From Paenibacillus ginsengihumi DSM 21568 (lineage in GTDB: Bacteria > Bacillota > Bacilli > Paenibacillales > NBRC-103111), in contig NZ_KB905565.1 in the NCBI RefSeq assembly GCF_000380965.1, positions 1 to 64,000 on the forward strand: 64,000 nt of DNA, read 5' to 3'. The stretch's first letter is position 1, and every line of letters starts with the position of its first letter. The position numbers and the translations under genes were made by a program. The notes under the pieces are model-generated. The model did no database searches and was not told the origin of the DNA. It saw only the letters and a program-made list of their open reading frames with translations. Of the stretch, positions 1 through 64,000 are shown piece by piece.

Positions 1-344
1 ATGGCTTCGTACTGCCAGTCCGTATCGAATACGAGGCGGCCTTGGCCATCCTCGAACACTTGCGCCTTACGGATGATCGCTACACGACGCGCCTTGTTCC
101 AGGAGGTCGCTTGGTAGATCAAGCGAATGCCTTCGATGATCCACTCTTCGTCGACATAGCGCGTCCAGTAACGACAAGCCCTAACTTCGTTGGCCAGCCG
201 CTTTGTCCATTTCAGCTTGCCGACATAGCCGATGTTGTTCTGCTCCCACAAGCTGTAAAAATCTTCACCGCCAAAGCCACAAGGAGAAGGAACCAATTCT
301 GCACATCTAACGGAAAACGCCGGGTATCTTTTCAACCAGCTCAT
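1..344 (-). pseudogene. IS1380-family transposase fragment, cut by window edge
   Basis: Reading the minus strand from an ATG at 344 to the left edge gives about 114 codons without a stop. Beyond the first 15 or so residues they resemble the C-terminal half of IS1380-type DDE transposases: a GFGGEDFYSLWEQNNIGYV stretch (the usual D-S-G-F region), then RYWTRYVDEEWIIEGIRL and a later FDTDWQYEA. The N-terminal half of such a transposase (roughly 250 residues) is missing, because a stop (TAA, 351-353) lies just upstream and no transposase-like sequence follows to its 5' side. The expected D-S-G-F is also altered. I infer a decayed remnant; the part beyond the edge cannot be judged. Confidence 0.7.
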
Positions 345-373
345 ACTCTGTTACAATAACCATGTTGGGTAGG

Positions 374-425
374 GGATGCGTCCCGTGGGTCTGTTGCAGC
401 AGACTCACCTTCATGGGACGCATCC
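374..425. repeat. 14-bp inverted repeat, possible terminator
   Basis: GGATGCGTCCCGTG (374-387) pairs with CATGGGACGCATCC (412-425) across a 24-nt loop, with one G-T pair. A pyrimidine-rich run (TTTTCCTTTCC) follows on the plus strand. This could be a plus-strand terminator left from a lost gene or part of an insertion-sequence end. No intact gene lies upstream on the plus strand to decide. Confidence 0.5.
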
Positions 426-583
426 TTTTCCTTTCCTGTGATACGGTCATTATATTCGGCAACTTCTGGACAGGCAATCCCGCCAGTAGTTGGACCTTAT
501 CTTTCAGCAGAAACAGTCACAGCCGGATTGGGATACAATGAGCGTGTGAGCTTATTACACGAATGAACGGGAGGATATATCGC

Positions 584-1501
584 ATGAGAACCATCAAGCT
601 TGGAACAAGCTCCCTGGATGTGCCGGTTATTGCCGTCGGCTGCATGCGTTTGAGTTCGCTGGACAAGGCCGGTGCGGAACGATTCATACGGACGGCGATG
701 GAGGAAGGCGCGAACTTCTTCGATCACGCCGATATTTACAGCGGGGGCAAGTGCGAGGAGCTGTTCGCCGACGCCATTCAGATGAACCCGGCGATTCGCG
801 AACAGATGATCATTCAATCCAAATGCGGCATCCGCAAAGGCATGTTCGATTTCTCGAAAGAACATATTCTTGAATCGGTGGACGGCATTTTGCAGCGGCT
901 GAGAACCGATTACCTGGACGTGCTGCTGCTGCACCGCCCGGATGCGCTGGTCGAGCCGGAGGAAGTGGCTGAAGCGTTCGACAAGCTGGAGGCGTCCGGC
1001 AAGGTGCGCCATTTCGGCGTGTCCAACCAGAATCCGCTGCAAATCCAGCTGCTCAAGAAAGCGGTCAAGCAGCCGATCGTCGCCAACCAGCTGCAGCTTA
1101 GCATCACGAATGCCACGATGATCTCCAGCGGTTTTAACGTCAATATGGAGAATGAGTCTGCCGTGAACCGTGACGGATACGTGCTGGATTACTGCCGCTT
1201 GAACGATATCACGATTCAGCCGTGGTCGCCGTTCCAATACGGATTTTTCAAAGGCGTTTTCCTGGACAACCCGGAGTTTCCGGAGCTGAACGGGAAAATC
1301 AACGAGATCGCCGCCAAATACGAGGTCAGCAACACGACGATCGCCATCGCCTGGCTGCTGCGCCACCCTGCCAACATGCAGCCGGTAACGGGCACGATGA
1401 ATATCGAACGCCTGAAGGATTGCTGCCGGGCCAGCGACATCCGTCTGACGCGGGAAGAATGGTACGACATCTTCCGCGCCGCGGGCAATGTGCTTCCGTA
1501 A
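584..1501 (+). CDS. aldo/keto reductase (YdhF-like)
   Basis: NAD(P)H-dependent reductase of carbonyl compounds with a cytosolic TIM-barrel fold. Counting from the chosen start, the catalytic tetrad is visible as D47 and Y52 (in NFFDHADIYSGG), K80 (IIQSKCG) and H117 (LLLHRPD). Further C-terminal motifs (VSNQNP, QPWSPFQYG, GTMNIERL) fit the YdhF/oxidoreductase subgroup. The length of 305 residues is normal. An in-frame ATG at 563 exists, but GGGAGG at 569-574 sits about 9 nt before the ATG at 584, so the shorter start is preferred. The gene is monocistronic and ends in a strong terminator. The substrate cannot be told from sequence. Confidence 0.9.
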   Translation: MRTIKLGTSSLDVPVIAVGCMRLSSLDKAGAERFIRTAMEEGANFFDHADIYSGGKCEELFADAIQMNPAIREQMIIQSKCGIRKGMFDFSKEHILESVDGILQRLRTDYLDVLLLHRPDALVEPEEVAEAFDKLEASGKVRHFGVSNQNPLQIQLLKKAVKQPIVANQLQLSITNATMISSGFNVNMENESAVNRDGYVLDYCRLNDITIQPWSPFQYGFFKGVFLDNPEFPELNGKINEIAAKYEVSNTTIAIAWLLRHPANMQPVTGTMNIERLKDCCRASDIRLTREEWYDIFRAAGNVLP

Positions 1502-1520
1502 GCATCGGGTGGCAATATGT

Positions 1521-1553
1521 AACCCTTTCGTCCTTAGACGGAAGGGTTTTTCG
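1521..1553 (+). terminator. rho-independent terminator of the aldo/keto reductase gene
   Basis: AACCCTTTCGTC pairs with GACGGAAGGGTT across a four-base loop, followed by TTTTTCG. It starts 20 nt after the stop codon. One T-G mismatch is tolerated in the stem. Confidence 0.85.
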
Positions 1554-1638
1554 TTTGGGTCGGGCTGATAAAGCAGGATGTGAATATGCCGTGGCCCCTT
1601 GTCTGCATTTGACGGAAGTTAGCACATGTCTCAAACCG

Positions 1639-2643
1639 TTATTTACCGGACACAATATGTTCGAGAATCGTTCTAACCCCCAGCTCGATGCCCAGTGGCC
1701 CGCCAGCGGCAATCGAGCTGTCCAGAGCGAATATATGCCCGTTCTTGACAGCGTCGAGAGCATTCCATACCGCATCACTCTCCAGATCCTTCAGGTACTT
1801 CTGCAAATTGTCGACAGAACCGCCGATATCGGCAACAAACATATAGTCGGGGTTCATCGCTGCCAGCCCTTCTAAAGAAATTTGCTCCCCTTTGGTTGCC
1901 ATATTCGCATAGTTGCTCGGCGGGTTTAAACCAAGGCCGTTATCCTTGTTGAAAATAAACTGCGTCGTATAGGCCCAATATTGTTTATTCCCCAGCATGA
2001 TCACGGCGAACGTCCGGTCGGCGTATGCCTTCAATCGCTCTCTTGAATCTGCGATCAATGCCTCGATCCGCGCAATCTCCGCTTCAGCCTTCTGCTCTTT
2101 GCCGAAGATGGTTCCGTATTCCCGCAAAACGCCTTGCCAATCGTTTTCATTGCTGTCTACGGTAATGACGGGGGCTATTTTCTCCAGTTTTTCACCGTAG
2201 TTCTCATATCGGCCCGAATACATGATAATGACATCCGGATCGATTTCCAGCAATTTTTCGATACTCGGACCGGTGATCGAACCGAGGTCTGCAATCTCGT
2301 TATCCTTATAAGGGGCCAAAGACGCCCAATCGTCCAGCACATTGATATCCGCCGCCGCTACCGGGGATTCGCCGAGCAAAAACAAAGGCTCAAAATGCTT
2401 GAAAAACAAAAGGGCTACCTTGTCCGGCTTCTTCTCCAATACGACCTCGCGGCCAAGCGCGTCAACATGCGTTCTCGGCCATTTCTCCACATCCCGATCG
2501 GCTGTTTCGGAAGTTCCGGCCCCGGCGGCAGGGGGCGCGCTATTCGGCGGCATATGGCGATCCGCTCCCGGCGCTCCGGCGCATCCCGATAACAGGCTTC
2601 CCCAAAGTGCGATCAAGATCGTCAGTCCCATAAGTCTGCTCAT
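1639..2643 (-). CDS. iron-siderophore ABC transporter substrate-binding lipoprotein
   Basis: Extracytoplasmic solute receptor of the FecB/FhuD/YclQ class that captures ferric siderophore and passes it to a BtuCD-like permease. The N-terminus is a lipoprotein signal with lipobox LLSGC (Cys21), followed by a low-complexity linker and the two-lobed periplasmic-binding fold of cluster A-II (VALLFFKHFEPLFLLGE, then IEKLLEIDPDVIIMYSG near residues 130-150). The 334-residue length is typical. It lies downstream of an AraC regulator on the same strand, with a 100-nt gap holding a degenerate repeat. Fur control of the upstream promoter supports a role in iron uptake. Permease and ATPase genes are not in the window, so this is an orphan receptor, as is common for siderophore systems in Bacillales. 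Confidence 0.9.
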   Translation of the reverse strand: MSRLMGLTILIALWGSLLSGCAGAPGADRHMPPNSAPPAAGAGTSETADRDVEKWPRTHVDALGREVVLEKKPDKVALLFFKHFEPLFLLGESPVAAADINVLDDWASLAPYKDNEIADLGSITGPSIEKLLEIDPDVIIMYSGRYENYGEKLEKIAPVITVDSNENDWQGVLREYGTIFGKEQKAEAEIARIEALIADSRERLKAYADRTFAVIMLGNKQYWAYTTQFIFNKDNGLGLNPPSNYANMATKGEQISLEGLAAMNPDYMFVADIGGSVDNLQKYLKDLESDAVWNALDAVKNGHIFALDSSIAAGGPLGIELGVRTILEHIVSGK

Positions 2644-2677
2644 TCCGACTCCTCCGATATGTGTGCTGTTTTGTTAT

Positions 2678-2714
2678 ACCGATGACGAGGATTTGTTCGT
2701 CATCGACGTCTAAC
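2678..2714 (-). repeat. degenerate copy R1 of the dispersed modular repeat (module A)
   Basis: On the minus strand it reads as a worn version of the TAGACGCCTATGACGA...TCGTCATCGGT hairpin found elsewhere in the window; the inverted pair GATGACGA / TCGTCATC is intact. It lies between the AraC gene and the siderophore-binding gene, in the same orientation as their transcription. Confidence 0.55.
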
Positions 2715-2744
2715 CTGAATAAAGTCAGTTTAACAAAACGTTGT

Positions 2745-3596
2745 CTATCGATGAATGGAGCCATCCTGAAATTCATATGGATTATTCCTGAATCTGCCCC
2801 GGAATTCGCCGGGGGAGACGCCGAACTGTTTTTTGAATATCCGGTTGAAATACAGTGCATCGGCATAACCGACGCTTTCGGCCACCTCGCTGATCGGCGC
2901 GTCGCTGGCGAGCAGGCATTCCTTGGCCCGATTCAGACGATAGGTCATCAAGTATTTGCCGGGCCCCATACCGGCGTATTTCTTGAAGAGATAGAACAGC
3001 CTGTTGTCATTCATGCCATGTTGTTCTGCCAAAGCACGCACGGTCAGCGCGTCCATATAGTGCTCGTGGATATCATTCGATATTTGTTCGAATAACGCTT
3101 GCTCGCTGCCGCTACTCTGATTGCGGACGCGGATGAACAGCTCCTCCAGCACGCACCGAAACAGCGTCTCCGTCTGAAAGGCGCGAATCCCGCCCGGCTG
3201 ACGGGACAGCCGCCACAGCTGCTCAAGCAGTTCCGTCAGGCGGGGACTCGCTCCCGGCGTCAGTTGGAAATGCGCTTGGCTCAGGCACAAGCCCGCCGGC
3301 TCGGGAGTGCAGAAGCGATACAGCACAAGCAGATACTCCCATCTGGCATCGCCGACGACCTTGCGATTAAGCGGCATGTGCGCTCCGCCGTGCGCTACCT
3401 GTCCCGGAGCGAGGGTATAGGACGTACCGTTAAAAATGAATTCCGCCTTTCCTCTTAGCGGAAAGACAAAGCCGGGAAAAGGTTCGGTATAGCCGTCGCA
3501 GCGCATTCCCGGTTCCCGTACGTACCGGCATACTTGTTCCACTCGGAAAGAGGCATGCGCAAAATGCTCCGCAAGCTTGTTGATGTCGATGTCTAT
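2745..3596 (-). CDS. AraC-family transcriptional regulator of siderophore uptake
   Basis: DNA-binding activator: an N-terminal cupin-like sensing domain (GFVFPLRGKAEFIFNG, LAPGQVAHGG) and a C-terminal double helix-turn-helix (ALAEQHGMNDNRLFYLFKK and ISEVAESVGYADALYFNRIF). It is probably the activator of the adjacent siderophore-receptor gene, similar in role to Btr of Bacillus subtilis but without the fused binding-protein domain. Start choice is unusual. A perfect AAGGAGGTG at 3605-3613 is followed, 7 nt later, by ATA at 3596, whose frame continues naturally (D-I-D-I-N-K-L-A-E-H-F) into the domain. The only standard start in frame is a GTG at 3542 with no ribosome binding site, which would trim the domain. 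I therefore take 3596, with moderate certainty. Confidence 0.85.
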   Translation of the reverse strand: MDIDINKLAEHFAHASFRVEQVCRYVREPGMRCDGYTEPFPGFVFPLRGKAEFIFNGTSYTLAPGQVAHGGAHMPLNRKVVGDARWEYLLVLYRFCTPEPAGLCLSQAHFQLTPGASPRLTELLEQLWRLSRQPGGIRAFQTETLFRCVLEELFIRVRNQSSGSEQALFEQISNDIHEHYMDALTVRALAEQHGMNDNRLFYLFKKYAGMGPGKYLMTYRLNRAKECLLASDAPISEVAESVGYADALYFNRIFKKQFGVSPGEFRGRFRNNPYEFQDGSIHR

Positions 3597-3677
3597 CTTC
3601 GAACACCTCCTTCACTTCCGTCTAAGCCAGAGCAAAGATCGTTGCCGCAATGAATGCGGCCAATAAGCACATTAACA

Positions 3678-3721
3678 ATCATACCCCTAATGATATTGAT
3701 TATCAATATCATTAGGGGTAT
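3678..3721 (-). promoter_or_regulatory. Fur-box promoter of the AraC/siderophore-receptor genes
   Basis: A perfect 41-bp palindrome (arms 3681-3700 and 3702-3721, single central base) contains GATATTGATTATCAATATC, matching the 19-bp Fur consensus GATAATGATAATCATTATC at 16 positions. On the minus strand a promoter runs through it: -35 TTGATA (3706-3701), 17-nt spacer, -10 TATGAT (3683-3678). Transcription would start about 75 nt before the AraC gene. Because the palindrome is flanked by T runs it could also act as a plus-strand terminator, but its position over the promoter favours Fur repression. Confidence 0.8.
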
Positions 3722-3785
3722 TTTTTCTAGCGCGCTTCGCTCTCCAGGGCTTGACCGTCTTCGCGAGTTTCAACTATTGTGCTAG

Positions 3786-3965
3786 GGGATCGATAAACGC
3801 ACATCCGGCTCCAAGCGGCGGCTGGAAGCTCTGCTGCCTGCCTCTGGAGTGATCCCTGTCATGATCGACCGAGCGATTGCCGCCGGAGTGCAGGCTTCTT
3901 ACGTGTTGAGGGATAGTTAGTTTACGCACGCTCCGCTCATCCAGGCCATACTTGACTGTGAAAAG
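3786..3965 (+). pseudogene. IS4-family transposase remnant
   Basis: The plus strand encodes a decayed piece of an IS4-type transposase: GIDKRTSGSKRRLEALL, then MIDRAIAAGVQASYVLRDS, a stop, then FTHAPLIQAIL. Intact relatives read D-S-W-F-T at this point, so the tryptophan codon has become TAG (3918-3920). There is no start and no remaining catalytic core. It lies between two AraC genes and marks an old insertion. The identification rests on recalled family motifs and should be treated as probable. Confidence 0.6.
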
Positions 3966-4032
3966 CGCAGGACTCATGAAATGAGCCGCCCCGTCAAGCA
4001 CGCTCACAGCCGCCGGCCGCCGGGCAAGCCGG

Positions 4033-4908
4033 CTACTGCCGTTCCCGGTATACGGACGGCGTGACGCCGTATTTGTCGCGGAACACGCGGTGGAAGTAGG
4101 AATAGCTGCCGAAGCCGGTCGTCTCGGCAATCTGCTCGAGCGTCATCTGGCTGTATTTCATCCGTTCCACCGCAATGGCGAGCCGCAGCTCCTGGGCGTA
4201 CTGCATGACGCTTTTGCCGAAGCATTCCTTGAACAGATGTCCGGCCCGGGAGACGCTGAGGCCGACATGGCGGGCGACGTCCTCCAGCTTGAACGGAGAG
4301 GAGGCGTGCTCCTCGACGAAGTTTTTCATCCGCGTTGCCATGAACGATCGACCGTGCGGCGCCGCGGATTGCTCAATGGCCCGGTCGATGGAGAGCAGCA
4401 GGGAGCGCAGCAAATAGTCCGACAGCTCCTTGTTTTCCTCCTCGAAGCGGCGCTTCTCCAGAATGATGTAGCGCCATAAGGAGATCAGCTTCTCGTCGGG
4501 ATCGATCCGCACCTTTTGCGGCCGCGCGCTTCGCTTCCACCAGCTGTCCACGAAGCCGCCCCGGCAGAACAGAAAATAATCGGCGCTGGACACCTGCGTC
4601 TGCCCAAGCTCGTTCGTATGCGGCTCGATCGCCAGCTGATACGCGTCGCCCGGCTTATACAGCAGCAGATCGCCGCTGCGCACCTCGGTCATGACGCCGC
4701 CGATGAGCGCCCGGCTCATTCCTTCCGTCTGCAAGCGAAATAAGTAAGTCGGCACTCCCTCGCTGTATCCCGTGTAAAAAGGCTCGTTATGATAAGAATA
4801 GCTGCACATGGTGATCTCCGTATGCATCCGCCAACGCACCCCCGGCCCAGAAATTGTAGCCAAATAGTTCATGTTGCAGGCACATCGTTCATAGCCATTA
4901 TAATGCAT
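4033..4908 (-). CDS. AraC-family regulator of the adjacent sugar-catabolic genes
   Basis: Regulator with an N-terminal cupin-type ligand domain (residues about 30-110) and a C-terminal AraC HTH pair (FKLEDVARHVGLSVSRAGHL; LEQIAETTGFGSYSYFHRVF; ending DKYGVTPSVYRERQ). It is divergent from a sugar-phosphate isomerase and a Gfo/Idh/MocA dehydrogenase, which it probably controls. The start is uncertain. ATG 4908 lies only 1-2 nt after AAGGAGA, whereas a second in-frame ATG at 4872 overlaps, as ATGA, the stop of a ten-codon reading frame in the +1 frame that does have well-spaced SD. The ligand is unknown; a plant or bacterial polysaccharide sugar is a reasonable guess. Confidence 0.85.
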   Translation of the reverse strand: MHYNGYERCACNMNYLATISGPGVRWRMHTEITMCSYSYHNEPFYTGYSEGVPTYLFRLQTEGMSRALIGGVMTEVRSGDLLLYKPGDAYQLAIEPHTNELGQTQVSSADYFLFCRGGFVDSWWKRSARPQKVRIDPDEKLISLWRYIILEKRRFEEENKELSDYLLRSLLLSIDRAIEQSAAPHGRSFMATRMKNFVEEHASSPFKLEDVARHVGLSVSRAGHLFKECFGKSVMQYAQELRLAIAVERMKYSQMTLEQIAETTGFGSYSYFHRVFRDKYGVTPSVYRERQ

Positions 4909-4991
4909 GTCTCCTTATAATGTAATTGAATCCGCGGGGCTTTCGGCGACAGGTGCCGGGCCTTCGGCGAAACGAAATGGAGCGAAGCGAA

Positions 4992-5765
4992 ATGAGAAGA
5001 ATGGGTATTGGTCTGCAGTTGTTTACGCTGCGGGATGTGCTGGCCCAGGATTTCGAGGGAACCCTTCGGCAGGTAGCTGAACTGGGCTATGAAGGCGTCG
5101 AATTTGCCGGCTACGGCGGCATGTCTGCAGAGGAGCTGAGCCGTCTGCTCCAGGAGCTGAATCTGAAGGCGATCGGGGCGCATGTAGGGATCGCCAAGCT
5201 GCGCGAGGATTTGCAAGGTGAAATCGCTTACCTGAAAGCGATCGGAGCGAAATATATCATCTGCCCGTGGCTCGGCGAGGAGGACCGCGGCTCGAGCGAA
5301 GCGTGGGAGCGCGTCATCGAGGAGTTCAAGACGATCGGCGCGGCGTGCCGCGAGCAGGGACTGGTGTTCGGCTACCATAACCACGCGTTCGAGTTCGAGG
5401 TGAAGGTCGGCAGCGAATTCGCGTTCGATGCAGTGTACGGATCGACGCCGGCGGAATCGGTCGTCGTCGAGATGGATACGGGCTGGGTGCAGTTTGCCGG
5501 GCAGGATGCGCTGGCGTACATTAACCGCTATGCCGGAAGGCTGCCGCTCGTTCATCTGAAGGATTACCGCAAGGACGAAAACGGCGGCATGGTGACGCTG
5601 GAGCTCGGCGAAGGCGAGCTGGATCTGCCGGCGATCATCCAAGCCTCGTCGGACGCGGGGGCAGAGTGGCTCATCGTCGAGCAGGACCGCTGCCAAAATC
5701 CGCCGCTGCAAAGCGTAGCTACGAGCATCGAATGGCTGAAGAAGCATTACCTCGTTCATGTTTAA
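4992..5765 (+). CDS. sugar phosphate isomerase/epimerase (xylose-isomerase-like TIM barrel)
   Basis: AP-endonuclease-2/xylose-isomerase-like fold with metal-binding positions visible: the VEFAGYGG start of the barrel, FGYHNHAFEFE, VEMDTGWVQFAG, LVHLKDYRK and WLIVEQD. Such enzymes isomerise or epimerise keto-sugars in the cytosol, and their genes often pair with Gfo/Idh/MocA dehydrogenases, as here. The 257-residue length is normal. Two earlier in-frame ATGs (4926, 4977) exist, but GGAG at 4979-4982 is 9 nt from 4992. The next gene follows after 45 nt, so the two are probably cotranscribed. Confidence 0.85.
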   Translation: MRRMGIGLQLFTLRDVLAQDFEGTLRQVAELGYEGVEFAGYGGMSAEELSRLLQELNLKAIGAHVGIAKLREDLQGEIAYLKAIGAKYIICPWLGEEDRGSSEAWERVIEEFKTIGAACREQGLVFGYHNHAFEFEVKVGSEFAFDAVYGSTPAESVVVEMDTGWVQFAGQDALAYINRYAGRLPLVHLKDYRKDENGGMVTLELGEGELDLPAIIQASSDAGAEWLIVEQDRCQNPPLQSVATSIEWLKKHYLVHV

Positions 5766-5810
5766 TCCGCTAAACGATCAACCCGGTCAAAGATAAAGGA
5801 GATGAAGCAA

Positions 5811-6833
5811 ATGAGCAAAATTCGTGTAGCCGTCGTCGGCTGCGGTTCGATATCGAAGCATCGCCATATTCCCGAGTACGCGGTCAATCCGCATGTCGAG
5901 CTGGTCGCTTTCGTCGATCCCGTGCTGGAGCGGGCCGAAGGGTATGCGGCGCAGCACGGCGGCAAGGCGTATGCCGATTACAAGCAAATGCTGAGCGAAG
6001 TGAAGCCGGATGCGGTCAGCGTCTGCACGCCGAACTATTTGCACGCCCAGGTGTCTATCGACGCGGCCAATGCAGGCGCGCACGTGCTCGTCGAGAAGCC
6101 GATGGCGACGACCGACGAGGAAGCGGCGGCGATGATCGAAGCGGCCCGCAATAACGGTGTATATCTGATGGTCGGCCACAACCAGCGCTATATGCCGCCG
6201 CACCAGAAGGCCAAGGAAATTTTGGAGAGCGGCCGCCTCGGCAAAGTGCTGACGTTCCGCACCTCCTTCGGCCATGCCGGCCCGGAAGGCTGGAGCATCG
6301 ACAAGCGCGAGAGCTGGTTCTTCCGCAAGCCGGAAGCGATTATGGGGGCGATGGGCGATCTGGGCGTGCACAAGTCGGACCTGATCCGCTGGCTGCTCAG
6401 CGATGAGGTGGCCGAGGTGGCCTCGTTTATCGGCACGCTGCATAAGGAAGGCACGGATGTGGACGACAACGCCGCCTGCGTGCTGCGCATGAAGAGCGGC
6501 GCGATCGGCACGCTGGTCGCCAGCTGGACGCAGTACAAGGGCGGGGACAACAGCACGGTGCTGTGGTGCGAGAACGGCGTCATGTATATCGGCACCGACC
6601 CGGATGATCAGGTCATCGTCGAACTGCGCAACGGCACCGTGGAGAAATACAAGGTCGGCGCCATGGCGACCAACGAGAAGCAGACCTTCAGCGGCGTCAT
6701 CGACGCTTTCGTGGAAAGCATCGTGACGAAGACGCCTCCGCTCATTACGGGCGAAGAAGGGCGTCGCTCGTTGAACGTGATTCTGGCGGCATTCGAGTCG
6801 CAGAGCACCGGCCGCAGCATCAAGCTGAACTAA
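5811..6833 (+). CDS. Gfo/Idh/MocA-family sugar oxidoreductase
   Basis: NAD(P)-dependent dehydrogenase: an N-terminal Rossmann fold (VAVVGCGSISKHRHIPEY), the conserved EKPMATTDEEAAAMI lysine motif near residues 90-105, and the C-terminal alpha/beta domain with GDLGVHKSDLIRWLL carrying the catalytic His. It acts with the upstream isomerase on an unidentified sugar or inositol-like polyol. AAAGGAG at 5795-5801 abuts an ATG at 5802 but is 9 nt from ATG 5811, so the latter start is preferred. Transcription ends at the hairpin at 6852-6899. Confidence 0.9.
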   Translation: MSKIRVAVVGCGSISKHRHIPEYAVNPHVELVAFVDPVLERAEGYAAQHGGKAYADYKQMLSEVKPDAVSVCTPNYLHAQVSIDAANAGAHVLVEKPMATTDEEAAAMIEAARNNGVYLMVGHNQRYMPPHQKAKEILESGRLGKVLTFRTSFGHAGPEGWSIDKRESWFFRKPEAIMGAMGDLGVHKSDLIRWLLSDEVAEVASFIGTLHKEGTDVDDNAACVLRMKSGAIGTLVASWTQYKGGDNSTVLWCENGVMYIGTDPDDQVIVELRNGTVEKYKVGAMATNEKQTFSGVIDAFVESIVTKTPPLITGEEGRRSLNVILAAFESQSTGRSIKLN

Positions 6834-6851
6834 TTCGTTCCAAGCGCGAAA

Positions 6852-6899
6852 ACATCTCTCGCCTCAATGAGCGATCACCTGAGGGAGAGGTGTTTTTTT
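6852..6899 (+). terminator. terminator after the isomerase/dehydrogenase operon
   Basis: ACATCTCTCGCCTCA (6852-6866) pairs imperfectly with TGAGGGAGAGGTGT (6880-6893) and is followed by seven T residues. It may also serve the convergent AraC gene. Confidence 0.8.
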
Positions 6900-6937
6900 G
6901 TACATCATATTATTGCTGAATTGCTGAAGCCGCCGGA

Positions 6938-7717
6938 TTATTTGACGACGGTCGAGGGAGGATAGCCTTTGATCGATTTGAACACGTTGCTGAAATAGGA
7001 AATATCGTTGAAGCCGCAGCGTTCCGCAACCTCCGTCACCGTGAAGCCCCCGGTGGACAGCATCATCTCCGCATTGTTGATGCGAATTCGGTTGACGAAT
7101 TCCTTGAACGTATAGTTCGTATGCTGCTTGAACAGCTTGCCGAGGTAGACCGGGTGGAGATGGACCATTTTGGCGATTTCGGCCATATCCAGATCCTCTG
7201 AATAATGCTCGACAATATATGCCTTGATCTTGTCGATGCGCGAGTCGCCTTGCGGAGACGACTGGCGAAAGTACAAGGCAAGCAGCCGGTGAATGATCAA
7301 TTGAAACAGTCCGCGGGCGTGCATGACGTATCCCGGCTGCTTGCTCATCCATACATACGTGAATTCCTTGATATAGCTCAAAATTTCGTTGGTCATCATA
7401 TGCTTGCTGACTGTGTTGAACGGAAGGTGAATATGATTGCTCGGCTCTTCCCAATAAAAGTTGAACGCATAGGAATGCATGGGAGCTTCTTTGACTGTCT
7501 GCGCTTCCCGCACGGCTCCCTCGGGAATGTAAATAACGTCGCCGGCTTCCGCCAAATACCGCTCGCCGTTCACATAATAATGAGAGCGGCCCTCGATGAC
7601 AAAGGTGAGGTCGTGAAAATTAATCTTGTGCTTAATAATCTCCCAATCGGGAAAGCAGCGACGGTCCACAAAATAATTCACGCGGGGAATTAACCGCTCG
7701 TATTGCTCGATATTCAT
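6938..7717 (-). CDS. AraC-family transcriptional regulator
   Basis: 259-residue regulator. The N-terminal cupin (FHDLTFVIEGRSHYYVNGE, then AEAGDVIYIPEGAV) senses a ligand. The C-terminal HTH pair (MAEIAKMVHLHPVYLGKLF; VTEVAERCGFNDISYFSNVF) binds DNA. The usual final P-x-x-Y-R is replaced by GYPPSTVVK, so the protein is slightly short at the C-terminus. GGAGGT lies 9 nt before ATG 7717. It is convergent with the preceding dehydrogenase. Its target is not evident; the isomerase/dehydrogenase pair or a distant polysaccharide-use gene are candidates. Confidence 0.85.
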   Translation of the reverse strand: MNIEQYERLIPRVNYFVDRRCFPDWEIIKHKINFHDLTFVIEGRSHYYVNGERYLAEAGDVIYIPEGAVREAQTVKEAPMHSYAFNFYWEEPSNHIHLPFNTVSKHMMTNEILSYIKEFTYVWMSKQPGYVMHARGLFQLIIHRLLALYFRQSSPQGDSRIDKIKAYIVEHYSEDLDMAEIAKMVHLHPVYLGKLFKQHTNYTFKEFVNRIRINNAEMMLSTGGFTVTEVAERCGFNDISYFSNVFKSIKGYPPSTVVK

Positions 7718-7911
7718 TGAGACTCTACCTCCATGGATGAATGCATCCGGAAACAGCGGCAGGCGTTGATTTCATAGTACCATTTGGCCTGGGGGAAGGA
7801 AAGAGATTTTCGTAAGCGCTGTCCTTAGACGGAGAAAGCCTGCGGGCATCGCACAAAATATAACCGTACTTTCCCTCGCGGGAGGCGTAAAAGTGTGGCA
7901 GAAGCTTACTC

Positions 7912-7971
7912 TTGACAATGAGAATGAGAAACATTATCATTTGGAATAGACGACAATGATAATCGTTATCA
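7912..7971 (+). promoter_or_regulatory. promoter with two Fur boxes
   Basis: -35 TTGACA (7912-7917), 17-nt spacer and -10 TATCAT (7935-7940). One Fur-type site, TGAGAAACATTATCA (7925-7939), overlaps the -10, and a second, TGATAATCGTTATCA (7957-7971), lies just past the start point; the 7-1-7 consensus is TGATAATnATTATCA. The first annotated gene downstream begins at 8180, leaving a leader of about 230 nt in which I see no supported gene. Confidence 0.8.
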
Positions 7972-8179
7972 TAAACTTGTATCCCTGGCAGCGATCAGCT
8001 GGAAGAGGGAAAGTTTGCGCAACCTGCAAATGGATGTATACATACCGGGACGGCAAATAGCGTCGCATCCGGACGATCGACGCGAAGAGTTTGTTGCAAG
8101 ATTTCGCCAATAGCCGCTTCCCGCGCCTGGCTGTACTGCCGGATGCCATGTGTTTGAATCCTAACGGAGGTGTTCGCCC

Positions 8180-8491
8180 GTGTCTTCGATACTGATTGTC
8201 GGCGCCGATCATCTCGGCAACATGCCGGAGCAGCTTATGACGCTTGGCTACCGCGAGGTGCTGCATGTGTCCGGACGCAAGTGCCAGGCGGTCAAGAAGG
8301 GCATTCCCGAGCATGTCGATGCCGTGCTGGTGCTGACCGACTATGTGAACCACAACTTATCCAAAGCGATTCGGCAAAAAGCCAAGGAGCAATCGCTGCC
8401 GATTTATTATGCCAAGCGCTCCTGGTGCTCAGTGCAAAAAGCGCTGTGCTCGTGTGAGCGGGAATGCCCGCTGGAGCAGCAGAGACATTAA
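8180..8491 (+). CDS. DUF2325-domain protein, cysteine-rich tail
   Basis: 103-residue soluble protein with the DUF2325 signature at its start (SSILIVGADHLGNMPEQL, then VLHVSGRKCQAVKKGIPEHVDAVLVLTDYVNH). Members are small Rossmann-like proteins of unknown biochemical role. The C-terminus is unusually rich in cysteine (SWCSVQKALCSCERECPLE), which suggests metal or Fe-S binding. GTG 8180 is preceded by CGGAGGT at 8165-8171. The promoter upstream carries two Fur boxes, so the gene should be induced by iron limitation. Its last four bases overlap the end of the convergent GntR gene. The function is unknown. Confidence 0.8.
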   Translation: MSSILIVGADHLGNMPEQLMTLGYREVLHVSGRKCQAVKKGIPEHVDAVLVLTDYVNHNLSKAIRQKAKEQSLPIYYAKRSWCSVQKALCSCERECPLEQQRH

Positions 8492-9189
8492 CTGCCGCTC
8501 GTCTTTAGCTCCCGGAGCGTTTGTTCGACCTTCTGCAAATGGGAGGCCATCCGCTGTTTTGCCAGCGGCGGGTCTCCTTTCTTTATCGCCTCGACGATCG
8601 ACCGGTGCTCTGCTGTAAGCCGGGCGGCCTCGCTCTGCTCGGCGAACAGCCACAGCTTCCGGCTCTCGCGCATGACGGGCCCGATCGACTTTAGCAGCGT
8701 CTCCAGCGTACGGGCCAGCAGCGCATTGCCGGCCGCGCGGGCAACGGCCGCATGGAAGCGGATGTCGCTGCGCTCCAGCGTTTCTTCCTCCGTCTCGTTC
8801 ATCATTTCGCCGAGAATCGCCTCCAGCTCCGCCAGCCGCTCCCCGCTTCGTCTTTCTGCCGCGAGCGCGGCGCTCTCCGGTTCCAGGATGCATCTAAGCT
8901 CCAGCCATTCCAGCAGCTGCGGCATATTCACGATCGGCGGCGCTTCCAGCCGGGCGCTGCCGCTATTGCTCAGCACGAAGGTGCCGCCGCCGTGCCGTAC
9001 GTCGACCCACCCTTCCGTTCTAAGCACCGTGAGCGCTTCCCGCACGGTCGAGCGTCCGACGCCCAGCGTCTTGGCGAGCTGTTCGACCGACGGCAGCCGC
9101 GTGCCGACGGGCCATTCCCCGCGAACGATTCTTTCCCGCAGCGCCTCGGCCGCGAATTCGTATGCTTTGCGTATCACTGAAGCGGTCAC
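8488..9189 (-). CDS. GntR-family (FadR/FCD) regulator of glycolate/lactate oxidation
   Basis: Winged helix-turn-helix at residues 8-75 (RGEWPVGTRLPSVEQLAKTLGVGRSTVREAL) followed by an FCD ligand-binding domain (LEPESAALAAERR; SDIRFHAAVARAAGN; EHRSIVEAI) with the usual metal-binding histidines. It starts at GTG 9189 with AGGAAAG upstream. It is divergent from glcD-glcF, and the palindrome GTCATCAGATGAC beside the glcD promoter fits the TCATCnGATGA site known for LutR of Bacillus. I infer that it represses glcDF and is released by glycolate, lactate or a similar 2-hydroxy acid. Confidence 0.88.
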   Translation of the reverse strand: MTASVIRKAYEFAAEALRERIVRGEWPVGTRLPSVEQLAKTLGVGRSTVREALTVLRTEGWVDVRHGGGTFVLSNSGSARLEAPPIVNMPQLLEWLELRCILEPESAALAAERRSGERLAELEAILGEMMNETEEETLERSDIRFHAAVARAAGNALLARTLETLLKSIGPVMRESRKLWLFAEQSEAARLTAEHRSIVEAIKKGDPPLAKQRMASHLQKVEQTLRELKTSGS

Positions 9190-9253
9190 TTCGCTTTCCT
9201 GCGTAACTGATTCCTGGCTAGCGCATTAGCCGGATGTAAGTCTCTTTATTTTA

Positions 9254-9316
9254 TCATAGACGCCTATGACGAACGAGTCCCTTGCGTCACCGCTCGCCGC
9301 CTGCGGTATTGAACAT
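9254..9316 (+). repeat. degenerate copy R2 of the dispersed modular repeat (module A)
   Basis: ATAGACGCCTATGACGAACG followed by a worn right arm and GCCTGCGGTATTGAA. This matches module A of the repeat family with several substitutions. It lies in the divergent region between the GntR gene and glcD. Confidence 0.7.
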
Positions 9317-9484
9317 TCCGCGTGGCCTCGCCGAATATTACCACGTTAGAATCGCGCTGAAGCTCTACCCTCATCGCATCCAACGGGCGGCGCAGCAGAA
9401 GAGCGCGCTGACGCTGCCGAAGCGCTTGCCGCGCGGTCGCCCGGGGCCTCCACAGCGCCTGCGGAGCAATTTTGCTGAAAACGA

Positions 9485-9544
9485 TTGACACCGGAAAATA
9501 GCGGCTTCTATAATGGGATTGTTCACTTAAAGTCATCAGATGAC
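9485..9544 (+). promoter_or_regulatory. glcD promoter and LutR-like operator
   Basis: Consensus -35 TTGACA (9485-9490) and -10 TATAAT (9509-9514) with an 18-nt spacer. A perfect 13-bp palindrome, GTCATCAGATGAC (9532-9544), begins about 18 nt after the -10, just past the expected transcription start. It matches the TCATCnGATGA motif of FCD-type GntR repressors such as LutR. Confidence 0.8.
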
Positions 9545-9600
9545 CTGAACAATTATATCGCATATGCCAAAAAAGTTGTCTCATGGGAGGCTGTATTCTC

Positions 9601-11055
9601 ATGCTCGCTGCATCCATTTGCAATGAACTCAGAGCGATCGTCGGCTCTTCGTGGTTTCGCGACGATGCGGAATCGCTCATCGCCTACAGCTACGACGCGA
9701 CACCTTTGTATCAGTCGATGCCGGACGGCGTCGTTTTTCCCGCTTCGACGGAGGAGGCGGCGGCCGTTATGAAGGTGTGCGCCAGGCACCGGATTCCCGT
9801 CGTCTCCCGCGGGGCAGGCAGCAACCTGTGCGCCGGCGTCGTGCCGCTGCATGGGGGGCTGGTCATGGTTATGACGCGAATGAACCGGCTGCTCGAAATC
9901 GACGAGGACAATTTGACGGCGACCTTTCAGACAGGCTTGAATACGAAGCGTTTTCATACAGCGGTCGAGGAAACCGGTTTGTTCTATCCGCCGGACCCGA
10001 GCAGCATGATCATCTGCACGATGGGCGGCAATATCGCCCTTGGCGCGGGCGGGCTGCGCGGGCTGAAGTACGGCACGACCAAGGATTACGTGATCGGTCT
10101 CGAAGCGGTGCTCGCCAGCGGCGAAGTGATTCGCACGGGGGGCAAGCTGGTGAAGGACGTCGCCGGCTACGACTTGACCCGGCTGCTCGTCGGCTCGGGA
10201 GGGACGCTGGCGATCTTGACTGAAGCGACGGTCAAGCTGATTCCGAAGCCCGTCTATCGCCGGGCGATGCTGGCCGTCTACAGCGATCTCCACGCGGCGG
10301 CGCGGACGGTATCGCGCATCGTCGCGAACCGGATCACCCCCTGTACGCTGGAATTTATGGACCAGCCCACCATCCAGGTCGTCGAATCGTTCGCGCGTAT
10401 CGGGCTGCCGGTCGAGGCGCAGGCGGTGCTGGCGATCGAGCAGGACGGCGAGGAAGCGCAGGTGGAGCGGGATTTGCGGCAGATCGAGCAGCTTTGCGCG
10501 GCCGAAGGGGCGATCCAGGTCAAGGTGGCCGAATCGCCGGAGGAAGGAGCCAAGGTGATGGAAGCCCGGCGCTCGGCGCTGGCGGCGCTCTCGCGGCTGC
10601 GGCCGACAACGATATTGGAGGACGCGACGGTTCCCCGTTCGAAAATCGCCGATATGGTGCTCGAAATTCAGCGCATCGCCGCCAAGCACAACGTGAGGAT
10701 CTGCACATTCGGCCATGCGGGAGACGGCAATCTGCATCCGACGGCAATGACCGACGCGCGGGATGCGGACGAAATTCACCGCGTCGAGCTGGCGTTCGAG
10801 GAAATTTTCGACGCCGCCCTGCGGATGGGGGGCACGATTACCGGCGAGCACGGAGTCGGCCGCGTGAAGGCGCCTTATTTGGAGTGGAAGGTCGGGGCCG
10901 CGGGCATCGACCTGATGAAGCGTCTCAAAGCCGCCTTCGATCCCGACAATCTGCTGAACCCGGGCAAGCTGTTCGCCGAGACGCGAAGGCGCATCGTCTG
11001 GAGCGCGGGAGAAGCCGGCGACGCCAAGCGGGAGGGAACGCGCCATGACGACTAG
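9601..11055 (+). CDS. glcD: glycolate oxidase subunit GlcD (FAD-linked)
   Basis: FAD-binding dehydrogenase subunit that oxidises glycolate (or D-lactate) to the 2-oxo acid and hands electrons to GlcF. FAD_binding_4 motifs are present: VVSRGAGSNLCAGVVP near residue 80, PPDPSSMIICTMGGNIA near 135-150, and GGKLVKDVAGYDLTRLLVGS near 180-200. The C-terminal FAD-oxidase domain ends with FGHAGDGNLHP, TITGEHGVGRVKAPYL and DPDNLLNPGK. ATG 9583 lies inside the ribosome binding site region, since GGGAGG (9585-9590) is 10 nt from ATG 9601. The gene overlaps glcF by 11 bp. No glcE is present, as in several Firmicutes. Confidence 0.92.
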   Translation: MLAASICNELRAIVGSSWFRDDAESLIAYSYDATPLYQSMPDGVVFPASTEEAAAVMKVCARHRIPVVSRGAGSNLCAGVVPLHGGLVMVMTRMNRLLEIDEDNLTATFQTGLNTKRFHTAVEETGLFYPPDPSSMIICTMGGNIALGAGGLRGLKYGTTKDYVIGLEAVLASGEVIRTGGKLVKDVAGYDLTRLLVGSGGTLAILTEATVKLIPKPVYRRAMLAVYSDLHAAARTVSRIVANRITPCTLEFMDQPTIQVVESFARIGLPVEAQAVLAIEQDGEEAQVERDLRQIEQLCAAEGAIQVKVAESPEEGAKVMEARRSALAALSRLRPTTILEDATVPRSKIADMVLEIQRIAAKHNVRICTFGHAGDGNLHPTAMTDARDADEIHRVELAFEEIFDAALRMGGTITGEHGVGRVKAPYLEWKVGAAGIDLMKRLKAAFDPDNLLNPGKLFAETRRRIVWSAGEAGDAKREGTRHDD

Positions 11056-12484
11056 CGCCAAATCGCTCAGCGAGAAGCTCAAGCTGACGCTGGATGCGGA
11101 TCAGCTCACCAACTGCATGCGCTGTGGCTTCTGCCAGACGTCCTGTCCGACCTTCGAGGAGACGGGGCTCGAAGCGGCATCGCCGCGCGGGCGCATCGCG
11201 CTGATGAAGGCGGCGGCCGACGGCATGCTGGAGCCGGATGCGGCGTTCCGGCAGCAGATGGACCTGTGCCTCGGCTGCCGCGCCTGTGAGCCTGCCTGCC
11301 CGTCCGATGTCAAATACGGACAGCTGATCGAGCAGGCCCGGGAGGCGATCGCCAGCGAGCAGCCATACTCGCGGCCGGTCAAGCTGCTGCGCCGTCTGGC
11401 GCTGGAGGGGCTGTTCCCGCACCACGGCCGGATGCGCCTGCTCGGCGGCCTGCTGCGGCTGTACCAGCGCAGCGGCCTGCGGACGCTGGCCCGGCGGCTC
11501 GGCATCCTCGGCCTTTTCCCGCAGCATATGCGCGAGATGGAGGCGGTGCTCCCGGACGCCGCCGGCGACGGCGTCATTCGCCGCTGGGAGCGGCTGGGGC
11601 TGCCGGCGCGCTGGGAGGCGGTGTCGGGCGGCGACCGGCAGCTTGTCATTCCCGCCGCCCTGGACGCCGCCGCGAAGCCGGTCGCCCGCGTCGGGCTGTT
11701 CCGCGGCTGCATCATGGATGCGCTGTTCACGGAGACGAACGTGCACACGATCAAGCTGCTGCGCCTGGCCGGCTACGAGGTCGTCATTCCGGCGGCGCAG
11801 ACGTGCTGCGGCGCGCTGCACGCCCATGCCGGAGAGAAGGCGAGCGCGCGCCGGCTGGCTGCGCGCAACGTGGCCGCTTTCGCGGCCGCCGGCGTGGACT
11901 GCGTCGCGAGCAACGCGGGGGGCTGCGGAGCCAGCTTGAAGGAGTACGACCATCTCCTTCATGGCGATCCGCAGCTGGCTGAGCCCGCCCGCCGGTTCGC
12001 CGCCGGCGTGCGCGACGTGACCGAGCTGCTCGCGGAAGGGCGGCCGCTGCCGCTGAAGCCATTGCGCGCGGACGGGGAGCAGGTGACCGTCACGTATCAG
12101 GACTCCTGCCACCTGCGCAACGTGATGCGCGTCCAGTCGCCGCCGCGGCGGATGATCGCTTCCGTGCCGGGCGTCCGGCTGCGCGAGCTGCAGGAGGCGG
12201 ACCGCTGCTGCGGCTCGGCGGGCATTTACAACCTGACGCAGCCGGACATGTCTTCCCGCGTGCTCGACCGGAAGATGGAGCACGTGGAACGGACGCGGGC
12301 GAACGTGGTTTTGACCGCCAACCCCGGCTGCCTGTTACAGATGAAGTGGGGCATCGCCCGGGCCGGTCTGACGCAGCAGATGGAGGCGCTGCATCTCGTC
12401 GACTTTTTGGCGCGTTCGCTGCAGGAGAATGAGGCGGAGCAGGGGAGAAGGGATGCTGTACGGTCCGGTAGCGGCCGTTCATAA
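11045..12484 (+). CDS. glcF: glycolate oxidase iron-sulfur subunit GlcF
   Basis: Electron-transfer subunit partnering GlcD at the membrane. Two [4Fe-4S] ferredoxin motifs are seen: C24-x2-C27-x2-C30-x3-C34 and C75-x2-C78-x2-C81-x3-C85. Two cysteine-rich CCG domains follow (QTCCGALHAHAGE and DRCCGSAGIYNLTQP), typical of GlcF/HdrB/LutA electron carriers. The 479-residue length is slightly above the usual 400-450, owing to a long C-terminal tail rich in E and R. It overlaps glcD translationally and is controlled from the glcD promoter. No clear terminator follows; a broken MFS gene begins about 100 nt later. Confidence 0.92.
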   Translation: MTTSAKSLSEKLKLTLDADQLTNCMRCGFCQTSCPTFEETGLEAASPRGRIALMKAAADGMLEPDAAFRQQMDLCLGCRACEPACPSDVKYGQLIEQAREAIASEQPYSRPVKLLRRLALEGLFPHHGRMRLLGGLLRLYQRSGLRTLARRLGILGLFPQHMREMEAVLPDAAGDGVIRRWERLGLPARWEAVSGGDRQLVIPAALDAAAKPVARVGLFRGCIMDALFTETNVHTIKLLRLAGYEVVIPAAQTCCGALHAHAGEKASARRLAARNVAAFAAAGVDCVASNAGGCGASLKEYDHLLHGDPQLAEPARRFAAGVRDVTELLAEGRPLPLKPLRADGEQVTVTYQDSCHLRNVMRVQSPPRRMIASVPGVRLRELQEADRCCGSAGIYNLTQPDMSSRVLDRKMEHVERTRANVVLTANPGCLLQMKWGIARAGLTQQMEALHLVDFLARSLQENEAEQGRRDAVRSGSGRS

Positions 12485-12591
12485 CAGCATGTACGTGATC
12501 GGGTGGAGCGATATCGATATGATCGTCATACGAGGGGCGTTGAATCCGCTGATTCATCTTCTCGCCGGATAAGAATGTTTTCGCCGTCACC

Positions 12592-13638
12592 ATGATCTCC
12601 GTCGCCGAATACGTCCCCATGTTCATTTTTGCCTTCATCGGCGGCGCCTTTGCCGATCGTTGGCGCCCCAAGCGGACGATCGTCTGTTGCGAGGTGTTAA
12701 GCGCGCTGTCCGTCTTTGCCGTCTTGGCGCTGGTGGAGTGCGGGGCATGGCCGGCGATCTTTGTTGCCACACTATGCTCTTCCATCGTCTCGCAATTTGC
12801 CCAGCCATCCGGAATGAAGCTGTTCAAGCTGCATGTGCGGGACGAGGACGCGCCGACCTGCATGGCGCTGCTGCAGACGCTGATTTCTGTCTTTATGGTG
12901 GCCGGCCCGCCGCTCGGCACGCTGGTGTACCGGCAATGGGGGATCGTCCCCGCGCTGTGGATGACCGGGGCCGCCTTTGTTCTGTCTGCTCTGGCGCTGC
13001 TGCGTCTGCCCTCAGACCGGGTGCAGGCAGAGGAGCCCCGGGCGGCGCTGCTGCGCGACATGGCGGACGGAATCCGTTATGTGCTGCGAGTCAAGGAACT
13101 GCTCAAGCTCAACGTATGCTTCGCGCTAGCAGGGCTCGGGGTGGGCCTTATTACGCCGCTGACGGTGTTTGTCGCGACCGAAAGGCTGGGTTTGTCCCCT
13201 CTGCACCTGCCGTGGCTCGCCGTTCCTTACGGAGCGGGGGAAATCATCGGTGGGCTGGCAGCATTTATGCTGGCCGCCAAGGTGTCTCCCCGACGCCAGC
13301 TCTTGGCGGGACTTTTTGTCAACGGGGCAGGCATCGTCTTGACGGGATTATCGGCTGAGCTGTGGCTGACAATGGCCGCCCAATTTATGTTGGCGCTGTT
13401 CCAGCCGGCCATCTTCATCGGCAACCAAGGCTTGGTCATGAAGCATGCCGGAGAAGCTTACATCGGCCGGGTCACCGGCATTCGCACGCCGCTCATGACG
13501 GGCTCGATGCTGCTTGCCATGAGCTTGTCCGGCGTCTTGAAGCAGTCGCTCTCTTTGCCTGTTGCCTACGGTTTGGCGGGATTATGCTTTTGGGCAGGAA
13601 TGATCGCCGTCCCGGCCGAATTCCATTCGGCGAGATAA
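12592..13638 (+). CDS. MFS transporter, N-terminally truncated (probable pseudogene)
   Basis: The frame encodes about ten membrane segments of a major facilitator of the macrolide-efflux/EntS type, including the loop 2-3 motif GGAFADRWRPKRT near residue 20. In full-length members this motif lies near residue 65-75, so about 50 residues including transmembrane helix 1 are missing. The frame is open upstream only to a TGA near 12550 and has no ribosome binding site. The 48 codons before it (12454-12588, other frame) do not restore a helix. I infer loss of the 5' end by deletion next to glcF, leaving a gene that is probably not functional; a frameshift is the alternative. Confidence 0.65.
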   Translation: MISVAEYVPMFIFAFIGGAFADRWRPKRTIVCCEVLSALSVFAVLALVECGAWPAIFVATLCSSIVSQFAQPSGMKLFKLHVRDEDAPTCMALLQTLISVFMVAGPPLGTLVYRQWGIVPALWMTGAAFVLSALALLRLPSDRVQAEEPRAALLRDMADGIRYVLRVKELLKLNVCFALAGLGVGLITPLTVFVATERLGLSPLHLPWLAVPYGAGEIIGGLAAFMLAAKVSPRRQLLAGLFVNGAGIVLTGLSAELWLTMAAQFMLALFQPAIFIGNQGLVMKHAGEAYIGRVTGIRTPLMTGSMLLAMSLSGVLKQSLSLPVAYGLAGLCFWAGMIAVPAEFHSAR

Positions 13639-13724
13639 GGAACTTGACGAAACGAGCGCCATCCCTCTCTTTGCGGTATAATAGGCTGGAAGACGGAACT
13701 GCTAGATTTGGGGAGGTATCGGCT

Positions 13725-14354
13725 TTGAAAAAATTTATGCTCGGTCTGCTGTGCGGCATCGGCCTTGCTATATCGACCGCGGCGGCGGCCTCGGATGAAG
13801 TTCGCGCGGTGCTGTTTCCCGTAACATTCGAATTTGACGGCAAGGCGCAGGAGCTGGATGCGCGGTATCAGGTGTTGAACTATGAAGGGAATACGTATGT
13901 TCCCATCCGGTTTGTCGCGGAAAATTTGGGCGCTGGCGCTTCCTACGACCCGCAGGCCCGCAAAGTGTCGATCGTGAAGCAGCCCGAGACGACCGACGAA
14001 TCCAAGCTTACCCGTTGGCTGGTCAAATACCGTCTGGAACGGGGCATGGAATCCAAGGACGTGAAGCGCTGGTTCGGCGACCCCTCCTTCGTGACCCGCA
14101 TCGAGCCCGCCTCGCAGCAGGTGTGGCGCTACGACGTCGGGGCGAAGCAGGGGTATCAGCACGGCGGGCTGAGCACAGACACGGAAGGCCTGAAGAAGGG
14201 CGACCTGGCCGCGCAGCTGTTTCTGACCTGGAACGCCTCCGGGCAGCTGGAGCGATACGACTTCTGGTATACGGCAGAGCAAAACGGGGAGAAGCGCATT
14301 TTCTCATACATTGTATATCCTGACGGATCGACCGGCGGCGTGCTGCAAGAATAA
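13725..14354 (+). CDS. secreted stalk-domain (copper amine oxidase N-like) protein
   Basis: Begins at TTG 13725 behind GGGAGG (13711-13716). It has a signal peptide (KKFMLGLLCGIGLAISTAAAA) and a stalk domain with the characteristic NTYVPIRFVAENLGAGASYD, which in Paenibacillus proteins anchors or spaces cell-envelope proteins. The C-terminal half (residues about 85-209) has no domain I recognise; it contains WRYDVGAKQGY and ends YPDGSTGGVLQE. It is followed by a good bidirectional terminator. The protein is probably exported and wall-associated; its role is unknown. Confidence 0.8.
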   Translation: MKKFMLGLLCGIGLAISTAAAASDEVRAVLFPVTFEFDGKAQELDARYQVLNYEGNTYVPIRFVAENLGAGASYDPQARKVSIVKQPETTDESKLTRWLVKYRLERGMESKDVKRWFGDPSFVTRIEPASQQVWRYDVGAKQGYQHGGLSTDTEGLKKGDLAAQLFLTWNASGQLERYDFWYTAEQNGEKRIFSYIVYPDGSTGGVLQE

Positions 14355-14360
14355 AATAAA

Positions 14361-14405
14361 AAAATCCCTCGGCACAATCGGCGTGGCCTTTGTCCGAGGG
14401 ATTTT
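14361..14405. terminator. bidirectional terminator between the stalk-protein and anti-sigma genes
   Basis: AAAATCCCTCGG (14361-14372) pairs with CCGAGGGATTTT (14394-14405); A-rich and T-rich flanks allow use on both strands. Further T residues follow. Confidence 0.85.
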
Positions 14406-14523
14406 GTTTGATAGCGATCCACGGGAGCACGGGAAAGAGCGGCAGCTGCCCCCTTTGCCAAGTCACGCGGTCACGCCAAGCACATCGTAGTTGGTAAAAG
14501 AACGCCGCAAAGCGCCTGTCGCC

Positions 14524-15348
14524 TCAGCGCTGGGGCAACCGGAAAATAAGCGCCTCCGGCGAGGTCGGCGAGTCGCTGCCGCCGCTCGGCTCGATCGTCA
14601 GCGAAATGTTGTCGGCCTGGCTGAGCGACCGGTCGCGGATATAGAGGTGGGCGCGGTCGACGTTCTGGCGCATAAGGCCGAGATTGGCGCGAGCCGAGCC
14701 GCGAACCGCCCACGCTTGAACGACGTAGCCTTCGCTCGGCATGAAGCCCTCCAGCAGCACGACCGCTTCGCCGGAAGCAATGTTGTACCAGATAAACCCT
14801 TCGCCCAGGCTCCGGTTCGCCGGTTCGGCGCGAAAGCTGGCCGTCGCAGGGTCGCCCATCATGTAGGCCGCCTCGGGCAAACGTTCGGCGACGTAATGGC
14901 TGCGCTGTTCCTCCGGCGCGGCGGCGGTTCGCATCAGGCTGAAGACGGCGAGTCCGAGCAGCAGAGAGGCGGTCGCCCCGTACAGCCATCGCCGCTTTCG
15001 CCGCAACAGGTCGCGAAGGCGGCGGCGCAGTCCGATCAAGCGGACGCGCGCCAGCAGCGAGCGGCGGACGGATGCGGACGGCAGCGCCGCGGATGCATCG
15101 GATAAGGGGCCTTGCGTCTCCGCTCGTCCGCTGCGCGGCTCGGCCGCCGCTCCAAGCAGCGGGCGCCATTCGGACACGATCGCCCGGCACGCGGTGCATT
15201 CCGCCAGATGTCGCTCCATTGCCTGCATCTCCGCCCGCCCCGTATGACCCAGCAGCCAGTCGATCCACGCCTGCTCGCCGTATGCTTGGCGGCAAGCTTC
15301 TGCGGCCTCGGCGTCCGGACGGGAAACGAGATTCTTCCAATCCTTCAT
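14524..15348 (-). CDS. anti-sigma factor with zinc finger and RskA-like domain
   Basis: Membrane-bound inhibitor of the ECF sigma factor encoded just upstream. It carries an N-terminal zinc-binding anti-sigma motif (H47-x3-C51-x2-C54 in MERHLAECTACRA), a basic stretch, one transmembrane helix (about residues 121-139) and an extracytoplasmic RskA-type domain (EGFMPSEGYVVQAWAV, ANLGLM, SLTIEPSGGSDSPTSP). ATG 15348 overlaps the sigma stop codon as ATGA, so translation is coupled. It is expected to hold the sigma factor until an envelope signal triggers release or proteolysis; the signal is not known. Confidence 0.88.
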   Translation of the reverse strand: MKDWKNLVSRPDAEAAEACRQAYGEQAWIDWLLGHTGRAEMQAMERHLAECTACRAIVSEWRPLLGAAAEPRSGRAETQGPLSDASAALPSASVRRSLLARVRLIGLRRRLRDLLRRKRRWLYGATASLLLGLAVFSLMRTAAAPEEQRSHYVAERLPEAAYMMGDPATASFRAEPANRSLGEGFIWYNIASGEAVVLLEGFMPSEGYVVQAWAVRGSARANLGLMRQNVDRAHLYIRDRSLSQADNISLTIEPSGGSDSPTSPEALIFRLPQR

Positions 15349-15971
15349 CCTTTGCTCTTTCCTCCCTTCGCGCGGCTGTTGCCGCTTGTTTGCCAGCCCC
15401 GTTTTGCCAACTGCCGGCGCATGCCGTTCATTCCGTAGCGAATCCACGATTTCACGGTGCCGAGCGGTACGTTCCACAAGACCGACAGCTCCCGTTGACT
15501 GATCTCGCCCAAGTAGCTTCCGACAATCGCCTGCTTCTGATTGGGCGGCAGTGCATGCAGCGCCTCCCACAGCGCTTCCTTCTGCACCCGCAGCAGCGCC
15601 TGCTCCTCAGGCGAAGCGTTGCCGGGAGCGGAGGATGCCGCAATCCGCTCGGCCGCTGCGGCATCTTCTTCCCCGATGCCGCAGCGCACCCGTTGCCGCC
15701 GGCGCAACCGATCCAGGCAGCGGCTGCGCGTCATGACAGCCAGCCACGATTCCACCGAGCCCCGCAGCGGGTCGTAATCGCCGCCCCTCCGCAGCGCTTC
15801 CAGGAACACATCGTGGCACACATCCTCCGCTTCCATCCGGTCGTCCAGCATCCGCAGCGCGATGCTCATAATGAATGGCGCGTATCTGGCGTAAAACAGG
15901 TCGAACGCCTCGGCCGACCCTTCGCACATCGCACGAAGCACCTTCGCCATGCCGCCGCCAGACTCGTTCAT
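15345..15971 (-). CDS. ECF RNA polymerase sigma factor
   Basis: Sigma-70 family group 4: region 2 (FDLFYARYAPFIMSIALRML, AEDVCHDVFLEAL, SWLAVMTRSRCLDRLRRRQ) and region 4 (LPPNQKQAIVGSYLGEISQ, then WNVPLGTVKSWIRYGM). 208 residues. AAGGAGGT stands 7 nt before the ATG. The partner anti-sigma gene follows with a 4-nt overlap. Divergently transcribed next to it is a NEW3-domain/ABC-exporter operon, a likely target because the two share one 166-bp intergenic region. A conventional ECF promoter could not be assigned with confidence. Confidence 0.9.
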   Translation of the reverse strand: MNESGGGMAKVLRAMCEGSAEAFDLFYARYAPFIMSIALRMLDDRMEAEDVCHDVFLEALRRGGDYDPLRGSVESWLAVMTRSRCLDRLRRRQRVRCGIGEEDAAAAERIAASSAPGNASPEEQALLRVQKEALWEALHALPPNQKQAIVGSYLGEISQRELSVLWNVPLGTVKSWIRYGMNGMRRQLAKRGWQTSGNSRAKGGKSKG

Positions 15972-16137
15972 CTGCGAGACCTCCTTGCGACGAAGTATTG
16001 CCGGTGAACCCCTTTACTTCTTTTTTTATCAAAAAATCGCTCGGCAGAAAACCGATAAAAAACGAAAAATGTGTAAATCCGCAGCGCCGTCTCGTGCGTA
16101 CCGACAGATGAACAAACGCCTGGAAAGGGGGATGCGC

Positions 16138-17307
16138 ATGCAAGCCGCATGCCGAATCAAGTCGATTGGTTTTATCGCCGTCCTAACGCTTGGAGTGCTG
16201 CTGTTCGCGGCCGGATTCGTTCCCGCACGGGCCGCCGCAGCCGGCACGGTGGAACTGTACACGCCTTACCTGGAGCTGTCCGCGCCGCCTGGCGAATCAA
16301 TCAGCTACAGCGTCGATGTCATCAACCGGGGAAGCTCGACCGCGTCAGTCGATCTGTCCTTCGATACGAAAGGCAACAACTGGACGTACGAGCTGACGGC
16401 AGGGGGGCGGGCGGTCAACCGGCTGGCGGTCAAGAGCGGCGAGTCGCAGACGATGAATCTGCAGCTCGAAGTTCCGCTGGAAATCGATAAAGGCGCCTAT
16501 TCGTTCCAGCTTGTCGCCGGAGGCAGCGAGCCGCTGCCGCTGACCGTCCATGTAACGGAAAAAGGCACGTTCCGCACGGAGCTCACGACCGATCAGGCGA
16601 ACATGAGCGGCCACGCCGAGTCGTCCTTCAGCTTCAGCGCCAAGCTGCGCAACAGGACATCCGAGAAGCAAAATTACTCGCTTCAGTCGGCCGCGCAGCC
16701 CGGCTGGAACGTAACCTTCAACTCGGGCGGCAAGGACGTTACCTCCGTCGAGGTGGAGCCGAATGCGGAGCAGTCGATCACGATCAACATCAAGCCGCCA
16801 GCCAATATAACTGCCGGCACGTATTCGATTCCGGTCACCGCCTCCAACAATTCGACCTCGGCCGAAACGAAGCTCGAGGTGGTCATTACCGGCACCTATG
16901 ACATGAAGCTGAGCACCCCGAACGATCTGCTCAGTACGGACGTTACCGCCGGGTCGGAGCGCAAGATCGATCTCGTCGTGGCCAATACGGGCTCGGCGCA
17001 GCTGAAGAATGTCAGCCTGTCCGCATCCAGCCCGTCCGGCTGGGAAGTCTCGTTCGAGCCTTCCACCGTCGAGGCGATCGAGCCTGGGGCGGAAGCGCGT
17101 GTGCAGGCGACGATCAAGGCCGACAAGAAGGCGCTTGCCGGCGACTATGTCGTGCAAATGACGGCTTCCTCGCCGGAGAAAAAAGCCGACGCCCAATTCC
17201 GCATCGCCGTGAAATCGTCCGCGCTTTGGGGCTGGGTCGGCATCCTGATCATCGCCGCGGTGGCGGCCGGCATCGCGCATTTGTTCCGCAAATATGGGAG
17301 GCGGTAA
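16138..17307 (+). CDS. NEW3-domain exported membrane-anchored protein
   Basis: Cell-surface protein: an N-terminal signal peptide (IGFIAVLTLGVLLFAAGF, cleavage near AAA), then about 320 residues of tandem beta-sandwich NEW3/CARDB-like repeats (NRGSSTASVDLSF; LRNRTSEKQNYSL; VANTGSAQLKNVSLS, each followed by GW-V-F and a PG-x-Y-x-I/V-P strand), and one C-terminal transmembrane helix with a basic tail (RKYGRR). AAAGGGGG precedes ATG 16138 by about 7 nt; ATG 16108 is an alternative. It forms an operon with the ATPase and permease that follow within a few bases. It may be an external substrate-capturing or scaffold component of that exporter. Confidence 0.85.
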   Translation: MQAACRIKSIGFIAVLTLGVLLFAAGFVPARAAAAGTVELYTPYLELSAPPGESISYSVDVINRGSSTASVDLSFDTKGNNWTYELTAGGRAVNRLAVKSGESQTMNLQLEVPLEIDKGAYSFQLVAGGSEPLPLTVHVTEKGTFRTELTTDQANMSGHAESSFSFSAKLRNRTSEKQNYSLQSAAQPGWNVTFNSGGKDVTSVEVEPNAEQSITINIKPPANITAGTYSIPVTASNNSTSAETKLEVVITGTYDMKLSTPNDLLSTDVTAGSERKIDLVVANTGSAQLKNVSLSASSPSGWEVSFEPSTVEAIEPGAEARVQATIKADKKALAGDYVVQMTASSPEKKADAQFRIAVKSSALWGWVGILIIAAVAAGIAHLFRKYGRR

Positions 17308-17311
17308 TGTG

Positions 17312-18334
17312 ATGCAAGCGAACAAGGAGACGCTGGCGGATCGCCCGGATGCAGGGCCTCAGGCTGCAAGCGAGCCGCCCATTATCGAGCTGAAGGGGCT
17401 GACCAAGAAGTACGGTGAATTTACCGCAGTCCATCATTTGGATCTGGCGATCGGCAGAGGGGAAATCTTCGGCCTGCTCGGACCGAACGGCGCCGGCAAG
17501 ACGACAACGATCCTCATGATGCTCGGTCTCGCGGAGCCGACCTCGGGCACCGCCCGGGTGTGCGGGCTCGATCCGGTGCGCCAGTCGCTCGCCGTCAAGC
17601 GCCGCGTCGGTTATATGCCCGACGACGTCGGCTTCTATGAAGACCGGACCGCGCTCGACAACCTGATGTTCACGGCCCGCCTGAACCGCATTCCCGAGGA
17701 AGAGGCGCGCCGGCTGGCGCTTGAGCTGCTGGAGCGCGTCGGCCTGGAGCAGGCGTCCGGGAAGAAGGTGGGCGCTTTCTCGCGGGGGATGCGGCAGCGG
17801 CTGGGGCTGGCCGATGTGCTGATCAAGCGGCCCGAGGTGATCATCCTCGACGAGCCGACTCTCGGCATCGACCCGGAGGGGGTGCGCGAGCTGCTGCAGC
17901 TGATCTCGGATTTGAGCCGCAAGGAGCAGCTGACCGTGCTGCTGTCCTCCCACCATCTGCACCAGGTGCAGCAAATTTGCGACAGGGTCGGGCTGTTCGT
18001 CCAGGGAAAGCTGATCGCTTCGGGCGATATCTCCACCTTGGCCGCGCAACTGGACGAGGAAGGGACGGTGACGGTGGAGCTGGAGGCCGCGAACTGGTCC
18101 GCCGAGCTGACCGAGCGGCTGAGCGGGCTCGCCGGCGTGATCGAATGCCGCGTCGCGGAGGGCGGCAGGCAGGGGGAGACCGCCGCCACGCTCTTATGCC
18201 GCAGCGATGTAACCGCCGACGCCGCGGCGGCCGCCGTCGACTGCGGGGCGAGGATTGTGTCCGTCCGGCGCAAGCAGTACGGCCTTGACGATATTTATCA
18301 CCGCTATTTCGAAGGGGGTGGAGCGCATGGCTGA
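17312..18334 (+). CDS. ABC exporter ATP-binding protein
   Basis: ATPase of a CcmA/NatA-type ABC-2 transporter. Walker A GPNGAGKTT with K63, Q-loop region YMPDDVGFYE, signature SRGMRQR at about 157-163 (a variant of LSGGQ), Walker B IILDEPTLGID with D180/E181, and the switch His in LLSSHHLHQ. A C-terminal extension of about 100 residues after the nucleotide-binding domain may bind the permease. GGAGGCG lies 10 nt before ATG 17312 (a GTG at 17309 is also possible). It overlaps the permease gene by 8 nt. The substrate is unknown. Confidence 0.9.
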   Translation: MQANKETLADRPDAGPQAASEPPIIELKGLTKKYGEFTAVHHLDLAIGRGEIFGLLGPNGAGKTTTILMMLGLAEPTSGTARVCGLDPVRQSLAVKRRVGYMPDDVGFYEDRTALDNLMFTARLNRIPEEEARRLALELLERVGLEQASGKKVGAFSRGMRQRLGLADVLIKRPEVIILDEPTLGIDPEGVRELLQLISDLSRKEQLTVLLSSHHLHQVQQICDRVGLFVQGKLIASGDISTLAAQLDEEGTVTVELEAANWSAELTERLSGLAGVIECRVAEGGRQGETAATLLCRSDVTADAAAAAVDCGARIVSVRRKQYGLDDIYHRYFEGGGAHG

Positions 18335-19418
18335 CTGGCTGTTACGGCTGAAGGACTGGCGCGGCCGGCTGGCCAGCATCCCCGGCAAGCTGCGCCTCGC
18401 GCTGAGGTCGCTGCGGGCCGGGGAAGAAGCTGATCCGGCCGGCGACGCTCCGGCTCGCAACGTCCGAACGCCGTCTCCCTTCTGGGTTATCGTGCACAAG
18501 GAACTGGGGGACCATATGCGCAGCTGGCGCTTCGGCATTCTGATCGCCATCGTGGTTCTCGCCTGCATCGGCTCCGTCTATGCCGCCATCACCGCGCTGC
18601 GAAACGGGGTCCAATCGAACGAAACCGACTCGTCCTTTTTGTTTCTGAAGATGTTTACTGTAACCGACCGTTCGCTGCCCAGCTTTACGACGTTCGTGTC
18701 GTTTCTCGGGCCGCTGATCGGCATCGCGCTCGGCTTTGACGCCGTCAATTCCGAGCGGAGCAAAGGGACGCTCAGCAGGCTGCTGTCGCAGCCGCTGTAC
18801 CGGGACGAATTCATCCGGGCCAAATTCACCGCATCGTTGCTGCTTGTCGCCATCGTGCTGTTCGCCCTTGCTCTGCTCGTCATGGGACTTGGGCTGCTGA
18901 CGATCGGCTATCCGCCGACGCCGGAGGAAGTGCTGCGCGTGCTGCTATTCGTCTGCGTCGGGATTGTGTACGTCGGGTTCTGGCTGAATTTGTCCATCCT
19001 GTTCTCGATTCGCTTCCGCCAGGCGGCCACCTCTGCGCTGTCGGGAATCGGCCTGTGGCTGTTTTTCTCCTTCTTTTACGGCATGATCACCGATCTCATC
19101 GGCCGTTCGACCGCGCCGCCGGAAACGGCGGGAGCCGCCGCAATCATTTCGCACGCGAACGCCATGCTGCTGCTGAACCGGCTGTCGCCCGCCTATTTGT
19201 TCTCGGAGACGACGACCACGCTGCTGACGCCCGGCGTCCGCTCGCTCGGTCCGCTGACGATGGATCAGGTGTACGGCGCAATCGCCAGCCCCCTGCCGCT
19301 GGGCCAAAGCGTGCTGCTCGTCTGGGCTCAGCTCGTCGGGCTGCTGGCCGCGACGATGGTCTGCTTCGGCATTTCGTATGCGCTGTTCATGCGCCAGGAG
19401 ATTCGTTCCCGCTCCTGA
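18327..19418 (+). CDS. ABC-2 type exporter permease
   Basis: About 363 residues with six predicted transmembrane helices. It has a long cytosolic N-terminus, a first helix at FGILIAIVVLACIGSVYAA, an external loop, then the FDAVNSERSKGTLSRLLSQP coupling region typical of NosY/NatB-like ABC-2 permeases and four or five more helices. GGGGGTGGAG stands just before ATG 18327. With the ATPase and NEW3 protein it forms an exporter whose likely regulator is the divergent ECF sigma factor. Transcription ends at 19479-19526. Confidence 0.88.
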   Translation: MADWLLRLKDWRGRLASIPGKLRLALRSLRAGEEADPAGDAPARNVRTPSPFWVIVHKELGDHMRSWRFGILIAIVVLACIGSVYAAITALRNGVQSNETDSSFLFLKMFTVTDRSLPSFTTFVSFLGPLIGIALGFDAVNSERSKGTLSRLLSQPLYRDEFIRAKFTASLLLVAIVLFALALLVMGLGLLTIGYPPTPEEVLRVLLFVCVGIVYVGFWLNLSILFSIRFRQAATSALSGIGLWLFFSFFYGMITDLIGRSTAPPETAGAAAIISHANAMLLLNRLSPAYLFSETTTTLLTPGVRSLGPLTMDQVYGAIASPLPLGQSVLLVWAQLVGLLAATMVCFGISYALFMRQEIRSRS

Positions 19419-19478
19419 CCGAGAAGGCCGCTCCCCTTGGCAGCATGCCGCTTGTCGGCGCATCGCCAACAAAGCCAA

Positions 19479-19526
19479 AAAGCCGCCCGTAAGCCTAGAA
19501 GGCTCCGTTCGGGCGGCTTTGCTTTT
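19479..19526 (+). terminator. terminator of the NEW3/ABC operon
   Basis: AAAGCCGCCCG (19479-19489) pairs with CGGGCGGCTTT (19510-19520); GCTTTT follows. Confidence 0.85.
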
Positions 19527-19599
19527 GCTGTAGCGTTATTCGATAAAGTGTTAAAGCGAAGTGCATAACGACGTCGATGGACATTTGCCAAGGCCGAGC

Positions 19600-19759
19600 C
19601 GATGACGAGCGCTTCCTTCGTCATCGGTCGTCACCTGCGGTGTTGAAATTTTGTCGGCGTATTCCGTCCAATTTTCAAGATAGACGCCCATGCCGCTCGC
19701 GCAGCACCATCAGAAGATGAAAATGGGGCGCGGGCCCTGGGGGCTATTTTCAAGATAGT
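19600..19759 (+). repeat. dispersed modular repeat copy R3 (modules A-B-C)
   Basis: Module A: GATGACGAGCGCTTCCTTCG hairpin then GTCGTCACCTGCGGTG. Module B: TTGAAATTTTGTCGG paired loosely with CCAATTTTCAAGATAG. Module C: a CATGCCGCT...GCAGCACCATCAGAAG segment ending TATTTTCAAGATAG. It follows the exporter terminator. Confidence 0.85.
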
Positions 19760-19766
19760 CAACAAA

Positions 19767-19951
19767 TGTTGCATTTTGTACAACAAAAACAGGGGGATAA
19801 ACCGCACTGGCCGCTCAATGTTGTAGAAAGTACAACTTTTCGGGCGATGTTCCCGGGTTTGAAGCCCATCACACCTAAATTGTTGCACAAAGTGCAACAT
19901 TTCCCTTTCCCTTGCGCGAAGGGTAAGGAAAATGTTGCATTTTTTGCAGGA
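19767..19951. repeat. four helically phased TGTTGYA-N5-TRCAACA palindromes
   Basis: Four 19-bp dyads: TGTTGCATTTTGTACAACA (19767-19785), TGTTGTAGAAAGTACAACT (19819-19837), TGTTGCACAAAGTGCAACA (19881-19899) and TGTTGCATTTTTTGCAGGA (19933-19951). Start-to-start spacings are 52, 62 and 52 bp, close to whole turns of B-DNA. A 74-codon plus-strand reading frame through the array is made by the repeats themselves and is not annotated as a gene. Confidence 0.7.
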
Positions 19952-20150
19952 TTCGCCGTCTCAAGTGCCGCGCAGGGGGAGCACTAACGCAGAGTTCGAA
20001 CGCTAGCGCGGAGGTCGGGGACCGCCGGCTGAATATCCCCTATCCCAGCAAGATTGGTTTGCGCGATAAAGGTCCTTGCCGAAGGCCATGTTCAGCCTGT
20101 TGGCGAAGCCCTGATATATTCGGGGCTATTGCTTTTTTAAGGGACGGAGA
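19952..20150. other. non-coding stretch, nothing recognised
   Basis: No ribosome binding site with a usable frame, hairpin or family motif was found between the palindrome array and the small membrane-protein gene. Confidence 0.5.
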
Positions 20151-20429
20151 CTACATGTTGAGTACTGAGCTAAAGACGCTCAGGAAAACGATGGCGAAGA
20201 TCAGATATAGACCGAGGAAAATAACGGTTAACAGCAGCGCAGCCCGGGCATAATTGCGCTTGTTCGGATTCGTCTTGTCGCCGAAGCCCCACACGAACAG
20301 CAAAATCAGATTGACGACCGGAATGGCGCAGAGGAATAGCGTCAGCATCCAATCCTTCGTAGATATGATCGGAGCTGCGTTCTCCCCGCCGGGCCATCCC
20401 GCGCGGGTCCCGGTCGGTTCATGATTCAC
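20151..20429 (-). CDS. small conserved two-helix membrane protein
   Basis: 92 residues: a Pro/Gly-rich N-terminus, then the motif TKDWMLTLFLCAIPVVNLIL and a second hydrophobic helix (LLLTVIFLGLYLIFAIVFL) separated by a polar loop (GFGDKTNPNKRNYARA). Proteins with this DWM-T-x-L-P-x-x-N-x-x-L-x-x-W pattern are common as hypothetical membrane proteins in Paenibacillus. It starts at GTG 20429 with GAGGTG 7 nt upstream. It stands alone. The function is unknown. Confidence 0.75.
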   Translation of the reverse strand: MNHEPTGTRAGWPGGENAAPIISTKDWMLTLFLCAIPVVNLILLFVWGFGDKTNPNKRNYARAALLLTVIFLGLYLIFAIVFLSVFSSVLNM

Positions 20430-20735
20430 GGCAAGTCACCTCGCAACGAAATGTCTGTAGAGCATATGACCGGCCGCATACAAAAATGCGGGCTACGGGA
20501 GGAAATGCCCAAAAAGAACAGGCTTCGCCGGATGCGACTTGCCGGGAGCGCTTGTATGATAAAGCTCTGCGCCAGCCGGCTAAAGTCTCGGGCTATGCGA
20601 GCAGAGCCGGAAGGAAGCCGGATGCGACTGGCCTGGCCCGCCGCACCGCGAGCGACCAGCGCTCATCGTTTCGGCAAGTGTATGGTTTTCGGACAGCGGT
20701 GGAAAGCTATGTGGAAAATTTGACGCGATCAAAGC
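20430..20735. other. non-coding stretch with short direct repeats
   Basis: Two overlapping plus-strand reading frames cross it but neither has a convincing start or recognisable sequence. It contains a twofold repeat around GCCGGATGCGACTKGCC (about 20528 and 20618). I see no gene. Confidence 0.5.
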
Positions 20736-20882
20736 CGAAAATTTTCAACACCGAAGGTGACGACCGATGACGAAGGAGTCGTTCGTCATAGGCGTCTATC
20801 TTGAAAATAGCGCCGGGCCCGCAGCCCAATTTTCACCATCTGATGGTGCTGCGCCAGCGGCATGGGGGTCTATCTTGAAAAC
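20736..20882 (-). repeat. dispersed modular repeat copy R4 (modules C-A)
   Basis: On the minus strand: TTTTCAAGATAGACCCCCAT, the CACCATCAGATGGTG hairpin, CGCTATTTTCAAGATAG, then module A with the ATGACGA / TCGTCAT pair and CACCTTCGGTGTTGAAAAT. It lies in the divergent region between the small membrane protein and the hydrolase. Confidence 0.85.
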
Positions 20883-20932
20883 TACAATGATAGCAGGCGC
20901 ATTTTCCTTGCACATACATGAGGTGAATAACG

Positions 20933-21796
20933 ATGCCCTATGCGGAAATTAACGGGACGACGATCTATTACGAAGTGAAGGGAAGCGGGACTCCGCTGCT
21001 GCTCATTCATCCGCCGCTGCTGGCAAGCGGCAATTTCCGTTACCAATTGTCGGGGTTGTCCGATCGGTTCCGGGTCATTGCGTTCGATATTCGCGGGCAC
21101 GGCCGCAGCCGGTATTCGAAAACGCCGATCACCTACGCCTTGATTGCTGACGATATCGTCGGCTTGATGGATTATTTGGGTATCAGGCAAGCTTGCATCG
21201 GAGGATACTCCACCGGAGCATCGATCGCGCTGGAAGCGATGCTGGATTATCCGGAACGTTTCATCGGCGGGGTGATGATCAGCGGATTGTCGGAGGTCAG
21301 CAACGTCCTTCTGAAAAGCGAAATTTGGACGGCGGTTCGGCTGTCCTCGTTTCGCTTCAAACGGATGCTCGCTTCCGCGATCTCCCTCGGTAATGCAGAT
21401 TCGCCGGAGACGTTCCGCCGATTGTTCCGCGAGGCGGTGCGCGGAGACATACGCAATGTGCGCGAGTATTATGCGTACAGCCTCAAATACAACTGCACGG
21501 CGCAGCTTGAGCTGATCCGTCAGCCTATGCTGCTGCTGTACGGGGCCAAGGATAAAGGCTTTTACAAGTATGCCCGCCTGCTGAACGAGCATTTGCCTGA
21601 CAGCCGACTCTATTTTTTGCCCGGCGTCCGCCATCAGCTGCCGACGAAGGCTTGGGAACGCATGAACGGCTTAATCGAGGAATGGGCGGAGGAGAAAGGC
21701 ATTGTTGGGCAGCAGGCCGCGAGCGGCCTCAAGCCGGAGGTGCCGGTCCTGCCCACGGCGCGGCCCGAGGCCGACGAGCCGACGGTCCATCATTGA
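20933..21796 (+). CDS. alpha/beta-fold hydrolase
   Basis: Serine hydrolase of the alpha/beta fold: oxyanion-loop motif LLLIHPPLLA, GHGRS turn after FDIRG, nucleophile elbow GGYSTGAS (Ser near residue 96), acidic residue in YGAKDKGF and catalytic His in GVRHQLP. 287 residues with a Pro/Glu-rich tail. The ATG at 20933 is preceded by TGAGGTG. It is not clearly linked to a neighbouring operon; the sensor kinase begins 113 nt downstream. The substrate is unknown: esterase, lipase or haloperoxidase-like activity are all possible. Confidence 0.85.
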   Translation: MPYAEINGTTIYYEVKGSGTPLLLIHPPLLASGNFRYQLSGLSDRFRVIAFDIRGHGRSRYSKTPITYALIADDIVGLMDYLGIRQACIGGYSTGASIALEAMLDYPERFIGGVMISGLSEVSNVLLKSEIWTAVRLSSFRFKRMLASAISLGNADSPETFRRLFREAVRGDIRNVREYYAYSLKYNCTAQLELIRQPMLLLYGAKDKGFYKYARLLNEHLPDSRLYFLPGVRHQLPTKAWERMNGLIEEWAEEKGIVGQQAASGLKPEVPVLPTARPEADEPTVHH

Positions 21797-21909
21797 TGAC
21801 GCAGGCATTTCGCTCCCTTACCGTTTGACAGCCTTCCACAATCGAATCAGAATAGAAGGAAATAACGGCCCTCATTTGCGCAGTTTCGGCCTAGGGAGAG
21901 GATGCCCCG

Positions 21910-23709
21910 ATGTTCTACTCTTTGAAAAGCCGCCTCATCGCGTTCTTCGTCGTGCTGCTCGTCCTGTCGTTTGCGACGATGTCATCGCTTATGTTCAACG
22001 AATCCCGATCCATCATCCGTTCCTATATCGAATCCTCGGCATTGGAGAAAATGGACGAGTACGGCTCGTTCATCAGCATGGCCTTGACGCAAATCTACGA
22101 TTTGTCGTCGCTCGTATTCAACAGTGAACTGACAAAGAGCTGGAATATCGCGCTATCCGATCCGGGATTGCCGGAGGGAGAGAAAATGCTGGCCAACCTC
22201 CGGCTGAGCGAATTTTTGACGCAGGCGACGAACAGCTATTCGGGGGTGTCGTCCGTTTCCGTATACCATAAGGACGGCTTAAGAGTCACCGGCGGCAACC
22301 GGGTGGCAAGCGATACTTCCTTCTTGGAAGCCTTCTGGTATAACGATTTCATCCGGCACGGCAAGCGTTGGGTGCCGGCGCATACGGATCCCCTTGAAGC
22401 ATCGCTGTCCAAGCCGTATCAGGTCGTCAGCTTGATGCTGCCGATCGGGACGTTCGAGCCGTCCCCGTCCAAAAATTGGATGAAGGTCAACATCAGCGCC
22501 GATTTTTTGCTGGAGCCGCTGAACCGGATACATCTTGGAGAAAGCGGCACGATCTTCCTGCTGGATCGGGAAGGCGATCCGGTATTGCCGCAGCGGGAGG
22601 AATTCAATCTGGCGAAGGACTTGCTGAATGCGAAGGAGCTGCGCGACAGCGACAAGCCGTACGGCGTTCGGTATATGCAAAATGAAAGCGGAACCAACAA
22701 TATTGTCGTTTACAAAAAGCTGAACGTGAACGATTGGCTGCTGGTCGGTGTCGTCCCCGAAGGCGACCTGTTCGCCAAGCTGAACATGCTGCGCAACACC
22801 ATCGTGATCTTCAGCACTGCGCTGCTGATCGCCGCCGTTCTGGCGGCGACCTGGCTTTCCTACGGGATTACGAAGCCGCTTTCCCGTCTGGCCTCGGCGA
22901 TGCGGTCCGTGCAGAAGGGCGATTTCGGCTTGGCGGAGCTGCGCATCCCTCCGGAGCGAAGCGTCCGCAACGAGGTCGGTTATGTCACAGCGACGTTTCG
23001 CAATATGGTGGTGCAGCTGCGGCATCATATCAAGACGGAGTTCGAGCTGAAGCTGCTCCGCCAGCAGGCGGAATACAAATCGCTGCTCATGCAGATCAAT
23101 CCGCATTTTCTGTTCAATACGCTGGAACTGCTCAGCAGCCTGGCAATGCAGCGCCGGAAGGAAGACACCGTGAAGGTCATTGATTCGCTTGGCAAAATGC
23201 TGCGGTTTTCGCTCAAAATGAGCGACGATCTGGTTCCGCTTTCGGAGGAGCTGAAATATTTGCGCTATTATATCTCGATCCTGCAAATTCGTTTCGGTGA
23301 ACGCCTTGTCATCTCAATCGATGAAGAGGGAAGGCTGGACAAAGCGGAGATTGTCAAGTTTATTTTGCAGCCGCTCGTGGAAAACGCGGTGAAATACAGC
23401 TTTCAAATGCAGCCGCAGGCGGTCGTCGCCATCCGCGTCCGTTCGGAGGGCGGCCGGCTCCGTCTCTCCGTCCGCGACAACGGGGCAGGGATGCCGCCCG
23501 AGCTTGTGCAGCGGCTTCGTGCGGATTCGGAGGCGGCTCAATTCGCCCAAATGTTAACCGGCGACTCGCGGCAGATCGGGCTGCGCAACGTGCTGGCCCG
23601 GTGCCGTTTGTACTACGGCCCGCTGTTTGCGTTCGCTATCGATTCCCGCATCGGCGAAGGAACAACCATCGAGCTGCAAATACCGGCAACAGGGGGAGAA
23701 ACAGGATGA
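21910..23709 (+). CDS. YesM-type sensor histidine kinase
   Basis: Membrane kinase that senses carbohydrate-related signals and phosphorylates the adjacent response regulator. Transmembrane helix 1 at about residues 9-29, a large extracytoplasmic dCache-like domain (30-290), helix 2 (about 295-315), HAMP (316-370), then the His_kinase motif QINPHFLFNTLELL with H399 and an HATPase domain (PLVENAVKY, DNGAGMP, IGLRNVLARC). GGGAGAGG stands 8 nt before ATG 21910. A possible promoter is TTGACA (21825) with CAGAAT 17 nt later. The stop overlaps the regulator start as ATGA. Confidence 0.93.
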   Translation: MFYSLKSRLIAFFVVLLVLSFATMSSLMFNESRSIIRSYIESSALEKMDEYGSFISMALTQIYDLSSLVFNSELTKSWNIALSDPGLPEGEKMLANLRLSEFLTQATNSYSGVSSVSVYHKDGLRVTGGNRVASDTSFLEAFWYNDFIRHGKRWVPAHTDPLEASLSKPYQVVSLMLPIGTFEPSPSKNWMKVNISADFLLEPLNRIHLGESGTIFLLDREGDPVLPQREEFNLAKDLLNAKELRDSDKPYGVRYMQNESGTNNIVVYKKLNVNDWLLVGVVPEGDLFAKLNMLRNTIVIFSTALLIAAVLAATWLSYGITKPLSRLASAMRSVQKGDFGLAELRIPPERSVRNEVGYVTATFRNMVVQLRHHIKTEFELKLLRQQAEYKSLLMQINPHFLFNTLELLSSLAMQRRKEDTVKVIDSLGKMLRFSLKMSDDLVPLSEELKYLRYYISILQIRFGERLVISIDEEGRLDKAEIVKFILQPLVENAVKYSFQMQPQAVVAIRVRSEGGRLRLSVRDNGAGMPPELVQRLRADSEAAQFAQMLTGDSRQIGLRNVLARCRLYYGPLFAFAIDSRIGEGTTIELQIPATGGETG

Positions 23710-25325
23710 GCTATCGGGTATTGATCGTTGACGATGAACCGGAAATTCGCCAAGGCCTCCGGCTTAAGGCCGATTGGGAGGCGCTCGGCCTTACGGTGGC
23801 AGGAGAGGCGGCGGACGGGAGGGAGGCGCTGGAGCGGCTCGCCGGCGAAGCGATCGACATCGTCATCATGGACATGAACATGCCGCTCATGGACGGAGTC
23901 TCGTTGCTGGAGGCATGCGGCGAGCGGCATCCGTCCCTGCGGTGCATCGTCGTTACCGGCTATGAGGATTTTCAATACGCCCGGGCGGCGATTCGCCACC
24001 ATGCCCGCGACTATCTGCTCAAGCCCGTCTCGCAGGAGGAGCTGGCGGCGGCGCTGCGCAAGGTGACCCGCGAGCTGGATGAGGAGCGGGCCCTCAAGGC
24101 AGAGCGGGAGACGGTGCAGTGGCGATTGTCCCAATATTATAAACAGATGAAAGAGCATTTCATCGTCCATCTGGTTACGGAGGAGCTGGAGAAGGAAGGA
24201 GCGGTTCGGGACAAGGCCAGGCTGTTCCAGCTGGACGGCTGGGACGGCTCGGCTGTCCGCTTCGTTACCGCCGGCCTGAGCGAGAGGAAGCGGGCGGCGG
24301 ACCAAGGCCCGGGCGGGCGTACGCCGGATAAGCTGAGGCTGCCGTTCGAACTGATCTGCCGGGAATTCGCCGAGACGTACCCGTTCGAGACGCCGGTCTT
24401 TCGCGATGCCCGTTATCCGGGTCTTATTCATTTCGTCCTGCCTGACGAGCAGGCGGACGCCTTTGCGCAGGCGCTGCGGCAGTGCGTGCACGGGCACCTT
24501 GCCTTCGAGCCGGCCGTTGGCGTCGGCCGGCCGGTTGCCGGCTTCACAGCCTGGAAGGAAGGGTATCTCTCCTCGCTCGTCGCCTGGAACTTGGCAGAAA
24601 GCGACATCAATGCCGCGCCGGACCGGCAGACGGAGAGCATGCATGCACTGACCGGGGAACACGCGAAGCTGCTGCAGCGGTACCTGTCGCAAGGCGACCT
24701 GGCGTCGTTCGAGCGGGCGGTCGGCAAGGAGCTGACGGATGCCTTCCGGGAATCGCGGGCACGCTTTGTCAAAACGATTTTCCAGCTTTATTTGCTGCTC
24801 GATTCGCTGGCATACGAGGCCGGCGCGCCGCTGGACAGCGGCGATCAGCTGTGGGTCCGCCCGGAAATGGCGCTTGATCTCGATTCGGTCGAGAAAGCGA
24901 GGACGTTCCTGTATCGTCTGGGCAGCAAAATTTATCGCACATACCAGGCGGGTAGCGGCGATTCGGACGAGTCGGCGATGCTGGCGGCCAAGCAATTTAT
25001 CGACGGCAACTACATGTACGACTTGCATTTGACGATGCTGGCGGAGCGGTTTAACTATCACCCGTCGTATTTTTCGGAATTGTTCAAGGCGAAGATCGGC
25101 AAGACGTTTATTCAGTATTTGACAGAGGTGCGGATGGCCGAGGCTGTTCGCCTGCTGCGGGAAACGCCGCTCAGCTTATGGGATATCGCGGAGCTGACCG
25201 GCTTCGCGAGCGCCAGCTATTTTAGCTCCAGGTTCAAACGGATGTACGGAATGACTCCTTCGGAATTTCGGCAGCAGCGATCCGGATCGCCGCATTCCGA
25301 AAAAATGCAATTCCGAAAAAATTGA
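23706..25325 (+). CDS. YesN-type response regulator with AraC domain
   Basis: Receiver domain with acidic pair D9/D10, phospho-acceptor D56 (IVIMDMNMP) and conserved Lys in YLLKPVSQEEL. The middle region (about 130-430) is poorly conserved, as in this family. The C-terminal AraC-type HTH pair (LHLTMLAERFNYHPSYFSELF; LWDIAELTGFASASYFSSRF) binds DNA. It is predicted to activate the three ABC transporter genes downstream in response to the kinase. Translation is coupled to the kinase by ATGA at 23706. The 539-residue size is typical of YesN-like proteins. Confidence 0.93.
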   Translation: MSYRVLIVDDEPEIRQGLRLKADWEALGLTVAGEAADGREALERLAGEAIDIVIMDMNMPLMDGVSLLEACGERHPSLRCIVVTGYEDFQYARAAIRHHARDYLLKPVSQEELAAALRKVTRELDEERALKAERETVQWRLSQYYKQMKEHFIVHLVTEELEKEGAVRDKARLFQLDGWDGSAVRFVTAGLSERKRAADQGPGGRTPDKLRLPFELICREFAETYPFETPVFRDARYPGLIHFVLPDEQADAFAQALRQCVHGHLAFEPAVGVGRPVAGFTAWKEGYLSSLVAWNLAESDINAAPDRQTESMHALTGEHAKLLQRYLSQGDLASFERAVGKELTDAFRESRARFVKTIFQLYLLLDSLAYEAGAPLDSGDQLWVRPEMALDLDSVEKARTFLYRLGSKIYRTYQAGSGDSDESAMLAAKQFIDGNYMYDLHLTMLAERFNYHPSYFSELFKAKIGKTFIQYLTEVRMAEAVRLLRETPLSLWDIAELTGFASASYFSSRFKRMYGMTPSEFRQQRSGSPHSEKMQFRKN

Positions 25326-25413
25326 TAGCGAAGAGCTGAAGAAATCGCATTCAAATCTGCCGCTCCAATCCTTATGATCAATATACCGTCATCTGGAGAA
25401 GGAGGAGGATTTT

Positions 25414-26319
25414 ATGGGAGCTTCCCGCAGGTCGGCCCTGTGGCGGCAGGACAGGACGGCCTACGCTTTTTTGCTGCCGTGGCTGATCGGCTTTTTCTGC
25501 CTGACGCTGGGACCGATGCTTTATTCGCTGTATTTGTCTTTAACGAAATTCAATCTGCTGACCCCGCCGCGCTGGCTCGGCCTGCAAAATTATATCCAAA
25601 TTTTTACCGACGACCCGGTATTCGCCCACTCCTTAAAAATCACGTTTCAGTATGTGCTGTTTTCCGTACCGCTCCGTCTCGCGTTCGCGCTGCTCGTGGC
25701 GATGGCCCTGAACAAAGGGCTCCGGGGACTGGGCATTTACCGGACGGTGTACTACGTCCCGTCCCTGCTCGGGGGCAGCGTGGCGATCGCGATCGTATGG
25801 AAAAAGATTTTTGACGGCGACGGCCTGTTCAATCAATTTCTCGGCTGGTTCGGCATCGAAGGGCCGGCGTGGATCGCTCACCCGGACTACGTGCTGCATA
25901 CGATCGTGACGCTGGCGGTATGGCAATTCGGCTCCGCGATGGTCATCTTTTTGGCCGGACTGAAGCAAATTCCCGCCGATCTGTACGAGGCTTCGCAGGT
26001 CGACGGAGCCGGCAAGACGCGCCAGTTTGTGCAAATTACGCTGCCGCTGCTGTCTCCGGTGCTGTTCTTCAACCTCGTGATGGGCATCATCAATTCGTTT
26101 CAGGTGTTCACTCCGGGGTACGTGATCGGCGACGGCAGGGGAGGGCCGCTTGACTCGACGATGTTTTACACGCTGTATCTGTATTTGAAGGGCTTCTCGT
26201 TCTTCGACATGGGCTACGCCTCCGCACTGGCCTGGATTATGGTGGTCATTATCGGCTTATTTACGGCTCTCGTATTCGTCAGCTCGAAATATTGGGTCTT
26301 CTACGGAGACGGAAAATGA
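25414..26319 (+). CDS. sugar ABC transporter permease (UgpA/LacF type)
   Basis: Inner-membrane subunit of a carbohydrate uptake ABC system (CUT1). Six transmembrane helices and the EAA loop EASQVDGAGKTRQFVQITLP (about residues 190-210), which contacts the shared MsmX-type ATPase. AAGGAGGAGG stands before ATG 25414. It is followed after 16 nt by the second permease. The sugar imported is unknown; control by a YesMN pair suggests an oligosaccharide from plant or microbial polysaccharide. Confidence 0.93.
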   Translation: MGASRRSALWRQDRTAYAFLLPWLIGFFCLTLGPMLYSLYLSLTKFNLLTPPRWLGLQNYIQIFTDDPVFAHSLKITFQYVLFSVPLRLAFALLVAMALNKGLRGLGIYRTVYYVPSLLGGSVAIAIVWKKIFDGDGLFNQFLGWFGIEGPAWIAHPDYVLHTIVTLAVWQFGSAMVIFLAGLKQIPADLYEASQVDGAGKTRQFVQITLPLLSPVLFFNLVMGIINSFQVFTPGYVIGDGRGGPLDSTMFYTLYLYLKGFSFFDMGYASALAWIMVVIIGLFTALVFVSSKYWVFYGDGK

Positions 26320-26335
26320 GAGGAGGGCTGGTCGC

Positions 26336-27175
26336 ATGATACGAACTTCGACCTTATCGCGATGGACCAGGCATGCGCTGATCGCCGCCCTCGGCCTGAT
26401 CATGCTGTATCCCGTCTTGTGGCTGCTCAGCAGCTCCTTTAAGCCGAATACGCTTATTTTTTCGGATACGAGCCTGTGGCCGAAGGAAGTGACGCTGGAC
26501 AACTACGTGAACGGCTGGAAGGGGCTGCAGGGCATCTCGTTCGCCCGCTTCTTCGCCAATTCGGCGCAAATCTCGATCTTGTCCGTGCTGGGCAACATCG
26601 TCACCTGCTCGCTGGCGGCTTTCGCCTTCGCCCGGCTGCAGTTCAGGCTGAAGAAGCTGTGGTTCGCCCTGATGCTGGTCACGATCATGCTGCCTTACCA
26701 TGTGACACTGGTGCCGCAGTATATTTTGTACAACAAGCTGGAGTGGATCAATACGTTTCTGCCGCTCGTCATTCCGAAGTGGCTCGCCCACGATTCGTTC
26801 TTCATCCTGCTGATGGTTCAGTTCATCCGCGGTATCCCGAAAGAGCTGGACGAAAGCGCGACGATGGACGGCTGCAGCCAATGGCAAATTTACTTGCGGA
26901 TTGTCGGCCCGCTGCTCGTTCCGGCGCTCATCACGACGGCGATCTTCACGTTCATGTGGACGTGGGATGACTTCTTCAGCCAAATGATCTACCTGAACAA
27001 GGTCGATCTGTTCACCGTACAGCTCGGCATCCGCTCTCTGTTCGATCCGTCGGGCGAATCCGACTGGGGCGCGCTGCTGGCGATGTCCGTCCTGTCGCTC
27101 GTGCCGATTATGGCGATCTTCCTGTCGTTCCAAAAATATTTCCTCGACGGCATCGCCACAACGGGATTGAAATAG
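26336..27175 (+). CDS. sugar ABC transporter permease (MalG/UgpE type)
   Basis: Second CUT1 permease, 279 residues with six helices and the EAA motif ELDESATMDGCSQWQIYLRI (about residues 170-190). It carries the typical N-terminus LYPVLWLLSSSFKP and C-terminal QKYFLDGIATTGLK. GAGAGGAGGG is upstream. The next gene of the operon, the binding protein, follows after 190 nt that hold repeat copy R5. Confidence 0.93.
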   Translation: MIRTSTLSRWTRHALIAALGLIMLYPVLWLLSSSFKPNTLIFSDTSLWPKEVTLDNYVNGWKGLQGISFARFFANSAQISILSVLGNIVTCSLAAFAFARLQFRLKKLWFALMLVTIMLPYHVTLVPQYILYNKLEWINTFLPLVIPKWLAHDSFFILLMVQFIRGIPKELDESATMDGCSQWQIYLRIVGPLLVPALITTAIFTFMWTWDDFFSQMIYLNKVDLFTVQLGIRSLFDPSGESDWGALLAMSVLSLVPIMAIFLSFQKYFLDGIATTGLK

Positions 27176-27249
27176 GCTGCTCATCCCACTCTGTGGAAAG
27201 CGCTTCCCGGTAATACGGGGTTACTGAAAATTTTCTAAGGGTCGTCTTC

Positions 27250-27352
27250 AAATTATCAGGATAGACGCCGATGACGAACGAATCCTCGTCATCGCTCGTC
27301 ACCTGCGGTTGTTGAAATTTTGTCGGTGGAAACCGCCAGGTTTTCATGATAG
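27250..27352 (+). repeat. dispersed modular repeat copy R5 (modules A-B) inside the sugar ABC operon
   Basis: Begins GATAGACGCCGATGACGAAC, continues with the module A right arm and CACCTGCGGTTGTTGAAATT, then module B ending TTTTCATGATAG. The AGGGGG that serves as ribosome binding site of the binding-protein gene follows directly. Confidence 0.85.
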
Positions 27353-27365
27353 GGGGATAAATCGA

Positions 27366-28691
27366 ATGAACAAACGGTATTCCTTGGCAGCGATGGCTGC
27401 ACTGCTTGGCGTCTTGTCCGCCTGCTCCGGCGGGGGAGGCGGCGCTTCTTCGGGCACTCAGGATGGGGGAGGCGGCGATTCGGGGGCGGCGAAGCAGGTC
27501 GAGCTCCGCATCATGTGGTGGGGCGACCAGAAGCGGGCGGACAAGACGAACGAAGCGCTGCGCAAGTTCGAGGAGAAGCATCCGAACATCAAGGTGGTCG
27601 GGGAATTCGCGCCCAGCTCGGGTTATTTTGACAAGCTGAATACGCAGCTCGCTTCCGGCACCGCTCCCGACGTGTTCTTTCTCGGCGGCAACGTCGTCGA
27701 TTATGCGAACAAAGGCGTGCTGCTCGAGCTCGATCCGTACGTAGGTAAGGAGCTTAATATCAGCGGCATGGATCAGGCGATGATCGATTACGGCACGATC
27801 CGAGGGAAGCTGCTGCACATTTCCGCAGGTGCGAACGCCAGGGGCATCGTCGTCAATACCGAGCTGTTCAAGAAAGCCGGCATGGAGGTGCCGAAGGACG
27901 GCTGGACGTGGGAAGATTACGCCCGCATCAGCAAGGAGATCGCCGACAAGCTCGGCCCGGGGTACGCCGGCACCTATGATTTTACCGTGGACGGCATGGA
28001 CATTTATTTGAAACAGAGAGGCAAGCAGCTCTACGATATGGACAATAACCGGCTCGGCTTCGAGGCGAAGGATGTGGAAGGCTGGTTTGAATATTGGGAT
28101 GCGATGCGCACGAACGGCGGCGTCGTCACGCCGGAGCAGCAGGTCGCGAATCCGCCCGCCGATACGAGCAAGTCGCTGATCGTAACCGGCAAGGTGGCGA
28201 TGAATCTCATTTCGTCCAATCAACTCGTCGCTCACCAGAACCTTACGCAGGATCCGCTGACGCTCGTGCAGGTGCCCAGAGGCCCGCAGGGTACCGCCGT
28301 TGTGTTCGAATCGAGCCAGGGCTTGTCCGGCTACGCCAAAACCGAGCATCCGAAGGAAGTCGCCATGCTGATGAACTTCTTCATCAATGATCCCGACGCG
28401 GCGAAAATTTTGGGCAACGACCGCGGCGTTCCCGTCACGGCGGCGATGCGCGAGCTGCTGGCGAAGGAGGCGTCCCCGGTCGACCAGATCATTTACGACT
28501 ATGTGGGCAGAGTGTCAGAGGCGAACAAGCAAAATCCGGTGAAGGTCAGCTACAATTTGCCGGGCTTCACGGAATTCTCGAAGCTGGCGGAGACGACGGT
28601 GCAGGAGATCGGCTTCGGCAAGAAAGACGTGAAAAAGGGCGTGGAAGATTTCTATAGCGGAATCGTCCGCATCTTCGATAACAACAAATAG
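27366..28691 (+). CDS. extracellular sugar-binding lipoprotein of the ABC transporter
   Basis: Solute-binding protein (SBP_bac_1 family), lipid-anchored outside the membrane, delivering sugar to the two permeases upstream. Lipoprotein signal with lipobox LSAC near residue 20, then a Gly-rich linker and the cluster-D fold (ELRIMWWGDQKRADKTNEAL; APDVFFLGGN; GWTWEDYARISKEI; GVPVTAAMRELL). 441 residues. AGGGGG stands 9-10 nt before ATG 27366. Unusually for such operons it is the last gene and is separated from the permeases by a repeat element, which may adjust its translation. Confidence 0.92.
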   Translation: MNKRYSLAAMAALLGVLSACSGGGGGASSGTQDGGGGDSGAAKQVELRIMWWGDQKRADKTNEALRKFEEKHPNIKVVGEFAPSSGYFDKLNTQLASGTAPDVFFLGGNVVDYANKGVLLELDPYVGKELNISGMDQAMIDYGTIRGKLLHISAGANARGIVVNTELFKKAGMEVPKDGWTWEDYARISKEIADKLGPGYAGTYDFTVDGMDIYLKQRGKQLYDMDNNRLGFEAKDVEGWFEYWDAMRTNGGVVTPEQQVANPPADTSKSLIVTGKVAMNLISSNQLVAHQNLTQDPLTLVQVPRGPQGTAVVFESSQGLSGYAKTEHPKEVAMLMNFFINDPDAAKILGNDRGVPVTAAMRELLAKEASPVDQIIYDYVGRVSEANKQNPVKVSYNLPGFTEFSKLAETTVQEIGFGKKDVKKGVEDFYSGIVRIFDNNK

Positions 28692-28718
28692 GCAAGAGCG
28701 TCTGCGCCAATCGACGAC

Positions 28719-28738
28719 AGGCTGCCGGAAGGCAGCCT
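28719..28738 (+). terminator. GGAA-loop hairpin after the sugar ABC operon
   Basis: AGGCTGCC GGAA GGCAGCCT, an 8-bp stem 28 nt after the stop codon of the binding-protein gene. There is no strong T run after it, so it may be a weak terminator or a 3' end stabiliser. Confidence 0.55.
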
Positions 28739-28778
28739 TCGCCGTTGCTTACATGCATAGGGGGGCGGCGCGCCAGGT

Positions 28779-29993
28779 TTACTTGATAACCCGAACCCAT
28801 TCTTCGCCGCTAAAGGTATGGATGCGATACCAGGTAAAGCCATCCCCGGACTCCCATTTCTCAAAGGCCTGCGCAAGCTGAGGGGCAAAGAAACCTCGCG
28901 TATGACAAACACTTTCGCCGTCCGGAAAGTAATACGTCTCTGTTTCGTCGGTCAATTCTACTGTTTCCGAGGTCGGCACAATTCCTTCAGGCCGCTCAAC
29001 CAAAATTCTGTCCCGATTCACCCACTTTGGGCCAAACGGGGTTTCCAGATGAATCCAACTGCCGGACGCTTCGATGGCTTGATAGTTCCCTTCAGGCAGC
29101 CAACGGTTATTGTCCGTATCCAAGCCTTGCATCGGTTCATCGAAATACCTCGCAGCTGTCGTGAGTTGAACCGTTTCATCCATCTCTCGATAATCCGTAA
29201 GAATCTGATGCTTTGGTCTAATCCAGCGTACGCCTTGAGGCAGCTGCGCCTTATACCATGTCGTGGACCAAGGCCCGAACCCTTCTGTCGAAGTGGCAAT
29301 CACGTCGATAGCCCCGGGCGGAACGATCTCGCCTTCGCCGTCGTCGGCATAGCGGACCGGATAAGCCATCTCCGCTTCCGTCAGTTTGATTTGCATGGAA
29401 GCCGGCATCTCTTTTACATCCTCCAGGATAGCCGGGTTCACGATCCATTTCTCTCCCATCCACGTGGTCTGTACCCGATACCATGTGCCGCGGCTCAACT
29501 CCACACTAATCGCGTTAACAGCGTTTTTGGGGATATAGCCGAGCTTGGCGGTTATTTTTACTTTCTGAGGAGATAGACTTTGACCTGTCTTCGTATCCGA
29601 TTTTGGACTATGGTATAGACCGGCGGTGTTCATGATGGTCACTTCCCGAGCTTCCTCTGTCAGAGTCCCATAAATGACGTTGTCATTATCCTTAATCCAG
29701 CAGGGGCCCAGCCACGTGTTTACTCTTATCCAATCCCCGGTTTCGGTCAAGAGCGTCGAAGGATCGATTTCGGGGGTTTGCCTATCCACGGACAGGCTTT
29801 GCATAGGGGCAAGCGTTCCGATCGGCTTGCTCTTTGGATCGGGCTTGCCGTAAATAGGTGTTTCGTTCAAGATAGTTACTTCGGCTGTTATAAGGCGGAG
29901 CGCTTCGGTTTTGCCTGGATAGACGAATAGAGCAGCGAGAAATATGAGGCCCGGCAGAAAATAACGCGCTATGTTGTTCGAAATAACGATCAC
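28779..29993 (-). CDS. exported protein of five SH3-like repeats
   Basis: After a signal peptide or membrane anchor (ARYFLPGLIFLAALFVYPG) the protein consists of five tandem units of about 70-85 residues. Each ends in a tryptophan motif (WLGPCWIKD, WMGEKWIVNP, LPQGVRWIRP, PFGPKWVNRD, FSGEEWVRVI), as in bacterial SH3 domains that bind cell-wall peptides. An extended -10 (TGGTATAAT) lies at 30035-30027, so the transcript begins near 30020 and upstream ATGs are excluded. GGGAGA (29999-29994) abuts the GTG at 29993 but is 9 nt from an ATT at 29984, which may be the true start. The protein probably sits on the cell envelope. Confidence 0.75.
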   Translation of the reverse strand: MIVISNNIARYFLPGLIFLAALFVYPGKTEALRLITAEVTILNETPIYGKPDPKSKPIGTLAPMQSLSVDRQTPEIDPSTLLTETGDWIRVNTWLGPCWIKDNDNVIYGTLTEEAREVTIMNTAGLYHSPKSDTKTGQSLSPQKVKITAKLGYIPKNAVNAISVELSRGTWYRVQTTWMGEKWIVNPAILEDVKEMPASMQIKLTEAEMAYPVRYADDGEGEIVPPGAIDVIATSTEGFGPWSTTWYKAQLPQGVRWIRPKHQILTDYREMDETVQLTTAARYFDEPMQGLDTDNNRWLPEGNYQAIEASGSWIHLETPFGPKWVNRDRILVERPEGIVPTSETVELTDETETYYFPDGESVCHTRGFFAPQLAQAFEKWESGDGFTWYRIHTFSGEEWVRVIK

Positions 29994-30026
29994 TCTCCCG
30001 GTTGTAATATGAATCCCGATAACAAA

Positions 30027-30035
30027 ATTATACCA
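30027..30035 (-). promoter_or_regulatory. extended -10 promoter of the SH3-repeat gene
   Basis: TGGTATAAT on the minus strand, a TGn-TATAAT element; no good -35 is seen. It places transcription about 27 nt before the likely start codon. Confidence 0.6.
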
Positions 30036-30289
30036 TAATTTGGATTGAATTGTGATTTTGATTGCATTCACCTGAGTTGACGGAAGCTTTTATTGCTGCC
30101 CAACCAGGGGGTCTATGAAACCAACTGGGAACTACCGCAGTATATTGAAACGATAACGCATCTTGGATTTCTTGGAGATAGGAAGCCGCGAAGCATGCGG
30201 CAGCTGGAATTGGGCGGCGCCGAATATATGCTGCGGTCGATTGCTTTCTGCATTTACTTTCCCTGTGATTTCTTCCCAAATTCAAAGAC
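30036..30289. other. no gene recognised
   Basis: Several short reading frames cross this stretch but none has a ribosome binding site or recognisable sequence. Because a plus-strand terminator follows, it may be the tail of a deleted gene. Confidence 0.4.
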
Positions 30290-30322
30290 AATAGCCCTGG
30301 CGATTTGCCAAGGCTATTTTTT
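30290..30322 (+). terminator. orphan plus-strand terminator
   Basis: AATAGCC-CTGGC pairs with GCCAAGGCTATT (ending 30318) and runs into TTTTTTC. No intact plus-strand gene precedes it. On the minus strand it stands beyond the end of the FAD oxidoreductase gene. Confidence 0.75.
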
Positions 30323-30338
30323 CATTAAAGCGCGCGGC

Positions 30339-30358
30339 TGCTCGTCATAGGCGTCTAG
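30339..30358 (-). repeat. repeat copy R6 (partial module A) at the end of the FAD oxidoreductase gene
   Basis: On the minus strand it reads CTAGACGCCTATGACGAGCA. Its TAG is the stop codon of the oxidoreductase gene. Only the left arm of module A remains. Confidence 0.65.
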
Positions 30359-32007
30359 CCGAGCGAGGCTATCATTTTGCCGTTCCACGGAAGTCCGCGG
30401 CGGAAGCGGAATTCATCATGCTCCCGGTACAGGAAGAGGAAGGGCTCGAACTGGTACATGTCCCAGATTTTGCACCGTTTCGCCCTGGAGCCGGAGGCGT
30501 GCAAAATCGCGTTGACGGCGCGGCGGGCCGCTTCGTTGGCGCCTTCCATCGTCGCCAGATCCGTGTTCGTCTTGACATAATCGGAAGCGAGGAACAGATT
30601 GGGAATCGCCGTATAGGCATGGGGGCGCCAGTCCCACGTATATACTTTGTTGACCAGCAGCGGCTCGAGATTGACGGGCAGGCCGTCCGGATTCGGATAA
30701 TGAATGTCCTCGTCGAGGTACCAGGAATGGATGTTGCTGTCCTCCAGCACGACCTTTCCTTCGACATTCAGACCGGCCTTCAGCTGTGCCCAAACTTCGT
30801 CGCGGATTTCCTCCGGCGAGCAGTGCCGCGCGCTTTTGCCGTACAGGATGCCCGGTTTCTCCCAATCGGAGATATCGACGGACAGAATGCCCTTTACTTG
30901 GCCGTCGCCGTACTCGCTGAAATCGAAACGCGGCCAAAACTGTCTTTGCGAGACGCTCGTCAGCGCCCACGGGGAATCGATATAGATGATATGGCCGTGA
31001 ATGATGGTGACGTCTTCTTTGAGATAGAATTGAATGCCGTTCATCCAGTCGACGCTTTCCGCCAGCTTTTTGAGATTGTTCAGCGAAGGGTCGGTAGCGG
31101 CCATCTCCGGCGTGACCATTTCGGCCATCACTTCGACCGGGAAGGCGGCAATGTAATAATCTCCCTTCACCTCGAACGTTTCCCCGTTCTTCGTAACGAT
31201 CGCTCCCGTAATGATACCGTCGTTGCACTCGATCCGCTCCACGCGGGCATTCTTATGGTAATCGACGCCGATTTGCCGCAAGTATTCGACCCACGGATCG
31301 ATCCATACTTCGTTCGTGGGGCCGTTCAGTATTCGGCTGGCGCTTCCTCCCGGGACGACCATATCGGCCAAAATTTGCGCTCCGACCGATCCGACCGTCG
31401 CCGTATTCGCTTCTCTGGCCTTCGCCGCCACCAGAATGCGCGTCATTCCGGTGAAGACGCGCCGGAACGCCTCGGACTGGCGCTCGGCGTCAATGAAATC
31501 CCACCAGGGGATATCCTGATATTCTTCCGTCCTGCGCTCGTTGCAGCTGGTCATCACCTGCCAGATCCGGTCGAGGAAGTGCTCGAACTCCCGCTCGCTC
31601 ACGCCGAGCCGATTGTCGAACAACGATTTGAGCAGCGCGCGGAGATCCTTCAGCGAGGTCGGGAATTCGGTGAGGAATTCCACCGGCGGCCCGTCGGTTC
31701 GGGCCAGGCCCAGGCGCGTCCCCTCTACAAGATTGTCCGCGACCCCCTTCGGATTGTTGCCGTAGGGAATGCGTTCCATCGTATCGATAATATGCTTGTA
31801 AAATCTCGGAAAAAAGCGAAACCCGTGCTCTCCGGGCAAATCCTTCCGCCCCTGCTTGCCGCTTCCCGGAACCGGAATGGAGCGCGCCTTGCCTCCCGCA
31901 ATGCGGCGCAGCTCGTACACGGTAACATCGAAGCCGCGTTCGGCGAGCTCGTGAGCCGCGCTCAGCCCGGCAACCCCGCCGCCTAAAATAACGACCTTTT
32001 TCCCCAT
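30355..32007 (-). CDS. FAD-dependent oxidoreductase, amine oxidase/phytoene-desaturase type
   Basis: 550-residue flavoprotein with the N-terminal dinucleotide fold VVILGGGVAGLSAAHELAER and second FAD contact GGKARS, an amine-oxidase/desaturase middle region, and the C-terminal FAD site (LFLASDYVKTNTDLATMEGA). It resembles hydroxysqualene dehydroxylase and carotenoid or phytoene desaturase-like proteins rather than monoamine oxidases. Substrates cannot be assigned; no isoprenoid genes adjoin it. The C-terminal 35 residues (CKIWDMYQFEPFLFLYREHD onward) extend past the usual end, and the stop codon is the TAG of repeat copy R6, so the tail may have been altered by the repeat. Confidence 0.85.
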   Translation of the reverse strand: MGKKVVILGGGVAGLSAAHELAERGFDVTVYELRRIAGGKARSIPVPGSGKQGRKDLPGEHGFRFFPRFYKHIIDTMERIPYGNNPKGVADNLVEGTRLGLARTDGPPVEFLTEFPTSLKDLRALLKSLFDNRLGVSEREFEHFLDRIWQVMTSCNERRTEEYQDIPWWDFIDAERQSEAFRRVFTGMTRILVAAKAREANTATVGSVGAQILADMVVPGGSASRILNGPTNEVWIDPWVEYLRQIGVDYHKNARVERIECNDGIITGAIVTKNGETFEVKGDYYIAAFPVEVMAEMVTPEMAATDPSLNNLKKLAESVDWMNGIQFYLKEDVTIIHGHIIYIDSPWALTSVSQRQFWPRFDFSEYGDGQVKGILSVDISDWEKPGILYGKSARHCSPEEIRDEVWAQLKAGLNVEGKVVLEDSNIHSWYLDEDIHYPNPDGLPVNLEPLLVNKVYTWDWRPHAYTAIPNLFLASDYVKTNTDLATMEGANEAARRAVNAILHASGSRAKRCKIWDMYQFEPFLFLYREHDEFRFRRGLPWNGKMIASLG

Positions 32008-32214
32008 TGTGCTCCCCCTTGGTATAATTTAGATGATTTATTTTTGTTATACCATATTTTCTAGTTCTATCGTAGGAGTTTTCGATATCGTTTGCTGACG
32101 GCCCAATATACTAGGCGCTTCAGGGGACATAATGGTGGACATAATGGAGGAGGAAAAGGCCAATTCCAGATAAAGATAGCAGCGGCAGCGTTCGGGTATG
32201 ATGGAATCAATCAT

Positions 32215-32408
32215 ATTGTCTATCTTGAAAAATTGGACGGAATCCTCCGGCAAATTTTTCAACAACCGAAGGTGACGACCGATGACAAAGGAAGCGCTCG
32301 TCATAGGCGTCTATCTTGAAAATTTGGCGGTGATCTACCGACAAAATTTCAACAACCGAAGGTGACGACCGATGACGAAGGAAGCGCTCGTCATAGGCGT
32401 CAATCTGG
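32215..32408 (-). repeat. dispersed modular repeat copy R7 (two tandem A-B units)
   Basis: On the minus strand two units follow each other: GACGCCTATGACGAGCGCTT, its TCGTCAT arm, CACCTTCGGTTGTTGAAA, then CCGCCAAATTTTCAAGATAG, followed by the same order again ending TTTTTCAAGATAG. It lies between the divergent FAD oxidoreductase and Gfo dehydrogenase genes. A plus-strand ATG in it is in frame with the dehydrogenase but is not its start. Confidence 0.9.
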
Positions 32409-32428
32409 GAAAAAGGAGAGGAATGACC

Positions 32429-33457
32429 ATGGCGCCATTTCGCATTGCCGTCGTCGGGTGCGGAGCAATGTCCAAAGCTTGGATTCAATATGCCAAGGAG
32501 CTTCCGGATGGCGAGATCGTCGCGTTGGTGGATCTGCGCCTTGAGCAGGCGGAGCAGGCTGCGGTCCAGTATGGCCTCAATGCCAAAGCTTACACTGACG
32601 TCCGGGAAGCGATCGAGCAGTCGGGAGCCAACCTGGTGTTCGACATCTCTATTCCGGCGGCCCATGCCGGCGTGACGACAACCGCGCTGCAGCTCGGCTG
32701 CGATGTGCTGGGCGAGAAGCCGATGGCCGTCTCCATGGAGGAAGCCCGCGCAGTCACCGCATTGGCGGAGAAGCTCGGCCGCACGTATGCCGTTATGCAA
32801 AATCGCCGCTATTTAAGGGGAATTCGCGCGTTTCGCGATCTGGTACTACATGGCGGCATCGGCGCAATCGGTTTCGTGAACGCCGACTTTTTTCTGGGGC
32901 CGCATTTTGGCGGCTTCCGCGAAGCGATGGAAAGCCCGCTGCTGCTGGATATGGCCATTCATACGTTCGACCAGGCGCGGTTTATTACGGGCAAGGACCC
33001 CGTCGCCGTGTACTGCCATGAATTCAACCCGGCAGGGTCCTGGTATGCGGGCAATGCGGCGGCTGTGTGCATCTTCGAATATGCCGACGGCGGCGTATTC
33101 TGCTACCGCGGCTCCTGGTGCTCCGAAGGCTGCCCTACGTCATGGGAAGCAAGCTGGCGCGTCTCCGGCAGCAAGGGGACGGCCATCTGGGAAGGCGCGG
33201 CGGACCCGTACGCGGAGATCGTGCTGCCGAAGGAGGAGCGCTCCCTTACCCACGCTTTCCGGAAGGTCGAAGCGCGCATGGACTGGAGCGGCCGGGAAGG
33301 GCACGCGGGCTGCTTGGACGAGATGTTTGCCGCGCTGCGGGAAGGCCGCAAGCCGGAGACGTACTGCACCGATAATATCGTCAGCATGGCGATGGTATAC
33401 GCCGCCCTGGAAAGCGCGCAAAAGGGCGAGAAGGTGCGGATCGCCAGCCTGCTGTGA
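32429..33457 (+). CDS. Gfo/Idh/MocA-family oxidoreductase
   Basis: NAD(P)-binding dehydrogenase: FRIAVVGCGAMSKAWIQYA Rossmann start, EKPMAVSMEEARAV lysine motif, and a C-terminal domain with LLLDMAIHTFDQARFI, whose aspartate and His are catalytic in the family. 342 residues. AAGGAG (32413-32418) is 10 nt from ATG 32429 and 4 nt from ATG 32423, so the former is preferred. It is monocistronic with a terminator at 33515-33547. It belongs to a different subgroup from the dehydrogenase at 5.8 kb. The substrate is probably a sugar derivative but is unknown. Confidence 0.88.
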   Translation: MAPFRIAVVGCGAMSKAWIQYAKELPDGEIVALVDLRLEQAEQAAVQYGLNAKAYTDVREAIEQSGANLVFDISIPAAHAGVTTTALQLGCDVLGEKPMAVSMEEARAVTALAEKLGRTYAVMQNRRYLRGIRAFRDLVLHGGIGAIGFVNADFFLGPHFGGFREAMESPLLLDMAIHTFDQARFITGKDPVAVYCHEFNPAGSWYAGNAAAVCIFEYADGGVFCYRGSWCSEGCPTSWEASWRVSGSKGTAIWEGAADPYAEIVLPKEERSLTHAFRKVEARMDWSGREGHAGCLDEMFAALREGRKPETYCTDNIVSMAMVYAALESAQKGEKVRIASLL

Positions 33458-33514
33458 GTGCCCGTCCGCTATAGCATCCGCTCTAATTGCCGCTGCTTCC
33501 GCACTGCAGAAACG

Positions 33515-33547
33515 AACCCCCTTCAAGCTCGCGCGAAGGGGGTTTTA
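33515..33547 (+). terminator. terminator of the Gfo dehydrogenase gene
   Basis: AACCCCCTTC (33515-33524) pairs with GAAGGGGGTT (33535-33544), followed by TTT. Confidence 0.88.
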
Positions 33548-33552
33548 ATCGC

Positions 33553-33581
33553 TTGAATGCAGCCGGGGGGTATAATATAAT
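33553..33581 (+). promoter_or_regulatory. promoter of the CsoR-family gene
   Basis: -35 TTGAAT (33553-33558), 17-nt spacer containing a G tract (CCGGGGGG), -10 TATAAT (33576-33581). The G tract in the spacer is the kind of A-form sequence bound by CsoR-type repressors, so autoregulation is possible. The leader is about 108 nt. Confidence 0.6.
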
Positions 33582-33695
33582 AACGGCATTCGTAAACGGC
33601 ATTGAATGCGGCATCGGTCGGGTGCGGGATTGGCCGCAATATTTCTATATTGGTCCGGGTCCCCCCAGCCCGGGAACGCGAAAGGATGAAGCTTG

Positions 33696-34034
33696 ATGAG
33701 CGAATCGACGGGACAGCCGAATTTCGATCAAGGGCATGCCTGTCATACGGACGGGGAGCGCAAGAGCCACCATTCCCGGAAGGTGAAGGATAACCTGATC
33801 TCGCGGCTGAATCGAATCGAAGGCCAAATTCGCGGGGTAAAGGGCATGATTGAGAAGGATACTTATTGCGATGATGTGCTTAACCAGATCGCAGCGATTC
33901 AATCGGCGCTGAACAGCGTAGGCAAAATTTTGCTGGAAGGCCATATGCGAAGCTGTGTCGTCGAACGGCTGGAGCAGGGGGACAGCGAAGTCATCGATGA
34001 ATTGCTGAAAACGATGGGCAAGCTCATGAAGTAA
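33696..34034 (+). CDS. csoR: CsoR/RcnR-family metal-sensing repressor
   Basis: All-helical DUF156 repressor. The CsoR fingerprint is present: Cys in KDTYCDDVL, then His and Cys in LLEGHMRSCV (the Cys-His-Cys Cu(I) site of CsoR), with helix 1 motif LISRLNRIEGQIRGVKGMIE. The N-terminal 30 residues are His-rich (GHACHTDGERKSHHSR). Length is 112 residues. AAAGGA lies upstream of ATG 33696. No copper exporter or chaperone gene adjoins it, so targets must be elsewhere. Formaldehyde- or sulfur-sensing relatives share the fold, but the His residue favours copper. Confidence 0.85.
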   Translation: MSESTGQPNFDQGHACHTDGERKSHHSRKVKDNLISRLNRIEGQIRGVKGMIEKDTYCDDVLNQIAAIQSALNSVGKILLEGHMRSCVVERLEQGDSEVIDELLKTMGKLMK

Positions 34035-34206
34035 GAGGCTGAAGGGGCCGTGGAAGGGGGCATGGCATACCTGCGGCTTGCATCCGGGTCACGGCGAACG
34101 ATCATCGCCGGCATTCTCCACCAGGGACCCGAGCTGCCGGGAATGGATGGCTCGCTCGTTAGCCTTCGCATCGTGTTTCGCTGGGCTAGCTTGAGCTAAC
34201 TTGGGA

Positions 34207-34387
34207 TAACGCTTGCCACAGAGCTTATTTCACTCGAAACGATCGATTTGGCATTCTAACGACGGTGAGCAGCCTTATTCTTAATTTCGACTGCTAGATT
34301 CAGCGTTTTTGACAAAATAGCGCTCTTCAGTTTCGTTACATTTTAAAAAGGGCACAATTCATCAAAATAGCGTTTGTCACAAGCGTT
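34207..34387. repeat. 181-bp element with imperfect terminal inverted repeats
   Basis: Left end TAACGCTTGCCACAGAGC (from 34207) pairs with the complement of the right end at 34364-34387 (18 of 24 positions). The inside holds two related segments, GACAAAATAGCGCT and CATCAAAATAGCGTTT. No protein is encoded. It has the look of a small non-autonomous element or a structured RNA gene. The rest of 34035-34740 shows no gene. Confidence 0.45.
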
Positions 34388-34516
34388 AGAGATGATCAGA
34401 GATGAAGGCCCGCTTCTAGCCAGCGGTTTATGATGTCCAGGCCATGCCTTGCGGTTCGAGATCATGCAACGCAAAAGCTGCATGAAGCCTAACCGATACG
34501 GCTGCCCCGATGCGAA

Positions 34517-34555
34517 CCGCCCTGTGACTTTGAGCAAGTCATGGGGCGTTTTTTT
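34517..34555 (+). terminator. terminator-like hairpin upstream of the 5'-nucleotidase
   Basis: CGCCCTGTGACTT pairs with AAGTCATGGGGCG through a 5-nt loop and leads into seven T residues. No gene precedes it closely. It could end a non-coding transcript or be a leader attenuator for the nucleotidase about 190 nt downstream. Confidence 0.65.
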
Positions 34556-34740
34556 GCGTTTGCTTAAGAATGCTGGCATAGCTTGCGACCGGTCTTTTTC
34601 AGGCAATGACTGCCTCTTCAAAAAATCTTTACATTCCCCGAAAGCTCCATTAATATTTGCCTGCTACAATATGCGGGACAACCCATAAAGATATTTCAAG
34701 CGAATAGGGAGTCAATGAAATATTGGCTAAGGAGTGAGTA

Positions 34741-36546
34741 TTGGGGATGAAACGATGGAGACCATGGCTGTCCGGCATTGCGGCCGCTTTCATGCTGGCT
34801 CTGGCTATGCCCGCCCAAGCGGCGGAGACGAATGCCGGCAGCGCCAGCATTACGATTTTGCACACGAATGACATTCATTCGCGCGTGGACGGCAGCGATG
34901 ACAGCATCGGCTACGCCCGGCTGTCCGCATTGATCAAGCAGGTGAAGGAGCAGAATCCGAATACGCTCGTCATCGACGCCGGCGACACGTTCCACGGCCA
35001 GACGATCGCCAACCTCGTGCGCGGCGAGAGCATCGTTCGCATCATGAACGAAATCGGCTACGACGCGATGGCTCCGGGTAACCACGATTTCAACTATGGC
35101 CAGGAACGGCTGCTGGAGCTGGCACAAGAGACCAGGTTTCCGATCCTGGCGGCCAACGTGAAGCGCGAGGACGGCAGCCGTCTGCTGGAGTCCTCTGTCG
35201 TTCGCGAGGTCGGAGGCGTCAAGATCGGCCTCTTCGGCCTGTCGACGCCGGAAACTGCCTTCAAGACGCACCCGAACAACGTCGCCGGTATCGACTTTGC
35301 CGATCCGGTCGCCGAAGCGAAGGCCGCGGTGGCCGAACTGCAGGGCAAGGCGGACGTGATCGTCGCCATCGCCCATCTCGGCGTGGACAAGTCCAGCGTC
35401 GATACGAGCATTAAAGTGGCGGAACAGGTGCCGGGCATCGATCTCATTATCGACGGGCACAGCCATACGCTGCTTGAGCAGGGCATGCAGGTGGGCGACA
35501 CGCTGATCGTGCAAACCGGCGAATACGGCAAAAATCTCGGCCGCGTCGAGCTGACCGTATCGGGAGGCGAAGTCACGGCGAAAACCGCGTCGGTAATCAC
35601 GCGCGCGGCGGCCGAATCGGTGCAGCCGGACCAGGCGGTAATCCGTATCATCGACGAAATCAAGCAGGAGCAGGACAAGGTGTTGTCTGAAGTCGTCGGT
35701 TCGACGCCGGTCAAGCTGGTGGGCGAGCGGGAAGTCGTCCGGAAGGGCGAGTCCAATCTCGGCAACCTGATCGCCGACGCCATGCTCGATGAGACCGGAG
35801 CCGACGTAGCCCTCACGAACGGAGGCGGCATCCGCGCTTCCATCGAAGCGGGGCCGGTTACGAAAGGGCAGGTTGTGTCCGTGCTGCCTTTCGGGAACTA
35901 CATTCAGACGAAGCAGGTCAAGGGCTCCGATATTGTAGCGGCGCTCGAGCACGGCGTATCCGCCTATCCGGAGCCGCTTGGCGGCTTCCCGCATGTGGCG
36001 GGAATGACGTTCGAATTCGACCCGGGGCTGCCCGCGGGGCAGCGGGTGACGGATGTGAAGATCCAAGGAGCGCCGCTGAATCCCGAGCAGACGTACATGC
36101 TGGCGACCAACGACTTTATGGCTGCGGGCGGCGACCAATATACGATGTTCAAGGATTATCCCGTAGCGAACGATTATTCGTCGCTGGAGGAGTCGGTCAT
36201 CGCTTATTTGCAGAAGAACGGCGAGGCGAAGGCGGCGGTCGAAGGCCGCATCGTCGCCAAGCAGCAGGCGGCCGCCCAGCCGCAGCAGGAAGCGCCGCAA
36301 AATTCGCCGGCAGCTCCCGCGACAACACCTGCGACAACACCTGCAACACCGCCCGCGACAACACCGGCCCCCGCGGAGCCGGAGGCCGCTGCGCGGCCGA
36401 AAGTGTATATCGTCCAAAAGGGCGATTCGCTTTGGAAAATATCGATTCAGTATCAGACGACTTGGCAAAAGCTGCAGCAGCTGAACGGTCTCAGCAACCC
36501 GCGCCTGATCTATCCCGGCCAGCAGCTCGTGCTGCCGGCCGAATAA
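34741..36546 (+). CDS. secreted 5'-nucleotidase/2',3'-cyclic phosphodiesterase with LysM domain
   Basis: Exported metallophosphatase that salvages nucleotides outside the cell. Signal peptide (LSGIAAAFMLALAMPAQAAE), calcineurin-like domain with metal ligands in ILHTNDIHS, IDAGDTFHG, GNHDFNYG and IDGHSHT, then the 5'-nucleotidase C domain (NGGGIRASI, VLPFGNY, NDFMAAGGD). A Pro/Ala/Thr linker at about residues 515-545 leads to a C-terminal LysM (VQKGDSLWKISIQYQTT...PGQQLVLP) that should hold the enzyme on peptidoglycan. TTG 34741 is 6 nt from AAGGAG; ATG 34747 is the alternative. The 601-residue length is normal for this fusion. Confidence 0.93.
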   Translation: MGMKRWRPWLSGIAAAFMLALAMPAQAAETNAGSASITILHTNDIHSRVDGSDDSIGYARLSALIKQVKEQNPNTLVIDAGDTFHGQTIANLVRGESIVRIMNEIGYDAMAPGNHDFNYGQERLLELAQETRFPILAANVKREDGSRLLESSVVREVGGVKIGLFGLSTPETAFKTHPNNVAGIDFADPVAEAKAAVAELQGKADVIVAIAHLGVDKSSVDTSIKVAEQVPGIDLIIDGHSHTLLEQGMQVGDTLIVQTGEYGKNLGRVELTVSGGEVTAKTASVITRAAAESVQPDQAVIRIIDEIKQEQDKVLSEVVGSTPVKLVGEREVVRKGESNLGNLIADAMLDETGADVALTNGGGIRASIEAGPVTKGQVVSVLPFGNYIQTKQVKGSDIVAALEHGVSAYPEPLGGFPHVAGMTFEFDPGLPAGQRVTDVKIQGAPLNPEQTYMLATNDFMAAGGDQYTMFKDYPVANDYSSLEESVIAYLQKNGEAKAAVEGRIVAKQQAAAQPQQEAPQNSPAAPATTPATTPATPPATTPAPAEPEAAARPKVYIVQKGDSLWKISIQYQTTWQKLQQLNGLSNPRLIYPGQQLVLPAE

Positions 36547-36583
36547 GCTTCCGGAATGATCGAAGCCGGGGCCCAATTAACGT

Positions 36584-36749
36584 TATAGACGCCTATGACG
36601 AGCGCTTCCTTACGTCATCGGTCGTCACCTTCGGTGTTGAAAAATCAGCTTGTAGGCTAAGCTGATTTTTCAAGATAGCCCCCCGTGCCGCTGGCGCAGC
36701 ACCATCAGAAGCTGAAAATGTGCCGCACCGTCTTGGCGGCTATTTTCCA
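36584..36749 (+). repeat. dispersed modular repeat copy R8 (modules A-B-C)
   Basis: ATAGACGCCTATGACGAGCG, its CGTCAT arm, CACCTTCGGTGTTGAAAA, then an altered module B in which AAAATCAGCTT pairs with AAGCTGATTTT, then TTTTTCAAGATAG and module C ending GGCTATTTTCC. It lies downstream of the nucleotidase gene and is codirectional with it. The altered B stem keeps pairing with a different sequence. Confidence 0.88.
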
Positions 36750-36759
36750 ACAAATCATA

Positions 36760-36796
36760 CGAAAGGTCTTCGGAGCCTCACTCTGGAGACCTTTCG
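36760..36796 (+). terminator. hairpin after the nucleotidase gene and repeat R8
   Basis: CGAAAGGTCT (36760-36769) pairs with AGACCTTTCG (36787-36796); only a weak T-rich tail (TCTTGTT) follows. The 230 nt after it, up to the next gene, hold nothing I can support. Confidence 0.55.
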
Positions 36797-37027
36797 TCTT
36801 GTTGCAGGCTTTTTGGAAGCGAATGTGGTGCTGGCCGGCAAGTTTGTGTAAACTGATGGAGAATGGGAACGTTCTGAACATGCGAGCCTTGCGCAGGCAG
36901 GCGAATACAAATGTCCCATCCAGCTACACTAAGAAGGGATTCCAGAAAGTGCTAGCCGAATTCGGGCGGACGTCCGATCATTCACATAAAAGAGTTAAAC
37001 ATCGAATGGATGAAGGAATGAGCGAAA

Positions 37028-38275
37028 ATGGAGAAGACAACGAAGCATATCGCAAGCATATCACTCGGGGCAATGGCGGTCGGCTTTGCCGCCACGCTTC
37101 CGTATGAGGAGCAGGTATGGGGGAGCCTGCTTCATGGCGCTTTCGAGGCGGGACTCGTCGGCGGATTGGCCGACTGGTTTGCGGTCACGGCCTTGTTTCG
37201 GCATCCGCTCGGCATCCCGATTCCGCATACGTCGCTTTTGATCCGCAACCGGGAGAAGCTGACCAATGCCCTCGTCTCCGCAGTGGAGAACGAATTGCTG
37301 AACCGCGCCAGCATCGAGGAGAAGCTCAAAAGCATTCGCGTCACCGAGCGCGCGCTCGATTGGGCGGAGACAGAGCTCGCCTCCGCACAGGGACGGCGTG
37401 CTGTCGCCGCAGCCAGCATCTTTCTTGTCGATCGCTTGCCCTGGGAGTCGATCGAGGAGCGCATCGTCCAGGAAGCGCGCAAGTGGTTGATGGACGTTGA
37501 CAGCGGCGCCGTCTTCGCCCGATTGACGGATACCGCGCTGGAGCGGGGATGGGATTCGGCGGGCCTCGATTTCCTGCTGGACAAAGCCCAGGATTGGATT
37601 ATGCGAGGCGAGACGCGCGATCTGATGGGGGCGCTTGCGCTGAAGGCGCTGAACAACGTTCAGCTCGGCGGCATCATGGGCTTTGCGGTCGGCGCCTTCT
37701 CCGGATTTATGACCGAGGAGAAGCTGGGCGGGCTGCTGCAGAACATGGCTATTACGGCGTTGTTCGATCTGAAGCGTTTGGGAAGCGCGGCACGGCAAAG
37801 CATGCTGCGGGAGCTCGGCGGCAAGCTGCGGGAGCTCGGCGAGTCGCCGGCTTTTCTCGCGGAACTGCAGCAGTGGAAGGAGCGGCTCGCCGAGGGAGAG
37901 GAGCTGAAGCGGCTGGTCCGGGAAGCGATCCAACGTCTCCGCTCCGGCCTGGAGCGGTTCGTTCGCGACGAGTTGTACGCCGAGCGGGTTGCCGTCCCTT
38001 ATTTGACGGGGCTCATCCGAAAGGTCAGGAACGATCCGGAGTGGACGGCCCAGGCGGAGGCTTGGGTGCAGGAGCGGCTATTTGCCTTGATCGAGCGGAA
38101 CCATGCGAAGCTGGGCGCGCTAGTCAAGGAAAACGTGGATAAGCTCGATAACCGCAGCCTGATCGAGATGCTGGAGACGAAGGTCGGCAAGGACCTGCAG
38201 TGGATTCGCGTGAACGGCGCTTTGTGCGGCTTCCTGATCGGGCTGGCGCTGGCAGCCATCCGGCTGATGCTGTAG
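37028..38275 (+). CDS. DUF445-family membrane protein
   Basis: 415 residues of the DUF445 (YheB/YtvH-like) family: an N-terminal membrane segment (ISLGAMAVGFAATLP), the conserved GGLADWFAVTALFRHPLGIPIPHT stretch in residues 45-70, long amphipathic helical coiled regions, and a C-terminal helix (VNGALCGFLIGLALAAIRLML) with the family's NGxxxGxxIG motif. Function is unknown; members are membrane-associated and some are linked to sporulation or envelope stress. An AAGGA-containing site precedes the ATG weakly. It is convergent with thymidine kinase. Confidence 0.88.
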   Translation: MEKTTKHIASISLGAMAVGFAATLPYEEQVWGSLLHGAFEAGLVGGLADWFAVTALFRHPLGIPIPHTSLLIRNREKLTNALVSAVENELLNRASIEEKLKSIRVTERALDWAETELASAQGRRAVAAASIFLVDRLPWESIEERIVQEARKWLMDVDSGAVFARLTDTALERGWDSAGLDFLLDKAQDWIMRGETRDLMGALALKALNNVQLGGIMGFAVGAFSGFMTEEKLGGLLQNMAITALFDLKRLGSAARQSMLRELGGKLRELGESPAFLAELQQWKERLAEGEELKRLVREAIQRLRSGLERFVRDELYAERVAVPYLTGLIRKVRNDPEWTAQAEAWVQERLFALIERNHAKLGALVKENVDKLDNRSLIEMLETKVGKDLQWIRVNGALCGFLIGLALAAIRLML

Positions 38276-38309
38276 CGGATATCTCGGCCGCCAGCGCCCT
38301 CGCGGCCGA

Positions 38310-38891
38310 TTACAGGTTCGGATGGGCGTGACATCTGCGGCATACCGGGTAATACGAGTCGTTGCCGCCGATTTGGATCTGCTCGCCCGTATACACCGGC
38401 TTGCCGTGTTCGTCGACTCGCAAATTCATCGTCGCCTTCCGTTCGCAAAACCAGCAGATCGTCTTCATTTCTTCGATTTTATCGGCATATAAAAGCATAT
38501 ATTTGCTGCCCTCGAAGAGCTCGTTGCGAAAATCGTTTTTCAGGCCGAAGCCCATCACGGGAATGTTCAGTTCGTCTACGATCCGCGTCAGCTGCACAAT
38601 CTGCTCCTTGCTTAGAAACTGCACCTCGTCCACCAGCACGCAGGAGACGGGCTGTCCGTGCCGCCGGACGATGTCGCAAATATCGGTATCGTCGTATACG
38701 GGAATCGCCTTGCGGCGCAGTCCGATGCGCGAGGAGACGTAACCGACCTCGTCGCGGTCATCGACCGCCGATGTAAAGATCAGCACGTGCTTTTTCTGCT
38801 CTTCGTAGTTATGGGCGACCTTCAAGATTTCGATCGATTTGCCGCTGTTCATTGCGCCGTATTTGAAATATAGCTGGGCCATTCGCTTCAC
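38310..38891 (-). CDS. tdk: thymidine kinase
   Basis: Phosphorylates thymidine to dTMP with ATP (salvage, cytosolic). Type II TK: P-loop [12 protein letters not shown] near residue 13, DVR-like VDEVQFLS Walker B with catalytic Glu, lasso-domain zinc ligands C-x2-C (ICWFCERK) and C-x2-C (PVCRRCHAH), and substrate loop [15 protein letters not shown]. 193 residues, as usual. The start is GTG 38891 (an ATG at 38882 is also possible). It is alone on its strand. Confidence 0.95.
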
Positions 38892-39053
38892 CGCTTTCTT
38901 CCTGTCTTGACGTCAACTCATCATAGCACAGCTTCCGCGGGCGGGTACAGCGCTGCTTGCTCCGCTGCCCGACAGGCCATACCCACCTTTAAGCGTTCGC
39001 CATTTCGAATAAATATAGTGTACCAATTTTCCGGAATCGGAGGGAACGGGCAC

Positions 39054-39215
39054 ATGCATGCAGTACGCACCCTTGCACCTAACGCGAACCTCGATGAGAA
39101 TTGGGTCAGCCTGATGATTGTCGCCCGCCAAATGGGTATCCCTAAAGACGAGGTCAGAAAGTTTATCCGCGAACAGGCGGAAGACGCAATCGAGGACGCC
39201 GATCAACCCAATTGA
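39054..39215 (+). CDS. sinI: SinI-like antirepressor
   Basis: 53-residue protein whose core LDENWVSLMIVARQMGIPKDE followed by VRKFI matches the SinI domain, the helical hook that binds SinR and blocks its DNA binding. The rest is a short N-terminal extension and an acidic tail. CGGAGGG (39038-39044) is 9 nt from ATG 39054. A sinR gene follows 320 nt downstream on the same strand, with repeat copy R9 between. The pairing supports control of biofilm-matrix genes such as the exopolysaccharide operon that begins beyond the next terminator. Confidence 0.82.
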   Translation: MHAVRTLAPNANLDENWVSLMIVARQMGIPKDEVRKFIREQAEDAIEDADQPN

Positions 39216-39240
39216 TGGATCATAACGAATTTTCATAAAA

Positions 39241-39385
39241 AAGATAGACGTCTATGAGGAGCGACTTCCTCGTCATCGGCCGTCACCTTCGGTGTTGAAA
39301 TTTTGGGCGGCGGCTTGCCGTCAATTTTCAAGGCGGACGCCTATGACAAGCGCTTCCTTCGTCGTCGATTGTCACGCGAATTTTT
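39241..39385 (+). repeat. dispersed modular repeat copy R9 (A-B-A) between sinI and sinR
   Basis: GATAGACGTCTATGAGGAGC, module A right arm, CACCTTCGGTGTTGAAATTT, module B ending TCAATTTTCAAGG, then a second partial module A (GGACGCCTATGACAAGCG). It is codirectional with sinI and sinR. Confidence 0.85.
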
Positions 39386-39536
39386 TTCAAGGGTTTTGAA
39401 AGCGATTTCGTATATGAACAAAATGTTATAAATTCATGATCCGTCTATGAAAATCTTGCTGCTTGTTATGCCCACTGGCCCCTTATTTATGATAAAATGA
39501 AATAAAAGAAATTGCGGAGACAAAAGGGGTTAGCGC

Positions 39537-39869
39537 ATGATCGGCAAAAAAGTCAGGCAGCTTCGATTGGAAAGAGGGCTCTCCCTTACAGAACTGGCGG
39601 AGAAAGCCGGGGTCGCCAAATCGTATTTGAGCTCGATCGAGCGCGACATCCAGTCGAATCCGTCGCTTCATTTTCTGGAAAAAATATGCTCGGTGCTCGA
39701 GGTGCCCATCGAATATTTTTTGCACGATTCCTCTGCCCGCGCGCAGGAGCTCGACGGGGAGTGGCTGGCGCTGGTCCGCGAAGCGATGGAATCCGGCATC
39801 AGCAAGGAACAGTTTCTCGAATTCCTTCAATATAACAAGTGGCGAATGAACCGGGACAAGCAGTCTTGA
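39537..39869 (+). CDS. sinR: SinR-type biofilm master repressor
   Basis: 110 residues, close to Bacillus SinR (111). It has an N-terminal Xre HTH (MIGKKVRQLRLERGLSLTEL, then AEKAGVAKSYLSSIERD) and a C-terminal SinI-like dimerisation segment (DGEWLALVREAMESGISKEQ, FLEFLQYNKWR). It should repress matrix operons by binding GTTCTYT-type sites and be antagonised by the SinI encoded upstream. AAAGGGG stands ahead of ATG 39537. It is convergent with the exopolysaccharide operon and ends at the bidirectional terminator at 39888-39937. Confidence 0.9.
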   Translation: MIGKKVRQLRLERGLSLTELAEKAGVAKSYLSSIERDIQSNPSLHFLEKICSVLEVPIEYFLHDSSARAQELDGEWLALVREAMESGISKEQFLEFLQYNKWRMNRDKQS

Positions 39870-39887
39870 TCGGCGCCGCTTCATTCC

Positions 39888-39937
39888 AAAAAAACCTCCA
39901 AAGCCCGCTGACTCAATTTCGGGCGTTGGAGTTTTTT
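39888..39937. terminator. bidirectional terminator downstream of sinR
   Basis: AAAAAACCTCCAAAGCCCG pairs with CGGGCGTTGGAGTTTTTT (to 39937) around a short loop. Runs of A and T on both sides let it end sinR and shield it from minus-strand read-through. Confidence 0.85.
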
Positions 39938-40185
39938 CGTAATTATTGCCGCTTTTCGCATTTACCCTGGTACCGGTCGGGGCGTTCCTCGTCGCTGCCC
40001 GGCCGGTCCGCCGCCGGCTTCAATACGCCGAACACGGCGCTGACGTCATGGCCGTTATCGGACGGCAGCTCCTTCCCCAGCTCGTCGGCCGGTCTGCCGC
40101 TGCCCTATTCTGCTCCTTGTCTGCCATCAGTGCATCCGCCTCCTCCGGCACGTCGTTTGCCCTGTCGGATGGAAGGCTTATACTT

Positions 40186-42411
40186 TTACTCCTTCAGCCG
40201 CTCGAATGCGGCTTTCATTGCGTAGTAGCTTTGCTTCGGGCGCTCCTGATACTTCACTTCGTCCCACGGCTCCCATCGGTAATAGGGCAGCTCGGACACG
40301 CGGTAGGGAGCTTCCGGCGGTGCGGCTCCGCCCGTTTCTCTCCCGAGCCCGATCACTTGGCCGTCCCGAACGATCCACGGCACGAAGCGAATGCCTTCGG
40401 TCTCGACCGCCTCCAAGGGAGCCCCCGCAGTCTTTCCGTAGCTCATGACGTGCAGAGAGCTCGGATCGGTGAAGCCGAGCAGCATCCATGGAATACGCAG
40501 CTCCAGCGTCGTCCCCTGCAGCTGCCACATCGCGAGGGAATTGAACTCCGGAGAAGACGGGTCGGTGGTGCCGCGGGCCAGCTTGCCGGCGGGGACGTCC
40601 TCGAAGGGGTGATATTTTTTGGAATCGGGCGGGATGAGCTCCAGTCCGACGGCCAGCTTCCAGGGATTGAAGATGCCGGAATCGTCCTTCATCTCCTCGG
40701 GCTTCACCTCCAGCATGCCGTACTGGTGCCCGTACAACCGCTTATGGAAGTCGTAATTCGAGGCTATCCGCACTTCGCTCTCTTGATCATTGCCCAGAAC
40801 GACGAGCGTTTCCAGACCTTCGTCCAGCGTGCGGCCGCCAAGCTCTTTGCCGTGCCGGTTGCCGCCCGGAATCGTATCGGCTCCGATGTATAATTGCTCC
40901 CGCTGCGGATCGAACGGCTGCTCCAGCTCGGCCTTGATATAGACGTAAGCTTCGTCATGGGTAACCCAAATGTCCTTCCAGCCGGGATAATCGCCCTTCA
41001 GCCGCTGCTTCTCGCTTTCGTCCAGCGCCTCCCAGTCGTTGCCGCTGCCGTTGATCGTCAGCACGCCTTCCTTGCCGGCCAGCATGGCCAGGAGACCGAA
41101 ATGCTGTTCGTTCGTCAGCACATTATGCCACAGCTTGCGGCGGGCTGGCGGCATTTCGAACGCCATCGTATTCCACGTCCGCTTGAACCACTCGTCCTGC
41201 CAGGAGAAGACGATGGCGCCGGCCAAACCTTCCCGGTGAATGTCGTCCAGCAGCGACACGTCAATCTGCCCCTGCTCCGTTTCGTTATGGCCTCCCTGGT
41301 TCCGGTTTTTGTTGCCCAGGTGGGCGACGCCGAGCGAGGAGGGGACGCCGAATTCCGTAATCATCAGGGGAATTCCTTGATGATGCTCCTTTAATTTGCG
41401 GAGATAGCTGCGGTACGTGTTGATCTCGCCATCCTCGTCCTTGACATCGCGCACCGACTCGTCCAGCCGGAAGAAGTCGGGATAGTACGGATAAGCGTGA
41501 TAGGCGGCGAAATATCCTGCCGGCCAGTCGTGGACGGACAGGTGGAGCGCATCGACGCTGGCCATATCCTCTTCGATAAGCACCTCGCCGGGATGGGAGA
41601 GCGGGTCTGTCGTTACCCAATTGGTGAATGTCAGCGGATGCTTCCAGCCATGCTGCGCTTCCTGCACCGCCAGATGGTCCAGCATCTCGGCCAGCCAGTT
41701 CTCGAACGGATTCGCCTCGGGCTTCGACGAGATGTGCGTTCCTTGGTAGCCGATATTGTCCTTATGCAGCTCGTTGGTATTCCTCACCATAGCCGGGTCC
41801 CATTCGGTGCCGATATGCCAGGCGAGCAGATAGGGAGCGGCATTGGCGCGATAGGAGCCGCCGGCTTTGCCGAAGCGCTCCGGAATTTCCGCCGTACCGT
41901 ATACCGCGCCTACGGCGTAGCTGATTTCGCCCTGAAATTCGACATAAATCTCTTCCAGATATGCGTCCTGCTTCTCGATCAAAGCCTCCTCCGGCGACCA
42001 GATGCCCTGAATGAAATAAAGCGGCCGCTCCGGATGCTTCTGGTTATACTCCACCAGCGCCTCGTAGAACCAGGGCGGGAGGATCGTGTAGATCCGGATC
42101 GTATTGGCTCCCATATCGCTGATCAGCCGGAACCATTCGAGATATTTTTGCTTGGTGATCGGCAGCTCTCCGGGGTCCTCGCCCGGCAGCGCCGCGCCGA
42201 CGTTCACCCCTTTGACGAAGAAAGGGGACCAGGCGCCGTCAGCGTATATTTCAATGCGGTCTTCCTGCGTGCGAAACTTGATTTGCGAGCCGTCTGCCGT
42301 TGTGGCGCTCTCTACGGTGCTGACGGGCCAGTAGTGCCAGATGAGCGCCCCGATGACGGCGGCTGCGGCAAGCTTGATGGCCCAATGCAATGATGCGGAT
42401 CGTGTTCTCAT
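40186..42411 (-). CDS. membrane-anchored glycoside hydrolase-like protein of the EPS operon
   Basis: 741 residues: an N-terminal membrane anchor (IKLAAAAVIGALIWHYW), then a TIM barrel of the GH2/GH5 clan A type with candidate acid/base E203 (WHIGTEWDP) and nucleophile E353 (ITEFGVP), then a C-terminal beta-rich domain of about 280 residues with DOMON/CBM-like features (KDIWVTHDEAYVYIKAEL, LYIGADTIPGGN). It is the last gene of the sinR-like/glmS/HEAT/GT2/receiver operon, so it probably trims or releases the polymer at the cell surface, as BcsZ or PgaB-type enzymes do. AGGAGGG stands before the ATG. Confidence 0.82.
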   Translation of the reverse strand: MRTRSASLHWAIKLAAAAVIGALIWHYWPVSTVESATTADGSQIKFRTQEDRIEIYADGAWSPFFVKGVNVGAALPGEDPGELPITKQKYLEWFRLISDMGANTIRIYTILPPWFYEALVEYNQKHPERPLYFIQGIWSPEEALIEKQDAYLEEIYVEFQGEISYAVGAVYGTAEIPERFGKAGGSYRANAAPYLLAWHIGTEWDPAMVRNTNELHKDNIGYQGTHISSKPEANPFENWLAEMLDHLAVQEAQHGWKHPLTFTNWVTTDPLSHPGEVLIEEDMASVDALHLSVHDWPAGYFAAYHAYPYYPDFFRLDESVRDVKDEDGEINTYRSYLRKLKEHHQGIPLMITEFGVPSSLGVAHLGNKNRNQGGHNETEQGQIDVSLLDDIHREGLAGAIVFSWQDEWFKRTWNTMAFEMPPARRKLWHNVLTNEQHFGLLAMLAGKEGVLTINGSGNDWEALDESEKQRLKGDYPGWKDIWVTHDEAYVYIKAELEQPFDPQREQLYIGADTIPGGNRHGKELGGRTLDEGLETLVVLGNDQESEVRIASNYDFHKRLYGHQYGMLEVKPEEMKDDSGIFNPWKLAVGLELIPPDSKKYHPFEDVPAGKLARGTTDPSSPEFNSLAMWQLQGTTLELRIPWMLLGFTDPSSLHVMSYGKTAGAPLEAVETEGIRFVPWIVRDGQVIGLGRETGGAAPPEAPYRVSELPYYRWEPWDEVKYQERPKQSYYAMKAAFERLKE

Positions 42412-42441
42412 GACGCAGCCCTCCTCGGCATATCGGGGATC

Positions 42442-43269
42442 TCAGCCGAGCAGCCGGCGCACACGCGCATCGAGCTCGACCGGAGAGAACGGCTTTCTGA
42501 CGACATCGGCGGCGCCCAGCTCGAAGCAATGGCTGACTTCATGCTCCAGCCCGAGCTCGGTCAGCACGACGATGCGGCACTGCTCCCGGTATGGGGCCTG
42601 GCGGATGCGGCGGATCAGCTGGAAGCCGTCGAGCGCCGGTAGCGTCAGTTCGGTCATCACGATGTCGGGCTTCACTGATTCGATCAGCCGGAGCGCTTCC
42701 AGGCCGTCCTGCGCCGGATGCACCTCATAGCCCTGCATGCCGAAGCGAACGTTCAGGAAATCCATCAGATCCGCATTCGTATCGGCCATCACGATGGAAG
42801 GGGGGCGCTTCTCGGCAGGCTGCCGGTAGTAGAGCGCGATATCCTGCTCCTCTTCGCCGGGAGCACAGAAGCGGGCCAGCAATTCCCGGAATGCCGCAGG
42901 CTCCGGGTCGGCGCTTTCGGGAAAGCTGGCAACGACAAGCCTTCCGGCAAGCAGCCCGGCGTGGTGCAGATAAGCCTTGACCGACAAGGCCAAATAATGG
43001 GCGAAAGCGAGCGAGCACCCCGGCAGCGCCACGGTCAGCGCGCCGCTCGCGGCGTCATAGCTCGGCAGCGCGGTCAGGCTGGCGTCTTCCAGGCGCAGCC
43101 GCGCCTGAAGCTCCAGCAGCGCAGCGGCGCCGGGTTCGCGGGCATGCGCCAGGATTACCCCGCAGCTTTGCGACGCTTCGGCCGCGCGGGCCACCTGCTG
43201 CAGCAGCGGGCCGATCGGCCCTGCCCCCGGCTCTGCGGCCAGACGCGGGGCGGAAAATGTTGCTTTCAT
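42442..43269 (-). CDS. pseudo-receiver protein with degenerate GGDEF-like N-domain
   Basis: 275 residues. The C-terminal third (about 157-275) is a response-regulator receiver: IVMADTNADLMDFL, PDIVMTELTLPALDG, IVVLTELG and VRKPFSPVEL. The phospho-acceptor Asp is replaced by Glu (E207), and only one of the usual acidic pair (D163) remains, while T237 and K259 are kept. This suggests a receiver locked in an active-like state. Residues 50-120 look like a worn GGDEF domain (SYDAASGALTVALPGCSLAF), an inference from pattern only. AAAGGAG is 10 nt from ATG 43269. It probably regulates the synthase encoded upstream in the operon. Confidence 0.78.
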   Translation of the reverse strand: MKATFSAPRLAAEPGAGPIGPLLQQVARAAEASQSCGVILAHAREPGAAALLELQARLRLEDASLTALPSYDAASGALTVALPGCSLAFAHYLALSVKAYLHHAGLLAGRLVVASFPESADPEPAAFRELLARFCAPGEEEQDIALYYRQPAEKRPPSIVMADTNADLMDFLNVRFGMQGYEVHPAQDGLEALRLIESVKPDIVMTELTLPALDGFQLIRRIRQAPYREQCRIVVLTELGLEHEVSHCFELGAADVVRKPFSPVELDARVRRLLG

Positions 43270-43565
43270 AAGATCATCGCTCCTTTGGTCGGAAAATAAG
43301 ATTTGCGGGGGCAACGGCGGCGTTATCCGGCCCGGCCAAGGGCCGTTATGGGAGGAGACGTCCGGCAGCGGCTGCCCCGCAGAGGCGCCTCGCAGCGGCG
43401 TGCCGCCCACGGCCCTCGCAGCGGCGTGCCGCCACGGCACGTCTTTGCGGTACGCCGCCACAGCCGATCGCGGGCGATCCCCGCAGCGGCCCGGCGCTAC
43501 AGCCCCTCGCTACAGCCCCTCGCTGCGGCCCTCCGCTGCCGAAACGTTTCTTTCACGCCAGCCGG
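43270..43565. repeat. GC-rich spacer with tandem direct repeats inside the EPS operon
   Basis: CCTCGCAGCGGCGTGCCGCC occurs at 43388-43407 and 43414-43433 (26-bp period), with a weaker third copy near 43457. CGCTACAGCCCCT occurs twice near 43495. It encodes nothing recognisable on either strand. It separates the synthase from the receiver gene by 296 nt, while other operon gaps are 15-30 nt. Confidence 0.7.
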
Positions 43566-45023
43566 TTATCCGAGCGCCTGCGCCTTGGCCGCGTTGGATT
43601 CCGCCTTCTTGCCCGGACGCGGGTCGTCATTCCAGCTGCGCCGCACCATATGTCCCCAGCTGTTGCTCTTGCGGACATATTCCAGATGGCCCTGCAGCTT
43701 CCACCAGGCGTTGAGCTGATCGAAGCTGATGGCCATAACCGCAGACCAGCCGATCATTCGCCACATGTCCCGGGCAGGGGTTCGGTTCGGGAAGGCCAGC
43801 TCCTCCATAACCATGGAGCCGCAGGTGAACACCAGCCCGATCAGGACGTTCGCCGCGAGGAAAGCGAGCACGATCGGCAGGCGCGTCATATCCATCAGCG
43901 CGTAGAGGACGAGCGCGGCCAGCCCGGTGATGCGGATATACGGGCTTAACGTTTCGTACACGATCGTGTACGGCAGCGCCAGCCAGCCGATCACTTTATA
44001 TTTGGGGAGAAACAGCAGTCTCCTGAAGCGTACTACATTCCATACGGTGCCGCGAATCCATCTGCGGCGCTGGGCGCCGAGCACGGCGAGCGTCTCTGGT
44101 GCCTGTGTCCAGCACACCGCATCCGGGCAAAAGAGAATGCGGTAAGGCTTGCCGCGCTCGAGCATGTATTGGTGCAGCTTCATGACGATGTTCATGTCTT
44201 CGCCGGGGCAATCCTCCTCGTAGCCCCCGACCTCGATCAAATAATCTTTGCGGAACAGGCCGAAGGCGCCGGAGACGATGAGCAGCCCGTTCATGGAGCT
44301 CCAGCCGAGCCGGCCGCCGAGAAAAGCCCGCATATATTCCACATACTGCATGGCAGCAAGGGGATTGCGGGGCAGGCGGGCCTGAAGCACCCGGCCGTTC
44401 TCGACGACGCTGCCGTTGGCGATGCGCACATTGCCGCCGACGGCGATATGCTGCTCGGGGTTCTCCATGTACACCTTGACCATGCGGATCAGGGCGTCCT
44501 TCTCCAGAATGGAGTCGGCGTCGATGGTCGCCACGAGCGGGAAGCGGGAGACATTGATGCCGGCATTGAGCGCATCAGCTTTGCCGCCGTTGTCTTTGTC
44601 GATGACGACCAGCTTCGGATATTGCGGATTGCGATACACCTGCTTGACAGACTTGCAGGCGAGCAGCCGGCGAAACCCGGCCTGCCGGGAGCGGCGCAGC
44701 CCGAAAGCCTCGATCAGCACCTCGAGCGTCCGGTCACGCGAGCCGTCATTGACGACGACGACCTCATAGACCGGAAACTCCAGCGTCATCAAAGAACGGA
44801 CGCTTTCGATGATCGTCAGCTCCTCGTTATACGCCGGCACCAGAATCGAGACCGGAGGGACGTGCTCCGAGCCGGCCATCTCTGGGAAGCGGGAATGCGT
44901 CGAGCTCTTGAGCTGGGCCGTCATTCGCCTGCAGGATACCGCCATGATAAGCAGATACAGCAGGCCGGAGCCGGCGACCAGCCAGGCGGCCGTAATTCCG
45001 TAATACAGTAAAAAGTCTCTCAT
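43566..45023 (-). CDS. processive family-2 glycosyltransferase (PgaC/IcaA-like exopolysaccharide synthase)
   Basis: Membrane GT2 that polymerises a sugar from UDP-donor and extrudes the chain. N-terminal helix (residues about 6-28), then the GT-A domain: VSILVPAYNEE, VVVNDGSRD, KDNGGKADALN, TIDADS, the GED acceptor region (PGEDMNIV) and the Q-R-R-R-W processivity motif (GAQRRRWIRGTVWN), followed by four or five C-terminal helices. This domain order matches poly-N-acetylglucosamine synthases. An adjacent glmS points to an amino-sugar polymer. AGGAGAG precedes ATG 45023. A poly-Glc or hyaluronan-like product is the alternative. Confidence 0.88.
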   Translation of the reverse strand: MRDFLLYYGITAAWLVAGSGLLYLLIMAVSCRRMTAQLKSSTHSRFPEMAGSEHVPPVSILVPAYNEELTIIESVRSLMTLEFPVYEVVVVNDGSRDRTLEVLIEAFGLRRSRQAGFRRLLACKSVKQVYRNPQYPKLVVIDKDNGGKADALNAGINVSRFPLVATIDADSILEKDALIRMVKVYMENPEQHIAVGGNVRIANGSVVENGRVLQARLPRNPLAAMQYVEYMRAFLGGRLGWSSMNGLLIVSGAFGLFRKDYLIEVGGYEEDCPGEDMNIVMKLHQYMLERGKPYRILFCPDAVCWTQAPETLAVLGAQRRRWIRGTVWNVVRFRRLLFLPKYKVIGWLALPYTIVYETLSPYIRITGLAALVLYALMDMTRLPIVLAFLAANVLIGLVFTCGSMVMEELAFPNRTPARDMWRMIGWSAVMAISFDQLNAWWKLQGHLEYVRKSNSWGHMVRRSWNDDPRPGKKAESNAAKAQALG

Positions 45024-45046
45024 CCTACTCTCCTCTTTGTCCGAAC

Positions 45047-46267
45047 TCAGCCGGTCCGCCGGCGGTCTATATCGGGCTGGGCGGGCGGCTCTGCGCTGGC
45101 CGGCGCATACACTTCGCCAAGCACGCTTTGATAGATTCGGGACAGCCTGTTGAAATGCGCGGCGTGCGGCAGCTCACGGGCGGCGGCAGCGGCGGAGCGG
45201 TCCAGCTCCTGGCGGGCGGCTTCCCGGGCGATCTCCGCGGCGAGGACGTTCTCCCCGTCCGCGGCCGCCTCGCACAGCAGCAGGAAACCGTCCGGACCGA
45301 GCCTGGACAAGCCTCTGGCGCTGTAATGCCGCACCCACCAGCTGTCGTCCTTCAAGCCTTGCCGCAGTTCTCCGAGGAAATGAGGGCGCATGAGCTCGCC
45401 GGCCGCCTTGGCCGCCATGGCCCGGATCTGCCAATCGGGGTGGCGCATGAGCTGGGTCAGGCGTGCGGAAGACAGCAGATGGGGGGCAGCCAAAAGCAGC
45501 TTGGACGCTTTAATCCGCACCTCCTTGTGCCCGGACGCGAGCAGCTTCTCCAGCCTCGGATAGGCGGCAGGAATATAGCGGCTGCCGCTCAGACCAGTCA
45601 GCGCCAGCGCCGTCAGAGCCTCGTTCTCCGACTCCAGCAGCTTGGCATAGAACGGGATAAGGTCGAGAGACGAGGAGGCCAAAATATCGGCGATGAGCTG
45701 GAGGGAAGCGGGGTGCGTCCTGACAAGCTGCTCGGCCAGACGGTGCAGCTCGTCCGCATTGCGGGCGCACTTGGCGGCAGCCCGGGCCACGACGAAGGAG
45801 GTGCTGTCGCGCTCCCGCTCAAAGAGCGCCAGCAGCGGCTCGAAGCCGTCCGCGGCGCGCATGACGCCGAGGTGATACGCGGCATCGATGCGCACGCCGT
45901 GCTGGCTGCTGCCTAGCCGCCGCTTCTCCGCCTCGACCAAGCCAAGCTCGCGGCACAGCTCTGTCAGCTTGCGCCGCTGCGGCCCGCCGATCGTCTCGAT
46001 CCACTCCAGCAGCTTGCCGCGGATGGCCGCAAGCTCGCCTGGCTGAAGCGGCCCGGGAGGCTTCTGCAGCGGTTCCGGACGGTCGATGCTGGCGCTCAAA
46101 TAAGCGAAGTAGTCCCGCAGCCTGCTTAAGGAGCGGGCCCTCTCGGCCGCTGTCCGCGCGTGCCGCGCCCTGAGCGCCAGCAGCAGGGCGATGCCTCCTG
46201 CGGTCATGGCGGACAGCACTCCCAGCACGGCTACAACAGGCGTCAATTCGTCCATGGTCGACGGCAT
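45047..46267 (-). CDS. membrane-anchored HEAT-repeat protein of the EPS operon
   Basis: One N-terminal transmembrane helix (VVAVLGVLSAMTAGGIALLLAL), a charged linker, then about 300 residues of alpha-helical HEAT repeats (for example HGVRIDAAYHLGVMRAADGF, SLDLIPFYAKLLESENEALT, DWQIRAMAAKAAGEL, DSWWVRHYSARGLSRLGPDG). Such repeats form curved protein-binding scaffolds. Placed between glmS and the synthase, it may assemble or regulate the synthase in the membrane, replacing the BcsB- or PgaD-type partner. AAAGGAGG stands before ATG 46267. No enzyme activity is expected. Confidence 0.82.
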   Translation of the reverse strand: MPSTMDELTPVVAVLGVLSAMTAGGIALLLALRARHARTAAERARSLSRLRDYFAYLSASIDRPEPLQKPPGPLQPGELAAIRGKLLEWIETIGGPQRRKLTELCRELGLVEAEKRRLGSSQHGVRIDAAYHLGVMRAADGFEPLLALFERERDSTSFVVARAAAKCARNADELHRLAEQLVRTHPASLQLIADILASSSLDLIPFYAKLLESENEALTALALTGLSGSRYIPAAYPRLEKLLASGHKEVRIKASKLLLAAPHLLSSARLTQLMRHPDWQIRAMAAKAAGELMRPHFLGELRQGLKDDSWWVRHYSARGLSRLGPDGFLLLCEAAADGENVLAAEIAREAARQELDRSAAAAARELPHAAHFNRLSRIYQSVLGEVYAPASAEPPAQPDIDRRRTG

Positions 46268-46283
46268 CGCAGTCGCCTCCTTT

Positions 46284-48113
46284 TTATTCGACGGTCACGC
46301 TTTTCGCCAGATTGCGCGGCTTGTCCACGTCGTTTCCGCGCGCCAGCGCCGCATAGTAAGCGAGCAGCTGCAGCGGAATGGCGGCCAGCGCCGGAGACAG
46401 CAGGGCGTGGCTGCGGGGAACATAGACGACCCGATCGGCTGCTTTGGCAAGCTCCGTGTCCCCTTCGGGAGCGATGCCGATGACATAGGCGCCGCGCGCT
46501 TTAACTTCCTTAATATTGCCGATCGTCTTCTCCAGCAGCGAATCCTGGAGCGCAACTGCTACAACCGGCGTGCCGTCCTCGATCAGCGCCAGCGAGCCGT
46601 GCTTCAATTCGCCAGCAGGATAGGCCTCCGAATGAATATAGGACATTTCCTTCAGCTTGAGCGACGCCTCCAGCGCCGCCGCGTAATCGAGCCCGCGCCC
46701 GATGAAAAACAGATGCTCGCACCCGGCGATATTCGCCGCCAGCTCCTGCAGCAGGCCCGCCCCGGCCAGCGTCTCCCCGGCTTGCAGCGGCAGCTTCTCC
46801 AGCATGGCCAGCAGCTCCGCGCTGTCGGACGGGTCCATCGTCCCCAGGCGATCCGCGAGATAGATGGCGAGCAAATAAAGCGCGATCAGCTGAGACGTGT
46901 ACGCTTTGGTGGAAGCGACCGCGATCTCCGGGCCGGCCATCGTGAAGAGGACGGCGTCGGCCTCGCGGGCTGCGGAGCTGCCTACGACGTTGGTAATCGC
47001 GATGACGCGCGCGCCGAGCGTGCGGGCCTCCTTCATGGCGGCCAGCGTGTCCGCCGTTTCGCCTGACTGGCTGACGGCGACGACCAAGGTATGCTCGTCC
47101 GCGAGCGGAGAGCGGTAGCGGTATTCCGAAGCGACCTCCGCCTCGACCGGAATGCGCGTCAGCCGCTCGATGGCCGCCTTGCCGACGAGCGCGGCGTGAT
47201 AAGCGGTGCCGCAGGCGACCAGGTGAATCCGGCGGACCTGCCGCGGGTCGAAGCCTGACGCTTCAAGCTCGGGAAGAACGACGGCCTGCCGCCCGGAATC
47301 GATCCGGCCGCGCAGCGTATCCCGGAAGGCGCGGGGCTGCTCGTGAATCTCCTTCAGCATGAAATGCTCGTAGCCGTCTTTTTCCGCCATCGCCAAATCC
47401 CACTCGATGCGAAACGGCTGTCTGGCGATAAAATTGCCCTCCAGCGTCATCAGCTCGGCGCCGTCCCGGGTGAGCACAGCCATCTCTCCGTCGTTGAGAA
47501 TGTACACGTCGCGGGTATACTCCAGAATGGCCGGGATATCGGAGCCGATGAAATGCTCGTCCTCGCCGACGCCGATAATGAGCGGGCTGGCCCAGCGGAC
47601 GGCGATCAGCTTGTCCGGCTCATGCTCGGACAGCACCGCGATGGCGTAGGCGCCGCGGAGGCGGGCAACCGCCCGTCTCACCGCTTGCACGAGATCGCCT
47701 TCGTAATAACGGGCAATCAGATGGGAGATGACCTCGGTGTCCGTTTCGGAGACGAATGTGCAGCCGAGCGCTTCCAGCTCTTCCTTTAATGAAAGATGAT
47801 TCTCGATAATGCCGTTGTGCACGACGGATATTTTCGTCTCAATGTCCGTATGGGGGTGGGAATTGACGTCCGACGGCTTGCCGTGCGTCGCCCAGCGGGT
47901 ATGTCCGATGCCGGCGGAGCCGACCAGCGGCGCGTCTTGCAACCGGGACTCCAGCTCGCTGATGCGCCCCTTCGATTTGCAAATATGAAGTCCTTGAGCG
48001 GTATGTACCGCAACGCCGGCGGAATCGTATCCGCGATACTCCAATTTTTTCAGCCCGTTAAGCAATACGGACTGCGAATTTCGTTTGCCGATATAACCGA
48101 CAATTCCGCACAT
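46284..48113 (-). CDS. glmS: glutamine-fructose-6-phosphate aminotransferase (GlmS)
   Basis: Makes glucosamine 6-phosphate from fructose 6-phosphate and glutamine, the first step to UDP-GlcNAc. Class II glutaminase domain with Cys2 nucleophile (MCGIVGYIG), HTRWATHG, NGIIENH and a C-terminal double SIS isomerase domain (VACGTAYHA, SQSGETADT, GRGLDYAAALEASLKLKE, final KSVTVE). The 609-residue length is complete. It starts only 15 nt after the sinR-like stop codon, so there is no room for the glmS ribozyme that precedes the housekeeping copy in Bacillales. This implies a second, pathway-dedicated copy under the operon promoter. Confidence 0.95.
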   Translation of the reverse strand: MCGIVGYIGKRNSQSVLLNGLKKLEYRGYDSAGVAVHTAQGLHICKSKGRISELESRLQDAPLVGSAGIGHTRWATHGKPSDVNSHPHTDIETKISVVHNGIIENHLSLKEELEALGCTFVSETDTEVISHLIARYYEGDLVQAVRRAVARLRGAYAIAVLSEHEPDKLIAVRWASPLIIGVGEDEHFIGSDIPAILEYTRDVYILNDGEMAVLTRDGAELMTLEGNFIARQPFRIEWDLAMAEKDGYEHFMLKEIHEQPRAFRDTLRGRIDSGRQAVVLPELEASGFDPRQVRRIHLVACGTAYHAALVGKAAIERLTRIPVEAEVASEYRYRSPLADEHTLVVAVSQSGETADTLAAMKEARTLGARVIAITNVVGSSAAREADAVLFTMAGPEIAVASTKAYTSQLIALYLLAIYLADRLGTMDPSDSAELLAMLEKLPLQAGETLAGAGLLQELAANIAGCEHLFFIGRGLDYAAALEASLKLKEMSYIHSEAYPAGELKHGSLALIEDGTPVVAVALQDSLLEKTIGNIKEVKARGAYVIGIAPEGDTELAKAADRVVYVPRSHALLSPALAAIPLQLLAYYAALARGNDVDKPRNLAKSVTVE

Positions 48114-48128
48114 AATCGTTATTCCTCC

Positions 48129-48461
48129 TCATTCTGCGTTCCGGCTTTTATGCCGCTTCCGAACGGCGATCATGCTGCGCAGCTCCTCGCGGCTGATGCC
48201 GGAATCGAGCGCTTCGCTGAACAGCTCGTACCAGGCCTGCTTCGTCAGGGGGTCCGTCTTCTGCGCTTGCGGATAAACCAGTTCCTCCAGAGAAACCTCG
48301 AGAACGCCAGCGATTTTGGCGAGCAGATGGACAGATGGATTGGAATGAATGTCCCGTTCCATCGTGCTGAGATAGGACTTGGCCACACCTGCGGCTTCCG
48401 CCAGCTCGGAAAGCGACAGCCCCCTTTCCTTGCGCAGCTCCCTCACACGCTTTCCCAACAT
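48129..48461 (-). CDS. SinR/SlrR-like regulator, first gene of the EPS operon
   Basis: 110-residue paralogue of the SinR at 39.5 kb: Xre HTH (MLGKRVRELRKERGLSLSEL, AEAAGVAKSYLSTMERDIHS) and a SinI-type C-terminal segment (AWYELFSEALDSGISREELR). AAAGGACC precedes ATG 48461; a longer frame upstream lacks a ribosome binding site. It likely autoregulates the operon through the GTTCTYT boxes just upstream and may form mixed dimers with SinR or respond to SinI, as SlrR does in Bacillus. That last point is inference. Confidence 0.85.
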   Translation of the reverse strand: MLGKRVRELRKERGLSLSELAEAAGVAKSYLSTMERDIHSNPSVHLLAKIAGVLEVSLEELVYPQAQKTDPLTKQAWYELFSEALDSGISREELRSMIAVRKRHKSRNAE

Positions 48462-48575
48462 GTCGATCGGTCCTTTGCGTAAAATCTTGGGTTCCCGCAA
48501 AGCATAGGGTGGCCTTGCCAGCTTCGCCTCACTTTGTGGGGATGCACCGCATTCGAGCGATGGGCGCCAATCGTT

Positions 48576-48732
48576 GTTCTTTAATTGTTCCTTATAACGA
48601 ACGGACACAACGAAGTATACCACTTGATTCTGAAAATGAAAAATCCAATGAAAGGCATTTGTTTCGTTTTAGAGAACAAAAAACGCGGTTATTCTTCTTT
48701 TTTCGCCAAAATGCGTCGCAATGTTGTTCTTT
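48576..48732. promoter_or_regulatory. cluster of SinR-type boxes and the EPS operon promoter
   Basis: Sites matching the SinR consensus GTTCTYT: GTTCTTT at 48576-48582 and 48726-48732, GTTCTCT on the minus strand at 48677-48671. A dyad GTTCCTTATAACGAAC at 48587-48602 is a weaker match. The minus-strand promoter has an extended -10 TGGTATACT (-10 hexamer 48619-48614), so the first boxes sit at about +5 to +30. The 48726 box lies about 20 bp upstream of the plus-strand TATAAT (48753-48758) of the divergent UbiA operon. Confidence 0.65.
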
Positions 48733-48816
48733 ATAGTGAATATTCCATTCGTTATAATGAATGGCGTGACAGGCGCTCCCCGTCTGTTGACCCTTACCGA
48801 AAAAGGAGAATCGGTT

Positions 48817-49728
48817 ATGGATCCTTGGAAAGCGGATGTCAAAATTAAAGGAGGTGAGAGCAAAGCCTTTCCTCCTGCGGTCTTCCTGCAGCTGATGCGG
48901 CCCCGGCAATGGAGCAAAAATGTGCTTGTCTTCGCAGCGCTGATTTTTTCCATCCGCTCCGCCGACCTGTTCATGCTGGGGCAGGCCGTGATCGGGTTTG
49001 TGCTGTTTTGCCTTGTTTCGAGCTGCGTGTATATTTTGAACGATTACGTCGACCGGGAGCGGGACCGGCTGCATCCGGAGAAGAAGAACCGGCCGCTGGC
49101 TTGCGGGGCGATTAACCCCCATGGGGCTTTGCTGTGCGGTCTCGTGCTGCTGGCCGTCTGCCTCTGGTTCGCCTTCCGGTTCCATCTCGCGTTCGGCGGA
49201 GTGCTCGCGCTGTATTTTGTGCTGAACGTCTTATATTCCTTGCGGCTTAAGCATATCGTAATTGCCGACGTGCTTGTCGTTGCGCTGGGATTCGTGCTGC
49301 GGGCCGTCGGCGGCGGACTGGTGATCGATGTGCCATTGACCCCTTGGTTCCTTCTGTGCACCATGCTGCTGGCGCTGTTTCTGGCGATCGGCAAGCGGCG
49401 TCACGAGCTGTATTTGCTGCAAGCGGATCAAACGGCGCACCGCAAGGTGCTGAAGTATTATTCCATGGAAATGCTGAATCAGATGTCGGCGATCGTGACG
49501 ACGGCTACCATTATGAGCTATGCTCTGTTCACGTTTACGTCGGGCCGTTCCGTTCATTTGATGTGGACCCTCATTTTCGTGCTGTACGGGATGTTCCGCT
49601 ATTTGTATCTCATTCATATGGAAGGCAAAGGCGGGCGGCCGGAAAAGGTGCTGCTGGAGGACAGGCATATTTTGCTGACGGTCGTGCTGTACGGTTTTTC
49701 CGTCGCCTTCATATTGCTGTATTTATAA
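48817..49728 (+). CDS. UbiA-family prenyltransferase (decaprenyl-phosphate phosphoribosyltransferase-like)
   Basis: Polytopic membrane enzyme (about eight or nine helices, 303 residues). The first Asp-rich motif reads NDYVDRERDRLHPEKKNRPL and the ends LMRPRQWSKNVLVFA fit the subgroup of Mycobacterium Rv3806c, which joins phosphoribosyl pyrophosphate to a polyprenyl phosphate, rather than ubiquinone or menaquinone synthases. AAAAGGAGA precedes ATG 48817. It is the first gene of an operon with a small flippase-like protein, a PAP2 phosphatase and a GT-C transferase. The -10 TATAAT (48753) sits next to a SinR-type box. Confidence 0.85.
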   Translation: MDPWKADVKIKGGESKAFPPAVFLQLMRPRQWSKNVLVFAALIFSIRSADLFMLGQAVIGFVLFCLVSSCVYILNDYVDRERDRLHPEKKNRPLACGAINPHGALLCGLVLLAVCLWFAFRFHLAFGGVLALYFVLNVLYSLRLKHIVIADVLVVALGFVLRAVGGGLVIDVPLTPWFLLCTMLLALFLAIGKRRHELYLLQADQTAHRKVLKYYSMEMLNQMSAIVTTATIMSYALFTFTSGRSVHLMWTLIFVLYGMFRYLYLIHMEGKGGRPEKVLLEDRHILLTVVLYGFSVAFILLYL

Positions 49729-49744
49729 CTCGGGGAGGAACCGC

Positions 49745-50107
49745 ATGATCTTGAAGTATTTGTGGCTGGCCGCTTCGATCGTGCTCGGAGCCGCCGGACA
49801 AATATTAATGAAATGGGGCGTCGAATCGCTGCAGCTGCGGGGCATGCCGTCGTTCTCATGGTCCGGCCTTGCGACATTCGCCCCGGTGGCGGCGGGACTG
49901 GCGAGCTACGCACTCAGCTCCGTGTTCTGGCTGCTGGCGCTGCGGCAGTTTCCGCTCAGCACGGCTTATCCGATGGTCAGCCTGAGCTACATTATCGTCA
50001 TGATTTGCGGCAGCCTGTTGTTCCAGGAACCGGTCTCGGCCCAGCACTGGTTCGGCGCGGCGTTCATTGGCGTCGGCGTGCTGCTGATCGCCCGGGCGGG
50101 AGCATGA
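49745..50107 (+). CDS. small EamA/SMR-type membrane protein (ArnE-like flippase candidate)
   Basis: 120 residues with four transmembrane helices and the pattern of single-domain EamA/SMR proteins (AAGQILMKWGVESL; FWLLALRQFPLSTAYPMVSLSYIIV; FGAAFIGVGVLLIARAG). In ArnE/ArnF such proteins flip undecaprenyl-phosphate aminoarabinose across the membrane. Its place between a polyprenyl-phosphate pentosyl synthase and a GT-C suggests the same job; a drug exporter is less likely. GGGGAGGAA precedes ATG 49745; the gap to the upstream gene is 16 nt. Confidence 0.8.
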   Translation: MILKYLWLAASIVLGAAGQILMKWGVESLQLRGMPSFSWSGLATFAPVAAGLASYALSSVFWLLALRQFPLSTAYPMVSLSYIIVMICGSLLFQEPVSAQHWFGAAFIGVGVLLIARAGA

Positions 50108-50147
50108 GGTCAGCCGGATTCAGAATGAAGCGGGAGGAAAGAAGCCG

Positions 50148-50582
50148 ATGGAGCTATTTCCAGGACTTATATATCCGGCGTTGCCTGCGGCGGCCTGGTT
50201 CGCGTCGGGCACGCTGAAATATGCCGTCAACCGGGTTCGCTACGGCCGGAGGGCCAACGAACTGATCGGCAATGGCGGCTTTCCGAGCACGCACACCTCG
50301 ATCGTCGCCTCCATGGCGATGCTGATCGGCTTCGATCAAGGCTGGGGCTCGCCGCTATTCGGCCTGGCGGTTGCCGTCACGTTCATCGTCGTGATCGATG
50401 CGCTCGGCATTCGCCGGGCTGTCGGCGAGGCAGCCAAGCGGATCAACGCGCTGTCGGCCGGGCTGGCAGCAGGGGCGGAGACGGCACGGCTGCGCGAGCG
50501 GCAAGGGCATACGCGCCTCGAGGTGCTCGGCGGCCTCGGCGTCGGATTGGCGCTCGGCTGGGCGGGTTCGCTGCTGCTCTGA
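50148..50582 (+). CDS. divergent PAP2-family phosphatase (DUF212, YuiD-like)
   Basis: 144 residues with the family's motifs GGFPSTHTS (about residues 43-51), IDALGIRRAVGEAAKRIN and RQGHTRLEVLGG and several membrane helices. In mycobacteria the PAP2-type Rv3807c removes the 5-phosphate from decaprenyl phosphoribose. A similar dephosphorylation of the UbiA product fits this operon. GGGAGGAAAG stands before ATG 50148. Gap to the upstream gene 40 nt. Activity has not been shown for DUF212 members in general. Confidence 0.82.
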   Translation: MELFPGLIYPALPAAAWFASGTLKYAVNRVRYGRRANELIGNGGFPSTHTSIVASMAMLIGFDQGWGSPLFGLAVAVTFIVVIDALGIRRAVGEAAKRINALSAGLAAGAETARLRERQGHTRLEVLGGLGVGLALGWAGSLLL

Positions 50583-50619
50583 CGCTGCAATATTTAGAAG
50601 AATGTGGGGAGAAGGCCGA

Positions 50620-52308
50620 ATGAGCAATCGTTTTGCTTCGATCAGTTATGTGGCCGGAATCGCGCTATTGTCGCTGTGCGCCGGCTGCTTTCTCGTGCCG
50701 ACGCTCTTGTTCGCGTGCGGCATTCCGATCCTGCCGCTGCACCTGTGGCTGGCGGCTGGCCTGGCGCTCGCCACGGCCTGGTTCGCTGCGCGGGAGAGAT
50801 CCGGCAGCGGGGAAGCTGCGGCGGCGGGCAAGCTTTTCGCCGCAGGCCTGGCGGCAGCGGCGGCGATGTTTGCCGTCTGCTTTGTCGTCAGCGGCTGGTT
50901 CTATGATTTGTCTTACGATGGACAGGCGTATCACCAGGAATCGATTTTACACTTGGCCGGCGGGTGGAACCCTGTGTACGACGGCGCGCTATCGCTGCCA
51001 ACAGGACATGCCCTGTGGGTTAACCATTACGGGCGAGGGGGAGAGACGGCCGCGGCTGTGCTGTTCAAAGCGACCGGCCTGATTGAGCACAGCAAGGCGC
51101 TGAACGCGCTGATGATCACCGCCTCGTTCCTGCTCAGCGCCGCCGCCCTGCATGCGCTGAAGCCGGATAAGCCTTTCCGCTGGCTGGCGATCGCTATGCT
51201 GCTGGCGCTCAATCCGGTAAGCGTCTATCAGGTGTTCAGCTTTTATGTCGACGGCCTGATCGCTTCGCTGCTGCTGTGTCTTCTCGCACTCGGGTTGCTC
51301 ATGGTTACCCGGATGTCGCCGGTCACCGCCATCGTTTATACGGCGGGGATGATATGGACGATGAATATCAAATTTACGGCGATAGCCTATGCCGGGCTCG
51401 TTACGATCGGTGTTTTGGCCGCTTTGTATATGAGCGAGCAGTTCGCGGGCGTAAAGCGGCTGCTTAAGTTCGCGGCAATCGGCGGCATCGCAGGGGTGCT
51501 GCTGTTCGGCTACAATCCTTTTGTGACCAATACGCTGAACAACGGCCATCCGTTCTATCCGCTGGCCGGCGAAGGGGCGATCGATGTCGTCGAGAGCTTT
51601 ACCCCGCGCAATCTGGAGACGATGAACCGGGCGGAGCAGGCGGTCGCCTCCTATTTTGCGGAGACGCGGGAAAACAGCACCGAAAAAATCCGCACAAAAT
51701 TCAAATGGCCGTTCACGTTTAGCGCCCGGGAGCTAAGCGCGTTCGCCGAGCCCGACGTGGCGGTGTCCGGCTTCGGGCCGCTGTTCAGCGGAGCGCTGCT
51801 GCTGTCGCTGGCCGTCATGGCGCTGGCCTTCCGCCGCCGCTTGGGATGGGCGCTGATTGCCGCCGGCGTCATGGGCTGGCTCGTTTTCTCGGCCTTGATC
51901 AATCCGGGGGTTTGGTGGGCGCGCTATGTGCCGCAGCTGTGGTTCGTTCCGCTCGTGGCGGCCTGGCTGGGCATCAGCCTGCCGGAAGGACGGCTCGTGC
52001 GCGGCGTGAGCTGGGCGCTTGTCCTGGTGCTTGCCGTCAATGCGCTGCTGGTCGGAGGGGCATATACGGTGAGGCAGACGCAGTGGAACCAGACGCTGCG
52101 GGAACAGCTGGCTGTGCTCAAGGCTTCGCCCGGACCGGTTTCCGCCGATTTCGCCTACAGCTGGTCCAACCGCGAACGGTTCCGTGCCGCCGGCATCGCG
52201 TTTAAGGAGGAGGAGCTCGCCTGCGGGCAGGACGACAAGCTGACGCTGATCAAGTCGGGCACGACGGTTTGCCTGGGCCCGGGGAGCGGCAGCGCTCAAG
52301 CGGAATAG
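50620..52308 (+). CDS. GT-C type membrane glycosyltransferase-like protein
   Basis: 562 residues, about twelve predicted helices, with a large first external loop bearing the motif YDLSYDGQAYHQE (D-G in loop 1 is typical of polyprenyl-phosphate-sugar dependent GT-C enzymes) and a C-terminal extracytoplasmic region. It should transfer a sugar from a flipped polyprenyl-phosphate donor to a surface acceptor. GGGGAG is 8 nt from ATG 50620; earlier in-frame starts lack a site. It ends the UbiA-EamA-PAP2 operon. The acceptor is unknown; the EPS made by the divergent operon or a wall polymer are candidates. Confidence 0.8.
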   Translation: MSNRFASISYVAGIALLSLCAGCFLVPTLLFACGIPILPLHLWLAAGLALATAWFAARERSGSGEAAAAGKLFAAGLAAAAAMFAVCFVVSGWFYDLSYDGQAYHQESILHLAGGWNPVYDGALSLPTGHALWVNHYGRGGETAAAVLFKATGLIEHSKALNALMITASFLLSAAALHALKPDKPFRWLAIAMLLALNPVSVYQVFSFYVDGLIASLLLCLLALGLLMVTRMSPVTAIVYTAGMIWTMNIKFTAIAYAGLVTIGVLAALYMSEQFAGVKRLLKFAAIGGIAGVLLFGYNPFVTNTLNNGHPFYPLAGEGAIDVVESFTPRNLETMNRAEQAVASYFAETRENSTEKIRTKFKWPFTFSARELSAFAEPDVAVSGFGPLFSGALLLSLAVMALAFRRRLGWALIAAGVMGWLVFSALINPGVWWARYVPQLWFVPLVAAWLGISLPEGRLVRGVSWALVLVLAVNALLVGGAYTVRQTQWNQTLREQLAVLKASPGPVSADFAYSWSNRERFRAAGIAFKEEELACGQDDKLTLIKSGTTVCLGPGSGSAQAE

Positions 52309-52356
52309 AGAAGGCAAGGCCGACGTCTGCTGCGATCGATACCCGAGCCCGGGAGG

Positions 52357-52857
52357 CTATTTCCGTCGGCATTTGCGGGGCCACACCTGGCGCGAGCGCA
52401 GCGGGAGCGAACGGATGGCCGAGCCTTCGCAAGGAAAGCGGAGCGTCTCCGCAATTCGCGGCACATCGCGGTTGACCATTCGTTTGAGGATGGCGATGGC
52501 GGTTCCGTATTTTTTGTAGTCGTAATCGCCTGTTTGCGGGTCGATGAATTGATAAGGGAGCTCACTGGGGGGAAGATAGGCGAATACCCGCCCGTTATAT
52601 TCGGCGATGTAAACGAGCGGCGAATCGCCGTAGCCTGCCTCCAGCCATTCCTTGCGGGTCATGCGGTAGACGAGCAGGGCAAAAATGTCGTCGTACACTT
52701 TGCCCTTATACTTGAATTTAAAGTGGACCTCATATTCGGTGTCGCGGTCCGTCTTTTTGCGGCTGATCACGGTATAGGCCCGCCACCAGCCCGGAAACCG
52801 CAAGGTGAATCCGTACTTGTTATCGCGATAGATGATTTGTTGCGGTTGTCTCGGCAT
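52357..52857 (-). CDS. conserved hypothetical protein
   Basis: 166 residues, soluble, starting IIYRDNKYGFTLRFPGWWRAY, a pattern (Y-G-F-x-x-x-F-P-x-W-W) seen in small PsbP-like hypothetical proteins of Paenibacillus. It has no signal peptide and a basic C-terminus (SRQVWPRKCRRK). GAGGAGA precedes ATG 52857. It is convergent with the GT-C gene and its function cannot be assigned. Confidence 0.75.
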   Translation of the reverse strand: MPRQPQQIIYRDNKYGFTLRFPGWWRAYTVISRKKTDRDTEYEVHFKFKYKGKVYDDIFALLVYRMTRKEWLEAGYGDSPLVYIAEYNGRVFAYLPPSELPYQFIDPQTGDYDYKKYGTAIAILKRMVNRDVPRIAETLRFPCEGSAIRSLPLRSRQVWPRKCRRK

Positions 52858-52965
52858 TCCCCCGTCTCCTCTCTTGCTATGGTTGCTACTATACTGTATT
52901 CGGAGAAAAAGGGTTATATACCGCGGATGGCAACTGGAAGGCCGGACCGCTTGCCAAAGAAGGGG

Positions 52966-54783
52966 TCAGGGCGCACCGTTTTCAAACCATATGTCTTTAA
53001 AATGAACCCAGTCCAGGGAATCGAGCGCGATGCCTTTGACCGAGGTGCGGAACACCGTTTTCAGCCGTTTGAAATAGAGAAAATGCAGCAGCCGACGGGC
53101 GGCGAGATACCCTTCGATCCGCTCGAGGCGCTCGAGCCTGCGCTCGGGACACCGCTCCGCAAGCACCTCCTCCAGGCCGCGGCCGACTGCCGCTTTGGCT
53201 GCGGGCTCCAGATGCCGCTGCATGGTCGTGAACAGGTCGATCAGCCGCACTTCCGCATCGTTGTCGAGCATAATCGAGAACAGCAGCAGGTCTGCCTGCA
53301 GCCGCTGCTCGCTGCGGAAATCCTCTATGGCTAGCAGCCGCACCTCGGCGGCGAAGCCCGATTCCTGCAGCATGGACTGCACGAGGCGGGCATCCCGCTC
53401 GTATTGCGGAATCGTGCAGATCACGAGCCGCTCGCGAGCGTACCCGAGCCGCTTCAGCAGAGCGCGGACGGCTGCGGGATCGTGAGCGACGGGAAGCGCC
53501 TGCGGGCAGGGCGTCTGCCCGAGGACGCCGGCGTCGCCGCGAACGAAGCTGTCCGCGGCGTAGAGCACGTCGCCGCCGAGGCGCTCGAACAGCCGGGTGC
53601 GGTCCAATGCGGCGCAGACCGCGCCGCGCAGATCGGGATCGGCCAAGGGGCCGTGCTTCAACAGGTTGAAGGTCAGGAACCGACACGTCGCCCCTTGCTG
53701 CTGAACCTGCTCCCATTCCTCCGGCTGCCGGTCTTCGGGCAAGGTGTAGTTGTGGAGAATCTGAAAGCTGTCCAGCGGGCGATAAGCTTCTTTGCCTGAA
53801 GCTTCGCCCATATGCCACAGCTCGACCCGGTCGAGATGAGCCCGCCCTTGAAAGTAGGCGGGGAACGCTTCGAGAATGCAGATCGCGCCGTCGTTCAGCG
53901 ACAGCTTGAACGGCCCCGTTCCGACAGGAGCGCGGGCGAATTGCTCGCCCAGCTCCGCGCAGACGTCGGCCGGTACGATCGAGGCGCGGTTGGTTGCCGC
54001 ATAGGCAAGGAACAATTCGTTCGGGGCGGCCAGCCGGAAGCGGACGGTAACGGGGTCCAACGTCTCCACCGCTTCGATCCGCTGATGCGCCCAGCTGTAT
54101 AACGCCCCGCCCCCGTACCGCTTCAGCCGCTCGAACGTATATTTCACATCGTCCGCATGCAGCTCGCGGCCGTGGTGAAACAGGATGCCTTTGCGCAGAT
54201 GGAACGTCCAGACGGTGCGGCTCGCATCGGTTTCCCAGGCATGCGCGATATGGGGGATGACGCTCTGCGTCAGCCGGTTGTAGCGGACGAGCGGATCGAA
54301 CAGCTGCTGCACCAGATGCGCCTCGGCGGCGAACTGGATCGTAAGCGGATCGAGCGAGTCGGGCGGCTGCGCCAGCGGGAAGCGGAGCGTGTCGAAGCGG
54401 CGGTCTCCGCGCAATTCGCTGGAATAGCCGAAATAGCCGTCAAGCCAATGGCGAAATCGCTCCTTCAGCGGCTCGGAGCGGGCCACATGCAGCTGCTCCA
54501 TGGCGCCGCGCAGATCGTGCCGATTGACGAGCGACTGCATCAGGCCGAGCAGCAAATCCTCCGCCGGCACCCGGAAGCATAGAGCGGACCGCCGGCCTCT
54601 GCCGCGCTGCGGCGACCACTGAAGCCAGCCGCGGGCCGCCATTTTTTTCAGCAGCAGCGCCGCATTGCGATGGGTGCACTGCAGCACGGCCGCCAGCTCG
54701 TCCAAAGTGACATATTGCGCTTCGTCTTCCCCGGCAAGGGGATACCCTTCCCGCAGCTTCAAATAGTGATGCTCGAGCTTCAC
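52966..54783 (-). CDS. SgrR-like regulator (HTH fused to peptide/solute-binding domain)
   Basis: 605 residues. The N-terminal SgrR-type winged helix (VTLDELAAVLQCTHRNAALL, then KMAARGWLQWSPQRGRGR) is fused to a cytosolic SBP_bac_5 domain (SLDPLTIQFAAEAHLVQQLF, FHLRKGILFHHGRELHADDV, GTGPF). Such proteins bind a small molecule and switch transcription. GTG 54783 is 9 nt from GGGAGG; TTG 54792 would abut the site. No matching transport gene is adjacent, so the target is unknown. Confidence 0.85.
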   Translation of the reverse strand: MKLEHHYLKLREGYPLAGEDEAQYVTLDELAAVLQCTHRNAALLLKKMAARGWLQWSPQRGRGRRSALCFRVPAEDLLLGLMQSLVNRHDLRGAMEQLHVARSEPLKERFRHWLDGYFGYSSELRGDRRFDTLRFPLAQPPDSLDPLTIQFAAEAHLVQQLFDPLVRYNRLTQSVIPHIAHAWETDASRTVWTFHLRKGILFHHGRELHADDVKYTFERLKRYGGGALYSWAHQRIEAVETLDPVTVRFRLAAPNELFLAYAATNRASIVPADVCAELGEQFARAPVGTGPFKLSLNDGAICILEAFPAYFQGRAHLDRVELWHMGEASGKEAYRPLDSFQILHNYTLPEDRQPEEWEQVQQQGATCRFLTFNLLKHGPLADPDLRGAVCAALDRTRLFERLGGDVLYAADSFVRGDAGVLGQTPCPQALPVAHDPAAVRALLKRLGYARERLVICTIPQYERDARLVQSMLQESGFAAEVRLLAIEDFRSEQRLQADLLLFSIMLDNDAEVRLIDLFTTMQRHLEPAAKAAVGRGLEEVLAERCPERRLERLERIEGYLAARRLLHFLYFKRLKTVFRTSVKGIALDSLDWVHFKDIWFENGAP

Positions 54784-54969
54784 GAGCGCCAACCTCCCGA
54801 TCTGTACTTCGCGAATGCAGATGCTTCATTCATCATAGCGTAACATGCCGGCGTAAAATAGGAAATTTATTAGCTTCAAGTTACTTCTTTTGTTCCTGTT
54901 TTGCAAGCGGGAGGGGAGGAGGGCATGCACAAAAGCAGCCCCGCCGGAAATTTCCAGGGGGGCTTGCCG

Positions 54970-55512
54970 TTAAACGATAAAATGGGAAAGCACGGCCGCG
55001 CCATAGGCAAAGGCGAGGACGATGACGAGGGCCGGATGCATTTTCCTCCGCTCCATCAGCCAATAGGCCGCAGCCGCAATGCCGAGCGACTGCCATACGC
55101 CGATGTCCTCTATGGAGCCTGCTCCCATCTGCCAGGTCAGCACTGCCATCATGACCGCGATGACCGGCTGGACGAGCAGCGTCATGCCTTTGACGACCGG
55201 AGACTGGCGGTAGCGCTGCAGCAGCTTGAGCAGCCAGATAAGCGCCGCCGCGGAGGGCAGCACCGTTGCCGCCAGAGCGATCGAAAGCCCGAGCAGGCCG
55301 TACACGTCGTATCCGACGTAAGCCGCCAGCTTCGTGGCGATCGGCCCGGGCAGCGTGTTGGCGAGGGCGAGCATGTTCGAAAATTCCTGGTCTGTCGCCC
55401 AATCGTAATTCGTCACGATTTCGCGGTGCATCAGCGGAATCGAGGCCGGTCCTCCGCCGTAGCCGAGCAGGTTGGAGAGCAAAAATCCGATCAGCAGATT
55501 TAACCAGTCCAT
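54970..55512 (-). CDS. chromate transporter, short-chain subunit 2
   Basis: 180 residues of the CHR family half-size type: FLLSNLLGYGGGPASIPLMH, NTLPGPIATKLAAYVGY, then three or four more helices. Short-chain CHR proteins act as pairs and export chromate. It overlaps the upstream half-gene by 13 bp, so the two are coupled. The order Lrp, CHR, CHR resembles ywrC-ywrB-ywrA of Bacillus subtilis. Confidence 0.9.
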   Translation of the reverse strand: MDWLNLLIGFLLSNLLGYGGGPASIPLMHREIVTNYDWATDQEFSNMLALANTLPGPIATKLAAYVGYDVYGLLGLSIALAATVLPSAAALIWLLKLLQRYRQSPVVKGMTLLVQPVIAVMMAVLTWQMGAGSIEDIGVWQSLGIAAAAYWLMERRKMHPALVIVLAFAYGAAVLSHFIV

Positions 55513-56126
55513 GTCGAGCGCTCCTCTTCTCCGGTATGTTCGGTTCGCCGCTTCCTGCCTTTGAACCAGCCGACAATGCGGTGGTGAACAGCGCCGTAGC
55601 CGAGGAAGATGACGATGACGAGCGCCGGATGGAGTTGAGCCGTTTGCAGCAGGGCGAAGGAGACGGCGAACATGCAGAGTCCGAGCGGCTTGCCCAGCCC
55701 TTTGACGGCGCGTTCGCCGAACTCGCAGGCCATCACCCCGAGCATGACGGCGATGACCGGCACGACGGCGGCAATCATGCCCTGGACAACCCGCGAGCTG
55801 CTCAGCGCTTGAACCGCCGACATCAGCGCGATCATGCCCAGCGTGGACGGCAAAATATGCGCTGCTACCGCCAGGATCGCGCCTGGCGTGCGATGCAGGC
55901 GGTAGCCCAGATACGCTCCCATCTTCGTGGCGATCGGTCCGGGCAGCGCATTGGCCAAAGCAAGAATTTCGCCGAATTCCTCGTCGTCCATCCAGCGGTA
56001 CCGGGCGACCGCTTCGTGGCGGATGAGCGGGATAACGGAGGGGCCGCCGCCGTACCCGAGGATGCCTGTTTTGAACATAGCCCAGGCAAGCTGAGAATAA
56101 CTTTGACGATGCGGTGATATAGCCAT
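55500..56126 (-). CDS. chromate transporter, short-chain subunit 1
   Basis: 208 residues, CHR family: MFKTGILGYGGGPSVIPLIR, NALPGPIATKMGAYLGYR and further helices, with a basic C-terminal tail. It forms a two-chain transporter with the following gene. It starts 4 nt after the Lrp gene stop. The role in chromate efflux rests on the family; physiological substrates may also include sulfate-like oxyanions. Confidence 0.9.
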   Translation of the reverse strand: MAISPHRQSYSQLAWAMFKTGILGYGGGPSVIPLIRHEAVARYRWMDDEEFGEILALANALPGPIATKMGAYLGYRLHRTPGAILAVAAHILPSTLGMIALMSAVQALSSSRVVQGMIAAVVPVIAVMLGVMACEFGERAVKGLGKPLGLCMFAVSFALLQTAQLHPALVIVIFLGYGAVHHRIVGWFKGRKRRTEHTGEEERSTWTG

Positions 56127-56130
56127 ACTT

Positions 56131-56601
56131 CTACAATCTCATCCCCATTCTGCTCTTGTAGCGCGTAATCAGCACCTGGCAATCCACGCTCGTAATGCCG
56201 GGCAGCTTATACAGCTTCTGCTTCAGGAACGTTTCCATCTCCTGATTATTTTGAAACAGTCCGTGCATATGCAGCTTGCTGGGTCCCGTCATATGATACA
56301 GGCTGGTGACCGCTGGCTCCTCGGCCAGCGCTGTCGCCGCCTCGTGCAAATGCTTCGGCTCGACCTCCACGTTGAAAAAAGCGGAGACGCCGATGCCGAT
56401 TTTTTCCGGATTAATGACGGCGGTAAACCGCTCGATCACCCCGTTTTCCTGCAGCGCCTGGACCCGGGCCTGGACGGCAACGCGCGAAAGGCCGATTTCT
56501 TTGGCAAGATCGGTATAAGAGATTCTTCCGTTTGCATTCAATATTTTGATGATGCGGCGATCGATATCGTCGATCTGTACCGGAGGCGTGTCGTTATGCA
56601 C
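56131..56601 (-). CDS. Lrp/AsnC-family regulator of the chromate transporter
   Basis: 156 residues: N-terminal HTH ([41 protein letters not shown]) and a C-terminal RAM/ligand domain ([36 protein letters not shown]). It starts at GTG 56601 behind AAAGGAGT. As the first gene of the CHR operon it likely autoregulates and controls it, as YwrC does in Bacillus. Confidence 0.9.
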
Positions 56602-56981
56602 GGCGAGTCAACTCCTTTTCCAGTTGGGATGGATAGTTGCAATACGTATGTGAAACGAAGTGAATGATTACTTTCCGAATAAATATATAACGGATAATTT
56701 ACATTTTCAATAAAAAATAAAAATTTTTATTACGGGATTGTTGGCCGGTGTATTGGCTTCGCCGCTGCTTCTGAATCAGCCGGCGATGGGGCGGCAGCGC
56801 GCATGCGGGGCGGCATAACCGAGTGCACAAAATAGGAAAACCAGTGCCTGTAATTTGCGCTTTTTGTTCCTGTTTTAAGAGCTACAATAAAGCTAGGCAG
56901 TTGCCGCTGCACCCGCTCAAGCCGGATGGGATGCGGGCGATGCAAAACGAGCCTAAGGCGGGCGAAAGAGGAGGACAGACA
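56602..56981. other. non-coding leader region
   Basis: AT-rich promoter-like DNA in front of the Lrp gene (about 56640-56730), then a stretch with no supported gene. Its bases show no repeat copy. Confidence 0.5.
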
Positions 56982-57209
56982 ATGCATTCAGGGAGAACGC
57001 CATTATCCGTATCTTGGACAGAACAATGTCTCCGCGAAGCAGCGGAGGGCCTGCGCGCGCAAGCTGGCGGCGGAGCAGGCGATGCGGCGGATGCGCTCAC
57101 CCGCCTGCTTGCCTCGGTCGATGGGGGGCAGGCTCTTTCAGGCGAAGAGATTCATTCCCTGGTTGGCGAGCTGCTCGGCATGTTTCGCGGGAGCGGCTGC
57201 CGGGGGTGA
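56982..57209 (+). CDS. small hypothetical protein
   Basis: 75-residue acidic, Gly/Ala-rich reading frame starting at ATG 56982 behind GAGGAGGA (56969-56976 region). Sequence: SWTEQCLREAAEGLRAQ, LLASVDGGQALSGEEIHSL. I recognise no family. The good ribosome binding site supports translation. A regulator gene begins 160 nt downstream. Confidence 0.5.
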   Translation: MHSGRTPLSVSWTEQCLREAAEGLRAQAGGGAGDAADALTRLLASVDGGQALSGEEIHSLVGELLGMFRGSGCRG

Positions 57210-57369
57210 ACGGTCTGCCCTGGGCATAATGATCATCATCTCAGGCATGGTCTTTGGAGCCATGCTTTTATTTTTGCTCCCGATAGAGGAAAATGTTGAC
57301 ATGCGAATGCTGATTTATTATTATCATTTTATAAAACGATAATAAAATCTGAAAAGGACGTCGATTCGC

Positions 57370-57930
57370 ATGATCCGTTCGAAATCGGGACTAATTCTCC
57401 ACCCTGTGCGGATGAAGATCATTCAGACGCTAATCGGGGGACGAATGCTGACCGTCCAGCAGATGGCAGAAAGGCTGCCCGACGTTCCGCAGGCTACGCT
57501 TTATCGCCACCTCAATCTGCTGCTGAAGGGCGGCGTGCTGGAGATTGCCGAGGAGAAGCAGGTAAGAGGGGCCGTTGAGAGAACGTACCGTCTCGCCCTG
57601 TCAGGGATTGATCCGACGCCTGAAGAGGTGAGCGCGGCAACAAGAGAAGAGCATATGCAATTTTTTATGCAGTTCGTTGCGGGATTGATCGGAGAGTTCG
57701 GCAGTTATCTGGAGCAGGACAAGATGGATATGTTTAAGGACGGCGTTGCGTTCCGCCAGGCGGCCCTTTACTTGACCGACGAAGAATTGCGGCAGCTGCT
57801 GTATACGATCGGGGGGGCCGTTATGCAGGCTATGGCCAATGAACCTGGGCCGGGGCGGCGCAAGCGGACGCTTGCTACGATCCTGATTCCGGCGCCCGAA
57901 ACAACGAATCCCGAGAATTATCGAAAATAA
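57370..57930 (+). CDS. ArsR-like HTH transcriptional regulator
   Basis: 186 residues: winged helix (LILHPVRMKIIQTLIGGRML, TVQQMAERLPDVPQATLYRH, LNLLLKGGVLEI) followed by a helical C-terminal domain (MQFFMQFVAGLIGEFGSYLE; YLTDEELRQLL) of the YdfF-like kind. AAAAGGA stands before ATG 57370. The membrane-protease-like gene follows after 11 nt, so the pair is an operon and the regulator probably controls it. The signal is unknown. Confidence 0.85.
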   Translation: MIRSKSGLILHPVRMKIIQTLIGGRMLTVQQMAERLPDVPQATLYRHLNLLLKGGVLEIAEEKQVRGAVERTYRLALSGIDPTPEEVSAATREEHMQFFMQFVAGLIGEFGSYLEQDKMDMFKDGVAFRQAALYLTDEELRQLLYTIGGAVMQAMANEPGPGRRKRTLATILIPAPETTNPENYRK

Positions 57931-57941
57931 GGAGGAGCTAT

Positions 57942-58733
57942 ATGGTTAGCGCTGCTTCTATAGCAGGAATTATTATTCAGATGGCGAGCATCGTCATCCT
58001 CGTGGCAAGCTTGTTCGTTTATTTCCGCAAAACGGAGCGAATCGGCTGGCTGCCCTTGCTGGCGGGAATGGCGGTGTTTCTGCTATTCTCCCAACTGCTT
58101 GAAAAAGTGCTGCACGTCTATATGCTGCAGGGGAATGCGGCGACCGCCAAAGCTTTGCAAAACCCGTGGCTGTTCGCCGCATACGGGGCGCTGGCGGCGG
58201 GCGTATTCGAAGAGCTGGGCCGTTATATCGGGTTTCGCTTTTGGTTGAAGCGGCGGCGCAGCTGGAGCGACGGCATCGCGTTCGGCTTCGGCCACGGCGG
58301 TCTGGAAGCGTTGCTGCTCGGAGTTGTCGGCGGTGCGCAGATGCTCGGATTTGCCCTGATGATCAACTCCGGCACGTTCGATCAGGCGCTGGGGTCCGCC
58401 ATGCCGGGCGAGGCGATGCAGCAGATCAAGGCGCAGCTCACGGATACGCCATGGGCGCTTTATCTGGTCGCCGCCTGGGAACGCATTCCTGCGCTGCTGC
58501 TTCACCTGGCGCTGTCGATTATGGTGCTGCACGGCGTCCGCAGCGGCCGGTTCCGCCATGTCGTCGCAGCCATCGCGCTTCATGCCGCCGTGGATTTCTT
58601 GCCGGCGCTGTATCAGGCCAAAGTGCTGCCGCTGGCTGTCGTCGAGCTGGGTCTGATTCCGATTGCCGCTGCGTTCTTCATTTATTTGAGGCACATGCGC
58701 CGGAAATATAGGAATGAATGGTCTCGGGAATGA
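57942..58733 (+). CDS. YhfC-family intramembrane metalloprotease
   Basis: 263 residues with about eight membrane helices and the likely catalytic motifs of the YhfC/CPBP superfamily: FEELGRYIGFR (E-E-x-x-R), FGFGHGGLEALLLG, and later histidines (LLHLALSIM; LHAAVDFLPAL). It should cleave or process a membrane substrate or act in bacteriocin immunity, as CPBP relatives do. TAAGGAGGAG precedes ATG 57942. Its 3' end overlaps the convergent HAD gene by 56 bp. Confidence 0.85.
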   Translation: MVSAASIAGIIIQMASIVILVASLFVYFRKTERIGWLPLLAGMAVFLLFSQLLEKVLHVYMLQGNAATAKALQNPWLFAAYGALAAGVFEELGRYIGFRFWLKRRRSWSDGIAFGFGHGGLEALLLGVVGGAQMLGFALMINSGTFDQALGSAMPGEAMQQIKAQLTDTPWALYLVAAWERIPALLLHLALSIMVLHGVRSGRFRHVVAAIALHAAVDFLPALYQAKVLPLAVVELGLIPIAAAFFIYLRHMRRKYRNEWSRE

Positions 58734-59430
58734 GCCTGAGCGAAGGCAGCGTGAAATAGGCGCCGGCAGGCTTCACTTCGACTTCCACCATGTTGTAGGA
58801 CCATTCCCGTTCGGCTGGCATGAAGATGGCGTGCAGACCGTTCTCCAGCGCCGGGACGATGTCGGTGCGCAGCGAATTGCCGATCATCCAGGTCGCTTTC
58901 CGGTCCAAGCCGCACATGCGGATCAACTGATCCATGAATGACGACGTTTTATGCCGCGTTACATGGATGCGATCGCCGAAAAAACGCTCCAGGCCGGCCT
59001 CCTTCACTTTGCGCATCTGGATGGCCGGATCGCCGCCGGTATACAGCCGCAGCTCGTGGCCATGCCGGCGCAGCTCCTCGAGCGTTTCTTCCATATAAGG
59101 ATAGGGCTCGATCTGATGACCGTACACGGAGCGGCCGAGCTCGGCCAGCCGAGCGACCTCTTCCGGGTCTTTGGCTCTCCCGGTCAGATTGGCGTAATGC
59201 TCGTAAGTGTCGACGAACGAGCGGGGGAAGTGCTCCGGAGAGAAGCCTTCGGCCATCACGCGGCCGAGATCGATCTCCGCCTGCTTCTTCTTAACCTCGT
59301 CCATGGACAATCCGTAACCGTGGAACCAGGCTTCCATCTGATCGGCGAATTGCTCGATGACCATATCGAAAAATTTATTGCAGTATATGAGCGTATCGTC
59401 CAAATCGAACAATATCGTTTGCGGCTTCAT
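58678..59430 (-). CDS. HAD-family hydrolase
   Basis: 250 residues with the HAD motifs: I LFDLDDTLIYCN (nucleophile and acid/base Asp), II LYTGGD, III Lys in RHKTSSF region and IV WMIGNSLRTDI. An alpha-helical cap (30-120) follows motif I. Probably a phosphatase acting on a small phosphorylated metabolite; the substrate is unknown. GGGAG is 10 nt upstream of ATG 59430. Convergent overlap with the YhfC gene at its 3' end. Confidence 0.9.
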   Translation of the reverse strand: MKPQTILFDLDDTLIYCNKFFDMVIEQFADQMEAWFHGYGLSMDEVKKKQAEIDLGRVMAEGFSPEHFPRSFVDTYEHYANLTGRAKDPEEVARLAELGRSVYGHQIEPYPYMEETLEELRRHGHELRLYTGGDPAIQMRKVKEAGLERFFGDRIHVTRHKTSSFMDQLIRMCGLDRKATWMIGNSLRTDIVPALENGLHAIFMPAEREWSYNMVEVEVKPAGAYFTLPSLRLIPETIHSYISGACASNK

Positions 59431-59482
59431 GGCTCCTCATCTCCCGGGTATCGTGTCGGCATTTGTTCAACATTATATCACG

Positions 59483-59866
59483 TTATACGCCAACGCACGA
59501 CAAGTCCGGCTTCGACAGCGCCTCGAGCATTTCGCTGCTTCCCTGGAAGACGGCGCCCGGCTCAATGATCAGAGTCGCGGCCTGGACCGTTCCGGCAAGC
59601 CGTCCCGTAGCGGTAATTCGCAGCGACCTCTCGGCGATTACGCGGCCTTCCATCCGGCCGGCGATCACGATATCGCGGGCGGTCAGATCGGAGCGGACGA
59701 AGCCGCCCTGGCCGATCGTGACTTCTCCCGCCGCGCGGATATCGCCGCGCACTTCCCCTTCAATGCGGATATCCGCAGCCGCTTCCAGCTGTCCCGAGAA
59801 TACGCTTCCTTCGCCAATCAAAGTGAGGCCGCCATTTGCGGCGGATTTCCTGTTCAACCATCGCAT
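59483..59866 (-). CDS. bactofilin (polymer-forming cytoskeletal protein)
   Basis: 127 residues, bactofilin domain of right-handed beta-helix repeats (LIGEGSVFSGQLEAAADIRI, EGEVRGDIRAAGEVTIGQGG, DIVIAGRMEGRVIAERSLRI, TATGRLAGTVQAATLIIEPG). It polymerises without nucleotide and scaffolds wall enzymes. The neighbouring M23 peptidase is a classic partner. AGGAG precedes ATG 59866 and lies directly after the end of repeat copy R10. Confidence 0.9.
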   Translation of the reverse strand: MRWLNRKSAANGGLTLIGEGSVFSGQLEAAADIRIEGEVRGDIRAAGEVTIGQGGFVRSDLTARDIVIAGRMEGRVIAERSLRITATGRLAGTVQAATLIIEPGAVFQGSSEMLEALSKPDLSCVGV

Positions 59867-59880
59867 GCTGCTTCGCTCCT

Positions 59881-60118
59881 ATCTATCTTGAAAATAGCCC
59901 CGCCCCAGACCCGCGGCACATTTTCACCTTCTGATGGTGCTGCGCAAGCCGCATGGGGGTCTATTTTGAAAAATTGGACGGAACTCTCCGGCGAATTTTT
60001 CAACACCGAAGGTGACGACCGATGACGAAAGGAATCACTCGTCATAGGCGTCTATTTTGAAAATTTGGCGGTAACCCGCCGACAACATTTCAATACCGAA
60101 GATGACGGCCGATGAAAA
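59881..60118 (-). repeat. dispersed modular repeat copy R10 (A-B-A-B-C)
   Basis: Minus-strand order: partial A (CATCGGCCGTCATCTTCGG), B (TTGAAATGTTGTCGGCGG with CCGCCAAATTTTCAAAATAG), full A (ACGCCTATGACGAGTGATT with its TCGTCAT arm), B (GCCGGAGAGTTCCGTCCAAT), C (ACCCCCATGCGGCTTGCGC) ending GCTATTTTCAAGATAG. It fills most of the gap between the M23 peptidase and bactofilin genes and is codirectional with them. Confidence 0.9.
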
Positions 60119-60119
60119 G

Positions 60120-61100
60120 CTACGGCAAGTACGTGCGCGGATCGATGCTTTTGCCGCTCTTGATCACCTCATAGTGCAGGTGCGGGCCGGTGCTGCGGCC
60201 GGTCGTTCCCAGCTTGCCGATCATTTGGCCTTTATCGACCGCATCGCCCTTCTTGACCGTCGCCTTGTTCAGATGCATATACCAGGTGCGCAGGCCTTCG
60301 GAGTGCTCGACGATCACGTGATTGCCGTGCAGCCTGTCGGAGCCGACCGTATGCACGATGCCGCTGGCCGCCGCATAGACCGGATCGTTCAGCTTGCCGG
60401 CGATGTCGATCCCGCGGTGGAAGCTCAGTTTGCCGGTAAACGGATCGTGCCGGTAACCGTAAGGCGAAGTGATGAGGCGGGAGACGGTCGGCCAATGGTT
60501 GGGCGTGCGCCGGCTGCGCTCGTGCGCCGCCGCCAGCTCTGCCTTCGCCTGGTCCAGCCGGCTGCTCAGCCCCGAAAGCTCCTGCAGCAGCTGATCGTAG
60601 CTGGCCCGGGCATTTGCGGCGATGGCGCGAACCTCCTGCGCGGTAACCGGGACGCGGGGGCCGCCCATTCCGCGCTCGGCCATGCCTGACGCCGCAGCGT
60701 CTGCGGCGGCGCCGGCGGGCTTGCCGCTGTCCGCGTGCGGAGCGAGCGCCTTCAAATCACGCTCCAGCCGCTTCAAATCTTCGACCTGAGCGCGCACCTT
60801 CGCCGCCTGCTCCGATATGGTGTAGATTTGGCTGCGCAATTCCTCGATCGCCGCGTTCTTTTGGCGCATTTCCTGCTGCAGCCGCTCGTTCTTGCCGCGC
60901 AGCTCCGTCCTCGACATGGCAAGCGCTGCGGACGTCTTCGCATAGCTTAAGCAGGCGAAGCCTGAGGAGGCCAATATGCAGGCGGCACAGACGGCGATCG
61001 CGCAGAGCGCGGCGCGGGATAGCGAAAGGCGGATGACGCTTTCGTCCGCTTCGGGAATAATCACGAAGGTCAGTTTGCGCTTGAAACGGTTAAGTAGCAT
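60120..61100 (-). CDS. M23-family peptidoglycan endopeptidase with coiled coil
   Basis: 326 residues. Transmembrane helix near residues 25-48 (ALCAIAVCAACILASSGFAC), coiled coil (about 55-120, for example SRTELRGKNERLQQEMRQKN), then the LytM/M23 domain with zinc ligands in HRGIDIAGK (H-x3-D) and HLHYEV (H-x-H). It should cut peptide crosslinks and resembles spore-cortex or division-associated LytM proteins. AAAGGAG is 6-7 nt from ATG 61100. Its stop (TAG 60120) abuts repeat R10. The bactofilin gene follows, a common pairing. Confidence 0.9.
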   Translation of the reverse strand: MLLNRFKRKLTFVIIPEADESVIRLSLSRAALCAIAVCAACILASSGFACLSYAKTSAALAMSRTELRGKNERLQQEMRQKNAAIEELRSQIYTISEQAAKVRAQVEDLKRLERDLKALAPHADSGKPAGAAADAAASGMAERGMGGPRVPVTAQEVRAIAANARASYDQLLQELSGLSSRLDQAKAELAAAHERSRRTPNHWPTVSRLITSPYGYRHDPFTGKLSFHRGIDIAGKLNDPVYAAASGIVHTVGSDRLHGNHVIVEHSEGLRTWYMHLNKATVKKGDAVDKGQMIGKLGTTGRSTGPHLHYEVIKSGKSIDPRTYLP

Positions 61101-61181
61101 GACGACTCCTTTCGGTCGGAATGATGCCTCTCTCTGCGGCATATATTGGAGACAGCGAGTCAATGCCGGGAGGGATGCGAC

Positions 61182-61577
61182 TTGTCTTTATTGAAATCGA
61201 GCCGCATGAGTTTGCTGGAGAGGCTCGCACGGCACGTCAGCAAAGAGATTGCGCTGCAAGCCCGGGACTTCGACAGCGGGCCCGGCGTGCTTCGGCATGT
61301 TGGCAAACGGTTCATCCGCGTGGATGACGGATACTATATTCCTTATGTTATGGAGGAAATCGTGCTGTTCGGAGCTGCCCGCAGAGCCGGGGCGGAGCGC
61401 GTGCTGACGCATACGACGTATGCGCCTGCCTTTGTAGCGCTGCTGAACCGAACCGGAATCGACTTCCTCGAGCTGACCGTCGATCGGCCGGACGAGGAGG
61501 AAGAGCTGACGATTCTCATCCCCTTCAACAAAGTGATCGGCGTTCGAAGCATCGGCGAGTCGGACGATATCCAATAA
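61182..61577 (+). CDS. conserved hypothetical protein
   Basis: 131 residues, soluble, starting at TTG 61182 with GGGAGGG (61168-61174) about 7 nt upstream. It contains RDFDSGPGVLRHVGKRFIRV, YYIPYVMEEIVLFGAARRAG and DEEEELTILIPFNKVIGV. I do not recognise the family. It stands between an envelope peptidase and the germination operon and is divergent from the peptidase. No signal peptide or membrane segment is seen. Confidence 0.7.
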   Translation: MSLLKSSRMSLLERLARHVSKEIALQARDFDSGPGVLRHVGKRFIRVDDGYYIPYVMEEIVLFGAARRAGAERVLTHTTYAPAFVALLNRTGIDFLELTVDRPDEEEELTILIPFNKVIGVRSIGESDDIQ

Positions 61578-61609
61578 TCCGCCGCATTCCTGGCCACGAG
61601 CCGAGCCGT

Positions 61610-63040
61610 TTAGCCCGGGGCCGACTTGGCCGCCGCAGGCGCATTTTCGGGCGATTCGGCCTGCTTCAGGACAGACGAAATCTCCATGCGGGTGGTAAGC
61701 AGCGCGAGCAAAAACAGCGCGGCATAGCCGATGCCGCAGACGATGCCGACAAGCGAGTAATAGCGGCTCCAGGCGATGCCGATGCCGATAAGAGCGAGGC
61801 AGGCAATCATGAGCAAGCTGCCGGCCAGAGACCACGTCTCGTACCGGACCCGCTTTCGCCTGCTGCCGTTTCGCTGGCCGCCGTCCTGCCGCTCTGAATC
61901 GTTTGCCGTCTTGCCGGATGCAGAGGTGGCCCCCGCCCGGCGGGCGGCTTCGTTCTTCACGACCGGCCGCTTGCGGACAAGCAGCAGCAGGACGGCAAAG
62001 TACAGCGGCTGATAAGCAAGCGTGATGACGAGCGAGCTGAAATTGCCGAAGCTGTAGGCGTCCGACGTGTTCCGGAAAGAGGCGATGGCCGTCAGCGTCA
62101 GCAGCAGACCGACAGGCGAGCTGATTAAGGTATAGTCCCGCCGACCGATCAAAGAGGCGATGCCCGTCAAAAAAGCCAGGTAAATGACGATCACCTTGCA
62201 AAGCGTGATCGGATACCAGATGCTCAGCATCGTCAGATCAATGCGGTCCAGAAAATCGGTGATATGGATCAGCTGTACGAGACTGTAGCTCGGATTAATG
62301 AAGTTGCCCGGCATTTTCGGCCCAAGCACGATCACTTCCATCAGCAAGAAGACGGTCAGGATCACCCCGGCCAAAATGCCTCCGTGCCGCAGCGCGGACC
62401 GGAGCTGACGAGGGCTCCACAGCATATGCAGGAACGCTCCGATGACGATCGCATCGCCGAACCAGCCGATGCCAAGCAGGTTCGATTTGAGGAAGCTGGC
62501 CGCGGGCACAGTCAGCACCGGTTGAATAAAATGCTTGTCCAGCTCGTTGGAAAGAAGCAGCGGCAGCGACATCACGAGCAGCATGAAGACGGGAAAGAAA
62601 ATGTCGTTGACCCGTGCGACCACCTCCAGACTGGTCCTTCCGTAAAACAGCAGCAGCAGCATGAACAGCAGCACCAGCACTTCCTCCGGGGTGCTTGGAA
62701 GCAGCACCGTGCCGACAAACCGGCTGAAAAGGCGAATATCGCGAACGAGCATCAGCCACAAATGGGCAATGAGCAGCACATTGATCGACGTGCCGGCGAT
62801 TTTTCCGAACACGAGCTTGTTGATTTCGAACAGGTTTTTGTCTTCGAAGCGCTGGGACAGCTTGTAGAAGACGTAGGCGACTCCGAATATATAAAAGATC
62901 GGCAGCAAATACGACGTCCAGGCATCGATGCGGGCGATGCGAATGAGCACGTGCTGAATGCTGAGCAGCCCGCCTCCGATCAGCAGCGAAGCGACCAGCC
63001 AGGTCATCTGGCGCACCTGGACGACTTGCGTACGGTCCAA
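61610..63040 (-). CDS. GerAB/GerBB-type spore germination permease with C-terminal extension
   Basis: Inner-membrane subunit of a nutrient germinant receptor: ten helices of the APC-like GerAB fold (residues about 10-360), starting at TTG 63040 behind AAAGGAGG. The protein is 476 residues, about 110 longer than usual GerAB. The extra part has a hydrophilic region with ERQDGGQRNGSRRKR and two additional helices (SLLMIACLALIGIGIAW; IVCGIGYAALFLLALL). It follows the small membrane-protein gene (31-nt gap) and gerC-type gene in one operon. Confidence 0.88.
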   Translation of the reverse strand: MDRTQVVQVRQMTWLVASLLIGGGLLSIQHVLIRIARIDAWTSYLLPIFYIFGVAYVFYKLSQRFEDKNLFEINKLVFGKIAGTSINVLLIAHLWLMLVRDIRLFSRFVGTVLLPSTPEEVLVLLFMLLLLFYGRTSLEVVARVNDIFFPVFMLLVMSLPLLLSNELDKHFIQPVLTVPAASFLKSNLLGIGWFGDAIVIGAFLHMLWSPRQLRSALRHGGILAGVILTVFLLMEVIVLGPKMPGNFINPSYSLVQLIHITDFLDRIDLTMLSIWYPITLCKVIVIYLAFLTGIASLIGRRDYTLISSPVGLLLTLTAIASFRNTSDAYSFGNFSSLVITLAYQPLYFAVLLLLVRKRPVVKNEAARRAGATSASGKTANDSERQDGGQRNGSRRKRVRYETWSLAGSLLMIACLALIGIGIAWSRYYSLVGIVCGIGYAALFLLALLTTRMEISSVLKQAESPENAPAAAKSAPG

Positions 63041-63071
63041 GGGGGATACCTCCTTTAAGGGTGGAATCGCG

Positions 63072-63302
63072 TTAAAGTCCCATCATTTGAATAACCTTGG
63101 GCGAGACGGCATGGACGAACCACTGCGAAGGCATAGGCGGCAGCCAGCCGATCGCCAGGCACCAATAGAACGCTGCCGTTAACGCATACACGGTGAAATA
63201 TACGCCTCGTTCGGGCTTCCCGGCCCGCTTCAGTTTTTTGAGGTCCAACGCAAGATGCCCGGCCAGAAAGCACAGGAAAACGAGTAGAAACAAGCTGTTC
63301 AT
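63072..63302 (-). CDS. small membrane protein in the germination operon
   Basis: 76 residues with two hydrophobic segments (LFLLVFLCFLAGHLALDL; ALTAAFYWCLAIGWLPP). ATAGGAGA precedes ATG 63302 and directly follows the end of repeat copy R11. Short membrane proteins next to gerAB are known in some Bacillales (GerD- or GerY-like roles have been suggested), but I cannot assign this one. Confidence 0.75.
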   Translation of the reverse strand: MNSLFLLVFLCFLAGHLALDLKKLKRAGKPERGVYFTVYALTAAFYWCLAIGWLPPMPSQWFVHAVSPKVIQMMGL

Positions 63303-63309
63303 GCTGCGA

Positions 63310-63481
63310 TTCTCCTATCTTGAAAATAGCGCTTGGTGCGCGGCCCGTTTTCATCTTCTGATGGTGCTGCGCCAGCGGAATGGGGGTCTATCTTGAAAAT
63401 TTTGCGGTATCCATACGCTGAATTTTCAACGCCGCAGGTGATGACCGATGACGGAAGGAAGCATTCGGTCGTAGGCGTCTA
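63310..63481 (-). repeat. dispersed modular repeat copy R11 (A-B-C) inside the germination operon
   Basis: Minus strand: AATAGACGCCTACGACCGAA (its TAG is the gerC-type stop codon), worn module A, B, then ACCCCCATTCCGCTGGCGC and the CACCATCAGAAG segment, ending GCTATTTTCAAGAT next to the ribosome binding site of the small gene. Confidence 0.9.
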
Positions 63482-64000
63482 TTCCGTAAGGACGTTTTTG
63501 TTGATGAGCCCGGTTTCGACGATCCGGCTGTTGACGCGGATATCGAACTCGGCCTTCCCCAGCGCTTGCGGCCATTGCGGCAGATATCGATCCTCCCACA
63601 GCTTCGGGTACGCTCGCCAGATATAAGCGCCGAGCTGCGCGGCGTCGACCCCAAGCTTCTCCATGTCCTTCAGCGTCGAGCGCATGGCCTTTTCGATATA
63701 ATCCGACAGAGCCTTCTCCGCCTTGCGGACGTTGCTTGTCAGCATCATGTCGACGGGAGGGGCGGAGTCCTGCAATTTGGCTTTGGCCTCGACGTTCATG
63801 ACAAAGCGCAGCTTGCCGTTTACGATTTTAACGCGGATGCGGTTGCGCAAATCGATGATGCGCATCGTCAGCTTTGGCCCGCCTTCCATTTCGATCATGG
63901 CGGTAGCCATGACCGGGCGGGCCTTCAGCCACCCGAGGCCTTGAGCGCTGATGCCGCTAACTGTTCCCACCATCTTGTAGTCCCGGAACAAGGCATAGCC
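63479..64000 (-). CDS. Ger(x)C-family spore germination lipoprotein (GerAC type), partial
   Basis: The C-terminal 173 residues of a GerAC/GerBC protein are in the window; the frame is open to the right edge (GYALFRDYKMVGT). Features of the family's C domain are visible: KARPVMATAMIEME, RNRIRVKIVNGKLRFVMNVE, KAMRSTLKDMEKLGVDAAQL and the final PQWPQALGKAEFDIRVN. The N-terminal lipoprotein half lies beyond the window. It forms a germinant receptor with the GerAB-type permease downstream. The stop codon is provided by repeat R11. Confidence 0.9.
   Translation of the reverse strand, partial: GYALFRDYKMVGTVSGISAQGLGWLKARPVMATAMIEMEGGPKLTMRIIDLRNRIRVKIVNGKLRFVMNVEAKAKLQDSAPPVDMMLTSNVRKAEKALSDYIEKAMRSTLKDMEKLGVDAAQLGAYIWRAYPKLWEDRYLPQWPQALGKAEFDIRVNSRIVETGLINKNVLTE

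Follow-up and report, generated by a model that had tools for sequence, protein, structure and literature searches.

A predicted lipid-linked pentose cassette beside an exopolysaccharide operon in Paenibacillus ginsengihumi

Can a spore-forming bacterium charge a polyprenyl lipid with a pentose, flip it across the membrane and pass the sugar to an exported glycan? Four adjacent genes at positions 48817-52308 of a 64,000-nucleotide stretch of Paenibacillus ginsengihumi DSM 21568 (contig NZ_KB905565.1; the whole stretch is called the window here) raise this question. A preliminary description of the DNA had read them as synthesis of a phosphoribose lipid, its dephosphorylation, flipping and extracytoplasmic transfer.

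Gene order and a predicted UbiA-family phosphoribosyltransferase

All four genes were present as described, on the + strand, with intergenic gaps of 16-40 bases and a purine-rich, RBS-like sequence 5' of every start. A single sigma-70-like promoter candidate lies upstream (TTTATA-17-TATAAT, 48730-48758, + strand, 10/12 matches), from a scan that overall stayed at chance level (3 sites vs 1.9 in shuffles). Conservation of the order ubiA-EamA-DUF212-gtC, which had been proposed as a check, was found in 26 of the family's 28 type-I loci (the two exceptions were one locus without DUF212 at a contig end and one whose genes are broken). Among the 77 loci taken from named genomes, 44 had it, spread over Paenibacillus, Aneurinibacillus, Brevibacillus and Pelosinus-type Bacillota. 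Recurrence in so many genomes ruled out a chance arrangement.

The first gene, ubiA (48817-49728, + strand), encodes a protein of 303 aa that contains NDYVDRERDRLHP and is predicted to be a polyprenyl-phosphate phosphoribosyltransferase of the DPPR-synthase type. It passed both DPPR-synthase models of NCBIfam (NF008977, 269.8 bits, cut-off 234; NF008978, 214.9 bits, cut-off 207), and it matched the structure PDB 8j8j (E 3e-39). R28, K34, Y72, N75, D79, K89, R92, Y140 and K145 were invariant across 16 homologues and are equivalent to the PRPP-contact residues R22, K28, Y70, N73, D77, K87, R90, Y138 and K143 of Rv3806c. The latter include ligands of the Mg/PRPP pyrophosphate and of the 5'-phosphate (K28 and Y70), and the Rv3806c paper describes the phosphoribose sites as absent from other UbiA enzymes. 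Two positions deviate: the ribose ligand Q135 is replaced by N137, and F159 stands where Rv3806c has Y157, a minor ligand of the 5'-phosphate. Phenylalanine at the Y157 position also occurs in some mycobacteria. By eye, the RPxQWxKN and VYxxND contexts were missing from the genome's heme O synthase-like and 4-hydroxybenzoate-type UbiA proteins. The two models and the nine residues agree with the earlier assignment to the decaprenyl-phosphate phosphoribosyltransferase type, and the enzyme would transfer ribose-5-phosphate from PRPP to undecaprenyl phosphate.

The UbiA superfamily is broad, and a Pfam UbiA match by itself is silent on substrate; the protein might then be a standard prenyltransferase that acts on an aromatic acceptor, among unrelated lipid-recycling and transport genes. 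We consider this very improbable, since the DPPR-specific models were passed, the PRPP 5'-phosphate ligands are present and the GT-C partner was found again across phyla. The conserved PRPP residues were the ground for rejecting a UbiA of the aromatic-acceptor kind.

Candidates for dephosphorylation, flipping and transfer

The third gene (50148-50582, + strand) encodes a 144-aa divergent-PAP2 protein that matched Pfam DUF212 at 103.4 bits (cut-off 26.5, 1.3e-29) and classical PAP2 at 20.5, under the cut-off of 27.2; the "PAP2-type phosphatase" of the preliminary description is therefore kept as a divergent relative of that family, and not as a classical member. Its PSxH (H49), D84, R89R90 and H121 were invariant in 13 homologues. 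We regard it as likely to be the polyprenyl-P-ribose-5-phosphate phosphatase, which would take off the 5'-phosphate, probably at the cytoplasmic face of the membrane; a literature search for a DUF212 phosphatase found no protein of such activity. The second gene (49745-50107, + strand) encodes an EamA/SMR-like protein of 120 aa with four TM segments. It passed Pfam EamA (33.7 bits, threshold 28.2) and scored higher with NCBIfam ArnF (81.4, cut-off 99) than with ArnE (52.4, cut-off 92), both under cut-off, which refines the earlier label "ArnE-like EamA" towards ArnF. This ArnF-like protein is likely to be the flippase that would turn undecaprenyl-P-ribofuranose outward.

Partner swaps around a constant UbiA and GT-C pair support both roles. 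Bacteroidota loci retain UbiA and GT-C with a HAD phosphatase in place of DUF212, the three Bacteroidota loci tested have a GtrA protein in the EamA position, and Desulfobacterales combine EamA with a HAD phosphatase that replaces DUF212. The UbiA, EamA and DUF212 trio was also found in polysaccharide clusters that contain rml genes or an ABC exporter, there next to other GT-C-like proteins. The preliminary description had noticed neither these paralogous trios nor the swaps in other phyla.

The fourth gene, gtC (50620-52308, + strand; 562 aa, YDLSYDGQAYHQ), encodes a proposed polyprenyl-P-ribose:polysaccharide ribofuranosyltransferase. The protein matched no Pfam family, and a sequence search of the PDB returned noise only, so that a fold search was required. 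The AlphaFold2 model (pLDDT 87.1, pTM 0.90) was nearest to ArnT (5f15, Z 17.5, 391-398 residues aligned), followed by AftD (15.1), AftA (11.8) and AftB (10.3). As modelled, the protein carries a GT-C fold with acidic residues (D96, D100) in the first external loop. D96, D100-G-Q, Y104, H105 and WWARYVP (R435-Y436) were invariant in 25 homologues, which bears out the GT-C with a D-G loop motif described before. D100..Y104 and R435-Y436 resemble D31..Y35 and R349-Y350 of Citrobacter youngae ORF12, as a motif analogy only and hence a lead. The family is uncommon across the phylum, since a sample of 398 genomes gave only three additional matches, one of them weak and partial. The enzyme would transfer ribofuranose to a glycan already exported, with inversion and hence in alpha linkage if it behaves like GT136; if true, a donor can be assigned to a GT-C family that Pfam does not model.

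Taken without the acceptor, the pathway of a lipid-linked pentose that is flipped and then transferred by a GT-C enzyme is highly probable from the sequences. UbiA's family membership and its substrate residues, the fold of the GT-C, the gene order and the linkage described below are sequence-based, and the residues, the fold, the order and the swaps all agree with the four steps first proposed.

The transferred sugar and relation to known systems

The preliminary description found no DprE1/DprE2 nearby and suggested that the sugar may remain ribose. No DprE1 or DprE2 gene was present in any of the conserved cassette neighbourhoods searched, and with DprE1/DprE2 unlinked ribofuranose is the likely product and ribose the default reading. 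A true DprE1 was sought in the genome and rejected: its four FAD_binding_4 proteins are GlcD-like, weakly GlcD-like, MurB and distantly DprE1-like. The last of these, an unlinked flavoprotein (L035) with an N-terminal hydrophobic segment and a match to DprE1 in the PDB (1e-21), leaves room for the same pathway with an epimer as its sugar: an epimerase gene outside the cassette would then yield D-arabinofuranose or D-xylofuranose. Kelly et al. report DprE1/E2 or ORF13 homologues in systems that produce Araf or Xylf (PMC11127046). However, L035 scored 115 bits against the NCBIfam DprE1 cut-off of 500, and its good match to DprE1 is confined to the N-terminal half. DprE1-like proteins occurred in 13 of 28 cassette genomes and 28 of 76 others (p 0.5) and thus did not track the cassette. 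An epimer is accordingly unlikely, even if this distant protein or an unrecognised epimerase could alter the sugar, and the transferred pentose is probably ribose.

A surface ribosylation system of this kind had been thought new. As an idea it is not, because Kelly et al. 2024 characterised biochemically three-component systems of UbiA, flippase and GT-C that add alpha-ribofuranose or xylofuranose, and listed candidates in gram-positive bacteria, Bacillus included (PMC11127046). In the C. youngae O1/O2 system these are the ORF15 synthase, the ORF14 MATE flippase and the ORF12 GT136 enzyme (PMC11127046). Like it, the cassette encodes together a predicted PRPP-dependent polyprenyl-P-ribose synthase, a separate putative flippase and a GT-C, and its side chain too would be added after polymerisation. 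The two differ in the phosphatase, which in C. youngae is part of the synthase as a fused HAD domain and in the cassette a separate DUF212 protein, in the flippase (MATE vs EamA/SMR), and in the GT-C model, which shows no visible C-terminal carbohydrate-binding domain unlike GT136. The acceptor differs as well: it is O antigen there, whereas the cassette, in a gram-positive spore-former, probably acts on an EPS of the GT2 synthase type. What is new is probably the spore-former version and its coupling to a neighbouring EPS polymer.

The mycobacterial DPA pathway (Rv3806c, Rv3807c, DprE1/DprE2, Rv3789 and Emb/Aft) likewise combines a UbiA homologue with the conserved PRPP site, a 5'-phosphatase, a small SMR-type flippase and GT-C transferases. 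By contrast, the cassette lacks linked DprE1/DprE2, its phosphatase belongs to DUF212 and not to classical PAP2, and it has only one GT-C, of another sequence family. With the ArnT/ArnE-ArnF aminoarabinose system it shares the nearest GT-C fold and an ArnF-related SMR-type flippase, but there the donor is made from a UDP-sugar by ArnC/ArnD, not from PRPP by UbiA, and the system acts with lipid A, which the cassette host does not have.

The divergent EPS operon and a probable acceptor

A divergent EPS operon, a candidate source of the acceptor that had been overlooked, adjoins the cassette on the - strand. Between the two operons lies a conserved neighbour, a SinR/SlrR-like regulator (48129-48623, -; HTH_3 2.5e-16) with a weak SinI-type C-terminal match (0.002) and 76 bits to NCBIfam SlrR, under 250. 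It is followed by a glmS-like glucosamine-6-phosphate synthase (46284-48113, -), named by eye and kept as a neighbour in most relatives, which is a candidate supplier of precursor for a hexosamine polymer. Next come a HEAT-repeat membrane protein used as the marker of the EPS locus (45047-46267, -; HEAT_2 6.5e-12), a PgaC/IcaA-like GT2 membrane synthase with DxD, GED and QRRRW motifs as the proposed EPS polymerase (43566-45023, -), and a receiver-domain protein (42442-43461, -; Response_reg 8.8e-20). The synthase matched BcsA structures (1.8e-10) and scored 149 bits with TIGR03937 (cut-off 422), so that it resembles PgaC but is not PgaC proper.

The HEAT marker occurred in 43 of 104 genomes, in 28/28 with a type-I cassette vs 15/76 others (Fisher 8e-15, a value that ignores phylogeny). 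Cassette and EPS locus were thus found together in 28 genomes and the EPS locus alone in 15, with no genome carrying the cassette alone. The likeliest glycan would be the polymer of the PgaC-like GT2 operon under the SinR-like regulator, and on balance we favour this polymer as acceptor. The cassettes of Brevibacillus and Pelosinus have no recognisable EPS locus nearby, so the acceptor need not be the polymer of this operon. Within one family, moreover, many conserved pairs reflect common ancestry and not function. A different acceptor, such as a wall polymer, an S-layer or spore glycan or a lipid, with the EPS adjacency as inherited synteny only, is quite possible. Against it stand the strict one-way dependence, the Aneurinibacillus linkage, which survives rearrangement (cassette and EPS unit within ~5 kb, arranged differently), and the paralogous trios, which also sit in polysaccharide clusters.

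The cassette is, judging by its genes and their neighbours, probably an accessory ribosylation unit for a synthase-dependent EPS. More tentatively, a SinR-type-regulated matrix EPS of Paenibacillus may be ribofuranosylated after export, with the DUF212 protein as phosphatase and the GT-C as a new family of Bacillota, Bacteroidota and cyanobacteria. Literature searches for Paenibacillus EPS with ribofuranose, a UbiA synthase in Paenibacillus and Paenibacillus pgaC/HEAT EPS loci found nothing relevant. If right, lipid-linked-ribose ribosylation reaches biofilm polymers that spore-forming soil bacteria make by the synthase-dependent route, and the substrate of a DUF212 phosphatase becomes testable in a compact four-gene system. 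The cassette would also be a handle on which Paenibacillus matrix polymers bear pentofuranose, a sugar that by composition analysis alone may pass for nucleic-acid contamination.

Like PgaC/IcaA-type and other GT2 synthase-dependent EPS operons, the EPS operon combines an extracytoplasmic glycoside hydrolase with a processive GT2 that resembles PgaC; unlike them it has the HEAT protein and a response regulator in place of PgaA/B/D, a synthase under the PgaC cut-off and a linked pentosylation cassette. The hydrolase-like protein (40186-42411, -) is a membrane-anchored TIM barrel, which matched nothing in a sequence search of the PDB. Its model (pLDDT 74.3) matched GH157 (9g4n, Z 28.5) and GH5 and GH2 (Z ~24), clan GH-A-like barrels, and E203 and E353 were invariant in 15 homologues. 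A second copy of this gene, absent from the 64-kb window, lies 3' of gtC in most relatives.

Organization and conservation of the cassette

Four co-directional genes on the + strand of the window, 48817-52308, encode a UbiA protein (48817-49728, 303 aa), an EamA protein (49745-50107, 120 aa), a PAP2-like DUF212 protein (50148-50582, 144 aa) and a GT-C (50620-52308, 562 aa). The intergenic gaps are 16-40 bases, with plausible ribosome-binding sites, and our gene calls agreed with the coordinates and motifs of the preliminary description. Promoter and terminator scans of the window gave no more than chance level. Each functional step that we assign to the cassette is inferred from sequence data, predicted structures and the genes nearby.

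Counting one genome per species, with shared phylogeny uncorrected, the GT-C was present in 31 of 104 family genomes, and 28 of these 31 carried type I (ubiA-eamA-pap2-gtC). The exceptions to type I were one locus without DUF212, at a contig end, and one with broken GT-C and DUF212. At L063 (G078, Paenibacillus sp. P25), the GT-C and its neighbours lie in pieces, which may reflect decay or sequencing error. A second cassette type occurred in five family genomes, three of them without type I; its order was ubiA-eamA-gtC-pap2 in all four loci holding all four genes, and in the fifth, L066, no DUF212 was found up to the contig end. Among named genomes, the four-gene order was observed in 44/77 loci (Paenibacillus, Gordonibacillus, Aneurinibacillus, Brevibacillus, Pelosinus, and other Sporomusaceae or Bacillota MAGs), a set that overlaps the family genomes, so that the two counts are not independent. 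The order, whose conservation the preliminary description had wished to see checked, is kept in most type-I loci and in these 44. Other named loci, where gene names in distant neighbourhoods were with some exceptions assigned by eye, included ubiA-eamA-gtC (Desulfobacula, Desulfobacterales) and ubiA-gtC (Bacteroidota), and in about 19 of the 77 no UbiA was recognised next to the GT-C. In Brevibacillus, the cassette adjoins, downstream of gtC, a phosphoribosyltransferase-like gene (L125) or genes resembling pyrE-pyrF-carB-carA (L127), by eye PRPP-linked nucleotide enzymes.

Proposed donor synthesis, dephosphorylation and flipping

Of three UbiA-superfamily proteins in the genome, that of the cassette exceeded the cut-off of two NCBIfam decaprenyl-phosphate phosphoribosyltransferase models, and its best solved relative in a PDB sequence search was 8j8j (3e-39), deposited under the same enzyme name. 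In the cryo-EM enzyme, N73, D77, R22, K87, R90, Y138 and K143 bind Mg/pyrophosphate, and K28 and Y70 the 5'-phosphate (PMC10994848). These correspond to N75, D79, R28, K89, R92, Y140 and K145, and to K34 and Y72, in the cassette UbiA, and all nine were invariant in 16 UbiA homologues; the departures were a ribose ligand (Q135 to N137) and Y157 to F159. Because the phosphoribose sites are peculiar to the phosphoribosyltransferase and absent from other UbiA enzymes (PMC10994848), their retention argues, beyond the family name, for PRPP as the donor, in line with the enzyme type first proposed.

The other partners vary. In Bacteroidota, a HAD phosphatase comes after the UbiA-GT-C pair (PF12710, 116-126 bits in three tested loci), and in the three tested loci a GtrA protein (84-94 bits) stands ahead of it. 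In Desulfobacterales EamA was retained, with a HAD protein following. Thus, UbiA and GT-C are constant, and each pair is accompanied by a single phosphatase and a single small protein of flippase type, both of which vary in fold. These swaps are the best evidence here for DUF212 as phosphatase and EamA as flippase. As the HAD form is of a soluble cytoplasmic type, the simplest order would be dephosphorylation of the lipid-linked phosphoribose first and flipping afterwards. Family genomes also have UbiA, EamA and DUF212 side by side with other large membrane proteins, in clusters where genes for dTDP-rhamnose or for ABC exporters were recognised by eye; a unit that makes the donor would be expected to recur in this way. 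In Paenibacillaceae polysaccharide clusters (L181, L182, L183, L184, L187, L189 and L190), UbiA, mostly with EamA and DUF212, lies beside other large membrane (GT-C-like) proteins, rml genes or ABC exporters. L154 (Parapedobacter koreensis) has four GT-C paralogues around one UbiA, one GtrA and one HAD phosphatase, which suggests one donor serving several acceptors.

Likely sugar and probable acceptor

No oxidase/reductase or epimerase pair was found in the conserved cassette neighbourhoods, where the DprE1 query was the distant L035 protein; the earlier statement that DprE1/DprE2 are not nearby holds on this search. The genome has four FAD_binding_4 proteins: a GlcD-like one within the window, a weakly GlcD-like one, MurB and L035. 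An epimer of ribofuranose could conceivably be the transferred sugar, and the top model of L035 (C1:142888-144402, with an N-terminal hydrophobic segment) is DprE1. We rejected L035 as a true DprE1, since it scored 115 bits where the model's cut-off is 500, lies on another contig, unlinked to the cassette, and has a spread unrelated to it (orthologues in 13/28 cassette genomes versus 28/76 others; L035-type flavoproteins in 44/104 family genomes). Given this, and the lack of an epimerase pair at the locus, ribofuranose is taken as the default sugar.

Upstream of the cassette, a divergent gene set, syntenic in almost all type-I loci, encodes a SinR/SlrR-like regulator (48129-48623) whose C-terminal part weakly matches the SinI type, together with glmS, a protein with HEAT repeats, a GT2 resembling PgaC, a receiver-domain protein and a membrane-anchored protein of 741 aa. 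The regulator gene lies between the two divergent operons in P. ginsengihumi and several relatives. The GT2 has DxD, GED and QRRRW motifs (by eye) and scored 149 bits with the PgaC model (cut-off 422). The predicted model of the 741-aa protein (pLDDT 74) has a TIM barrel nearest GH157 (Z 28.5; about 24 for GH5 and GH2), and its invariant glutamates E203 (GTEW) and E353 (TEFG) appear to sit at the clan GH-A positions; most relatives have a second copy 3' of gtC. In most relatives, this second copy or gtC has next to it a conserved protein of about 300 aa that looks secreted and matches no Pfam family (c7, L050:13252-14187, and homologues). In our reading, the divergent set is an EPS locus of the synthase-dependent kind. 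The HEAT marker of this locus was found in 43/104 family genomes, including 28/28 with type-I cassettes and leaving none outside (Fisher 8e-15, overstated because shared ancestry is ignored). In Aneurinibacillus, cassette and EPS locus are still within about 5 kb in a different arrangement, a linkage that inertia of gene order would explain less easily. The neighbouring EPS is the probable acceptor on gene-neighbourhood grounds. In Brevibacillus and Pelosinus the cassette has no such EPS locus nearby, so it can serve other glycans.

The transferase and known systems

The GT-C matched no Pfam family. Its AlphaFold2 model (pLDDT 87.1, pTM 0.90) aligned with ArnT bound to undecaprenyl phosphate (5f15) at Z 17.5 over 391 residues (6.0 A), followed by AftD (15.1), AftA (11.8) and AftB (10.3). 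Because Foldseek alone gave borderline E-values and helical proteins can reach Z around 13, ArnT is the match to trust. The first external loop has the motif YDxSYDGQxYHQ, of which 25 homologues kept D, DGQ and YH; they also kept WWARYVP ahead of a late helix.

In Citrobacter, alpha-ribofuranose side chains are made by a synthase and a GT136 transferase, both shown biochemically, with a MATE flippase proposed; separate phosphatases were noted in Mycobacterium and Pseudomonas, and gram-positive candidates, one in Bacillus among them, were reported (Kelly et al. 2024, PMC11127046). Surface ribosylation in a spore-forming Firmicute, put forward at first as new, is therefore not new as an idea. 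The cassette would work in a similar way, a kind of pathway already known, and differs from these systems in what would be new: the DUF212 phosphatase, the EamA flippase and the probable EPS acceptor. GT136 needs residues including D31, E34, H106 and R349, and Y35 and Y350 are important too (PMC11127046). D100..Y104 and R435-Y436 of the GT-C resemble its D31..Y35 spacing and R349-Y350 pair, a motif likeness that we treat as a lead only.
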